35,365 nucleotides of DNA, taken from contig JAAYBR010000029.1 of the NCBI GenBank assembly GCA_012730045.1, positions 1 to 35,365 on the forward strand. The letters are read 5' to 3'. The stretch comes from Candidatus Hydrogenedentota bacterium (GTDB lineage: Bacteria > Hydrogenedentota > Hydrogenedentia > Hydrogenedentales > CAITNO01). The notes below the pieces were generated by a model. That model did no database searches and was not told where the DNA came from. It saw only the letters and a program-made list of their open reading frames with translations. Position numbers and translations under genes: made by a program. Shown piece after piece: positions 1-35,365 of the stretch. How positions within the stretch are numbered: position 1 is the first letter of the stretch; each line of letters starts with the position of its first letter.

Positions 1-1
1 G

Positions 2-229
2 ATGCTGGCGAAGGTCGGGAAGGCCCCCTTCGTCCTCGTGGCCGAGAGCCAGAACATCAAGACGGGCCTCGGCCTGCGCTACGGCACCTGGCTCCTCGAG
101 CGCGGGTTCAGCCCCCGCTACGCCCACGTCGGCGTCTCCAAGCCCGGCCACGGCGGCCTCCACGAGCACATGTACCACCAGGGCCTCGACCCCGACAGCC
201 TGCTCGCGAAGATTAAGTCCCTCGCCTGA
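2..229 (+). CDS. C-terminal fragment, transketolase-like (tentative)
   Basis: Open frame running in from the left edge and ending in TGA at 227-229; the ATG at base 2 may be internal, so the true start is outside the window. The visible 75 residues contain the motifs VAESQNIKTGLGLRYG, PRYAHVG and HGGLHEHMYHQGLDPDS and end in a short Lys-rich helix. The style resembles a transketolase-type C-terminal domain, but I recognise this only loosely and no catalytic motif is in view. A strong hairpin follows about 30 bases after the stop, so this gene probably ends its transcription unit here. It could belong to another thiamine-diphosphate or carbohydrate enzyme. Confidence 0.35.
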   Translation: MLAKVGKAPFVLVAESQNIKTGLGLRYGTWLLERGFSPRYAHVGVSKPGHGGLHEHMYHQGLDPDSLLAKIKSLA

Positions 230-255
230 GCGCGGACACCCCTGACAACGACACG

Positions 256-290
256 CGGCGCGGTCCCTCTTCGGGGCCGCGCCGTTCTGT
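256..290 (+). terminator. Rho-independent-type terminator after the first gene
   Basis: A 12-bp GC-rich stem (256-267 with 273-284, one G-T pair) and a 5-base loop, followed by TTCTGT. It lies 27 bases after the stop at 229. The T-tract is poor, so termination strength is uncertain. Confidence 0.55.
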
Positions 291-322
291 ATGCCGCCGC
301 GTTTGTTGGGGTTTTCCCGAAT

Positions 323-520
323 GCCAAGCTGGAGCTTGGCGCTCCCAGGGGGCTGCGACGGGAGGGATAACCCGAGACCGCCGCGCTCCAGCAACACCAC
401 GGCCTCGACGTGTCCCTTACCCCGAACGGACAGATACCCGCCGGCCGGCGCAACCTTCCCCTCCAGCGCACAGATACCCGCCGGTCAGCTCACCCTGGGA
501 TCGCCAGGCTCCAGCCTGGC
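323..520. repeat. Inverted pair of a palindromic repeat (GCCA-GCT-CCAGC type)
   Basis: Copy one is the perfect palindrome at 323-340 (GCCAAGCT-GG-AGCTTGGC). Copy two, at 503-520, is GCCAGGCT-CC-AGCCTGGC. Reading copy one on the minus strand, both are preceded by CTGGGANC, so they are the same element in opposite orientation. The A-T pair in one stem is a G-C pair in the other, so the stem has changed without losing pairing. A decayed third copy lies near 2507-2534 in the same orientation as copy two. No gene is seen between 230 and 915. Confidence 0.7.
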
Positions 521-570
521 ATGGGCACTCTCCACGGCCAAGAAGAAACGCGTTGGCCCAAGAAGACGCC

Positions 571-698
571 TGGAGAGGGAAGACAAGGCCGCCGGGACGG
601 CGGCGCTACGGGCGTGTTGACCCGAGAAAGCGGCTGGAGAGGGAAGACAAGGCCGCCGGGACGGCGGCGCCACGGGCGCGTTGACCCGAGAAAGCGGC
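571..698. repeat. 64-bp tandem repeat, about two units (left of MFS gene)
   Basis: Units begin at 571 and 635 (TGGAGAGGGAAGACAAGG) and repeat with an exact 64-base period; a third unit decays after 699. Each contains the hairpin GCCGCC-GGGAC-GGCGGC and ends in TTGACCCGAGAA. Short reading frames through this block exist only because 64-bp units happen to lack stops; I see no gene. The remainder of 230-915 holds repeat fragments only. Confidence 0.85.
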
Positions 699-915
699 TG
701 GCAAGCGAACAGGCCGCGTTGGCGTCAAGGTCAAACGGAGGACGTTTTACGAAGTGGAAAGCGCAACAAATGCGGACAGGCACAGACGGACTCAATCGCC
801 CCGAATTCATCACAAGTCCCTGCCCGTCAACAAGCACGGGTTTTCGGGAACCACACCCCGCAATTTCACTGCCGGAATCTGAGGCGGACACGGGAGACTT
901 CGGGATCGTCCGATG

Positions 916-2250
916 TCATTCCGCCAGATCGTCGTAGGCGTCGGCCTTTGCGTTCCATAGCGACAGGAAGGTGAAGACGCCGGCCACGGCCGCGCCGATG
1001 ATGACGATGTAGGCATAGCGCCAGCCGAAGTGCTCGGCCAGCGCGCCCAGGCCGACGCCCGACACGACCACGCTCGCGTAGCTGAACAGGCTCGTGAAGC
1101 CGATTGACGTCCCGGCCAGCTTCTTGGTCGAGATGTTGGCGGCCGTGACGCCGGTCAGCGCCTGAGGGCCGTAGATGCAGAAGCCCGCCGCGAGCAGTGT
1201 CGCAAACAGGAGCCATGACGGCGCGGTGGCGGGAAGCATCCAAAAACAGAACATGAACAGCGCGGCTCCAGCCATGCAGAACACGCAGGTGCGCGGCGCG
1301 CGGCCCTTCATGAACCGGTCGGTGATCCAGCCCGCGCCCAGCATGCCGGCAACGCCGGCAATCTCAAAGGCCGCCACCATCCAGCCGGCGTGGTCGAGGG
1401 AGAGCCCTTTGGATTCTTTGAGCAGCGTGGGGCCCCAGTCCAAAACGGCGAACCGGACCACATAGATCGTGAAGTTGGCGCATCCGAGCATCCAGATCAG
1501 CGGATTGCAGAAGACCCGTTCGCGGAGGAACTGCCTGTTGACGGGTTCGTTTGCGCGGGCGCCCCTCACTTCCGTGGCGGCAATCTCCGGAAGGCCCACG
1601 GATGAGGGCGTGTCGCGCAGCGCCGCCGCAAGGGCCAGGAGTCCCGCCCCGGCAATCACCGCCGGCGCCCAGAAGCAGAAGCGCCACGCGCCCGGCCCGC
1701 CGTAAGCCATGATGTATCCGCACAGGATCGCGATCAGCCCCGCCCCGACGGAGTGCGACGTGTTCCAGATGGACATTTTGGTCGCGAGTTCGTTTGGGGG
1801 TATCCAGTGCGTGAGGAGGCGCGCGCAGGGCGGGAAACCGCTGCCCTGGAACAGGCCGTTCAGCACCCAAAGGACGCCGAGGATGACGATCAGGGCCGAC
1901 ATGAAGGCCGGGCCGGAGGGGGTCCCGGTGAAAACCTCGGCAAAGACCGGCCCGAATCCGAACGCGACGTTCACCAACAGACACAAGGCGAGCCCCACCA
2001 TCATGTAGGTGCGGGAATTGCAGCGGTCGCCCCAGTAGCCGTTCAGAAACTTGGACAGCCCGTAGACCAATCCGTGCAACGTCAGAAACGCGCCAAGGCT
2101 CGTCTTGGTAATGCCCAATTCGGACTCGATGCCGGGCATCGCCAGGCTGAAATTCTTGCGCAGGAAGTAGAAGAGCGTGTAGCCAACCATCGTGGCGGCA
2201 ATCGTGCGGTACTGCCAGTACTTGAACCGTTTGGCGCTCTCCGACGTCAT
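916..2250 (-). CDS. MFS permease, organophosphate/phosphate antiporter (GlpT/UhpC-like) type
   Basis: A 444-residue polytopic membrane protein with about 12 hydrophobic segments. The N-terminal part has YTLFYFLRKNFSLAMPG and GLVYGLSKFLNGYWGDR, typical of the GlpT/UhpT/UhpC branch (organophosphate:phosphate antiporters and the UhpC sensor). It probably moves a phosphorylated sugar or glycerol phosphate across the inner membrane; the substrate cannot be read from sequence. The ATG at 2250 is chosen; an in-frame TTG one codon upstream is equally spaced from AGGAGC. The gene stands alone, and related repeat blocks lie on both sides in the same orientation, so it may have been gained or lost by recombination between them. 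Confidence 0.85.
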   Translation of the reverse strand: MTSESAKRFKYWQYRTIAATMVGYTLFYFLRKNFSLAMPGIESELGITKTSLGAFLTLHGLVYGLSKFLNGYWGDRCNSRTYMMVGLALCLLVNVAFGFGPVFAEVFTGTPSGPAFMSALIVILGVLWVLNGLFQGSGFPPCARLLTHWIPPNELATKMSIWNTSHSVGAGLIAILCGYIMAYGGPGAWRFCFWAPAVIAGAGLLALAAALRDTPSSVGLPEIAATEVRGARANEPVNRQFLRERVFCNPLIWMLGCANFTIYVVRFAVLDWGPTLLKESKGLSLDHAGWMVAAFEIAGVAGMLGAGWITDRFMKGRAPRTCVFCMAGAALFMFCFWMLPATAPSWLLFATLLAAGFCIYGPQALTGVTAANISTKKLAGTSIGFTSLFSYASVVVSGVGLGALAEHFGWRYAYIVIIGAAVAGVFTFLSLWNAKADAYDDLAE

Positions 2251-2448
2251 CAAGTCTGGTTGCTCCTGCGGGCGCGTCCCTGTTCGCGTTGCACGCGCCT
2301 GGCGCCGCGCCTGTTCTTGCCAAAGGGACAGGACGATACGGACAAGATGATACTCTACAGCCGAAAGCCCCGGTTTTCAAAGCCAAGAGCCGCAGTGCTC
2401 TCGAAGCAGAGCCCCTCCATGAGAAAAACCGGCGCCGCGGCCCCCCTT

Positions 2449-2779
2449 CAACACCACGGCTTCGACGTGTCCCTAACCCCGGACGGACAGACAACCGTTG
2501 CGTCAGCGCACCCTGGGATCGCCGGGCTTCCCCCTGGCGCGGGCTTGGCCACTGCCCAGATACGGCGCGTTGACCCAAGAACACGCCTGGCGAGGGAAGA
2601 CAAGGCCGCCGGGACGGCGGCGCTACGGGCGCGTTGACCCAAGACCACGCCTGGCGAGGGAAGACAAGGCCGCCGGGACGGCGGCGCTACGGGTGCGCTG
2701 ACCCAAGACCACGCCTGGCGAGGGAAGACAAGGCCGCCGGGACGGCGGTGCTACGGGCGCGCTGACCCAAGAACACGCC
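2449..2779. repeat. Second copy of the repeat block, with three 64-bp tandem units
   Basis: From 2449 the sequence matches the block starting at 392 (shared CAACACCACGGC, TCGACGTGTCCCT, CACCCTGGGATCGCC), then enters 64-bp units beginning at 2588, 2652 and 2716 (TGGCGAGGGAAGACAAGG). It is in the same orientation as the left block, so the MFS gene lies between direct repeats about 2.06 kb apart. The stretch 2254-2448 upstream of the MFS gene shows no gene. Confidence 0.85.
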
Positions 2780-2812
2780 GGGACGGCGGGGTTGCGGACG
2801 CCGGCCCTCCCC

Positions 2813-2838
2813 GTAGCGCAGGCGTCCCGCCTGCCTTG
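2813..2838 (-). repeat. Inverted single copy of the array hairpin with a rewritten stem
   Basis: Read on the plus strand this is GTAGCGC, then AGGC-GTCCC-GCCT, then GCCTTG. The array unit at 2601-2626, read on the minus strand, is GTAGCGC, then CGCC-GTCCC-GGCG, then GCCTTG. Flanks and the GTCCC loop are kept, while two stem base pairs differ with pairing preserved. It lies just past the stop of the pseudopilin gene (ends 2857, minus strand) and could act as its 3' hairpin. Confidence 0.75.
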
Positions 2839-2856
2839 TTTTCTCCGCGGCTCCCC

Positions 2857-3867
2857 CTACCACACGCCGCCCATGGCGACCATGAGGGGGCTGCAGGGGA
2901 TGCTTTCGGAGGGGTAGCGGATGAATTCGACGTGGCCGTCCATGTAGAGGGCGTTGGCGCCGCCGGGGAGGTGGTTGAACTGGCCGTTGCCGTCTTTGCG
3001 GAGGCCCTGGGTGGCGTCCCACATCACGGGGACTTCGGACTGGCCCTTGGCGGAGGCGCCGGCGTTGTTGATGTCGGTGATGAGGAAGCGCTCGACGCCC
3101 TCGCGGAGGCGGTAGATGGTCTGGCCGCCGCCGTTGCCGCGGAGGGCGTAGGCCTCCCAGGCGGGGGTGCCGTCGGCGAGGTAGGGGCTGACGGTGACCT
3201 GGATGCAGCGGCTCTGGCACCAGGTCTTCATGCGGGCGGGGTCGAGGGCGGCGAGGTCAATGTCCTCCTCCAGGATGCGTCGGCCCTCATTGCGCGTGAC
3301 CTCGCTGCCGAGGCCGGCGTCCATGTTCAGTTTGCAGTCGGCGGCGAGGGTCATGGAGGCCCACACGTCGGGGTCCTCGGCCATCCACGCGGCGTAGACG
3401 TAGCTCTGCTCGTCGTTGAGGCACAGGGGGCTGAAGCTGCCCAGCGACGGGGCGACGCCGAGGGCCTGCCCGTCGGTGTACCATTTCCAGCCCTTCGGGC
3501 CGACGTGGTCCTCCGGGAAGAACCGGGGGCTGGAGGGGCAGAAGAAGAGGGTGATGTCCGTGAGGTATTCGGGGTAGACGGCGACGCCGTCGGGCAGGGC
3601 CCAGAGGTCGCGGCTGCTGCCGGGGGCGTCGGGGCTCTCGCCGAGGGCGAGGTGGCGGCCGTTGAGGGCGGACGGGGGGAACGCGCCGCGGTGCTCCGAG
3701 GCGTACATCTTGAAGATGACGCCGAACTGCTTGAGGTTGCTGGCGCAGCTTGCGCGGCGGGCGGCCTCGCGGGCGCGGGCGAGGGCGGGCAGGAGCATGG
3801 CGGCGAGGATGGCGATGATGGCGATGACGACCAGCAGCTCGATGAGGGTAAAGGCGTTTCTTCTCAC
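2857..3867 (-). CDS. DUF1559-type prepilin-like protein
   Basis: 336 residues. The N-terminus is a type IV prepilin/pseudopilin class signal: [14 protein letters not shown] followed by a hydrophobic helix ending near [16 protein letters not shown], so processing by a prepilin peptidase at the A-F bond is expected. The large C-terminal part is the DUF1559-like domain common in Planctomycetes and relatives. Near the end [13 protein letters not shown] matches the H-X9-DG processing-associated motif with one extra residue. I chose the GTG at 3867 because AAGGAG lies 8 bases upstream; the GTG at 3876 would overlap that site. No pilus assembly gene lies nearby, so its partner machinery is elsewhere. 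Role: probable surface or periplasmic pseudopilin of unknown function. Confidence 0.85.
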
Positions 3868-3941
3868 GGGACACACTCCTTCCCCCGGTTAATCACGGGC
3901 CGGCCGGGAAAGTTCCCCGGGCGGGGCGGGCATAAAAGGGG

Positions 3942-3969
3942 CCGTCCCCGGACCGGGGTCCGGGGACGG
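3942..3969 (-). terminator. Terminator of the PFK gene
   Basis: A 13-bp near-perfect GC stem (3942-3954 with 3957-3969) followed on the minus strand by CCCCTTTTAT. It lies 26 bases past the stop of the gene ending at 3996 and separates it from the pseudopilin gene downstream. Confidence 0.75.
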
Positions 3970-3995
3970 GAAAAACACGGACCGCCGCGGGGCGG

Positions 3996-5207
3996 TCACT
4001 TGCTGAGGATTTTGCCGACGCGCGGGGCCTGGATGCGCTCCATGAGCGGCATCTGGCCGGCGAGCGGGCGGGCGTAGCGGAGGAAGTCTTCGGTCACATG
4101 GTTGCCCTCGGCGTTGATGAAGCGGTCGGGCATCTCGGTGGAGTGGCGCGCGACGGTCTCCAGCGGCGTCAGGAAGTAGGACACGGCGTAGTCGCCCTCG
4201 CGCTTGATGGCGACGGAGCCGTCCACGTTGTGCCAGATGGCGTACTGGGCGGCCTTCTCGCCGACCTCGCGGGCCTCGTACTGGTCCACCTCGGACACGC
4301 AGCCGAGGAAGGAGCGCTGGAGGTAGCCGAACGTGTCCGACCGGACGCGCTTGATGCCCGTGAGCTTCACGTGGGACGCGAGCAGGTCGCCCAGGGCGCC
4401 GGTGCCGGAGAGCTGGGCGTTGCCGTGCAGGTCCTTCTCGCCGCCCGTGAACGCCGTGATGATGGGCGTGCCGTTCTCGTCCACGATGCCCTCGGAGGCG
4501 GCGACGACGCAGCGGCCGTACTTCTCGTACACCGCCTTCACGTCCGCCAGGAACTTCTCCTTGACGAAGGTGCGCTCGGGCAGGTAGACGAGGTGCGGGC
4601 CGTCGTCCGGGTACTTCCGCGCCAGGGCGCTGGCGGCGGTGAGGAAGCCCGCGTGGCGGCCCATGACGATGGCGATGTACACGCCGGGGATGGCGCGGTT
4701 GTCGAGGTTGGCACCCGCGAAGGCCTGCGCCACGAACTTGGCGGCGGAGCCGAAGCCCGGGCAGTGGTCCGTGACCTTCAGGTCGTTGTCAATGGTCTTG
4801 GGGACGTGGATGACGCGCAGCTCGTAGCCCGCCTCGTGCGCCTGCTCGTTCACGATGCGGCAGGTGTCCGCGCTGTCGTTGCCGCCGCAGTAGAAGAAAT
4901 AGCGGATGTTGTGGGCCTGGCAGGTCTGGAAAATCCGCTTGCAGTACTCCACGTCGGGCTTGTCGCGCGTGGAGAGCAGGCCGGCCGACGGGGTCGCCGC
5001 GACGGCCTCCAGGTTGTGGGTGGTGGCCTCGGTCAGGTCGAGAAAGTTCTCGTTGATGATGCCGTTCACCCCGTGGAGCGCGCCGTAGACATGCGTGACC
5101 TGCGGGAACTTGCGGGACTCGAGCACCGCGCCCACCACGCTCTGGTTGATGACCGCCGTCGGGCCGCCGCCCTGGGCGACCAGCACTTTTCCTTCGAGCT
5201 TGGCCAT
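3996..5207 (-). CDS. Pyrophosphate-dependent 6-phosphofructokinase
   Basis: 403 residues; phosphorylates fructose 6-phosphate, probably with pyrophosphate as donor, in cytosolic glycolysis. Family motifs: AQGGGPTAVIN near residue 11, GGNDSADT at 108-115, PKTIDND at 126-132 with the catalytic Asp in TID, GFGSAAKF, and MGRHAGFLTA. ATP enzymes have GGDGS; the Asp in the Gly position (here GGNDS) and the Lys of PKTIDND are hallmarks of PPi users. The ATG at 5207 is preceded by AGGAGGAGTT; a longer frame to 5291 lacks such a site. It is a single-gene unit with its own promoter and terminator. Donor specificity is inferred from motif, not measured. Confidence 0.88.
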   Translation of the reverse strand: MAKLEGKVLVAQGGGPTAVINQSVVGAVLESRKFPQVTHVYGALHGVNGIINENFLDLTEATTHNLEAVAATPSAGLLSTRDKPDVEYCKRIFQTCQAHNIRYFFYCGGNDSADTCRIVNEQAHEAGYELRVIHVPKTIDNDLKVTDHCPGFGSAAKFVAQAFAGANLDNRAIPGVYIAIVMGRHAGFLTAASALARKYPDDGPHLVYLPERTFVKEKFLADVKAVYEKYGRCVVAASEGIVDENGTPIITAFTGGEKDLHGNAQLSGTGALGDLLASHVKLTGIKRVRSDTFGYLQRSFLGCVSEVDQYEAREVGEKAAQYAIWHNVDGSVAIKREGDYAVSYFLTPLETVARHSTEMPDRFINAEGNHVTEDFLRYARPLAGQMPLMERIQAPRVGKILSK

Positions 5208-5289
5208 GGATAACTCCTCCTGGACTGTGTGGTTTGCCCCTCGGAGAGCCGGGAATTCGCCGGTGAAACACGGCGTCAAGGGGTGGCGC

Positions 5290-5319
5290 ATTATCGCACG
5301 CCCGACCCGGGGCGCGCAA
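5290..5319 (-). promoter_or_regulatory. Candidate promoter of the PFK gene
   Basis: On the minus strand TTGCGC (5314-5319), 18 bases, then GATAAT (5290-5295) preceded by TGC, an extended -10. Transcription would start near 5283, giving a leader of about 75 bases. Confidence 0.55.
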
Positions 5320-5348
5320 CCGGGCCGCGCGGACGGGCGTTAAAAGGG

Positions 5349-5383
5349 GCGTCCCGGCGCTCCGCTGGGGAGCGCCGGGACGC
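5349..5383 (-). terminator. Terminator of the groES-groEL operon
   Basis: A perfect 15-bp stem (5349-5363 with 5369-5383) with a 5-base loop, followed on the minus strand by CCCCTTTTAA. It lies 24 bases past the groEL stop. Confidence 0.88.
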
Positions 5384-5407
5384 GTTGTCTTCAGGGGGAG
5401 CCGGGGC

Positions 5408-7048
<1,641 letters not shown>

Positions 7049-7087
7049 TCAGTCTCCTTGTTCTGTTCTGCGGTTTTGGGGCGCCGG

Positions 7088-7375
7088 CTACTCGAGCACC
7101 GCGAGAACGTCGTCCTCGCGCATGATGACGTGCTCGTCGCCGTCAATCTTCACCTCGGTCCCGGAATACTTGCCCATGAGGATCCGGTCGCCCGGCTTCA
7201 CCTCGAGGGCCACCCGCTTCCCGTGCTCGTCAAGACGGCCGGGGCCGACCGCGATCACCTTGCCCTCCTGGGGCTTCTCTTTGGCCGTGTCGGGGATGAT
7301 GATGCCGCCGCGCACGGTCTCGCTGGGCTCTTCGCGCTTCACCAGGATACGGTCTGCCAGGGGACGAACTTTCAT
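7088..7375 (-). CDS. groES: Co-chaperonin GroES (Cpn10)
   Basis: 95 residues; the heptameric lid of GroEL. It begins [16 protein letters not shown], has the mobile loop region around [20 protein letters not shown] and ends [16 protein letters not shown]. The ATG at 7375 has AGGAGC just upstream; a longer in-frame reading to 7462 crosses the leader and is not favoured. It is first gene of the operon, 100 bases downstream of the CIRCE element, so HrcA control is expected. No hrcA, dnaK or grpE lies in this window. Confidence 0.97.
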
Positions 7376-7474
7376 TGTGCTTGCTCCTTGTGGTTGGTTG
7401 GTTCGCACATACACTGTTGGCCCGTTCAGGCGGCTGCCATTTTGGCAAACCGCCCGGACCACCGCCTGCCATCG

Positions 7475-7501
7475 TTAGCACTCGGCGGTCGTGAGTGATA
7501 A
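7475..7501 (-). promoter_or_regulatory. CIRCE operator (HrcA binding site)
   Basis: TTAGCACTC-N9-GAGTGATAA, one base off the consensus inverted repeat TTAGCACTC-N9-GAGTGCTAA. It overlaps the -10 of the groES promoter, so bound HrcA would block RNA polymerase. Confidence 0.95.
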
Positions 7502-7527
7502 TAGCACGCCCCCAGCCGCCGTGTCAA
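7498..7527 (-). promoter_or_regulatory. groESL promoter (sigma-70 type)
   Basis: On the minus strand a perfect TTGACA (7522-7527), an 18-base spacer, and TATTAT (7498-7503) preceded by TGC. The -10 shares bases with CIRCE. The predicted start near 7491 gives a leader of about 115 bases. Confidence 0.85.
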
Positions 7528-7650
7528 GCCCCCATTCCCCGCTATTTCATGGGTGTTTTCCCAAAGGACACGATGTGGGGCGGCGCGGCTAGACAGAAAA
7601 CAAGCATGGAGGAGGATTATGCCATTTTGGCAGCAACAGGAAGAGGGTGG

Positions 7651-7881
7651 CATCCCGGAGGGATGCAGGACATTAGCCGGTGGCTGAGCGCGGCGATGCC
7701 ACCGGACGTCGCCCCCCCCTCTCTCTTGGAGAACCCCGGCAGGGGTTCAGGACACGTCCGATTCCTCCTGGCTTCGGGGTCCCGCACCCCTGCCGGGGTG
7801 CCAGGAATGGGGAGAAGCGTCCAATCCCGGTGGTGTCGCTGCGCTCAACCACCGGCTAATGGCCCCCACCCCTCCGGGGTG
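7651..7881. repeat. 231-bp composite imperfect palindrome of two repeat families
   Basis: Outer element: 7651-7705 contains CATCCCGGAGGGATG and AGCCGGTGGCTGAGCG ending in GCCACCGG; its inverted partner is 7827-7881. Inner element: AACCCCGGCAGGGGTT at 7732-7747; its inverted partner CACCCCTGCCGGGGTG is at 7785-7800. Both pairs are centred on 7766. Stems differ with pairing kept (CATCCC/GGGATG versus CACCCC/GGGGTG). There is no convincing gene between 7528 and 8078; reading frames there only cross repeats. Confidence 0.85.
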
Positions 7882-7985
7882 AAGAGGGACAGGACGCCAC
7901 GTTCCACCGCATGTCCTCTTCTTCATGGACCGAGCCCCCGCCTCTGGCGGTCTGCCAATGAAGGAGGCCGATGGGGACGGCCACA

Positions 7986-8050
7986 ACGCGGCATCTTGCC
8001 GCGTTCTTCGGGTCAACCAAAGGCCCAAAGAACGCGGCAAGATGCCGCGT
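7986..8050. repeat. 23-bp perfect inverted repeat near the recD2 3' end
   Basis: ACGCGGCATCTTGCCGCG plus TTCTT at 7986-8008 pairs exactly with 8028-8050 across a 19-base spacer. Each arm is itself a near-palindrome (GCGGCA-TCT-TGCCGC), so it can fold as one long or two short hairpins. It lies 28 bases past the recD2 stop and may protect or end that transcript, but no T-tract follows on the minus strand. Confidence 0.8.
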
Positions 8051-8078
8051 CTACGTCTTCCGCCCTCTTCGCCGTCGG

Positions 8079-10307
8079 TCAGCGGACCTCGTTGCGGAGG
8101 CGGGCGGCGAGGCGGGTGTTGCGGCGGGTCTGGCTGGTGTTGCGTACGGCGCGGGCGACGGCGCGGCGGGAGCCGACGATGACGACCAGGCGGCGGCCGC
8201 GGGTGACGGCGGTGTAGAGGACATTGCGCTGGAGGAGCATGAAGTGCTGGTTGTGGAGGGAGAGGACGACGGCGGGGTATTCGCTGCCCTGGGCCTTGTG
8301 GACCGTGGCGCAGTAGGCCGGGGCGAGGTTGTCCGCCTCGTCCACCGGGTAGAGGACGGCGCGGCCGTCGTCGAAGGAGACCTGGAACTCCCCGGCCTCC
8401 AGGTCCACCGCCGTGACCACGCCCGTGTCGCCGTTGTAGACGTCGAGGGTGTAGTTGTTGCGGAGCTGCATGACCTTGTCGCCGAGGCCGTAGGCGCGGC
8501 CGGGGAGGGGCGCGCCGTTGGGGTTGAGCGCGGTCTGCATGGCGGCGTTCACGGCCTCCACCCCGGCGTCGCCGCGCCGCAGCGGGGCGAGCACCTGGAT
8601 GTCGCGCAGGGGGTCCAGCCCGAAGCGGGCGGGCAGCCGCCGGGCGGCCACCTCCACGAGGGTCTCCACGGCCTTCGCCGGGTCGTCGCGCTCGATGAGC
8701 ACGAAGTCCCGGTCGTTGAACACGGGCATCTCGCCGCGGTTGATGCGGTGGGCGTTGGCGATGATGCCGCTCTCCTCGGCCTGGCGGAAGACGGTGTCGA
8801 GGCGGACCACGGGGACGAGGCCCGACGCGATGATGTCGAGGAGGACGCTGCCCGCGCCGACGGAGGGGAGCTGGTCCACGTCGCCGACGAGCAGCAGCCG
8901 CGCGAAGGAGGGCAGGGCCTCCAGCACGCTCGACAGGAGCTGGATGTCCACCATGGACACCTCGTCCACGACGAGGAGGTCCGTGGCGAGGGGGGCGTGC
9001 TCGCCCTTGGCGAAGCGGCCCGTGGCGGGGTTGAACTCCAGCAGGCGGTGGAGCGTGCGGGCGTCGCGGCCCGTGGCGGCCTCCATGCGCTTGGCGGCGC
9101 GGCCCGTGGGCGCGGCGAGGACGAACGACACCCCCTTCCTTTCGAGGATGGCCAGCAGGCTTTTCAGCACCGTGGTCTTGCCCGTGCCGGGGCCGCCGGT
9201 GATGACCAGCACCTTGCCGCGCGCGCCCTGGCGGACGGCCTCGCGCTGGCGCTCCGACAGGGTGATTTTCCCCTCGCGCTCCACCCAGCGCAGGGCGTTC
9301 TCCACGTTAATCTCCACGGGGTCGTGGGGCGTGCGCAGGAGCCGCTTGAGCCCCTCGGCCGCGCGGCGCTCCGCCGCGTGCAGCAGGGGCGAGAACACCG
9401 CGTCGTCCTCCAGCACCACGCCGCCCGAAGCGGCCAGCGCCGTCACCGCCGCGTCCACCGGGCCCGGCGGCGCGGCCAGCAGCTCCGCCGCGCGCGACAG
9501 CAGCTCGCCGCGCGGCAGGAAGACATGGCCGTCGCCCGACGCGGCGGACAGGGTGTGCAGCACGCCGGCGCGCAGGCGCTCGGGGGCGTCGGCGGCGATG
9601 CCGAGCCGCCGCGCGATGGTGTCGGCGCCCTGGAACCCGACGCCGGAGATGTCCGCGGCGAGGCGGTAGGGGTTCTCGCGCATGACCGCCGCCGCGCCGT
9701 CGCCGTAGTGTTTGTGGATGCGCACGGCGAGGGCGGGGGAGATGCCGTGTCCCTGGAGGAAGACCATGATGCTCTGGAGGGCCTTCTTCTCGCCGAGGGA
9801 TTTGTGGACCTGGGCCGCGCGCTTCGCGCCGATGCCCGGCACGCCGCGCAGGCGCTCCGGCTGCTCCGCGATCACGCGCAGGGTCTCGCGGCCGAAGGCG
9901 GCCACCAGCCGCTTCGCCATCTCCTTCCCCACGCCCGCGATCATGCCCGAGCCCAGGAAGCGCTCGATGCCCTCCGCCGTCGAGGGGAGCACGGTCTCAT
10001 AGGCCGTCACGCGCAGCTCGCGCCCGAACTTGCGGTCCACCTCCCACCGCCCCGTCAGCCGCACCGTCTCCCCCGGCGACACGGCCATCAGGTTGCCCAC
10101 GAAGGTCTCCAGCTCCCGCGTGTCGTCGCGGCGGAGCCGCCCCACGAAGAAGCCGTTCTCGGGGTTCTCGTAGACGATGCGCTCGACGACGCCCTCGACG
10201 GTGTCCGTCGTTTCCAGATCCGTCTGGCCGGGGGCGTCCGGCGGGCCGCCGCCGCCGGGCTTGCGGCCGTTGGGGAAGAGGTCGTCGCGCGTCCAGGGCG
10301 GAGTCAT
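8079..10307 (-). CDS. recD2: RecD2-family ATP-dependent DNA helicase
   Basis: 742 residues, normal for stand-alone RecD2, a 5'-3' superfamily 1B helicase acting in DNA repair without RecBC. Domains in order: N-terminal OB-like region (about 34-110), helix-hairpin-helix segments including GVPGIGAKRAAQ (155-166), then the motor with Walker A GGPGTGKTT (371-379), DEVSM Walker B, and the 2A-side motifs ending in YCATVHKAQGSEYPAVVL and AVTRGRR. The ATG at 10307 overlaps the SDR stop as ATGA, so the two genes are probably translationally coupled. A much longer frame upstream is a shadow of the SDR gene. Confidence 0.93.
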   Translation of the reverse strand: MTPPWTRDDLFPNGRKPGGGGPPDAPGQTDLETTDTVEGVVERIVYENPENGFFVGRLRRDDTRELETFVGNLMAVSPGETVRLTGRWEVDRKFGRELRVTAYETVLPSTAEGIERFLGSGMIAGVGKEMAKRLVAAFGRETLRVIAEQPERLRGVPGIGAKRAAQVHKSLGEKKALQSIMVFLQGHGISPALAVRIHKHYGDGAAAVMRENPYRLAADISGVGFQGADTIARRLGIAADAPERLRAGVLHTLSAASGDGHVFLPRGELLSRAAELLAAPPGPVDAAVTALAASGGVVLEDDAVFSPLLHAAERRAAEGLKRLLRTPHDPVEINVENALRWVEREGKITLSERQREAVRQGARGKVLVITGGPGTGKTTVLKSLLAILERKGVSFVLAAPTGRAAKRMEAATGRDARTLHRLLEFNPATGRFAKGEHAPLATDLLVVDEVSMVDIQLLSSVLEALPSFARLLLVGDVDQLPSVGAGSVLLDIIASGLVPVVRLDTVFRQAEESGIIANAHRINRGEMPVFNDRDFVLIERDDPAKAVETLVEVAARRLPARFGLDPLRDIQVLAPLRRGDAGVEAVNAAMQTALNPNGAPLPGRAYGLGDKVMQLRNNYTLDVYNGDTGVVTAVDLEAGEFQVSFDDGRAVLYPVDEADNLAPAYCATVHKAQGSEYPAVVLSLHNQHFMLLQRNVLYTAVTRGRRLVVIVGSRRAVARAVRNTSQTRRNTRLAARLRNEVR

Positions 10308-11023
10308 AGGGGCTCGCTGCCGAAGCGCCGGACGTGAATGATGTCCGTCACCGCGCGCGGGCTCTGCGTGGCGACATAGAGCGCCGTGTGCGCGATGTCC
10401 TCCGGCGTCATCCAGCCCGTCTTGTCGCGGTGCGGCATGTTGTCCCGCGCCATCTTCGTGTCCACCCCGCCCGGACAGATGGCGTGGATGGCGATGTTGT
10501 CCGCCTTCAGCTCCAGCGCGAGGGCCTTCGTCAGGCCGTTCACCCCGTGCTTCGCCGCCGTGTACGCCGACTGGAGGTGGAGCCCCTTGATCCCCGTCAC
10601 GCTCGAGATGTTGATGATGCGGCCCGCGCGCCGCGCCCGCATGTGCGGGAGAAAGGCCTGGATCGCCGTGAAGACCGACGTCAGGTTCACGTCCAGCGTC
10701 CGTTGCCACTCCTCCGGCGTCAGCTCCAGGAAGGGCCGGAACACCGCCCACCCCGCGTTGTTCACCAGGATGTCCACGGCGGGGAACGCCTCCAGCGCCG
10801 CCGCCGCCATCCGCCGGACGTCCTCCGGCTCCGCCACGTCGCACCGGCGCCACTCCGCCCGCCGCCCCAGCGCGCGGACCAGCCCGGCCGTCTCCTCCAG
10901 CTCCGGCGCCGTCCGCGCCGCCAGGAACACGTCGCAGCCCTCGCGGGCAAACGCCAGCGCGATGGCCCGGCCGATGCCCCGCCCCGCCCCGGTGATGACG
11001 GCGGTCTTGCCCTCCAGCAGCAT
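10304..11023 (-). CDS. Short-chain dehydrogenase/reductase (SDR)
   Basis: 239 residues, classical SDR with Rossmann fold. TGAGRGIG at 11-18 binds NAD(P); NNAG at 88-91; catalytic Ser in INISS (140/141), Tyr154 and Lys158 in YTAAK. PGGVDTKMA near residue 195 is the usual post-catalytic loop. The substrate is unknown; the family includes 3-oxoacyl-ACP and sugar/alcohol reductases. The ATG at 11023 follows GGAAGGAGA. First gene of a unit with recD2. Its first six codons, RBS and promoter occur again 1,190 bases upstream, at the far side of a low-GC insert. Confidence 0.9.
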   Translation of the reverse strand: MLLEGKTAVITGAGRGIGRAIALAFAREGCDVFLAARTAPELEETAGLVRALGRRAEWRRCDVAEPEDVRRMAAAALEAFPAVDILVNNAGWAVFRPFLELTPEEWQRTLDVNLTSVFTAIQAFLPHMRARRAGRIINISSVTGIKGLHLQSAYTAAKHGVNGLTKALALELKADNIAIHAICPGGVDTKMARDNMPHRDKTGWMTPEDIAHTALYVATQSPRAVTDIIHVRRFGSEPL

Positions 11024-11094
11024 GATGTCTCCTTCCTCGAAAACCCGGCGCGCCGCCCGCGCGGCCGCGCGCAGACACTATAAGCGCGCGGCGC
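11006..11094. repeat. 89-bp direct repeat, left copy (SDR start and promoter)
   Basis: Contains codons 1-6 of the SDR gene, its RBS, and a minus-strand TATAGT -10 (11077-11082). It matches 12196-12284 with the first 35 and the last 34 bases identical and a small cluster of differences in the 20 bases between. Beyond 11094 the sequence turns abruptly AT-rich. Confidence 0.92.
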
Positions 11095-11275
11095 TGCACA
11101 AAACCAATTCGTCCCATGGATTGCTATCGCCTGCCTTCCGGCCGCCACAAGGCAGAGCCCCGTAATGGATAGTTACTTTTGATACCATTGTCGAAAATAG
11201 AAGGAACCTTTCCTACCTTGTGGTGACAGCCTTCCTCCACAGGCTGAGGCCAAAGATTAGTCTAGATCGTTTCGA

Positions 11276-12145
11276 TTACCCCGAGTTGCTTTCAAGCGCA
11301 TCCTGTTCACTTCTAATAAATACTTCGTCAACACCGTGACGGTCGTTTGCATGGATGAGTCGCATTAATACCTTCTCGCGGAGAAACTGTACTTTTCGTA
11401 AACTTAACCCTGCATATCGAATGGCACGATAACGGATATATGCGCGAGTCCGAAATGGGCATGTGCTGTACATATCAACCCGCATAAAGAATCCTTTGTA
11501 ATCTATGATTAGCCTTGTTGTGTATAGCATCGGAATCATCGCCACCGTCAGAATCGTTGGCAATGCAAGAGGTCGGATTATTGAAATCGAAAACACATCA
11601 GCCATTTCTGCAGATAATGCGCGGATGGAAGCTAACAGGACGGCCAAGACAACGGATGCCTGAATGAGAGAAACTAGCACGGGAATCACACGAGGTTCAG
11701 GGTATCTTTCGGCTACTACCAACAAAGTTCCGAGAAGACCCAAAATGAATACAAGCATTACCTCTGCAATGAGCGGAAAGGTATGTATGTTTAAGATGTA
11801 TTCAATTACGACCGCAGCCCTTACTCCGTCTTTGAGGAAGCGCCATATCACTAAGGTTGGGTCCTTTTCCAATATGATTCGCGATGGCATAACTGCAGAA
11901 TATGTAACGATCCACAACAAGGTGTCTTTCAAGAGATCTGTTCTCCAGAAACCTACCTTGTATATAATCCATACTATTGCGGCTTGGTACAGAAGCGCCA
12001 TCCCAAATAGTGTTAGTATCTTTTTATGAATGATTGCTCGAAGCACTCCGTTTGACGCTTTTCGAGTGCTTGGATAACATAACACAAAGAGAAGGATGAG
12101 AGCAGCCCAAATCAGCACCGCCATCTCTCGAGTATTAAATGCCAT
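11276..12145 (-). CDS. Polytopic membrane protein of unknown function (low GC)
   Basis: 289 residues, not recognised. There are about six to seven hydrophobic segments: near 8-24, the 40s-60s, the 80s-90s, two in the LIAEVMLVFILGLLGTLL region, then VLVSLIQASVVLAVLLASI and ALPTILTVAMIPMLY. The C-terminal 60 residues are polar and basic (YIRYRAIRYAGLSLRK), probably cytosolic. The ATG at 12145 has GAGGA upstream. Base composition and codon choice (many A/T-ending codons) differ sharply from neighbours, indicating transfer. A duplicated SDR promoter and start lie directly upstream, so it may be transcribed from that borrowed promoter. No enzyme motif is visible. Confidence 0.7.
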   Translation of the reverse strand: MAFNTREMAVLIWAALILLFVLCYPSTRKASNGVLRAIIHKKILTLFGMALLYQAAIVWIIYKVGFWRTDLLKDTLLWIVTYSAVMPSRIILEKDPTLVIWRFLKDGVRAAVVIEYILNIHTFPLIAEVMLVFILGLLGTLLVVAERYPEPRVIPVLVSLIQASVVLAVLLASIRALSAEMADVFSISIIRPLALPTILTVAMIPMLYTTRLIIDYKGFFMRVDMYSTCPFRTRAYIRYRAIRYAGLSLRKVQFLREKVLMRLIHANDRHGVDEVFIRSEQDALESNSG

Positions 12146-12162
12146 TCTTGCTTTTCCTCGTA

Positions 12163-12213
12163 TTACCGACGGCCAGATGCTGCCTTGTGCTGGCACTTGC
12201 CCTCCAGCAGCAT
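12163..12213 (-). CDS. 16-codon fused leader ORF at the cassette junction
   Basis: The duplicated SDR start runs six codons (MLLEGK), crosses the junction and reads CQHKAASGRR before TAA. It keeps the SDR Shine-Dalgarno sequence and ends 17 bases before the membrane-protein ATG, so ribosomes could be handed on. It is probably a by-product of insertion or a coupling leader, not a functional peptide. Confidence 0.4.
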   Translation of the reverse strand: MLLEGKCQHKAASGRR

Positions 12214-12284
12214 GATGTCTCCTTCCTCGATGACCGGCGCGCCGCCCCACGCGGCCGCGCGCAGACACTATAAGCGCGCGGCGC
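12196..12284. repeat. 89-bp direct repeat, right copy
   Basis: Second copy of 11006-11094, at an offset of exactly 1,190 bases. It retains the minus-strand TATAGT (12267-12272), RBS and start codon, so it offers a ready promoter for the low-GC gene. Upstream of it the sequence is GC-rich host DNA. Confidence 0.92.
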
Positions 12285-12429
12285 GGGCCGCCGCCACTTC
12301 AGGCGGTTTCCCCGTTGCGGCACAGAGAAGGGGCCGGCGGGAATGGACGGGGTTTCCCGCCGCATCCCGCGCGCCCATGTCCCCCCCCCTCTTCCCGGCG
12401 CCGCGCCCTCCCCGCCTCCGTGGGGAATC

Positions 12430-12438
12430 TGCTAGGAT
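12430..12438 (+). promoter_or_regulatory. Candidate extended -10 upstream of the glycerophosphodiesterase
   Basis: TGC-TAGGAT, 28 bases before the start codon. No good -35 is visible at 16-18 bases. It belongs to a TGN-TANNNT pattern seen before several genes in this window. Confidence 0.35.
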
Positions 12439-12465
12439 GGACGCCGGAACGGAAAGGATTGCGCC

Positions 12466-13332
12466 ATGCTCTCACTTGTGTGCTGTCTGCTGACGCTGGC
12501 CGCCGCGCCGGACGCGGGGGTGCGCTTTCAGGCGCACCGGGGCGGACTGGCGGAGTATCCGGAGAACACGCTCGCGGCGTACCGCGCGTCGTGGGCGCTC
12601 GGCGCGCTGCCGGAGGTGGACATCCGCACCACGCGGGACGGGGACATCGTCTGCCTGCATGACGCGACGCTGGCGCGCACGACGAACGCGCCGGCGGGCA
12701 TCCGCGACACGGATGTCCGGGACCTCCCGACGGCGGAGGTGCGGCGGTGGGACGCGGGCGCGAAGTTCTCCCCGAAGCACGCGGGGGAGAAGGTGCCCCT
12801 GCTGGCGGAGGTGCTGGACGAGATGCGGGCGGACCCGGCCCGGCGGGTCTATCTGGACTTCAAGGCGGTGGACCTGGACATTCTGTCCGGCATCCTGCGG
12901 GATTCCGGCGCCGCGGAGCGGATCATCTTCTGCCACAACGCCCACGACAACTGCCGGACCGTGAAGGGGAAGGTGCCCGGCATCCGCACGATGCTGTGGA
13001 TCGGCGGGAAACCCGGCGAGATCCGGAAAACATACGCGGCCGCCGCCGCGACGGGCTTCGCGCAGCTTGACCAGGTGCAGCTCCACCTCCATGCCCCGGG
13101 CGGGCCGGGCGCGGAACCCTTTGAGCTGCCCCTCGACTTCCTCCGGACGTGCCTCGCCGAGACCGGCGCGGCGGGTGTGGACCTGGAGGTGCTCCCCTTC
13201 GCCGCGGACGCCCCGCTGGACATGCTGCTCGACCTCGGCATCCGCTGGTACGCCACGGACCGTCCCGGCCGCTTCGCCGAAGCCGTCAGGGTCTGGGCGG
13301 AAAAACGGGGCGCGCGCACCGCGCCGGAATGA
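12466..13332 (+). CDS. Glycerophosphodiester phosphodiesterase family protein
   Basis: 288 residues; hydrolyses glycerophosphodiesters to glycerol 3-phosphate and an alcohol, metal dependent, TIM-barrel fold. Catalytic signatures: AHRG (H24, R25), PENT (33-34), E50-x-D52, and a second His in CLHD (H65), all at the expected spacing. A short hydrophobic N-terminus (LSLVCCLLTLAAAPDA) suggests export. The ATG at 12466 follows AAGGA. No operon partner is evident; the MFS permease of organophosphate type at 916-2250 is too far to be co-transcribed. The C-terminal half is somewhat divergent (WIGGKPGE), so the substrate may not be a standard phospholipid headgroup. Confidence 0.88.
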   Translation: MLSLVCCLLTLAAAPDAGVRFQAHRGGLAEYPENTLAAYRASWALGALPEVDIRTTRDGDIVCLHDATLARTTNAPAGIRDTDVRDLPTAEVRRWDAGAKFSPKHAGEKVPLLAEVLDEMRADPARRVYLDFKAVDLDILSGILRDSGAAERIIFCHNAHDNCRTVKGKVPGIRTMLWIGGKPGEIRKTYAAAAATGFAQLDQVQLHLHAPGGPGAEPFELPLDFLRTCLAETGAAGVDLEVLPFAADAPLDMLLDLGIRWYATDRPGRFAEAVRVWAEKRGARTAPE

Positions 13333-13481
13333 CCGCCCGCCTCAGTCCGTCCCCACCCCCCGGACAGGACATTGCACGCCTTCCCTGGCGGCACGGGGTC
13401 CGCCGGCGGCGGGAGCCGCGCCCCTCCCCCCACGGTCCCCCACCACACCCCCCTCCGCCGGGGGACTGCTGCGGCGCGCGG

Positions 13482-13510
13482 CTGACTTTTTTCGCGCCCT
13501 GTGCTATGCT
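13482..13510 (+). promoter_or_regulatory. Promoter of the ybjQ-ybjQ-M48 operon
   Basis: CTGACT (13482-13487), 17 bases, TATGCT (13505-13510) preceded by TGC. It lies 53 bases before the first start codon. Region 13333-13481 holds no gene. Confidence 0.6.
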
Positions 13511-13563
13511 TTGGGCGCCGGGCGGGGATCCTTTCACCCCCCGTCCGCAAGGAGGGAGCGCAG

Positions 13564-13893
13564 ATGATTCTGACCAACATTGACCGGGTGCCGGGGATGC
13601 GGATCGCGGAGCACCACGGGCTGGTGGGGGGGAGCACGGTGCGCGCGAAGAACATCGGCCGGGACTTCATGGCGGGGCTGAAGAACATTGTGGGCGGCGA
13701 GCTGAAGGGCTACACCGAACTGCTCCAGGAGGCGCGCAGGCAGGCGCTGGACCGCATGGCGGCCCAGGCCCAGGCGATGGGGGCGAACGCCGTCATCAAT
13801 ATCCGCTTCTCCACCTCCGCTGTGGCCCAGGGTGCCGCGGAGCTGTACGCCTACGGCACCGCCGTCCGCGTGGAGCCGGACTACCATGGTTGA
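13564..13893 (+). CDS. YbjQ/UPF0145 family protein
   Basis: 109 residues, full length for the family, soluble. It carries the family core: GSTVRAKNIGRDF, a GLKNIVGGELKGY turn, a helix of the form EARRQALDRMAAQAQ, then MGANAVINIRFSTS and a final strand with YGTAV. The fold is a small homo-oligomeric (pentamer-like) heavy-metal-binding-like domain; its biochemical role is unknown. The ATG at 13564 has AAGGAGG upstream. The stop overlaps the next start by 8 bases, so translation is coupled to the membrane-anchored paralogue. Confidence 0.92.
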   Translation: MILTNIDRVPGMRIAEHHGLVGGSTVRAKNIGRDFMAGLKNIVGGELKGYTELLQEARRQALDRMAAQAQAMGANAVINIRFSTSAVAQGAAELYAYGTAVRVEPDYHG

Positions 13894-14371
13894 GCTGTTC
13901 CAGATCGGGCTCTTTCTGGGCCTGCTGCTGCTGGGGCTGCTCGCGGGCCAGTGGAACGAGCGCCGCCACTACGCGAGCATCCGCCGGCGCGAGGCGGCGC
14001 TGGCCGCGCTGCCTGTCATGCCCAGCGCCGAGTGGGACATGGCGCGCGGCGTGGAGGCGGCCTGGCTGGTGTCGGCGTCCGTCGTGGTGTCCGTGGACTA
14101 CTTCAAGCGCTTCGCCATGGGCATCCGCAACCTCTTCGGCGGCAATGTGCGCTCCTACGAGAGCCTGCTCGACCGCGCCCGCCGCGAGGCGGTCCTGCGG
14201 GTCAAGGAGCTCTGCGCGGGCCGGGCGGACATCATTGTGAACCTGCGCCTGGACACCAGCAGCATCTCCGGCGCCAAGGCGAAAAGGGACGCCAACTCCA
14301 TCGGCGCGGTGGAGCTGATCGCCTCCGGCACGGCGGTGCGCTACCTCCGCGAGCCGCCCCCCCTCCCATGA
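13886..14371 (+). CDS. Membrane-anchored YbjQ-like protein
   Basis: 161 residues. An N-terminal membrane segment (LFQIGLFLGLLLLGLLAG) and a basic helix (ERRHYASIRRREAAL) precede a diverged YbjQ domain: VSVDYFKRFAMGIRNLFGGN, YESLLDRARREAVLRVKE, then ADIIVNLRLDTSS and ASGTAVRY. It is thus an anchored paralogue of the gene just upstream, and the two probably co-assemble at the membrane. The start overlaps the upstream gene by 8 bases and the stop overlaps the M48 start as ATGA. The link with a membrane protease suggests a shared function, but none is established from sequence. Confidence 0.85.
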   Translation: MVELFQIGLFLGLLLLGLLAGQWNERRHYASIRRREAALAALPVMPSAEWDMARGVEAAWLVSASVVVSVDYFKRFAMGIRNLFGGNVRSYESLLDRARREAVLRVKELCAGRADIIVNLRLDTSSISGAKAKRDANSIGAVELIASGTAVRYLREPPPLP

Positions 14372-15171
14372 AGTTCGTCCTGAAGGACATGGGGGAGGCC
14401 GCCGAGGCCAGCGCGCAGACCCGGGGGGTGCTGGCGGACACGCTCAAGCTCTTCGGCGTGCTCGCCGCCCTCGTGGTCGTTGTGTTCGCCGCGGTCTCGT
14501 GGGGGACCGACCGGATCGTCCTGCGCATCTCCCCCGAGACGGAGGCGCGGATCTTCGGCGCCGTCGGCGCGGAGTTCCTCGCGGAGGGGAGCGTGGGCGC
14601 CGGGGAGCGGTGGCGGGGGCTGCTGGAACGCCTCGCGGCGCATCCGGAGGTGCCCCGCCTGCCCTACCGCCTCGGCGTGACGGACGATCCGCCGAAGCCC
14701 AACGCCTTCGCCCTGCCCAGCGGGCGCATCCTCCTGACGATGGCGCTGCTGGAGAAGCTGGGGGACGACGAGGCCGCCGTGGCCTTTGTCCTCGCGCACG
14801 AGCTGGGGCACTACCGCCAGCGCGACCACCTGCGCGGGCTGGGGCGCGCCGCCGGCATGGCCGTGTGCCTCATGGCGCTCGGCGGCTCCGGCGACGTCCT
14901 CCCCGTGGCCCGGGTCCTCACGGAGGCCATGCACCGCACCTACTCCCGCGCGCAGGAGGAGGGCGCGGACCGTTTCGCCGCCCGCCTCGTCTACGAGACC
15001 TACGGCTCCGCCGAGGGCGCCGAAAAACTGTTCCAGCTCCTCCGCGAAATGGAGGACCTCCCCGCCTGGGCCTACATGCTCTCCACCCACCCCGACCACG
15101 AAAGCCGCATCCGGGTCCTCCGCGAGACCGTCGAGGCCCTGCGGACCGCCGGGGCGCAGAAGGGCGGCTGA
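14368..15171 (+). CDS. M48-family membrane-anchored zinc metalloprotease
   Basis: 267 residues. One transmembrane helix near 27-45 (KLFGVLAALVVVVFAAVSW), then a protease domain with the zinc site HELGH at 144-148 and the third ligand Glu197 in E-x-x-x-D (197-201). The segment NAFALPSGRILLTMALLEKL is characteristic of M48/HtpX and BepA-like peptidases. It has a single helix, unlike four-helix HtpX, so the catalytic domain is likely periplasmic or at the membrane surface (inference). It is translationally coupled by ATGA to the anchored YbjQ protein. It ends 12 bases from the convergent GH106 stop. Confidence 0.92.
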   Translation: MKFVLKDMGEAAEASAQTRGVLADTLKLFGVLAALVVVVFAAVSWGTDRIVLRISPETEARIFGAVGAEFLAEGSVGAGERWRGLLERLAAHPEVPRLPYRLGVTDDPPKPNAFALPSGRILLTMALLEKLGDDEAAVAFVLAHELGHYRQRDHLRGLGRAAGMAVCLMALGGSGDVLPVARVLTEAMHRTYSRAQEEGADRFAARLVYETYGSAEGAEKLFQLLREMEDLPAWAYMLSTHPDHESRIRVLRETVEALRTAGAQKGG

Positions 15172-15183
15172 CACGTCCGCCAT

Positions 15184-18100
15184 TTACGGGGCCGGCGGGG
15201 CCACCCGCGCGCGCAGCAGGGGCGTGACGCGCACCGGGCCGAGCAGCCCCGACGGCGGCAGCGGCGCAAACCCGCGCAGGGCGCCGGCCTCGGGCGTCGA
15301 GGCGGTCAGGCCGTCGCCGAAGACGGGCCGAAGCGCCTCGGGCACGCCGGGAAAGGCGTCCAGGCCCGAAACGCGGTTGATAAGCGTGTTGGTCACGTCC
15401 ACCTCCAGCGTGTTCTCGCCCGGCCGCGCGGCGCCGTCGAGGGCGAAGACTTGGCCGTTCATCCACTGGACGCCCACGGGCGCGCCGTTCCACCGCACCT
15501 CGGCCACATTGCCCACGGCCCCCAAAGACAGCCGCAGGCGCACGCCGTCGGCGAAGTATTCCGCCGGAAGCGTGAAGGTGACGGCGTACCGCGCGCGCCC
15601 GCTGAAATGCCGCCGCGCCGGGTCGTCGGTCCAGGACCGCAGCCCCGGCCAGGGCGCAGCCGCCGCGTCGCCGTCGAACTGGACGGTCCACCCGCCGCCG
15701 ATCTCCACCGGCGCGGGCAGGCCCGCCACCGCAAACACGCCGTCCGCTGCGCGCGCGCCGTCGTGGAAGCGGTACGCGTGCGGGCCGTTGTGGTCGGCGA
15801 GCGCGGTGAAGCCCGCCGCGTCCGCGTCGAGGATTTCCGCGAAGCCGCTCTCCTCCACGTGCGGCGCCTCCGCCGGGGGCGCGTCCGCGCCCTCGAACAC
15901 GACGCAGCGCGACGCGAAGGGGGCCAGCCGGAGGCGCATGCGGGTATAGGCCCCGTCGCGCGCGTATTCGGAGACGGGCCGCCGCGCGCCCGTGTGCGGG
16001 TCCCAGTCCCACGGCACGCCCCGCGCCGTGCGGAACCCCACCCCCTCGTCCACCGCCGCCTCCTGCAGGTTGGTCACGAAGTAGAGGTCGCGGCCCTCCG
16101 CCTCGCGGCGGAGGCAGGCCAGCCCCGTGTTCGCGCGGCGGCCGGCGCGGGCGGGGTTTAGGTCCATCTCCGGGTCGGCGCAGGACCGCAGCGCCTTCAG
16201 GAAGGGGTCGAGCGCGGCGCTGCGCCGGTCCAGCGGGTCGTCCCGCCGCATCACCGTCTTCAGGAAGAAGGTCGCCCCCGCGCCGACCTCTTGGCGCCCC
16301 GTGTCGTCGCGGCCCGACGGCGCGCGGAAGAGCTCCGCGCAGATCCGCCGCACCTCGGCGCTGTTCGCCGCCTGGTCCCGCAGGCCCGTGGCCGCGCCGG
16401 GCACGCGCTCCAGCGCGAGGACCCGGCCGCCGCCGCGCGCGAAGGCCTCGACGGTGCGCAGGGTCTCCAGCGGGATCGCCGTGATGTCGGGGAGGATCAG
16501 CGCGCGGTAGCGCATCTCGCCGAGGCGCAGCCGGTCCCCCTCGGCGGACGCGCGGTGCTGGAGCACGTCGTCGTTCACCAGGTCGAAGGCGTGGCCGTTC
16601 GCGGCGAGCAGTTCGCCCAGGGTGCCGAAGTCGAACTCGCGGGTCCACTTCCGCGCGTTGAGCGCGCTGAGGGCCCACTGGTTCGCCAGGGGCGAGTACA
16701 CGGCGACCTCGGCGGTGAAGCGGCCCTCGCGCAGGAGGCGGCAGCAGCGGGCGGTGTAGTCCGCGAGAGGGCGGTAATGCGGCCACCAGAGGTTCTCCGG
16801 GCTGATGCGGATGGCGGCGAAGAAGCCGCGCGTGGGGACGATGCCCTCCCGCTCCGGCGACGCGATGAACCCGTGGTTGTACAGCTTGTTCGCCCCGGAC
16901 CAGAGGAAGGCGTCCGTGGCGGCCTTCAGCTCCGCCAGGGTCTCGCGGTAGGGCTCCCAGTGCAGGTAGGTGAAGGCCTCCGTCGTGACAATGTTCCGGC
17001 CGTAGAGGTGCGCGCCCGACGCCACATAGGCGCGCGGGCCGACGCGCGTGTCGAACCACGGCACGGCGTCCTTCTCCCCGGCGGTGATCTCCATCTCCGG
17101 CAGGTGCGCCGCGCCCGCGCCCGCAATGTTGTCCGTCACGAAGCCGTAGGGCTGGATGCGCCCGCGCACGCCGTGCCGCTCGCACCAGCCAAGGAAGGTC
17201 TGGAAGAACGCCTCCATGCCCTGCTCGTGGAGGAGCGCGTTCACATCGTGCCGCACCCCGGGGGAAACCCCCTCCACCTCGTACCACAACGCGGGCAGCA
17301 GGGGGGCCAGGTCGTAGCCCCGCGTGGCGCGGAATTTTTCAAACAGCCCGCCCGTCCAGTAGAGGCCGTTGCGGTAGATGGGCACCTCGAAGCTGTCACT
17401 GAAGAAGGACTCGATGGTCTTCCCGAAATGGCCGCCGACCGCCGCCTCGTACTGCGCGCCCAGGGTCTCGCAGTAGCGCTCCATCGCGCCGGGGCTCAGG
17501 TGGTCCACCGCGTCCGCGTTGTCCCGCCGCGTGAGCCAGAAGGCCATGACCCGCCAGCGGCCCTCCGGCACCTCCCACGCCAGCGAGCGGCCCGCCGCGC
17601 GGTCCGACAGGTCCGTGAGCGAGTCCGCCGCCAGGTGGCCGTCCACCAGCCGCCCCGCCGCCACCTTCACCAGCCGGTCCTTCGGGCCGATGGCCGCGAC
17701 CGAGCGCGGCAGGTCGTTCGGGTTCGGAACGGCCGCCTCCGGCAGGGGGCCCGGAAACGCCGCCGGACCGTCCACCTCCGTCATGCTCGCCAGCAGCACC
17801 TGGCTCCGGTCCTCCTCCGGCACCCACTTCCCGCCCCAGATCCAGCCCGGCCCGCCGAAGTTCACCGAGAACTCCATGCCGCGCTTCGCCGCCTCCTCCA
17901 CCGCGAACCGGAGCAGGGCGAAATACTCCGGCGACAGGTACTCATGGTTGCCCTTCGTGTAGACGGGCTCCATGGTGATCTGCTCCACCCCCCCGATCCC
18001 CTGGGCCCGCATCTGGTCCAGCTGCCAGACAATGTCCTCCTCCCGCAGCGCGTTCCCCATCCACCACCACCGCGTGTGCGGCCGGCAGTCCATCGGCGGG

Positions 18101-18198
18101 TCCGCGAACTCCGCGGCGAGCGTGTCGGCCCGCGCGGGTTGCGGGACGACCGGCAGGGAAAGGCACACTGCGGCCAGAAGGGGACAAAGGCGCTTCAT
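15184..18198 (-). CDS. GH106-like alpha-L-rhamnosidase (secreted)
   Basis: 1,004 residues with a Sec signal (1-24, cleavage near ARA-DT). The mature start has the family pattern PPMDCRPHTRWWWMGN (34-49), followed by LDQMRAQGIGGVEQ and the catalytic-domain segment FSVNFGGPGWIWGG. The C-terminal third holds beta-sandwich material (YAVTFTLPAEYFADGVRLRL, PGENTLEVDVTNTL). Members release rhamnose from plant or bacterial polysaccharides such as rhamnogalacturonan. The ATG follows AAGGAG. It is second in a unit after the Tat oxidoreductase, 38 bases apart. Substrate specificity cannot be read; other GH106-like activities are possible. Confidence 0.85.
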   Translation of the reverse strand: MKRLCPLLAAVCLSLPVVPQPARADTLAAEFADPPMDCRPHTRWWWMGNALREEDIVWQLDQMRAQGIGGVEQITMEPVYTKGNHEYLSPEYFALLRFAVEEAAKRGMEFSVNFGGPGWIWGGKWVPEEDRSQVLLASMTEVDGPAAFPGPLPEAAVPNPNDLPRSVAAIGPKDRLVKVAAGRLVDGHLAADSLTDLSDRAAGRSLAWEVPEGRWRVMAFWLTRRDNADAVDHLSPGAMERYCETLGAQYEAAVGGHFGKTIESFFSDSFEVPIYRNGLYWTGGLFEKFRATRGYDLAPLLPALWYEVEGVSPGVRHDVNALLHEQGMEAFFQTFLGWCERHGVRGRIQPYGFVTDNIAGAGAAHLPEMEITAGEKDAVPWFDTRVGPRAYVASGAHLYGRNIVTTEAFTYLHWEPYRETLAELKAATDAFLWSGANKLYNHGFIASPEREGIVPTRGFFAAIRISPENLWWPHYRPLADYTARCCRLLREGRFTAEVAVYSPLANQWALSALNARKWTREFDFGTLGELLAANGHAFDLVNDDVLQHRASAEGDRLRLGEMRYRALILPDITAIPLETLRTVEAFARGGGRVLALERVPGAATGLRDQAANSAEVRRICAELFRAPSGRDDTGRQEVGAGATFFLKTVMRRDDPLDRRSAALDPFLKALRSCADPEMDLNPARAGRRANTGLACLRREAEGRDLYFVTNLQEAAVDEGVGFRTARGVPWDWDPHTGARRPVSEYARDGAYTRMRLRLAPFASRCVVFEGADAPPAEAPHVEESGFAEILDADAAGFTALADHNGPHAYRFHDGARAADGVFAVAGLPAPVEIGGGWTVQFDGDAAAAPWPGLRSWTDDPARRHFSGRARYAVTFTLPAEYFADGVRLRLSLGAVGNVAEVRWNGAPVGVQWMNGQVFALDGAARPGENTLEVDVTNTLINRVSGLDAFPGVPEALRPVFGDGLTASTPEAGALRGFAPLPPSGLLGPVRVTPLLRARVAPPAP

Positions 18199-18236
18199 GC
18201 GGGGCTCCTTGCCGTTCAGGCAATCGTCCGGCAGGG

Positions 18237-19523
18237 TCAGACGAGCTGTTTCTTCCCCGCGTCAAAGGTGACCCGCCTGCCCTGGCGGTAGGCGGCGTCG
18301 GCGAGGATGACGGCGACGCCCTGGCGGTAGCCCCAGTCCATGCCGGCGTTGGGCGCGCCGCCGTTGCGGATGCAGCCGAGCCAGTTTTCGATGTGGGCCT
18401 GTCCGGGGTAGGGCGGGTCGGTGTCGAGGAGCTTCGTGGGCGGGATGCTGTCGTCCACGCCCTCGCTGGAGTAGACGGGGTTGCCGAGGTCGTGGCCGAA
18501 GCCCGCGCGGAGGAGGCCCTTCTCGAACATGAAGGTGGTGCTCTCGCTGTGGAGGGCGCTGCCGAAGTGGCTGTTGAACTGCGTGAAGAACCCGTCGTAC
18601 TCGAGCACCGCCACGGTCTGGTCGGGGGCGTCGCAGAGCGGGTCGGCGGAGGAGGCATAGCGCGCGCCGAAGGCCGTGGCCGCCTTCGGCAGGCCGCAGC
18701 CCGTGACGAAGTGGACAGTGTTGATGAAGTGGCTCATCCACCCACCGATGGTGCCGCTGGTGAAGTCGAGGTAGCCCATCCATTTCGCGTGCTGGTGGGC
18801 GTTGAAGGGGCGGTCGGACCGGTTGTGCAGGAAGGCCTTCCAGTCCGTCTCCGCCTCGGTCTCGGGGCCCGTGTAGCCGTTCCAGTAGGGGACCGTGAGG
18901 GACTCGGTGGACTCGATGCGGAAGAGGCGGCCAAGTTTGCCCTCCCGGATGAAGTCGCGGATGGCGGCCGCGCCCGCGCCGCTCACGCCCTGCGTGCCGT
19001 GCTGCACGACGCACTTGGACCCCTTCACGGCCTCCACCAGCGCCAGCAGCTCGGGGAGGTCCGCCGGGGTCGGCGCGATGGGCTTCTCGACGTAGACATG
19101 CTTCCCGGCGGCGACGGCGGCCATCGTGTGCGAGCAGTGGTGGTGGTCCGGCGTGGCGATGATGACCGCGTCCACATCGGCGCGGTCCAGCAGCGCGCGG
19201 GCGTCCGCGGAGACCTCCGGCTTCAGGCCGTAGAGCTTCTCGGCCTCCGCCGGGTAGGTGTCGCGGCGGTGCTTCCAGATGTCGCACACCGCCACCAGCG
19301 CCGTGTTCGCGTTCGCCGGGTGGACCATGTTCTGCATCACCCACCGGCCCCGGCCCCCGCAGCCGATCAGGCCGAGGCTGACCCGGTCGTTCGCGCCGAC
19401 GACCCGCGCCGCGCTCGCCGCGTCCATCCGCGCGAAGGTCCAGCCCGCCGCGCCCGCGGCCAGGGCGCCCCGCATGAACTGCCGCCGGCTCGTGCCGGCC
19501 TGTCCGGTCTGCGTTGTCTTCAT
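18237..19523 (-). CDS. Tat-exported Gfo/Idh/MocA-family oxidoreductase
   Basis: 428 residues. Twin-arginine signal TSRRQFMRGALAAGAAGW (11-28), then the nucleotide-binding fold with GLIGCGGRGR (51-60), IIATPDHHH and HVYVEKPIAPT (the EKP catalytic Lys), and a C-terminal alpha/beta domain. Such exported members are abundant in Planctomycetes and related groups and usually act on sugars; the substrate is unknown. The ATG at 19523 follows AGGAGA. It precedes the GH106 gene on the same strand, which suggests a joint role in carbohydrate breakdown. A large hairpin repeat lies just upstream, between this gene and the divergent hydrolase. Confidence 0.92.
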   Translation of the reverse strand: MKTTQTGQAGTSRRQFMRGALAAGAAGWTFARMDAASAARVVGANDRVSLGLIGCGGRGRWVMQNMVHPANANTALVAVCDIWKHRRDTYPAEAEKLYGLKPEVSADARALLDRADVDAVIIATPDHHHCSHTMAAVAAGKHVYVEKPIAPTPADLPELLALVEAVKGSKCVVQHGTQGVSGAGAAAIRDFIREGKLGRLFRIESTESLTVPYWNGYTGPETEAETDWKAFLHNRSDRPFNAHQHAKWMGYLDFTSGTIGGWMSHFINTVHFVTGCGLPKAATAFGARYASSADPLCDAPDQTVAVLEYDGFFTQFNSHFGSALHSESTTFMFEKGLLRAGFGHDLGNPVYSSEGVDDSIPPTKLLDTDPPYPGQAHIENWLGCIRNGGAPNAGMDWGYRQGVAVILADAAYRQGRRVTFDAGKKQLV

Positions 19524-19614
19524 GGTCCGGTCTCCTGGTGGGGGCGCCGTCCGCGCCCGGCGTCCATGATAGACCATCCCCCCGCCCACCCGCGAACCGG
19601 CGGGAGGGGGGGAG

Positions 19615-19715
19615 GATGGACGATATGGACACTATGGACGGTATGGACGAAGAAGGCCGGCCGTCCGCGCCGGTCCATACTGTCCATACCGTCCATAGTG
19701 TCCATATCGTCCATC
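19615..19715. repeat. 34-bp perfect inverted repeat built from 9-mers
   Basis: Left arm 19615-19648 consists of ATGGAC plus three variable bases repeated (GAT, ACT, GGT). The right arm 19682-19715 is its exact reverse complement, and a 33-base spacer contains GGCCGGCC. It sits between divergent genes, about 90 bases from each start codon, upstream of both. The 9-base period and GGAC core match the arrays around 30.3-31.2 kb. Confidence 0.9.
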
Positions 19716-19748
19716 GCCTTTGCCCCCTCCGCGCTTGGCGCGGGGCTG

Positions 19749-19757
19749 TGGTATACT
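19749..19757 (+). promoter_or_regulatory. Extended -10 upstream of the alpha/beta hydrolase
   Basis: TGG-TATACT, 42 bases before the start codon. The -35 region is GC-rich and shows no match, as expected for an extended -10 promoter. Confidence 0.5.
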
Positions 19758-19799
19758 CGCGCGAAACCCCTGTTAAACCGACCCAGAGAGGGAGTCGCC

Positions 19800-20894
19800 A
19801 TGCTGAAAAAGGCCCTGAAGATCGCGGCGGTCGTGCTGGTGGTGCTGGTGGTGGCGCTGTGGATGCGCAAGGCGCATTATGACGCGCACTACTTCGACAA
19901 GTACGACCCGAAGGCCCCGCTGAACGTGACGGTGCTGGAGACCGAGGAGCTGAATGCGGACACGCCGGAGAAGGCGTACAGCATCGTGAAGCTGACCTTC
20001 GACGGCTACGGCGGCGAGAAGGTGCCCACGCTGATGGCCATGCCGAAGAGGGCCGACGGCAAGCGGATGCCCGCCGTAATCTTCCTGCACGGCATCGGCC
20101 AGAACAAGAACTTCCTCAGGGAGCTGGCGCCGCCCTTCTGCCAGACCGGCTTCATGCTGCTGTCCTTCGACCAGTTCATGCAGGGCGAGCGGAAGCTGCC
20201 CAAGGGCACCTCCGGCCTCGCCAGCCTTCAGGCCTTCCGCCAGCGCCCCTGGAAAACCGTCAACGAGACGCGGCGGCTCATTGACTGGCTCGCCGACCAC
20301 CCGGACGTGGACGCGCGGCGCATCTACCTCGTCGGCGCGAGCTACGGCGCCATCACGGGCAGCACGGTGCTGGCGAAGGACAAGCGCCTGCGCGCGGGCG
20401 TCATGGTCTACGGCGGCGGCGACCTCGGCAAGCTGGTGGACTCCGTGGCCACGCGCCTCGGCGTCGGTGCCGCCTTCGGCTTCATTGACGGCAAGACCTT
20501 CAACCCCGAAAAGCCGCCCCTGCCCAAGCTCACGCCGGGGCAGAACCGCATCTGCGGCGCCGTCATCAAATGCGCCACGCCGCTGGTCCGCTATTTCGGC
20601 GGGGCCGTGGACCCCATCCACTACGTGGACAAGATCGCGCCGACGCCGGTCTACTTCCAGAACGGGAAGTTCGACGTGCTGGTGCCCGCCGTGGCGGGCG
20701 AGGCGCTCCAGCAGGCCGCGGGCGACCCGAAGGAGATCATCTGGTACGAGTCGGACCATGTCGGGATTGACCTCGCGCAGACGAACGTGGTCCTGCGCGA
20801 CGGCCTGACGTGGCTGCTGAAACAGGACGACGAATTCCGGCTGGAGGAGGAGAAGGTGAAGGAGCTGCCCCCCTTCGCCATCCAGAAAACCTGA
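19800..20894 (+). CDS. Membrane-anchored alpha/beta hydrolase (esterase/acyl-hydrolase-like)
   Basis: 364 residues. An N-terminal helix (IAAVVLVVLVVALWM, 8-22) anchors it; the domain then shows the oxyanion loop FLHGIGQN (95-102), the nucleophile elbow VGASYG (Ser181), a probable acid in GKFDVLVPA and the catalytic His in SDHVGI. This is a complete alpha/beta hydrolase layout of the dienelactone-hydrolase/acetyl-xylan-esterase style. The ATG at 19800 follows GAGAGGGAG. The next gene, an exported glycosidase-like protein, starts 29 bases after the stop, so both probably act on the same exported substrate. Actual ester substrate unknown. Confidence 0.82.
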   Translation: MLKKALKIAAVVLVVLVVALWMRKAHYDAHYFDKYDPKAPLNVTVLETEELNADTPEKAYSIVKLTFDGYGGEKVPTLMAMPKRADGKRMPAVIFLHGIGQNKNFLRELAPPFCQTGFMLLSFDQFMQGERKLPKGTSGLASLQAFRQRPWKTVNETRRLIDWLADHPDVDARRIYLVGASYGAITGSTVLAKDKRLRAGVMVYGGGDLGKLVDSVATRLGVGAAFGFIDGKTFNPEKPPLPKLTPGQNRICGAVIKCATPLVRYFGGAVDPIHYVDKIAPTPVYFQNGKFDVLVPAVAGEALQQAAGDPKEIIWYESDHVGIDLAQTNVVLRDGLTWLLKQDDEFRLEEEKVKELPPFAIQKT

Positions 20895-20923
20895 GCCCGG
20901 ACACCCCACGGAGGATTCCCGGC

Positions 20924-22150
20924 ATGGACAACGTGAACCGGCGGCGCTTCTTGCAGACGGCCGCGGCGGCGGGCATGCTCGCCGGAACCGTGGCGGCGAA
21001 CGCGCAGGAGGCCGCCCCCGCGGCGGCGCCCGCAAAACGGCGCAAGTACTGGATCTACGGCTGCGGCGACCAGCCGGAGGAGACCGCGAAGGCCATGCGG
21101 GGGCAGGGCTTTGACGTGGTCGTGGGCGGCGACGCCAAAACCGTCGCGGCCGTCCGCGCGGCGGGCATGGAGGCCTGGCAGTGCGGCGGCGCCTTCGGCA
21201 CGGCGGAGACGGACACCGAAAACCTCGCCGTGGACATTGAGGGCAAGCCGCAGGTCTGGTTCGGCTCGGGCTCGCCCAACAGCCCCGCGATCCGCGCGAA
21301 GAACCTCGAGGCCTACCGCACCATGGCCGCGATGGAGGGCGTCACGGGCGTGCTCGTGGACGGCTGCCGCTTCGCCTCGCCGGGTTCCGGGCTGATGCCC
21401 TTCCTGACCGACTTCTCCACCCACAGCGAGAAGCGCGCCGCCGAACTCGGCTTCGACTTTGCCCTGATGAAGCGCGACGTGTCCGCCCTCCTCGCGGGGG
21501 TAAGGGGGGGCGGCGCGGCGCGCCTGCGCCCCTGGCTGGAGACGCCCGTCGGCGCGATTGAGGCGCTGACCGGGCTCCCCGGACTGCTCGAATGGCTCCG
21601 CTTCCGCCGCGCCTGCACCACGGCGCACTTCCGCGACATCGCCGAGATCCTCCACGGCGCCGGGAAACAGATGGGCGTCTACATCTTCACCCCCTCCCTC
21701 GCGCCCCTCGTCGGCCAGTCCTACGCCGACCTCGCCCCCTTCGTGGACGTGTTCGCCCCCATGATCTACCGCAACTACCCGGACAAGCCCGGCGTCGCCT
21801 GCCTCAACTGGGAGCTCGCCTGCCTCCCCGACGAGCTCGGCGTCGCCGGCACGCCCGACGAGGAGGCCGTCATGCGCCTCGTCCTCGCGTTCACGGGCCT
21901 CGACCGGGCCGTCACCTCCCGGCGCGTGCGCCACATCCTCACCGCCGTGCCCCCCGAGGCCGTCGGCCACGAGACTGCCATGGCCCGCGCCCAGCTCCCC
22001 CCCGACAAGGAACTCGCCCCCATCGTCTACATAGACGACCCCCAGATGGCCGAAACCGCCGACCAGGTCCTCACCCGCGGCGCCGATGGCATCGCGTTCT
22101 TCCTGTACAAGGAGGAGTGGAAGCGGATGACCGCCCCGGCCTTCGGCTGA
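20924..22150 (+). CDS. Tat-exported TIM-barrel, glycosidase-like protein
   Basis: 408 residues. Tat signal NRRRFLQTAAAAGMLAG (5-21) with cleavage near ANA-QE. The body reads as alternating strands and helices: KYWIYGCGD, FDVVVGGDAKTV, GVTGVLVDGCR, QMGVYIFTPS, FVDVFAPMIYRNY and IVYIDDP. The VDVFAPMIY strand end and the final DGIAFFLYKEE resemble hypothetical glycoside-hydrolase-like barrels. I do not recognise a named family and cannot assign catalytic residues with confidence. The start follows ACGGAGG and lies 29 bases after the alpha/beta hydrolase. Confidence 0.7.
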   Translation: MDNVNRRRFLQTAAAAGMLAGTVAANAQEAAPAAAPAKRRKYWIYGCGDQPEETAKAMRGQGFDVVVGGDAKTVAAVRAAGMEAWQCGGAFGTAETDTENLAVDIEGKPQVWFGSGSPNSPAIRAKNLEAYRTMAAMEGVTGVLVDGCRFASPGSGLMPFLTDFSTHSEKRAAELGFDFALMKRDVSALLAGVRGGGAARLRPWLETPVGAIEALTGLPGLLEWLRFRRACTTAHFRDIAEILHGAGKQMGVYIFTPSLAPLVGQSYADLAPFVDVFAPMIYRNYPDKPGVACLNWELACLPDELGVAGTPDEEAVMRLVLAFTGLDRAVTSRRVRHILTAVPPEAVGHETAMARAQLPPDKELAPIVYIDDPQMAETADQVLTRGADGIAFFLYKEEWKRMTAPAFG

Positions 22151-22163
22151 AGGGGGGGATTTC

Positions 22164-22190
22164 AACGCGGAAACGCGGAGAGCGCGGAGG
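22164..22190. repeat. Short degenerate CGCGGA repeat
   Basis: CGCGGA recurs at 22166, 22174 and 22183 in the 78-base gap between two convergent genes. It looks like a remnant of a longer repeat. No clear terminator is seen here. Confidence 0.4.
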
Positions 22191-22228
22191 GAAACCCCAG
22201 GAGTGGCTGCCCTTTCCGCCGCAGTTTC

Positions 22229-22828
22229 TCAGTGCTCCAGGAAGAACTTCAGGAGGACGAAGCCTCCGATGAGGCACACGAAGAAGAGGATGCTGAGAAT
22301 GTTGAACCAGCGGTCAATGAACTTCTCGATGGGCTTGCCGAAGAGGCGGAGCATGCCCGCGACGAGGAAGAAGCGGGCGGAGCGGCCGACGGCGGCGGCA
22401 ATGACGAACATGGGGAGGTTGATGCCGAAAACCCCGGCCGCGATGGTGAACACTTTGAAGGGGATCGGTGTGAAGGCGGCGGCGAAGACCACCCAGAAGT
22501 TGTATTTGTCGTAGAGCTGGGACACGCGCTCGAAGACCGGCTCCGAGAAGCCCGGCACATAGGCGAAGAAGAACTGGTCCACCGCCTGCCACACGCCCCA
22601 GCCGATGGCGTAGCCCGCGATGCCCCCCGCCACCGACGCCACAGAGCAGGCGGTCGCGAACCGCGCCCATTTCTCGCGGCGGCCCAGGCACAGCGCGATC
22701 AGCAGCACGTCGGGCGGGATGGGGAAAAAGCTCGACTCGGCGAAGGCGATCAGCACCAGGGCGGTCATGCCATAGGGGGTGTCGGCCCAGTGCAGCACCC
22801 AGTCGTACAGGCGGCGGATGATCTTCAT
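22229..22828 (-). CDS. YqaA/DedA-type (VTT domain) membrane protein
   Basis: 199 residues, four to five membrane segments. The family pattern is visible: TALVLIAFAESSFFPIPPDVLLIAL with Glu and the re-entrant PIPPD, then GGIAGYAIGWGVWQ, and FTPIPFKVFTIAAGVFGI in the second half. The fold is the VTT/SNARE-associated Golgi-like family; DedA relatives act in membrane lipid (undecaprenyl- or phospholipid) translocation, but the YqaA branch lacks a proven substrate. The ATG at 22828 has only a weak GGGA upstream. Single gene, convergent with the preceding plus-strand operon. Confidence 0.88.
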   Translation of the reverse strand: MKIIRRLYDWVLHWADTPYGMTALVLIAFAESSFFPIPPDVLLIALCLGRREKWARFATACSVASVAGGIAGYAIGWGVWQAVDQFFFAYVPGFSEPVFERVSQLYDKYNFWVVFAAAFTPIPFKVFTIAAGVFGINLPMFVIAAAVGRSARFFLVAGMLRLFGKPIEKFIDRWFNILSILFFVCLIGGFVLLKFFLEH

Positions 22829-22995
22829 TGAAAGGGAATCCCGTCGTGATAAACAAAGTCCGGAGCGGCCCGGCGGAAACCAGCCGCCGAAACCCGCCCC
22901 GGAAACCGTGGGCAATGGTACGGGTTTCGGGCGGGTAAAGCAAGCGGGGGCCGGGGTTGCGGCGTCCGGCAAAGGTGCGGCGCACGCGCGGAATG

Positions 22996-23004
22996 TGCGA
23001 TAAT
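22996..23004 (+). promoter_or_regulatory. Extended -10 upstream of the S41-like lipoprotein
   Basis: TGC-GATAAT, 136 bases before the start codon, identical to the -10 found before the PFK gene. The 312-base gap 22829-23140 otherwise holds no gene. Confidence 0.45.
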
Positions 23005-23140
23005 CGCCCCGTTTTCAGGCGCGGGCACGCTGTTTTTCCTTGCGTGGGGGGCCGCTTTCCGGACGCTCCCGTCAGCGCGCCCGCCCGCCGGAGACGTTTT
23101 GTTCACGGCAGCACACTGTGCAGAAGCACTGGAGTTTCCC

Positions 23141-24610
23141 ATGCCGCGCCGCAGGGTCACAACGCGCCGCGCCCGCCTGCTCCCCCTGGCGGCGGCCTTT
23201 CTGCTTCTGGCGGGATGCGTTCAAAGCCGCATCCCGGTGTTCGGCATCCGCCTGCCCTTTCCCGCCGGCATGAGCCGTCTGGACATGCTGCGCTACGAGG
23301 GGGACTTCCAGGACCTGTCCTGGACGGAGTCCTTCGACGCGCTCCATGCCAAGCTCTCCCGCGAGTACCCCTTCACGGAGTGGAAGGAGATTCCCTGGGA
23401 CGCGCTCTACGACCGCTTCTCCCTGCGCGTGGCCGACGCCCAGGCCCGCGACGACGCCCGCGCCTATTACCTCGCCCTGCGCGAGTATGTCCATTCGGTT
23501 CCGGACAGCTATGTGGACATCAGCATGGAGGAGGCCTACCGCCAGGAGGCCGTCGGCGGCGGCTTCGGATTCTCCGTCGCCCCCCTGGCCGACGACCGCC
23601 TCATCGTCTACCGTCTGGCCAAGAACGGCCCGGCGGCGGCGGCGGGCATCTGCTGGGGCGCCGAGATTCTGGAATGGAACGGCGTGCCGGTGCGCGAGGC
23701 CCTGGGGCGGGCCCCGGTGGAGTGGGCGTCCGCGCCCGCGCCGACCTATGTGGGGCGCCTGCTGGACCGGTGCATGCTGCTGACCCGCGGCCCCGTGGGC
23801 AGCGAGGCCCGGGTGGTCTTCCAGCGGCCCGGCGAGAAGCGCCGCATCACCGCCACGCTCACCGCGCAAAACGACCAGTACCTGGGCATGGGCGACATTG
23901 TGGACTACAGCCATCCCTATGGCGAGATGGAGTCCCCCTTTGAGGCCAAAATCCTCGACGGCGGCGTGGGCCTCCTGCGCATCCATTTCCAGTCCGCCAC
24001 CATGACGGCGCCCTTCCCGGAGCGGGCCTACAAGAAGGCCGTCGAACGCTTCGCCCGCGAGGGCGTGCGCGGCGTCATCCTTGACCTGCGCGGCAACACG
24101 GGCGGCGACCTCAAACTCGCCCGCACCTTCGCGGCCCCCTTCCTCAAGGAATCGCGAAGCCTCGGGTGCATGGTCTGCTACGACCACAAGAAGGGCGGCT
24201 TCGCCCTCAAAGACGGCGAATGCGCGGAGTTCGCCCCCGAACTGCCCGGTCTCGACGTTCCCGTCGTCGTCCTTGTGCACCGCACCACCAAGGACACCGG
24301 CCAGCTCATCGCCCTCGCCCTCCAGGGGCTTCCCAACGTCACCGTCATGGGGTTCCTGGGCACCGACGGCGCCCTCGCCAGGGTCGGCGGCGAGATCCGC
24401 ATGCCCCGGGGCCACGTGATCCACTACCCCATCGGGCGGCTGGTGGACGCGTCGGGGCGCGTCGTGGTCTCCACGGACGCGCGGGACAACGGCGGCATCC
24501 TGCCGGACATCGTGCCGCCTCTCGGTCCGGCGGAGCTCGACGCGCACTTCAACCAGGGGCGCGACCCCCTGCTGGAGATGGCGGTCCAGCGCCTCGCGGC
24601 GGGGGGGTGA
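23141..24610 (+). CDS. S41 (C-terminal processing protease)-like lipoprotein, probably inactive
   Basis: 489 residues. Lipoprotein signal with lipobox LLAGC (Cys26). A PDZ-like segment follows (FGFSVAPL, KNGPAAAAGICWGAEILEWNG), then the S41 core with GVGLLRIHFQSA and VILDLRGNTGG. In active tail-specific proteases a Ser sits in S-A-S-A-S-E and a Lys about 25 residues later. Here the aligned segment is RTTKDTGQLIALALQ, with Asp at the Ser position, and MGFLGTDGALARV offers no Lys. By eye the catalytic dyad is gone. It may bind peptides or act as a scaffold. The ATG at 23141 has GGAG upstream; an upstream in-frame start would put the signal peptide inside. Confidence 0.82.
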   Translation: MPRRRVTTRRARLLPLAAAFLLLAGCVQSRIPVFGIRLPFPAGMSRLDMLRYEGDFQDLSWTESFDALHAKLSREYPFTEWKEIPWDALYDRFSLRVADAQARDDARAYYLALREYVHSVPDSYVDISMEEAYRQEAVGGGFGFSVAPLADDRLIVYRLAKNGPAAAAGICWGAEILEWNGVPVREALGRAPVEWASAPAPTYVGRLLDRCMLLTRGPVGSEARVVFQRPGEKRRITATLTAQNDQYLGMGDIVDYSHPYGEMESPFEAKILDGGVGLLRIHFQSATMTAPFPERAYKKAVERFAREGVRGVILDLRGNTGGDLKLARTFAAPFLKESRSLGCMVCYDHKKGGFALKDGECAEFAPELPGLDVPVVVLVHRTTKDTGQLIALALQGLPNVTVMGFLGTDGALARVGGEIRMPRGHVIHYPIGRLVDASGRVVVSTDARDNGGILPDIVPPLGPAELDAHFNQGRDPLLEMAVQRLAAGG

Positions 24611-24622
24611 TTCGTGGCGCGG

Positions 24623-24652
24623 TTGCTTCCGCGGCCTTCGGCGGTGTATACT
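24623..24652 (+). promoter_or_regulatory. Promoter of the feo operon
   Basis: TTGCTT (24623-24628), 18 bases, TATACT (24647-24652). It lies 70 bases before the first GTG start. No Fur box is obvious by eye in the leader. Confidence 0.5.
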
Positions 24653-24722
24653 CCATGCGCGGATTGTTTAGCAGCATTAACTTTCGTGCCCTGCGGTAAA
24701 TCGCGCAGCCCGGAGACATGCC

Positions 24723-24944
24723 GTGACCCTGGAAACCGCGGTGGTGGGGGCCATTCTGCTGGCCGCCGCCGCCGTCACAGTTCTTTTCCTCCGCCGCTCC
24801 CTGCGGGCGCGGGAGAACCCCTGCGGCACCTGCGCGGGATGCCCCCATGTGGATGCGGGCGGATGCCCCGTGCCGCCGGAGGCCTGCGGCATCTCGCGGC
24901 CGGACGGCGGCAAGACCCCGCCGGGGGGCGCGGCCCATGCATGA
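24723..24944 (+). CDS. FeoB-associated Cys-rich membrane protein
   Basis: 73 residues: one N-terminal membrane helix (AVVGAILLAAAAVTVLFL) followed by a short tail with Cys at C34-G-T-C37-x-x-C40, then C48 and C55, the layout of the small Cys-rich proteins found beside feoB. It may deliver or sense iron at the FeoB pore; this is proposed from context. The GTG at 24723 is chosen because the nearby ATG at 24718 runs into a stop after two codons. GGAGA lies upstream. Its end overlaps feoA by 8 bases. Confidence 0.8.
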   Translation: MTLETAVVGAILLAAAAVTVLFLRRSLRARENPCGTCAGCPHVDAGGCPVPPEACGISRPDGGKTPPGGAAHA

Positions 24945-25212
24945 CAGCGGTGAACACCCCATGACGGCGGCGCTGAAGAGGCTTTCGGGCATGCTGGACG
25001 GCGAGCGCGGGCATATTGTCCGCATCGGCCGGACGGGCCCGCGCGGCATCCGGCAGCGGCTGCTCGACATGGGCATCACCCGCGGGGCGGAGGTGCTGGT
25101 GGTGCGCCGCGCGCCCATGGGCGACCCCATCGAGGTGGTGGTGAAGAACTACCATCTGGCCCTGCGCGAGCAGGAGGCCGCCCTGATCGAGGTGGAGCCC
25201 GTGGTTCCGTGA
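24937..25212 (+). CDS. feoA: Ferrous iron transport protein A
   Basis: 91 residues, an SH3-like small cytosolic protein that supports FeoB. Visible features: GERGHIVRI, RQRLLDMGITRGAEVLVVRRAPMGDPIEV and the closing LALREQEAALIEVE, all standard for FeoA. I start at ATG 24937, overlapping the upstream gene; an internal ATG at 24961 would give an 83-residue protein closer to typical length. The stop overlaps the feoB start as GTGA. Confidence 0.92.
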   Translation: MHDSGEHPMTAALKRLSGMLDGERGHIVRIGRTGPRGIRQRLLDMGITRGAEVLVVRRAPMGDPIEVVVKNYHLALREQEAALIEVEPVVP

Positions 25213-27422
25213 TCGGCCGCGGCGGCATGGGCCCGGTCCGCCGCCGCCGGCGGGGGGGCGGCGCCCGGGACGGGGCGCCCGCGCCGGACGGCGCGCGGGG
25301 GGCGGCGCCCCTGATCGCCCTGGCGGGCAACCCCAACGCGGGGAAGACCAGCCTTTTCAACGCCCTGACGGGCTCCGTGCAGCAGGTGAGCAACTACCCC
25401 GGCGTCACGGTGGAGTGCAAGGAGGGCACGCTGCGCGCGGGGGACCGCCCCTACACGGTGGTGGACCTGCCGGGCACCTACTCCCTCACCGCCTACTCGC
25501 AGGAGGAGGCGGTGGCGCGGGACTTCCTGCTGAACCACCCGCCCGGCGTCATCGTGAACGTGGTGGACGCCACGAACCTTGAGCGCAACCTCTACTTTAC
25601 GGTGCAGCTCCTGGAGACGCGGACCCCGGTGATTATCGCGCTCAACATGGTGGACCTCGCCGAGAGGCGGGGCATCCGCGTGGACCACACCGCGCTGTCC
25701 AAGATGCTGGGGGTGCCCGTCATCCCCACCGTGGGCAGCCGGGGCACGGGGGTGGAGGCCCTGGCCGAAGCCTGCGCCGGGGTGATCGAGGGGACGCATC
25801 CGGTCATGCCCACCCAGGTCCGCTACGGCCACGTGGTGGACGAGGAGGTGGACGGTCTCGCCGAAACCCTCGGGGGCCTGCTCCCCGCCGACGCGCGCCG
25901 CGCCGCCCTCTGGTTCGCCGTCAAGCTCCTCGAGAGCGACGAGCCGGTCTCCGCCGAGGTTGCGCGCCTCGCCGGACCCCGCGCGGCGGAGCTGGAGGCC
26001 GCCATCGCCGCGGCGGTGGCCCGCATGGAGCGGCACTACGACGACGACGCGGCGACCATCGTGGCGGAGCGCCGCTACGGCGTCGCGGCGGGCGCGGCCC
26101 GCCAGTGCGTCCACATCACGCCGCAGTCGCGGCGCGACACGACGGAGAAGATAGACGCCGTCGTGTGCAACCGCGCGGCGGGTCCGGTGATCCTGGTGGG
26201 GGTGGTGGCCGCCCTGTTCTTCTGGGTGTTCAAGCTGTCCGACGAGTGGGCGTGGATTCCCTGGCCCGGCGGGTGGACCAGCCCGACGGGGGTGGTGGAG
26301 GGGTGCTTCGAGGCGCTGTCCGGCCTGCTCGACGGGCTGCGCCCGGGCTGGCCCATGCTGCACTCCCTGCTCGACGCGGCGCTGGTCAAGGGCGTGGGCG
26401 GGGTGCTCGGCTTCGTGCCCCTCATTTTCTTCATGTTCCTGTTCATCGCGGCGCTGGAGGACAGCGGCTACATCGCCCGCGTCGCCTTCATCCTCGACCG
26501 GCTCCTGCGCGTCTTCGGGCTCCAGGGCAAGTCCATCATCGCGCTCATCGTGTCCGGCGGCCTGGGCGCGGGGGGCTGCGCCGTGCCCGGCGTGATGGCC
26601 ACCCGCACCCTGCGCGAGGAGAAGGACCGCATCATCACCATGCTCGTCGCGCCGTTCATGAACTGCGGCGCGAAGATGCCCGTGTACGCCGTGCTCATCG
26701 CCGCCTTCTTCCCCGACCGGCGCATGCCGCTCATGCTGCTGCTGTGGGGGCTGTCGTGGGTCGTGGCGCTGTGCGCCGCGTGGGTGCTGCGCCGCACCGT
26801 CCTGCGCGGCGAGCAGACCCCCTTCGTCATGGAGCTGCCCCCCTACCACCTGCCCGTGCCCCGCGGCGTGCTCCTGCACACCGCCGAGCGCACCTGGCTC
26901 TACATCCGCAAGGCCGGCACCGTCATCCTCGCCATCAACATCCTGCTCTGGGCCGTCATGTACTTCCCCCGGCCCCCGGCCAACGCCGACGGGACGGCCC
27001 CCTCGCCCTCCGAGGCCGTCGCCCACAGCTTCGCCGGCCGCGCGGGCCGCGCGCTCGAGCCCGTCACCGCCGCCGCCGGCTTCGACTGGCGCGTGAACAT
27101 CGCCCTCATCGGCGGCTTCGCGGCCAAGGAGGTGGTCATCGGCGCCATGGCCACCGTCTACGCCATGGAGGAGGACGCGGAGGACGCGGACGCCTCCCTG
27201 TCCGCGCGCCTGCGCGGGGCGCCCGGCTGGACCCCCCTGCGCGCCTTCGCCATGATGCTCTTTGTCATGCTCTACGCCCCCTGCGTCACCACCATCGCCG
27301 TCATCCGCCGAGAGACCGGCACCTGGAAATGGCCCCTCTTCGCCACCGTTTACGCCACCACCATCGCCTTTATCCTCGCCGCCGCCGTCTTCCAGGGCGG
27401 CCGTCTGCTGGGGCTCGGGTGA
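25209..27422 (+). CDS. feoB: Ferrous iron transporter FeoB
   Basis: 737 residues; GTPase-linked Fe(II) permease of the inner membrane. G1 is GNPNAGKTS (40-48), G3 DLPGTYSLT, G4 NMVD; then the helical spacer and a membrane part with two Gate domains (FVPLIFFMFLFIAALEDSGYIAR, GGCAVPGVMATRTLREEKDR, FMNCGAKMPVY and AAKEVVIGAMATVY). The usual GCNVPAI is GGCAVPGV here, keeping the Cys but losing the Asn. The first 33 residues are a basic, Gly-rich extension absent from typical FeoB; the GTG at 25209 overlaps the feoA stop, but an internal ATG at 25227 is possible. Confidence 0.95.
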   Translation: MIGRGGMGPVRRRRRGGGARDGAPAPDGARGAAPLIALAGNPNAGKTSLFNALTGSVQQVSNYPGVTVECKEGTLRAGDRPYTVVDLPGTYSLTAYSQEEAVARDFLLNHPPGVIVNVVDATNLERNLYFTVQLLETRTPVIIALNMVDLAERRGIRVDHTALSKMLGVPVIPTVGSRGTGVEALAEACAGVIEGTHPVMPTQVRYGHVVDEEVDGLAETLGGLLPADARRAALWFAVKLLESDEPVSAEVARLAGPRAAELEAAIAAAVARMERHYDDDAATIVAERRYGVAAGAARQCVHITPQSRRDTTEKIDAVVCNRAAGPVILVGVVAALFFWVFKLSDEWAWIPWPGGWTSPTGVVEGCFEALSGLLDGLRPGWPMLHSLLDAALVKGVGGVLGFVPLIFFMFLFIAALEDSGYIARVAFILDRLLRVFGLQGKSIIALIVSGGLGAGGCAVPGVMATRTLREEKDRIITMLVAPFMNCGAKMPVYAVLIAAFFPDRRMPLMLLLWGLSWVVALCAAWVLRRTVLRGEQTPFVMELPPYHLPVPRGVLLHTAERTWLYIRKAGTVILAINILLWAVMYFPRPPANADGTAPSPSEAVAHSFAGRAGRALEPVTAAAGFDWRVNIALIGGFAAKEVVIGAMATVYAMEEDAEDADASLSARLRGAPGWTPLRAFAMMLFVMLYAPCVTTIAVIRRETGTWKWPLFATVYATTIAFILAAAVFQGGRLLGLG

Positions 27423-27529
27423 GGGAACGGGGGCCGCTCTCAAGTTGCGCCGTTGTTCCGTTTTGAAGACAATAGGCGGCGGAGGCTGGCAGTGGTTCCC
27501 GCCGCCGACCGGGCGAAAGGGTTGGGACA

Positions 27530-28747
27530 ATGAAATCGGTAGAACTTTTCGCGGGCGCGGGCGGACTCGCCATGGGGGTCGCCCTTGCAGGCTTTGAGTC
27601 TCAGGCCGTTGTCGAGTGGGACAGGTGGGCCTGCGACACCATCCGGAAGAATCAGGATCGCGGCCATCCCCTTGTGCGGGACTGGCCCTTGTGGGAGGGG
27701 GACGTCCGCGCGTATGACTGGTCGTCGCTTCCCAGCGAAATAGACCTGGTTGCCGGAGGCCCGCCCTGCCAGCCCTTCTCCATGGCCGGAAAACACCGGG
27801 CCTACGGGGACGCGCGCGACATGTTTCCCGCCACCGTGGAGGTGATTCGCACCCTGCGCCCGAAGGCGTTTCTCATCGAAAACGTGAAGGGCCTGACCCG
27901 TTCCAGCTTTGCCAATTATTACCAGTACATTCTCCTGCGGCTGGAGTTCCCCGAGGTGACGCGCAGGACGGATGAATCGTGGACGGAACACCTAAAGCGC
28001 CTGCAACGCGAGAAAACGTCCGGTAGGCTGCACGCGGAAGGGCTGACGTACAACGTTGTCCCCACCCTGGTGAACGCCGCCGATTACGGTGTTCCGCAGA
28101 AGAGGGACCGGGTCTTCATTGTTGGTTTCCGGTCCGACCTGGGCGTTCAGTGGTCCTTTCCCCGCCCGACCCACAGCCTGGAGGCGCTTCTGCACAGCCA
28201 ATGGGTGACCGGCGAGTATTGGGAACAGCACCGCGTGGCCGGGAACAGCCGCCCTCAAGTGCCCGCCGCATTCGCCGGCCGGGCCCGAAGGCTGGACCAG
28301 TGCCTGGTCCCTCCGGAACAACGCCCCTGGCGAACGGTTCGCGATGCGCTGTCCGACCTTCCTGCTCCGCGCCAAGGCGAGAGCAACGGCCTTTTCCTTA
28401 ACCACGACTTCCAGGGGGGCGCGCGGGCCTATCCCGGCCACACAGGCAGTCCCCTTGATTTGCCCGCAAAGGCCCTGAAGGCCGGGGACCATGGCGTTCC
28501 CGGCGGGGAAAACATGATGGTGTTCGGCAACGGGGAATGCCGGTATTTCACTGTCCGCGAGTCTGCGCGTGTCCAGACTTTTCCGGATGGATACCTGCTC
28601 GCCGGTTCCTGGACAGAAGCCATGCGCCAGCTTGGAAACGCCGTTCCCGTCGCCCTGGCAAGAAGAGTCGCCGCGTCCGTGGCGGAGAAGATCGCCGAGG
28701 CCGGCATACGGGAGGCGCTGCGTTCGAAAGGAAGGGTTGTGGCATGA
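27530..28747 (+). CDS. Type II DNA (cytosine-5) methyltransferase
   Basis: 405 residues. Motif I FAGAGG (7-12), motif IV GPPCQPFS with catalytic Cys80, motif VI ENVKG (117-121), motif VIII QKRDRVFIVG, motif X RQLGNAVPV near the end. The variable region between VIII and X (about 195-340) holds target recognition. It overlaps the following nuclease by ATGA, so methylase and nuclease are produced together in the order M then R. If the nuclease keeps the Eco29kI specificity, the methylated site would be CCGCGG. The upstream RBS is weak. The 107 bases before it hold no gene. Confidence 0.95.
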   Translation: MKSVELFAGAGGLAMGVALAGFESQAVVEWDRWACDTIRKNQDRGHPLVRDWPLWEGDVRAYDWSSLPSEIDLVAGGPPCQPFSMAGKHRAYGDARDMFPATVEVIRTLRPKAFLIENVKGLTRSSFANYYQYILLRLEFPEVTRRTDESWTEHLKRLQREKTSGRLHAEGLTYNVVPTLVNAADYGVPQKRDRVFIVGFRSDLGVQWSFPRPTHSLEALLHSQWVTGEYWEQHRVAGNSRPQVPAAFAGRARRLDQCLVPPEQRPWRTVRDALSDLPAPRQGESNGLFLNHDFQGGARAYPGHTGSPLDLPAKALKAGDHGVPGGENMMVFGNGECRYFTVRESARVQTFPDGYLLAGSWTEAMRQLGNAVPVALARRVAASVAEKIAEAGIREALRSKGRVVA

Positions 28748-29376
28748 CCGACGGCAATATCCTTCCGTTCAATCCTTTGGACAAGAAGAACCTCGGCGAA
28801 AGCGTCGCGCAGGCCCTGCTCGAACAGCCGCCCGTCAGGCTGCCTGATGTTCAGAAGTTCCGGGGCGCGGGCGTTTATGCCATCTACTATTCGGGAAAGT
28901 TCCCGGCCTACAAACCTCTGGCTGAGGCAAACGCCGGTGGACGTCCTGCAACGCCGATCTATGTTGGAAAAGCGGTTCCAGCGGGGGCGAGAAAGGGTGG
29001 AGACTTGGAGGCGGATCCGAAGTTCGCCCTCTATGACCGCCTGCAAGACCACGCGAAGAGCATAGAACAGGCCGAAAACCTGGAAGTGAGGGATTTCTGT
29101 TGCCGCTATCTCGTGGTTGACGATATTTGGATTCCTCTCGGAGAGGCACTGCTGATTGCGCGGTTTTCCCCGCTTTGGAACAAGGTGATAGACGGGTTTG
29201 GCAACCATGACCCCGGAAAAGGCCGGCATGAGGGGTTGCGACCCCGCTGGGACGTGCTGCACCCCGGCCGGCCATGGGCCGCCCGGTGCAAAGACCGGCC
29301 GGAAACTGCAGCGCTGATCAAGAGTGAGGCTCTGAATTTCCTTCGAAACAGTCCACCGTCAGACGGGCACGGGTGA
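28744..29376 (+). CDS. Eco29kI-family GIY-YIG restriction endonuclease
   Basis: 210 residues, normal for Eco29kI-type enzymes. GIY appears as GVY (43-45), YIG as YVG in PIYVGKAVP (71-79), followed by an Arg in LYDRLQDH (about 99), the catalytic Glu134 in PLGEALL, and Asn146 in SPLWNKVIDG. The C-terminal GNHDPGKGRHEG and RPRWDVLHPGRPWA match the family's conserved tail. It cleaves DNA at sites protected by the upstream methyltransferase; Eco29kI itself cuts CCGCGG, but this homologue's site is unproven. Slightly lower GC than neighbours suggests acquisition as a unit with the methylase. Confidence 0.93.
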   Translation: MTDGNILPFNPLDKKNLGESVAQALLEQPPVRLPDVQKFRGAGVYAIYYSGKFPAYKPLAEANAGGRPATPIYVGKAVPAGARKGGDLEADPKFALYDRLQDHAKSIEQAENLEVRDFCCRYLVVDDIWIPLGEALLIARFSPLWNKVIDGFGNHDPGKGRHEGLRPRWDVLHPGRPWAARCKDRPETAALIKSEALNFLRNSPPSDGHG

Positions 29377-29457
29377 AGATCGTCATTCTTCGCGAACTGC
29401 CAACCCAATGCACGGTCTGACGCACATCGGAGTTCCGCAACCAGCAAAGGGGCAGTC

Positions 29458-30276
29458 ATGACCGACACCACCCTTTCCCCCGAACTCGCCGCGAAGGAGG
29501 CCGCCCTGCGCGGCGTTTTGGAGGCGTGCGGGTCCGTGGCCGTCGCGTATTCCGGCGGCGTGGACTCGTCGTATCTGGCGGATGTCGCCCATGAGGTTCT
29601 CGGAGACCGCGCGCTGCTGGTCATCGCGGACTCGCCGAGCATCCCGCGCGCGGAGCTGGCGGAGGCGCGGGCGCTGGCCGCCGCGCGGGGCTGGCGGCTG
29701 GACGTGATCCAGACGCGCGAATTTGACCTGGAGGACTACCGGCGCAACGACGGCCGCCGCTGCTACCACTGCAAGGCGACCCTGTTCTCCACGCTGCGCG
29801 CCCACGCCGCCGCCCGCGGCATCGCCGCGGTGGCCCACGGCGAGATCGCCGACGACGCCCTCGACCCCACGCGCCTCGGCGCGCTGGCGGCGCGGGAGCA
29901 GGGGGTGCGCGCGCCCCTCGCCGAGGCGGGCCTCACGAAGGACGACATCCGCGCCCTGAGCCGCCGCCGCGGCCTGCCCACGTGGGACAAGCCGTCCTTC
30001 GCGTGTTTGTCGTCGCGGTTTCCGAAAGGCGTGGCGCTGTCGCCGGAGGACCTGCTGCGCGTCGAGCGCGCCGAAGAGTGCCTGCGCGCGCTCGGGTTCA
30101 AACAGTACCGCGCGCGCCACCACGGCGACCTCTGCCGCATCGAGGTGGACCCGGCGGACCTGCCCCGGATGCTCGAGCCCGGGCTCCGCGAACAGCTCGT
30201 GGAGACCCTGCGCGGACTGGGCTACCGCCACGTCACGGTGGACCTGGCGGGCTACCGCACCGGCAGCACGGCGTAG
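29458..30276 (+). CDS. larE: LarE-family ATP-dependent sulfur transferase (PP-loop)
   Basis: 272 residues. PP-loop SGGVDSS (32-38) adenylates the cofactor carboxylate; the family inserts sulfur into the nickel-pincer nucleotide used by lactate racemase and relatives. Cysteines are at 102 and 105 in RCYHCK and at 183 in FACLSSR. Sacrificial LarE proteins use one Cys; this CxxC plus C set matches the form reported to hold a [4Fe-4S] cluster and transfer sulfur catalytically. No larA, larB or larC lies in the window. The ATG at 29458 follows AAAGGGG. It ends 12 bases before the convergent four-helix-bundle gene. Confidence 0.92.
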   Translation: MTDTTLSPELAAKEAALRGVLEACGSVAVAYSGGVDSSYLADVAHEVLGDRALLVIADSPSIPRAELAEARALAAARGWRLDVIQTREFDLEDYRRNDGRRCYHCKATLFSTLRAHAAARGIAAVAHGEIADDALDPTRLGALAAREQGVRAPLAEAGLTKDDIRALSRRRGLPTWDKPSFACLSSRFPKGVALSPEDLLRVERAEECLRALGFKQYRARHHGDLCRIEVDPADLPRMLEPGLREQLVETLRGLGYRHVTVDLAGYRTGSTA

Positions 30277-30288
30277 GGGGAGGGGAAG

Positions 30289-31011
30289 TCAGTCGGACAG
30301 GTCGGACAAGTCAGACGGGTCTGACAGGTCTGACAGTTCTGACTTGTTCAATCCGCCTCTTGAGTCCGACCCGTCCGACCTGTCCGACTTGTCCGACCTG
30401 TTCGACCCCTGCCGTCCCCTGGACTCCACGCGCTGCCGGTAGAGACTCTCCGTGAAACCGCCCTCGCGCAAAAAACTCCGCCCCTGGCTCTCGATTTGGC
30501 GTTTCAAGAGGTAGGCGGCCTGGTGCACCGCGCAAACCATGGCGTTTGCCGCCAGTTCGGGGGATGACTGCGCCACGAAATCCGCCAGTCCGGCGAGACC
30601 CGTCAGGCGGACCGTTCCGGGCGCGGCAGGGGGCAGGTCCTCGACCCGGTCCTTCGAGAGCCGGTCGCGCATGGCCCGCGCCTCCCGTGAATCCCCCGGC
30701 CATAGCCGCAGGCCGTTCTGGCGCAGAAAACTCTCGTAGTCGCGGAGGAGTTCATCGTTCAGGCTCGCCCGCGCCACATTGGTCAGTTTCATCTCGGTCT
30801 TGCGCGACGTGGCCGCCGCGCCGCTCCCCTCGCTGATGTTGCGCACCCCGCTGCGCGCCGCCTGCACCATCTGGTCCGTCATCCGCCGGTCCTGCGGGAA
30901 GAAACGCCGGCAAAACACCACCGTGGCGTCATACACCGCCTCCGCCACCTTGTAGCTGCGGAGGTTCCGGTAGCCGCCATGCGGAAGCAGGGGGGTGCCG
31001 TCGGAGCCCAT
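30289..31011 (-). CDS. Four-helix-bundle suffix-domain protein with repeat-encoded tail
   Basis: 240 residues. Residues about 8-110 form the four-helix-bundle (23S rRNA intervening-sequence protein/S23-like) domain: YRNLRSYKVAEAVYDATVVFC, MVQAARSGVRNISEGSGA, then a helix with ASLNDELLRDYESFLRQ. A second conserved segment, FVAQSSPELAANAMVCAVHQ to SFLREGGFTESLYRQR, is the suffix domain. The last 35 or so residues are Ser-Asp-x tripeptides (SDKSDRSDGSD) encoded by the flanking 9-base array, which also supplies the stop. Such bundles bind RNA or nucleoprotein in related systems (for example Avd of diversity-generating retroelements); the role here is unknown. The ATG at 31011 is chosen where homology begins. 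Confidence 0.85.
   Translation of the reverse strand: MGSDGTPLLPHGGYRNLRSYKVAEAVYDATVVFCRRFFPQDRRMTDQMVQAARSGVRNISEGSGAAATSRKTEMKLTNVARASLNDELLRDYESFLRQNGLRLWPGDSREARAMRDRLSKDRVEDLPPAAPGTVRLTGLAGLADFVAQSSPELAANAMVCAVHQAAYLLKRQIESQGRSFLREGGFTESLYRQRVESRGRQGSNRSDKSDRSDGSDSRGGLNKSELSDLSDPSDLSDLSD
30292..30406. repeat. 9-bp repeat array, left side, in inverted arms
   Basis: 30292-30344 holds six 9-mers of type GTCGGACAG (variants GTCAGACGG, GTCTGACAG). After a 19-base gap, 30364-30406 holds about five 9-mers of the complementary type GTCCGACCT. Together they form a long hairpin. The array encodes the last residues and stop of the four-helix-bundle gene on the minus strand. Confidence 0.88.
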
Positions 31012-31045
31012 GGTCCTATCCTCCCAAGGAAGCCAGAATAATCCA

Positions 31046-31231
31046 GTCGGACGGGTCGGACAAGTCTGACCTGTCGGACAAGTCTGACAAAAGCACTGCC
31101 GCAGGCGCCACTTTTCACCTGTCGGACGAGTCGGACCGGTCTGACTTGTCCGACAGGTCTGATAGAAGCATTGCGGCAGCCGCCACTTTCTGCTTGTCCG
31201 ACCCGTCCGACCTGTCCGACCTGTCCGATCT
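31046..31231. repeat. 9-bp repeat arrays, right side, with an interspersed longer unit
   Basis: Blocks of 9-mers at 31046-31088 and 31119-31162 (GTCGGAC/GTCTGAC types, partly reversed) and 31194-31230 (GTCCGACCT type). Between them two copies of a further unit occur: AAGCACTGCCGCAGGCGCC near 31091 and AAGCATTGCGGCAGCCGCC near 31167. The outermost block is inverted relative to the leftmost block at 30292, so the whole 0.94-kb unit has 9-mer inverted ends. It lies directly upstream of the four-helix-bundle gene and ends next to the stop of the following gene. Confidence 0.82.
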
Positions 31232-31232
31232 T

Positions 31233-32444
31233 TCAGCCCCCCGCCCGCCGCGCCATTTCGCGCAGCATCTTCTCCCGGCTGATGGGCTTCACTTCGCGCA
31301 CGATCCATTCGCGCATGGCGCGGCCCGGGCCGGTGTCCTGGGGCGCGGAGAGGAATTCCAGCTCCACCCCCAGCCGCTCCGCGACGCCCAGCGCGATCAG
31401 GGGCCACACGGCGCCGATGTCGCCGATGAGGGGGATGCTCCCCTCGTGGCGGGCGAAGCCGGACATCTCCATGCGGAAGGGCACCTTGAACATCTTGGTC
31501 TTGGGCAGGCCGTCGGCGATGGCGCGCTGCACCGCGCCGCCGGACCGCTCCGCGGCGCAGACCTGGTCCAGCGCGGGGTCGAGGTCCACGCGCACCAGCG
31601 TCTTCCCCTCCAGCGAGTAGGTGGGGTGGCCGTCCCAGGCGGACCACATGCCGTGGCCGGTGTAGCGCTCGAAGGGGCCGTCGTGGATTTCCTGCGTGAG
31701 GGCCACGGCGGACTCGATGATGACGTCGGCGGCCCCGAGCATCCGCGACAGGCGCGCGGCCCGTTCGCGCAGGGAAATGGTGTCGCCGATGTTGAGCCCG
31801 ACCGCGCCGCCGCCGATGAGCTGCGGCACCGTCACGATGACCGGCAGGCCGCGCTCCGCGCCCGCGCCGATCATGGTCCACGGGTCCGCGCCGAGGCCCG
31901 CGGCCTCCTCGAAGGACAGCCCCGCCCCGCGCGCAAGGGTCATGATCTCCTGCGACAGCCGCTCCAGCCACAGGCCCACGGGATACCCGAGGTTCCCCGC
32001 CGCCTTGATGATGGTCTTGCCCTCCGCCGCCTCGAGCCGCGCGAGGAGCCCCTCGTCCACCTGCGTGTGCCGCCGGATATCGTCCAGCGTCTCCGGCGAC
32101 ATGAGGGTCAGCTCGAACTCGCCGCCCCGCGGCAGCAGCTCCGGCGGCACCCCCAGCGGCGCGCCGGGACACCGTTTCACGCGGTCCAGCGTGCCGCCCA
32201 TCTCGTGGGAGACGACGGCGGAGCTGGTGGACACGCCGTCCACGATCCCCGCGCGCATGAGCCCCGCCAGCAGCGTGGTCACGCCCTCGTGGATGTTCGG
32301 GCCGCTGCCCGTGACCACGGCCACCTTCCCGCCACGCTCCTTGGCCGCGGCGATGCGTGCCACGGCCTCGTCTATGCGGGCGAGGGTGGCCTCCTCCAGG
32401 CGCTCCCGGCAGAGCGCCGCAACGGCGGCGTGCTCAGACTTCAT
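31233..32444 (-). CDS. Unrecognised protein with a Rossmann-like NAD/FAD-binding appearance
   Basis: 403 residues, soluble, no signal. I do not recognise a named family. The segment KVAVVTGSGPNIHEGVTTLL followed by AGIVDGVSTSSAVVSHEMGG resembles the deoxyhypusine-synthase-like NAD/FAD-binding fold (also found in the C-terminal part of LOR/SDH-type enzymes). Other striking segments are KTIIKAAGNLGYPVG, LGADPWTMIGAGAERG, GLNIGDTISLRERAARL and HGMWSAWDGHPTYSLEGK. The start overlaps the kdsB stop by 11 bases, so it is translated with kdsB and may serve the same cell-envelope sugar pathway or a housekeeping role. Its stop falls just beside the 9-mer array. Confidence 0.75.
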   Translation of the reverse strand: MKSEHAAVAALCRERLEEATLARIDEAVARIAAAKERGGKVAVVTGSGPNIHEGVTTLLAGLMRAGIVDGVSTSSAVVSHEMGGTLDRVKRCPGAPLGVPPELLPRGGEFELTLMSPETLDDIRRHTQVDEGLLARLEAAEGKTIIKAAGNLGYPVGLWLERLSQEIMTLARGAGLSFEEAAGLGADPWTMIGAGAERGLPVIVTVPQLIGGGAVGLNIGDTISLRERAARLSRMLGAADVIIESAVALTQEIHDGPFERYTGHGMWSAWDGHPTYSLEGKTLVRVDLDPALDQVCAAERSGGAVQRAIADGLPKTKMFKVPFRMEMSGFARHEGSIPLIGDIGAVWPLIALGVAERLGVELEFLSAPQDTGPGRAMREWIVREVKPISREKMLREMARRAGG

Positions 32445-33198
32445 GGCCTTCCCTTTCCCGGAGCATGCGCCCCGCGCGTTCCAAGTCCTCCGGCGTGTCC
32501 ACGCTGAACCCGTGGAACGCCCGGTCGGGCGCGCGCGACACCCCCACGCGCACCCGCACCCCGTGCTCCAGCCAGCGGAGCTGCTCCAAAGACTCCACGC
32601 GCTCCAGCACGGTGGGCGCGAGGGTGGTCAAACGCATCAGCGCGTCCCTGCGGTAGGCGTAGATGCCCGCGTGCTCATACACCGTGTGGGGCACCGCCTC
32701 GCGCGGGTACGGCAGCAGGGACCGCGAAAAGTAGAGGGCGTAGCCCCGCAGGTCCGTCACCACCTTCACCACCGCCGGGTCGCGCAGGTCCTCCTCGCGC
32801 TCCACGGGGAACATGAGCGTCGCCACCTCCGCCGCCGGGTCCTCCAGCAGCAGCTCCGCCGCCTGCCCGATCATCTCCGGATGCACAAACGGCTGGTCGC
32901 CCTGGATGTTCACCACAATGTCCGCGTCCAGCGCGGCCGCCGCCTCCGCGATGCGGTCCGTGCCGCTGGGGTGGTCCGCCCGCGTCATCACCGCGCGCCC
33001 GCCAAACGCCAGCACCGCGTCGCGCACCCGCGCGTCGTCCACCGCCGCGCACACCTCCGACAGGAGCGCGCAGCGCGCGGCGCATTCGCAGACCCGCTGG
33101 ATCATGGGCTTGCCCCCGATGAGGGCCAGGGGCTTGCCGGGCAGCCTGCTGGACCCGTACCGCGCGGGGATGATGCCGGCGACTTTTTCCGCGGCCAT
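32434..33198 (-). CDS. kdsB: 3-deoxy-manno-octulosonate cytidylyltransferase (CMP-Kdo synthetase)
   Basis: 254 residues, full length. It activates Kdo with CTP for lipid A-core assembly. Motifs: IIPARYGSSRLPGKPL (9-24) for CTP binding, HPSGTDRI, VVNIQGDQPFV, and YEHAGIYAYRRDAL in the second half. The ATG at 33198 has AGGAGG 8 bases upstream. It heads a minus-strand pair with the unknown gene and is divergent from the GntR regulator 57 bases away, so the regulator's operator may influence both. Its presence implies an LPS-bearing outer membrane. Confidence 0.96.
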   Translation of the reverse strand: MAAEKVAGIIPARYGSSRLPGKPLALIGGKPMIQRVCECAARCALLSEVCAAVDDARVRDAVLAFGGRAVMTRADHPSGTDRIAEAAAALDADIVVNIQGDQPFVHPEMIGQAAELLLEDPAAEVATLMFPVEREEDLRDPAVVKVVTDLRGYALYFSRSLLPYPREAVPHTVYEHAGIYAYRRDALMRLTTLAPTVLERVESLEQLRWLEHGVRVRVGVSRAPDRAFHGFSVDTPEDLERAGRMLREREGHEV

Positions 33199-33219
33199 GG
33201 GAGGGGCCTCCTATCGGGG

Positions 33220-33253
33220 TTGACACCCGGGACCAAATAATACTACTATTTGG
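33220..33253 (+). promoter_or_regulatory. gntR promoter with palindromic operator over the -10
   Basis: Perfect TTGACA at 33220-33225, 18 bases, TACTAT at 33244-33249. A perfect palindrome CCAAATA-N7-TATTTGG (33233-33253) covers the -10. Transcription would start at about the ATG (33256), with no room for a ribosome-binding site. Autorepression by the GntR protein is the simplest reading. Confidence 0.75.
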
Positions 33254-33255
33254 AC

Positions 33256-33972
33256 ATGGGCGCAAGAACTTCCTCCCCCGATGACACCCTGGCCGGCGTC
33301 CTCGCCGACCGCATCCACACCGACATCGTGGCGTCGGGGCTCCAGGCGGGCGACCTGTTCATGACCCTGGACGAGGTGGCGGCCCGCTACGGCGCGTCGC
33401 GCACCGTGACGCGCGAGGCCCTGAGCCGCCTGCGCGCCCTGGGGGTGATCGAGGGCCGCCAGCGGCGCGGCGTGCTGGTGGCGCGGCCGGACCCGGTGGC
33501 GATGGCGGAGCGGTGGGTGCCCCTGTACTGCCGCCGGGCAAACCGGCGGGATTTTGCCGTGCTGGCGGAGCTGCGCTATGTGCTGGAGACGGGGGCGGTG
33601 GGGTTGGCGGTCGCGCGGGCGACGGCGGGGCAGCGCACGCGGCTGGCGGCGCTCGCGGCGGACTTCGAGGCGGAGGCCGCGCACGCGGGCCACACCCCGG
33701 CGGCGGACGCGGTGGACCTGGCCTTCCATGCGCTGCTGCTGGAGATGGCGGGCAACCCGCTGCTGTCGGGGATGCACCGCGTGCTGGGGGAGTATTTCGC
33801 GGCGTCGGCGGAGTTTGACCCGCAGCCCAACGCGGACGCGGCGATCCGCGACCACCACGCGCTGGCGCGGGCGGTGTCCAAAGGCGACGCAGGCAGGGTC
33901 CGCGCCCTGCTGGAAAAGCATCTGATGTCCACCCTGAACCGGGAACCCGCTGAAAAGGAGCCCCGCCCATGA
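33256..33972 (+). CDS. GntR-family regulator with FCD domain (FadR subfamily)
   Basis: 238 residues. The N-terminal winged helix has LADRIHTDIVASGLQAGD, LDEVAARYGASRTVTREAL (recognition helix), and RLRALGVIEGRQRRGVLV. The C-terminal all-helical FCD ligand domain has LAELRYVLETGAVGLAVARA, DLAFHALLLEMAGNPLL and IRDHHALARAVSKGDAGRV, with the His/Asp pattern of metal-binding FCD domains. Ligand unknown; FCD proteins commonly sense sugar acids or organic acids. The ATG at 33256 has no Shine-Dalgarno and coincides with the predicted transcript start. Its stop overlaps the sialidase start (ATGA), so it probably controls that gene. Confidence 0.92.
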   Translation: MGARTSSPDDTLAGVLADRIHTDIVASGLQAGDLFMTLDEVAARYGASRTVTREALSRLRALGVIEGRQRRGVLVARPDPVAMAERWVPLYCRRANRRDFAVLAELRYVLETGAVGLAVARATAGQRTRLAALAADFEAEAAHAGHTPAADAVDLAFHALLLEMAGNPLLSGMHRVLGEYFAASAEFDPQPNADAAIRDHHALARAVSKGDAGRVRALLEKHLMSTLNREPAEKEPRP

Positions 33973-35162
33973 CCCTTCGAACCCTGGCCGCCTGCGCGGT
34001 CCTGCTGGCGTCCGCCGCGTCCGCCGAACCGTTCTGTCAGTCTGAGCTCGTTTTCCCCCTCCAGCCGCAGCACGCGCATTCGTCCACCCTGGCGGAGTGT
34101 CCCAACGGCGACCTCCTCGCCTGCTGGTTCCAGGGGTCCGGCGAGCGCACCGCGAAGGACGTGGCGCTGTTCGGCGCGCGCCTGCGGAAGGGGGAGAGCG
34201 CCTGGAGCGCGCCCTTCCCCATGGCCGACACCCCGGACTTCCCCGACTGCAACCCCGTGCTGTTCGTGGACGCCCACGGCGACCTGCGCCTGTTCTGGAT
34301 CGCCGTGCTTTCGGAGCGGTGGGAGGACTCCCTGCTGCGCATGCGCGTGTCGTCGGACTACCAGGGCGACGGCCCGCCCGTGTGGCGCTGGCAGGACCTG
34401 CTGATCATGGACCCGGGCGATGGCTTCGAGGCCGCCCTGAAGGCGGGGTTCGACGCCGTGGCCGCGCGCCACACGGCCCCGACGCCGCAGATGAAATGGC
34501 TGCTGAAGCGGGAGGTTCCGCGCATCCTGAAGGACGCGAAGAACCTGAGCCTGCGCCAGCGCGGCTGGATGACCCGGTGCCGCCCGACCACGCTGGCGTC
34601 GGGCCGCGTGCTGCTGCCGCTGTACTCCGACGGGTATGTCGCCGGCCTGTGCGGCATCAGCGACGACGGCGGCGCGACCTGGCGGTCCTCGGCGGTCATG
34701 CCGGGGGCGGCGCTCAACCAGCCGAGCCTCGTCCAGAAGAAGGACGGCACGGTGGTGGCGTACTTCCGCGAGGAGGACGACGTCCTCCACCGCATTCTGC
34801 GGAGCGAATCGCACGACAACGGCGAGACGTGGACCGTGGCGGAGTACACGGAGCTGCCCAACCCCAACGCGAGCGTGGGGGTGCTGGGCCTGCGCGACGG
34901 GCGGTGGCTGCTGGTGTACAACGACACCGAGCAGGAGCGCGAGAGTCTGGTCCTGTCCCTGTCCGACGACGAGGGCGCGACCTGGAAGGCGACCCGGCCC
35001 CTGGAGCGCGCGGCGGGCGGCGCCTTCCACTACCCCTTCATGATCCAGACCGCCAACGGGCGGGTGCACGTCACGTATACGTACAATCCCCCCGGCGGCG
35101 CGGGCAAGACAATCAAGCACATCGCCCTCGACCCGGACTGGGTGCTGGCGGGGGACAAGTAG
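33969..35162 (+). CDS. Secreted sialidase-like (BNR/Asp-box) protein
   Basis: 397 residues. Signal peptide 1-19 (LAACAVLLASAASA). A six-bladed beta-propeller is indicated by Asp boxes SDDGGATW (231-238), SHDNGETW (281-288) and SDDEGATW (332-339), plus CRPTTLASGRVLLPLYSDG and NQPSLVQKKDGTVVAYFRE, typical of the exo-alpha-sialidase-like family widespread in polysaccharide degraders. Removal of sialic acid is possible, but many members act on other sugars. No N-acetylneuraminate catabolic gene is in the window. It is translationally coupled to the GntR regulator. GAAAAGGAG lies upstream of the ATG. Confidence 0.85.
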   Translation: MTLRTLAACAVLLASAASAEPFCQSELVFPLQPQHAHSSTLAECPNGDLLACWFQGSGERTAKDVALFGARLRKGESAWSAPFPMADTPDFPDCNPVLFVDAHGDLRLFWIAVLSERWEDSLLRMRVSSDYQGDGPPVWRWQDLLIMDPGDGFEAALKAGFDAVAARHTAPTPQMKWLLKREVPRILKDAKNLSLRQRGWMTRCRPTTLASGRVLLPLYSDGYVAGLCGISDDGGATWRSSAVMPGAALNQPSLVQKKDGTVVAYFREEDDVLHRILRSESHDNGETWTVAEYTELPNPNASVGVLGLRDGRWLLVYNDTEQERESLVLSLSDDEGATWKATRPLERAAGGAFHYPFMIQTANGRVHVTYTYNPPGGAGKTIKHIALDPDWVLAGDK

Positions 35163-35211
35163 GAGAGGGAACCGGCGGCCCCGGGCGGAGAGGAGAAAGC
35201 GGCCAAGCCGC

Positions 35212-35365
35212 CATTGAGAGCGAAGCGAAGAAGGACGGCGGAGAGATGGCGGCGCTATCGTCATTGCGGGCGAAGCGAAGGACGACGGAGAGATGGCGGC
35301 GCTATCGTCATTGCGAGCGAAGCGAAGGACGGCGGAGAGATGGCGGCGTTATCGTCATTGCGAGC
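35212..35365. repeat. 47-bp tandem repeat with CATTGCGAGCGAAGCGAAG core
   Basis: Core starts at 35212, 35262, 35309 and 35356; the first interval is 50 bases (three extra) and the next two are 47. Units also carry GACGGCGGAGAGATGGCGGC. The array continues past the right edge. The core resembles a CATTGCGAGCGAAGCGAAG motif seen dispersed in many bacterial genomes. No gene in 35163-35365. Confidence 0.88.

Follow-up and report, generated by a model that had tools for sequence, protein, structure and literature searches.

Three low-GC inserts, each lying between direct copies of the end of a host gene and each leaving that gene intact on its inner side, were identified in the genome of a Candidatus Hydrogenedentota bacterium, and none of them was found to encode a recombinase or a fragment of one. 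These inserts point to a recurrent mode of gene acquisition in which the host gene is left unbroken and no recombinase is visible. Many foreign genes of bacteria are situated outside of islands with a recognisable integrase, and their route of entry is often unclear. The first of the inserts was observed in the window (the whole stretch of DNA analysed, 35,365 nucleotides), where it adjoins the gene of an SDR family dehydrogenase. As the structure recurs at two further loci, the observation is stronger than was first reported.

The SDR locus and its insert

On the minus strand, the locus was found to be ordered as host flank, outer copy of the SDR 5’ end (copy B, 12196-12284), foreign insert (11095-12195, 1,101 bp), inner copy (copy A, 11006-11094) and the SDR gene itself (10304-11023, 239 amino acids; Pfam adh_short, E 6.8e-64). 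Re-measurement bore out the 89-base length of the repeats, their spacing of 1,190 bases and the coordinates given in the first-pass annotation, with the copies being 94.4% identical over 90 aligned columns that contain two single-base gaps. Each copy consists of approximately 70 bp upstream of the SDR start (5’ UTR with a candidate -10 element), followed by the RBS, the ATG and codons one to six, and the only strong matches to the repeat in the 4.46-Mb assembly were copies A and B. The claims that the SDR is kept whole by the adjoining copy and that the outer copy joins host DNA were both upheld, the first by the intact ORF with its adh_short match and the second by approximately 15 bp beyond the repeat that are common to the flank of a relative (see below). 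The host neighbour on this outer side is a gene of the glycerophosphodiester phosphodiesterase family (GDPD, 12466-13332, plus strand; Pfam GDPD, E 5.1e-25), divergent from the SDR.

The GC content of the insert is 45.4%, compared to 69.7% for the remaining window, in keeping with its earlier description as a low-GC foreign cassette. A value this low or lower was reached by 0.065% of random 1.1-kb intervals (2.1 Mb sampled), and at third codon positions the inserted ORF has a GC content of 44%, compared to 97% for the SDR. The sole gene of the insert encodes a membrane protein, and the cassette was correctly described as being free of a recombinase. Near one end of the insert, a 7-bp stem (CTGCCTT/AAGGCAG) was observed at 11131-11155, and CACAAGGCAG at 11146-11155 recurs in inverted orientation at 12180-12189, 6 bp from the other insert end; both features are too short to be trusted.

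The membrane protein (11276-12145, minus strand, 289 amino acids) possesses several hydrophobic segments by hydropathy and was predicted to be all-helical by a single-sequence structure model of low confidence (pLDDT 54.5). It had been described as an unknown membrane protein, and comparison to Pfam, PADLOC and NCBIfam yielded no match; identity as a known anti-phage defence gene was rejected on the PADLOC result. A distant homologue (25% identity, E 2e-13) was identified on a Salmonella plasmid, where it sits near integrase-like genes, and relatives of this homologue were found on plasmids of Arcobacter and Haladaptatus. Compared to these plasmid homologues the insert protein is shorter, with its C terminus lacking about 140 residues. 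A search of the phylum’s other 67 genomes gave no convincing relative, the two matches with E near 0.007 covering short parts and having an internal stop, and viral and genome contigs, when scanned by pattern, yielded no close relatives; a four-member alignment of the homologues was too diverse for scanning. The Arcobacter homologue is surrounded by genes typical of defence regions, and the company of these genes suggests a possible role for the membrane protein in conflict or defence.

The same Arcobacter plasmid was observed to carry an 85-base intergenic repeat in four copies on the same strand (record 91-106 kb), including copies at L232 3763-3847, 9312-9396 and 15737-15821, with defence-like genes situated between them. 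A tyrosine recombinase gene is located at 78.8 kb of the record, and a simple test for attC-like pairs on this plasmid identified none.

The best start of the membrane ORF is the ATG at 12145, preceded at a distance of ten bases by a GAGG of its own. A 16-codon frame (MLLEGKCQHKAASGRR; 12163-12213, minus strand), read from the sequence as a putative ORF, begins at the SDR start of copy B. As this is a separate frame that stops at 12163, it is a short upstream ORF and not a fused leader, and the earlier proposal that the membrane gene is expressed through a 16-codon leader was not sustained. A consensus scan identified no sigma-70-like promoter in either repeat copy, with TATAGT at the distal repeat edge being no more than a candidate -10 element, so that the SDR promoter which the membrane gene would borrow is a putative one.

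Other features were observed elsewhere in the window. A type II cytosine methyltransferase and restriction enzyme pair is found on a lower-GC stretch at 27530-29376 (PADLOC MTase_II, REase_II). A perfect 34-bp inverted repeat of 9-base units (GATGGACGATATGG...) is located at 19615-19715, with arrays of similar 9-base units at 30291-31254. Tandem 47-bp repeats occupy the contig end (35180-35365) and are probably the reason why the contig stops.

Empty sites in relatives and recurrence in the genome

A congener of the source organism (G001, RecD protein 98% identical) was found to possess one SDR 5’ end, located at the end of contig C1214, which stops inside the SDR. This end matches copy A with 98% identity over 101 bases, and its match to copy B reaches position 12299, about 15 bases past the repeat. 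It has the TTTTCGAGG variant in common with copy A and a GGGG run in common with copy B. Beyond these approximately 15 bases, collinearity between G001 and the window is lost, with G001 possessing a DUF429-like gene there (read from sequence); other parts of contig C1214 match contigs C125 and C97 of the source genome (G000). The contigs of G001 are short. Contig C1214 supports what appears to be the single-copy state, though it is an imperfect empty site for the SDR, because its flank ceases to be collinear so soon and the contig ends inside the gene. Of the empty site that the first-pass annotation proposed to look for in relatives, with the SDR joined directly to the host flank, G001 shows the single SDR end and the short flank match, but not collinearity further out.

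Orthologues of the SDR, with approximately 52-72% identity, were found in most relatives searched, and none among about 30 further relatives with an orthologue possesses the SDR 5’ end twice. The same arrangement at normal GC, named in the first-pass annotation as the mark of an old tandem duplication, was absent from these relatives. In a member of another genus (G002, C101 4065-5743, L043), an apparent DarT/DarG toxin-antitoxin pair of lower GC was observed by ORF reading upstream of the same SDR. A conserved hotspot at the SDR was considered and rejected, with the DarT/DarG-like pair having no flanking repeats and the approximately 30 relatives no duplication.

The scan for direct repeats with two copies covered 2.10 Mb of G000, or 47% of the genome (60 whole or partial contigs), and required a length of 45 bases or more, an identity of 80% or more and a spacing of 0.3-12 kb. 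Eleven pairs were identified. Ranked by length, the top three (213, 120 and 90 aligned bases) enclose the intervals with the lowest GC among the 11, namely those on contig C9 (0.44), on contig C1 (0.50) and at the SDR locus (0.45); as the number found in this part of the genome, three cases is a lower bound. GC as low as this was found for none of 20,000 random intervals of the same length for C9, 0.06% for C1 and 0.065% for the SDR, with the other eight intervals lying between the 6th and 72nd GC percentile; the case count and these percentile statistics were made with the first case already known, the scan being blind to the other two.

In the C9 case (C9 12357-15017, L122), a duplicated 213-bp 3’ end of a thiH-like gene (BATS domain) encloses three small low-GC genes, the third having a weak SLATT-like match. 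In the C1 case (C1 2958-6799, L114), the duplicated segment is a 120-bp 3’ end of a ThiF-family gene, with a vWA, PP2C and kinase trio between the copies. Insert sizes across the three cases range from 1.1 to 3.6 kb. The earlier suggestion to look for other low-GC genes framed by copies of the 5’ end of their neighbour was rewarded by two more cases, with the difference that these are framed by 3’ ends.

A clean empty site for thiF was identified in G001, where contig C722 directly joins bases matching C1:2756 and C1:6685 and is 94-97% identical to C1 on either side of the junction. At the level of sequence comparison, this shows an insertion in C1 between 2756 and 6685. The 201 bases from 2757 to the outer copy may be a later addition, as they hold dispersed repeats.

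Other low-GC islands on C8, C63 and C143 were not counted, their framing repeats belonging to dispersed families with 6-74 matches in the sample, and neither was C136, which resembles repeated RHS toxin tips. Single low-GC ORFs between direct copies of dispersed intergenic repeats were observed at L121 9970-11666, L140 7027-9184 and G000 C63 29387-31810; these may have followed the same route as the three inserts with the repeats serving as homology, or may be due to chance. An end motif, (A/G)(A/G)GGCAG, which each of the three inserts has 9-20 bp in from one end, was rejected as a shared signal, with other 11-mers also being shared by chance.

Origin of the second gene end and route of insertion

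In C9, five of the seven codon differences between the copies are synonymous and the stop codons are TGA and TAA, while in C1 both substitutions are synonymous, with one additional in-frame gap of 15 bp. At least seven synonymous changes out of nine would have a probability near 0.002 (a binomial estimate, with about a quarter of random changes being synonymous). As these differences are mostly synonymous or in frame, the second gene end is most likely to have evolved as part of a functional gene elsewhere, arriving with the cassette. The outer copy of C9 reads DTRSPAEV, its S being present in three of the four relatives that cover the site, and the gene-side copy has T. The coding part of the SDR inside the repeat amounts to 18 bases, identical in copies A and B, so that for this locus import is argued through the sister cases, by analogy with which an imported origin of the gene end appears strongly indicated. 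This agrees with the earlier proposal that the element itself supplied a target-like 5’ end.

The reading put forward here, tentatively and as the most probable one, is the Campbell-type integration of a circular cassette with its own copy of a gene end, host homologous recombination being the likeliest cause. A small circular DNA would have carried the foreign gene together with a copy of the SDR 5’ end from a related strain, and one crossover with the chromosome within the shared stretch would have resulted in its entry (Campbell insertion), yielding in order the whole gene, the cargo, the displaced end and the old flank. The shared stretch would be duplicated by this crossover, with the inner copy completing the SDR and the outer copy staying on the old upstream flank, facing the foreign gene. 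Both the anatomy and its recurrence are seen directly in the sequence, and the crossover topology is well supported. Host homologous recombination would be the most likely agent, favoured because three inserts without a recombinase are found at three unrelated targets, and we infer the donor, the circular form and the involvement of RecA.

In line with homologous recombination, foreign DNA has direct copies of the same host segment on either side, and the empty site of G001 at thiF is clean. When a small non-replicating plasmid was cut in cells of E. coli, 56 of 60 selected recombinants were found to have duplicated part of the shared gene end, and the 14 duplications sequenced (109-950 bp) were attributed to recircularisation followed by one crossover (PMC3240628). 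The 89-bp repeat of the SDR is slightly under this experimental range and short for efficient RecA pairing, which argues against the reading, as does the failure to find a donor, in which the cassette would adjoin the same gene, among the other 67 genomes of the phylum, all of other species, and the viral and genome contigs. No Ku gene for end joining was found, and circularisation would therefore need another route. A ComEC-like competence gene is present and gives weak support, being uninformative as most control genomes carry one.

The position at which the repeats end, approximately 4 bp (C9) and approximately 9 bp (C1) past the stop codon, also counts against homologous recombination of random fragments and favours a selected integrative element, although this argument is weakened for C1 because two convergent genes abut there in G001. 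Repeats that end where gene function ends would suit a remnant or non-autonomous relative of an e14/icd-type site-specific element, the recombinase of which cuts inside the target gene while the element supplies the remaining gene part. Such an origin is almost as probable as host homologous recombination, with the anatomy being the same as that re-measured for e14 of E. coli K-12 and the tyrosine or serine recombinase acting in trans or having been deleted. However, neither a recombinase nor a fragment is encoded by any insert, three unrelated target genes would call for three different recombinases, all of them missing, and no shared core sequence was found among the three cases.

A local duplication at insertion, whether by fill-in of a staggered break or by joining of a broken sister chromatid around captured foreign DNA, would give repeats of variable length at unrelated targets without a recombinase. 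Copies formed in this manner start identical and the outer one decays freely, yet synonymous or in-frame changes make up most of the differences in C9 and C1, and it is the outer copy of C9 that has the S of the relatives while the gene-side copy differs, making this explanation improbable. An assembly artefact joining two strains is very improbable, for although the genome is a draft of 155 contigs and the copies differ at strain-like levels, there are three cases, each with an intact inner-side gene, and the uninterrupted sequence of G001 agrees with the outer arrangement. Two further candidates were rejected: an integron cassette, with no attC pair (complementary RYYYAAC...GTTRRRY) identified in any of the three inserts, and a transposon with target-site duplication, with no transposase in the insert and repeats of 89, 120 and 213 bp rather than a fixed short duplication.

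An extension of the preferred reading, Campbell-type integration by host homologous recombination, is that recombinase-free cassettes made up of cargo and a working host-gene end move in and out at that gene by this means, the end acting as a homing address and the gene being kept alive. This is unlikely in itself, but if homologous recombination alone suffices, the cassettes would form mobile units addressed by a gene end. The recurrent signature (an intact inner gene, a displaced outer end, no recombinase and synonymous differences between copies) lends itself to a simple scan, which could show the frequency of the route and whether a recombinase is missing, supplied in trans or unneeded.

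Comparison with known integrating systems

Elements of the SXT/dusA type target the 5’ end of a gene, the expression of which is kept by the 5’ sequence of the element itself, and possess an integrase. The SDR case is likewise at a gene 5’ end, but unlike these elements the cassettes described here carry no integrase. CIMEs are att-flanked elements without a recombination module. They are alike in having cargo between direct repeats with the recombinase absent, whereas a survey of about 30 relatives showed no related ICE or IME with the same sites at the SDR end. The integration described for E. coli (PMC3240628) is similar in that foreign DNA is flanked by a duplicated shared gene end with no recombinase being required, although a laboratory plasmid under selection was involved there, and no natural donor was identified for the cassettes described here.

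Re-measurement of e14 in E. coli K-12 identified a duplicated icd end of 165 bp, 92.7% identical between copies, that ends just past the icd stop codon. The differences between these icd copies are mostly silent, with two conservative D/E changes, and the GC content of the element is 0.45. In e14 and phage 21 at icd, as in the cases described here, the end brought by the element completes the target gene while the displaced host end lies on the far side. In contrast, e14 is 15 kb in size and encodes an integrase and an excisionase, compared to cassettes of 1.1-3.6 kb without a recombinase, and the SDR case is at a 5’ end. While set apart from e14 by their size and missing recombinase, the cassettes have as their closest known kind the gene-restoring integration that e14 exemplifies.

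Follow-up and report, generated by a model that had tools for sequence, protein, structure and literature searches.

A perfect hairpin of nine-base repeats in a Hydrogenedentota genome and its probable kinship with arrays at TIGR04258 genes

What kind of element is the long, perfectly paired hairpin of nine-base repeats that lies at 19615-19715 of the window, and does it belong with the nine-base arrays found at 30.3-31.2 kb? The window is the whole stretch of DNA that was analysed, 35,365 nucleotides from a Candidatus Hydrogenedentota bacterium (contig JAAYBR010000029.1). The hairpin and its surroundings comprise the following features.

18237..19523, minus strand: Gfo/Idh/MocA-type oxidoreductase gene, left divergent neighbour (gene caller and annotation)
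19615..19648, no strand: left arm, four ATGGAC units at a 9-bp period, with triplets GAT, ACT and GGT
19649..19681, no strand: spacer or loop of 33 nt, with a small inner palindrome and, at 19673-19681, a fifth unit of the right-hand kind, GTCCATACT
19682..19715, no strand: right arm, four GTCCAT units, 100% complement of the left arm
19752..19757, plus strand: TATACT, promoter-like -10 of the right gene (by eye only)
19800..20894, plus strand: dienelactone hydrolase / acetyl xylan esterase-like gene, right divergent neighbour (gene caller and annotation)

The 101-base hairpin consists of two 34-nt arms that are 100% complementary and 33 nt apart, with the arm units ATGGACNNN and GTCCATNNN. 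A preliminary description had seen ATGGAC plus variable triplets at a 9-base period in perfectly complementary arms, free of genes and set between divergent genes; both points are confirmed, the arms pairing over 34 nt at 100% and the gene caller placing no gene at 19615-19715. By inspection only, about 36 bp separate the end of the hairpin from the TATACT. Folded as RNA it reaches -86.7 kcal/mol (z = -11.5) and folded as DNA -49.2 (z = -11.1), values equalled by no shuffle. A 34-bp perfect inverted repeat with 33-nt spacing is not a chance occurrence. An Rfam search of the window gave no match, and the position between divergent genes speaks against an intrinsic terminator, that is, a GC stem with a T-run behind it at the 3' end of a transcript. 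The window also holds 64-bp tandem repeats of closely similar consensus (549-701 and 2564-2779), a 47-bp tandem repeat reaching the window end (35212-35365) and two inverted repeats, of 55 nt at 84% (7651-7881) and 27 nt at 96% (7986-8050).

The hairpin is one of about 43-45 such elements in the part of the genome examined. Overlapping GTCCATN3 triple matches number 221 across this genome, versus 0 for the reversed control pattern. In 41 stretches, mostly selected for holding arrays, we counted 43 GTCCAT array blocks, 0 of which fell within genes called by a codon-bias gene caller. These intergenic blocks lie between divergent (21), co-directional (15) or convergent genes (5) or at contig edges (2); divergent placement (21/41, 51%) exceeds the 28% expected from random positions kept 60 bp from starts (p = 0.0014). 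ATGGAC-loop-GTCCAT is the prevailing polarity (26 blocks, or 26 of the 31 with two arms), the reverse being found in 5, while 12 blocks have a single arm. Arms most often comprise four units (44/74), and degenerate units such as GTCCAC occur at array edges. The genes flanking the arrays have diverse functions and none in common, and a regulon of flanking genes was rejected on these grounds. Such arrays could be host-functional spacers between promoters, for example a supercoiling-absorbing cruciform or a transcription block, kept for that role. We think this unlikely: the excess between divergent genes and the four-unit mode would suit it, but the single-armed blocks and the lack of a shared function among the flanking genes would not.

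The arrays persist at orthologous sites in a sister genome (G001), where 14 alignable orthologous arrays and a fifteenth pair make up 15 sites. Across the 14 pairs, identity was 88.7% in the flanks (within 200 bp), 85.1% in the loops and 65.7% in the triplets, the 100% identity of the hexamers being given by the construction of the labels. The triplets thus turn over fast, and their contrast with the flanks is conservative, because the alignment favours matching triplets. Unit numbers also differ between orthologous arrays (e.g., 4+4 versus 8+6). Retention at the same sites fits a host-functional spacer; the strong array variation between sister species speaks against one. For the 19615-19715 hairpin itself, no orthologue was found in the sister genome sequence examined.

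Perfect identity of the arms had been attributed in the preliminary description to recent copying of one arm from the other or to strong selection for pairing. In this genome, triplets match between the two arms of the same hairpin at 0.45, versus 0.38 for arms of different hairpins. Most hairpins have mismatched triplets, and perfect arms are the exception, yet their excess is real: three or more consecutive arm-shared triplets occur in 2 of 34 hairpins from this genome and its sister, one of them at 19615-19715, against 0.06 expected from re-paired arms, and 6 of 10,000 shuffles reach two. The three matching triplets of the 19615-19715 hairpin are unusual even given that both arms carry arrays of the same hexamer. 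As perfect arms are exceptional, they point to recent arm-to-arm copying at this locus rather than to any general requirement for pairing. Selection for pairing finds no support as a rule, because arm triplets match little beyond composition and 12 of the 43 blocks are single-armed. Independent divergence of the arms in a sister genome had been named beforehand as the observation that would count against the early account, and this is largely what the hairpin class displays.

If palindromes already present underwent slippage and template switching, with no dedicated protein, the arrays would be a neutral minisatellite. The gain and loss of units between sister species, the minority of perfect arms and the degenerate units at the edges are all consistent with this, but a core that is kept while the triplets change is not. 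The recurrence of one hexamer core in many phyla, the dominance of period 9 and the linkage to TIGR04258 loci, all described below, also argue against a neutral minisatellite, which we consider quite unlikely.

The distribution of the arrays extends well beyond this genome. Within the phylum Hydrogenedentota, 37 of 68 genomes have GTCCAT matches, and a scan of GTDB contigs returned, among the matches listed, Lentisphaerota, Sumerlaeota, Cloacimonadota, Chlamydiota, Verrucomicrobiota, Chlorobia, Phycisphaerae and others. In a cultured isolate, Oligosphaera ethanolica DSM 24202 (L067, L102, L118, L151), GTCCAT arrays lie inside larger dispersed repeats. A second dispersed palindromic repeat, with GATCNGAC units, is often joined to GTCNGAC arrays (L014:4540-4585, L018:15923-15969, L037:13411-13510).

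The arrays at 30.3-31.2 kb of the window enclose an ORF with matches to both TIGR02436 and TIGR04258.

30292..30407, no strand: 9-bp arrays with a GTCNGACNN core at the 3' end of the TIGR04258 gene (repeat and inverted-repeat scans)
30409..31011, minus strand: four-helix-bundle-suffix gene, TIGR02436-like plus TIGR04258, the gene-bearing element of the window
31046..31228, no strand: 9-bp arrays with a GTCNGACNN core upstream of the TIGR04258 gene (repeat and inverted-repeat scans)

To our knowledge, TIGR04258 proteins are annotated by domain name only. Their genes are strongly associated with the arrays: 9-bp arrays were present at 35 of 50 TIGR04258 loci, versus 1 of 20 comparison loci, which come from the same phylum and carry S23-type relatives lacking the suffix (Fisher p = 4e-7). 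The 50 loci combine a first set of 30 with 20 more, partly taken from GTCCAT-array-rich genomes; the first 30 alone had 9-bp arrays in 22. Applied to these 30 loci, the same detector found period 9 in 22, period 7 in 2 and periods 10 and 11 in 1 each, with 0 for the other periods from 5 to 15. The core varies by locus (GTCCAT, GTCNGAC, GATCNGACN, ATAGGAC, GTGGAC). Arrays lie downstream of the gene (23), upstream of it (20) or at the domain junction (14), and 0 inside either domain; the reading frame stays open between the two domains in 42 of 46 loci, as a nine-base unit allows. Arrays inside TIGR04258 genes are a further point against a host-functional spacer. Junction hairpins within genes have ATGGAC-loop-GTCCAT polarity in L121, L145, L276 and L290 and the form GTGGAC/GTCCAC in L280.

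The association also holds in the opposite direction. With a profile built from the TIGR04258 proteins of this genome, the family was found in loci picked solely for GTCCAT arrays, namely L076 (Sumerlaeota), L121 (Lentisphaerota), L138 and L162 (Verrucomicrobiota) and L145 (Hydrogenedentota), each with arrays beside or inside the gene. If the density in Hydrogenedentota (101 matches in 68 genomes) is carried to other phyla, well under one TIGR04258 gene would be expected in the 115 GTCCAT-picked loci (up to 8 kb). Another locus, L147, has a TIGR04258-family gene with GTCTGAC arrays. Among the sampled genomes, those rich in GTCCAT more often have a GTCCAT-type gene (p = 0.006), and TIGR04258 counts correlate with GTCCAT counts (rho 0.41), an exception being G027, with 72 GTCCAT matches and no TIGR04258 match. 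In an all-against-all BLAST of neighbouring genes, the TIGR04258 family was the sole array-linked cluster, and no other gene recurred across phyla. PF05635 was rejected as a partner, having just six matches in this genome, of which two canonical ones lack arrays. At L216:2265-2380, heptamer-like ACTTCAG repeats lie upstream of a truncated suffix-type gene.

The preliminary description had proposed that the hairpin is a non-autonomous derivative of the element type seen at 30.3-31.2 kb, matching it in period and in a GGAC core but not in the whole 9-mer. Kinship as a gene-free relative is a fair reading, because the 30.3-31.2 kb arrays surround a TIGR04258 gene and the family occurs with GTCCAT-type arrays across phyla; descent from a gene-bearing copy is a different matter, as no remnants of a TIGR04258 gene were found beside the GTCCAT solo arrays of this genome, for which reason gene loss leaving solo arrays was set aside. 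The full cores of the two differ. A gene-bearing copy with the same GTCCAT core as the hairpin lies elsewhere in the genome: contig C81 (L272; genome G000) begins within a TIGR04258 gene that has six GTCCAT units immediately ahead of the suffix domain. The 19615-19715 hairpin has inverted fixed-core arrays at a 9-bp period and is very probably one of a real and widespread class, the 9-bp arrays with a link to TIGR04258 genes. For the more specific reading, that it is a solo, gene-free member of an inverted 9-bp-array family whose gene-bearing members encode a TIGR04258 protein acting on the arrays, we hold the chances to be even.

A predicted model of the window's TIGR04258 protein (mean pLDDT 85.5) aligns over residues 10-177 with the S23-family structures 2gsc (Z 17.9, 114 residues, 1.9 A) and 2rld (Z 15.8, 106 residues, 1.6 A), the next match standing at Z 13.1, in a fold class where helical bundles easily give middling Z. 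The protein is therefore predicted to be a four-helix bundle of the S23/IVP type. Since the aligned range extends into the suffix region, the bundle's last helix may come from the suffix, in which case the junction array would sit in the loop before that helix. No Avd or other RNA-binding homologue was among the fold matches listed.

Could the hairpins simply be carried by ordinary miniature transposons or a system of the REP/RAYT type, with an existing transposase moving them? In G015, at least five dispersed copies share the hairpin and its loop, with unrelated surroundings where longer stretches were compared, and most have similar sequence on both sides that resembles imperfect terminal inverted repeats; G015 has no TIGR04258 match, and its copies seem to have moved within a terminal-inverted-repeat element. 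Several copies in a Lentisphaerae genome have loop and flanks in common, at least one of them within an inverted repeat, and an attC/integron candidate for these copies was dropped once that inverted repeat around the hairpin had been seen. Judged by their sequence, these two sets of copies show that hairpins can be copied. Both suit transport by a transposon, as does a weak correlation between Y1 transposase and array counts (rho 0.35). In the present genome, by contrast, hairpin flanks show little extra inverted complementarity and the loops of different hairpins look mutually unrelated, and across phyla no array-adjacent gene recurs except the TIGR04258 family; a passenger role is, in our judgement, distinctly improbable. 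As the loops here look unrelated, recent spread is not visible in this genome. A shared repeat encloses a GTCCAT hairpin in the Lentisphaerae AS22ysBPME_35 contigs L061, L104, L105, L106, L124, L129, L142 and L159, with the outer parts of the L124 copy making an inverted repeat, GTAACCGGTCAC... / ...GTGACCGCTTAC. A further repeat, of about 210 bp (L166:6775-6984), has more than 10 copies in G015 and matches in G007 and G012, and seems to bear no relation to the hairpin.

We infer that action of the TIGR04258 protein on the arrays is the likeliest mechanism, a proposal for which belief and doubt weigh about the same. Counting against it are the arrays of G027 and the G015 copies, both in genomes that gave no TIGR04258 match, the lack of gene remnants next to solo arrays and the mutually unrelated loops of the present genome. 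Under the proposal, inverted pairs of four-unit arrays with a fixed core (GTCCAT in this case) would form a cruciform or an RNA hairpin, and their core would be bound by the TIGR04258 protein. The arrays would spread to intergenic sites as selfish or semi-selfish elements and persist there for long periods, gaining and losing units and changing triplets fast while the core is kept. Occasional re-copying of one arm from the other, by template switching at the hairpin, would yield perfect arms such as those at 19615-19715. More tentatively, and in our view somewhat doubtful, TIGR04258 proteins and inverted 9-bp arrays might work together across phyla as a mobile or self-propagating system: a split S23-type bundle protein would recognise its own arrays by their core and disperse gene-free hairpins within host genomes. 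No published description of the link between 9-bp arrays and TIGR04258 was found in the open-licence literature, and the evidence suggests a widespread, apparently undescribed repeat-and-protein family. A core-specific link of the protein with inverted 9-bp arrays gives experiments a definite substrate and would account for a class of hairpins that are dispersed in the genomes of many uncultured phyla.

How does this family compare with known systems? Miniature inverted-repeat elements (MITEs) are short, gene-free elements with inverted ends. The hairpin resembles them in this, but here the array itself makes up the inverted part; at 19615-19715, neither an outer terminal repeat nor a target duplication was seen. 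The TAACTGA heptamers of Beggiatoaceae are intergenic direct repeats of period 7, mostly just upstream of start codons (PMC4679880); they share short-period intergenic arrays and a patchy cross-phylum distribution with the present elements, whereas their period and direct orientation differ, and the abstract that describes them names no linked protein (PMC4679880). REPs are palindromes of 20-40 bp tagged at one end with GTAG or CGTC, and they lie mainly between unidirectional and convergent ORFs (PMC3733652). Many dispersed intergenic palindromes per genome, and gene-bearing relatives flanked by repeats, are common to REP/RAYT systems (PMC3733652) and the present family. In place of a single tagged stem, however, the arrays have tandem 9-bp units with variable triplets and are enriched between divergent genes; in the 19615-19715 hairpin, whose units repeat at 9 bp, no single GTAG- or CGTC-tagged end was seen.

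In rRNA intervening sequences (IVS) such as those of Coxiella burnetii, terminal inverted repeats form a long stem, and gene-bearing members have an S23p ORF, of the S23 four-helix-bundle family, in the loop; short tandem repeats of variable number adjoin this ORF, heptamer repeats preceding it in Coxiella, and no function is known for S23/IVP proteins (PMC4990558). The present family has a comparable long stem (34 bp here) and, at its gene-bearing loci, an S23-like gene flanked or interrupted by arrays. It differs in lying between protein genes, in having arms made of 9-bp arrays, and in a protein that carries the TIGR04258 suffix, with an array often interrupting the gene at the domain junction. 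The 19615-19715 hairpin is not itself an rRNA IVS, because it lies outside rRNA genes and has no ORF of its own, its 33-nt loop being without an S23-type ORF; the rRNA IVS with its S23 ORF is nevertheless the nearest known thing to it.

Follow-up and report, generated by a model that had tools for sequence, protein, structure and literature searches.

A four-helix-bundle gene with 9-bp repeat arrays in Hydrogenedentota: a proposed, previously unrecognised type of protein-plus-repeat element that could also explain long-known 7-base repeats

Many genome annotations list S23/four-helix-bundle proteins to which no function is assigned; the accessory protein Avd assists the reverse transcriptase of DGRs. 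Short tandem heptamers, which include the cyanobacterial STRRs with their CCCCAAT- and TTGTCAA-type units, have served in strain typing and have gone unexplained for decades. Dispersed heptamers without a known cause have been described in Xanthomonas and Nostoc (GGGAATC; PMC4692102) and in Beggiatoaceae (TAACTGA; PMC4679880). In Coxiella, the intervening sequence (IVS) of the 23S rRNA is closed at its ends by an inverted-repeat stem, and tandem heptamers precede its S23 ORF (PMC4990558). In the REPIN/RAYT systems, the RAYT is a Y1 tyrosine transposase related to IS200/IS605 and the REPs are short palindromes (PMC3116915). Apart from the heptamers inside the Coxiella IVS, our literature search found no paper that connects dispersed arrays of heptamers or 9-mers with genes of the S23 or four-helix-bundle type.

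The DNA analyzed here (the window) is a 35,365-nucleotide stretch from a Candidatus Hydrogenedentota bacterium, contig C29 of a 4.46-Mb genome (G000). It holds a block of 947 bp (30286–31232), composed of inverted outer arrays, a four-helix-bundle gene and internal arrays, between larE (29458–30276; TIGR00268) on one side and a convergent gene ending at 31233 on the other. A sequence-only reading had proposed an array-ended unit with inverted ends at 30289–31235; this unit is confirmed, its bounds being corrected to those of the empty site described below. The 4helix_suffix gene lies on the reverse strand (30289–31011) and encodes 240 amino acids, from an ATG at 31009–31011 to a TGA at 30289–30291, within an array end. 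The 9-bp array unit consists of a GTC-N-GAC core plus two free bases. On the left, an outer arm (30292–30343) and an inner arm (30364–30407) fold as single-stranded DNA into a hairpin of −37.5 kcal/mol (z = −6.9, with 0 shuffles as good), which bears out the long hairpin first suspected there. Translation agrees with the further suggestion that this array writes the end of the protein: it encodes the Ser-Asp-x tail (RSDKSDRSDGSDSRGG...SELSDLSDPSDLSDLSD*), part of it in the outer arm, and the stop codon. The upstream side of the gene carries arrays at 31046–31090, which is shorter in the filled relative G011:C864, and at 31121–31165, which is missing there, followed by the right outer arm (31193–31228), inverted relative to the left one. 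Two of these three right-side arrays belong to the two copies of a 75-bp imperfect direct duplication (31043–31117 and 31118–31192). The outer ends pair with each other (30293–30326 with 31195–31228, 91% over 34 nt). Other tandem repeats of the window are not of this array type: two mutually similar sets of 64-bp units (549–701 and 2564–2779; 2.4 and 3.4 copies) and a 47-bp unit in 3.2 copies (35212–35365). At about 19068–19241, a ~100-bp stretch has counterparts of ~72% identity in more than 20 other places of G011 and G014 and probably represents a repeated protein segment.

The window protein belongs to the TIGR04258 ('4helix_suffix') family, which it matches with 62.7 bits against a cut-off of 40. 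Helices 1–3 of its S23-like bundle (GGYRNLRSYKVAEAVYDATVVFC...DYESFLRQNGLRLW; 30700–30978, reverse strand) alone match TIGR02436 (27.5 bits, cut-off 24) and Pfam PF05635 (25.5 bits, under the cut-off of 33.8). The AlphaFold2 model (pLDDT 82.9, pTM 0.78) has the S23 structure 2gsc (gene XCC0516) as its best solved Foldseek match, with the whole bundle aligned (2gsc_B; target TM 0.87, probability 1.00, E = 0.13), and its structure matches also include the S23 structure 2rld and Avd-like models. The notion that the "suffix" (30418–30561, reverse strand) is an add-on was rejected: this segment, which gives the TIGR04258 match and is aligned by Foldseek to 2gsc, appears in the model as the fourth helix of the bundle. 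The window protein is thus predicted to have an S23/Avd-like fold with the TIGR04258 suffix as its helix 4, and its assignment to the S23 four-helix-bundle class, made initially from sequence alone, is supported by the fold match to 2gsc, with the profile scores divided (TIGR02436 above, PF05635 below its cut-off). It has no match to the Avd model NF033474 and no profile match to a transposase; the element is a single gene, within which neither nuclease nor integrase nor reverse transcriptase was found.

The only other genome of the genus, G011, is a bin with 10% contamination in which both alleles of the site are present. Its filled allele (contig G011:C864) carries the block at ~96% identity, with shorter arrays that differ from those of the window by whole units. 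Its empty allele (contig G011:C667, which ends 74 bp beyond the junction) has no array, and its flanks, ...GCGTAGGGGGAGGGG-CGCCCGG-TCAGCCGCCCGCC..., enclose 7 bp against the 947 of the window. The block lies in a 16-bp gap between convergent genes and leaves both neighboring stop codons intact; no target-site duplication is seen at the window block, and the 7 bp of the empty site are absent from the filled allele. Terminal inverted repeats and presence/absence polymorphism, both features of insertion sequences and MITEs, are found here. This is the one clean empty site that we found, as a second absence of a gene-bearing element (G053:C676) proved imprecise because 2.2 kb including a neighboring gene are replaced by ~295 bp. 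Element DNA is 80–85% identical between families, at unrelated sites. The empty site and the spread across phyla support mobility, which the first reading had offered with reserve; its mechanism is what we infer below.

TIGR04258 proteins occur in 42 of 68 Hydrogenedentota genomes, with up to 8 copies each. Around the 88 loci of this phylum set (flanks of up to 10 kb, array threshold 29 of 36), bases in arrays of 9-bp period amount to 26–63 per kb from −750 to +500 and to ~1.5 per kb beyond 3 kb. The enrichment at the suffix gene is thus ~20–40 times the background and sharply bounded, the signal dropping to zero or near zero just outside the gene zone; when periods from 5 to 17 were scanned at these loci, only 9 and 10 were clearly enriched. 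The independent set came from an array-blind protein search of GTDB genomes, which traced the suffix family to more than 20 phyla; among its carriers are the cultured Geomonas anaerohicana (L195), Geotalea toluenoxydans (L204) and Chlorobium ferrooxidans (L211). At the best 80 loci of this search, a sample skewed to classes A and E (see below) and including ~5 loci identical to first-set loci, the density of 9-bp arrays is 13.2 per kb around the gene and 0.00 over 420 kb of more distant sequence. Most of the genomes in the analysis are metagenome bins. Unit types, which were defined after viewing the first set, recur at 62/80 of these genes, with 320 unit pairs near and 11 far (~420 kb). In Hydrogenedentota, tandem units of a defined type stand at the gene in 75/88 loci; fewer than two recognised unit pairs were found at 13/88 Hydrogenedentota genes and 18/80 GTDB-wide genes. 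The possibility that the gene is a chance neighbor of common arrays was rejected on the near-gene enrichment in both sets and on the near absence of arrays from gene-free genomes. Since most homologs carry arrays, arrays are not equally common near unrelated genes, and the site is empty in one G011 contig (C667) and filled in another (C864), the protein-plus-repeat interpretation advanced at the outset is supported.

In general, inverted arrays enclose the gene; their unit, of 9 or 10 bp and usually based on GTCC, has two or three free spacer bases, and in many relatives arrays also split the gene in the helix 3–4 loop. Array zones at suffix loci lie upstream, in this loop inside the coding sequence, and downstream. 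Five main unit classes were distinguished: A, GTCCA[CT]NNN; B, GATCNGNCN; C, GTCCTATNN, GTCCTTNNN, GTCCCTNNN, TCCCATNNN and kin; D, GTCNGACNN, the class of the window; and E, GTCNGTGNNN, of period 10. A divergent suffix gene (L128, G009:C444) has arrays of ATTGACCNN, a class beyond these five. On a tree of 143 proteins, built with poorly filled linker columns omitted and with 117 rows labelled, array class requires 5 changes for 6 states, the minimum, without homoplasy, and shuffled labels need far more; a finer array label within classes is less stable on the protein tree (17 changes). At the C-terminus of many class B proteins (L049, L056, L078, L112 and others) is a zinc ribbon of the topoisomerase type, which could plausibly provide a further contact to nucleic acid; PF01396, scored on L049 only, gave 27.9 bits, below the cut-off of 32. 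The tail of a class D relative (L074, in G003) is similar to this class B ribbon.

Arrays of non-palindromic units are polar: (GGAC)n precedes (GTCC)n in 63/64 neighboring facing pairs (p = 7e−18), and the outermost array pair is inverted in 13/17 cases. Class D units are palindromes. Between facing arms, spacers show no complementarity above the chance level (0.37 versus 0.36 expected; 0.39 versus 0.38), and it is therefore the unit itself that appears to be read. Selection for a perfect hairpin was rejected, as spacers agree no more closely between facing arms than between unrelated ones, and yet the left array of the block and a second array of the window at 19616–19714 fold well. Between orthologous class D arrays of G000 and G011, in pairs picked by hand from alignments, 3/176 core positions have changed against 25/73 free-base and spacer positions (p = 3e−12). 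Polar arms, unpaired spacers and core conservation point to recognition of the unit core rather than of a perfect stem. An explanation of the period by codons was also rejected, because class E and one class D relative have period 10 and the S23 genes considered below have period 7.

Arrays also occur away from the gene. The one at 19616–19714 (ATGGACNNT / GTCCATANN; DNA fold z = −12.4) is inverted, gene-less and of a type different from the arrays of the block: it is A type, and matches the array at a suffix gene on contig C81 of the same genome. A pattern search of the 68 genomes for three unit types gave 1184 hits where the gene is present and 32 where it is absent; reversed patterns, used as controls, gave almost none. 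At least one dispersed array was present in 34/42 gene-bearing versus 3/26 gene-free genomes (p = 3e−8; p = 0.001 with high-quality genomes only), and for each of the three unit types the dispersed arrays match the resident gene (p = 6e−5, 4e−6 and 2e−4). One intergenic gap often holds several array types. Those dispersed arrays that were compared in G000 and G011 occupy orthologous places in both, with no empty site in G011, and their movement or turnover is therefore slow. At one dispersed E-type array (L253 versus L264; G000:C4 and G011:C1045), G011 has ~290 bp more than G000 within shared flanks, and this may be an insertion into an array. G029, of the same genus as G027 and G028, has 30 pattern hits for D9 arrays and no detected suffix gene; it may be a relic after gene loss, or the gene may lie in an assembly gap.

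TIGR02436 (S23) genes failed as an array-free control, as they too have arrays, with a period of 7 bp. In Hydrogenedentota, S23 genes without a suffix have 7-bp arrays on both sides, all at most 300 bp away except one at −684, and 11 of 12 plasmid S23 genes have them as well (in Nostoc, Anabaena, Planktothrix with CCCCAAT, Dolichospermum, Bernardetia, Chlorohelix and others). Over 26 S23 loci from ~24 lineages, period 7 reaches 38.9 per kb near the gene versus 8.3 far from it, and periods 9 and 10 are absent. At a common threshold, 80 suffix genes have period 9 or 10 and 1 has period 7, against 0 and 39 for S23 genes (p = 7e−31). An S23 sister protein gave 35.8 bits with the Avd model NF033474, below the cut-off of 80. 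Several plasmid S23 genes have further neighbors of interest: one lies between cas2 and cas1 (L310, Anabaena cylindrica pANACY.01, 2024–4115) and one just before cas1-cas2 (L319, Pseudanabaena galeata, 2492–5246). On plasmids of Dolichospermum (L314), Planktothrix (L317), Chlorohelix (L318) and Euhalothece (L312), the neighbors of S23 genes are helicase genes, DNA methylase genes or both, or a large gene whose function is unknown; 7-bp arrays lie in the intervening spaces, and the arrangement resembles a defence-type cluster.

The protein and its array thus co-evolve as a pair, the block is present or absent at its site, and the element is spread across phyla and between families. These observations are probably best accounted for by a single-gene, two-part element of protein and array, which would work in the manner of REPIN/RAYT with an S23/Avd-fold protein in place of the transposase; binding and the chemistry of movement are the parts that we infer. 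On facing arrays, an oligomer of the protein would read unit cores at one repeat per turn or near-turn and would bring the two arrays together as a pair; paired arrays could then mark the segment between them, which host machinery or an enzyme acting in trans would copy or move. Gene-bearing copies would then spread the gene and gene-less arrays would be passengers, a division of labor as in RAYT and REPIN, with no recognisable nuclease in the element.

A non-mobile system of regulation or chromosome organization, in which the protein controls expression or structure through dispersed arrays, bound as DNA or at the ends of mRNAs, and regulates itself through the arrays at its own gene, would agree with the conservation of core and place of dispersed arrays between species, with the arrays upstream, in the linker and downstream of the gene, and with the several array types in single intergenic gaps. 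We consider it rather unlikely, since gene and arrays are present or absent together, and presence or absence of the whole block, spread across phyla and 80–85% identical elements at unrelated sites in different families are typical of selfish spread. The S23 fold, with its matches to 2gsc, 2rld and Avd-like models and the sub-threshold NF033474 match of the S23 sister, also fits an element acting at the RNA level, a free cousin of 23S IVSs or DGR cofactors, in which the bundle would bind the array hairpin in the transcript, with a trans-acting reverse transcriptase then copying it back into DNA, as with Avd in DGRs. The array hairpin does lie inside the mRNA and its coding part, and the stem and heptamers of the Coxiella IVS offer a parallel (PMC4990558). 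However, the facing-arm spacers are not complementary, and a full RNA stem is therefore not under selection; the element has no reverse transcriptase; and the class D units are palindromic, as for DNA-binding dimers, so that we judge an RNA-level element unlikely. As to arrays arising passively, by replication slippage or at insertion hot spots, with the gene merely among them, the variation of array length by whole units between relatives speaks for this; such an origin is nonetheless very improbable, given that array class follows protein clade without homoplasy, that period follows protein class (80:1 versus 0:39), that gene-free genomes are nearly without arrays and that the empty site has none.

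The two-part element would be a previously unrecognised type, possibly a new kind of bacterial genomic parasite or of array-reading protein, present in more than 20 phyla. The period of the repeat can be predicted from protein class and its sequence, among suffix proteins, from protein clade, which links the puzzle of the heptamers to that of the S23 proteins, and elements of this type could also explain the 7-base repeats known for decades. More tentatively, and with a chance that we put at not quite even, S23/Avd-fold bundles may in general be the array-reading proteins of very widespread miniature elements whose period is set by class (7 bp for S23, 9 or 10 bp for 4helix_suffix), and may be the cause of the dispersed heptamers (STRRs, GGGAATC, TAACTGA) and of the 23S intervening sequences.

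Among the known systems, DGRs share with the window element the fold class of their accessory protein Avd, whereas the element has one gene only, no reverse transcriptase and a protein without a match to NF033474. Like the 23S IVS with its S23 ORF (PMC4990558; PF05635), it is an S23-fold ORF enclosed by inverted-repeat ends, and the Coxiella IVS adds heptamers to the likeness; it differs in being intergenic and in having an extended helix 3–4 loop, the TIGR04258 helix 4, 9-bp arrays and dispersed gene-less copies. The proposal that the unit is a free relative of such intervening sequences therefore stands as to kinship of fold (2gsc/2rld) and architecture and falls as to location, as the gene is not in rRNA: the window has no Rfam match, and the block sits between larE and the convergent gene. 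The heptamer repeats of cyanobacteria (STRR), of Xanthomonas and Nostoc (GGGAATC) and of Beggiatoaceae (TAACTGA) are likewise short, tandem, intergenic, dispersed, in some cases inverted, and unexplained, but period 7 goes with S23 proteins and 9 or 10 with 4helix_suffix proteins, the window having 9. The element is not a member of REPIN/RAYT because its protein is not a transposase: an S23/Avd-fold bundle without a recognised catalytic domain takes the place of the Y1 enzyme, and the repeats stand in tandem arrays whose period of 7, 9 or 10 bp depends on protein class and whose hairpin may lie in coding sequence. It nevertheless resembles REPIN/RAYT in having its own repeat type beside the gene, dispersed inverted doublets of the same type that match the resident gene, several gene-repeat pairs per genome, and a repeat type and gene that evolve together.
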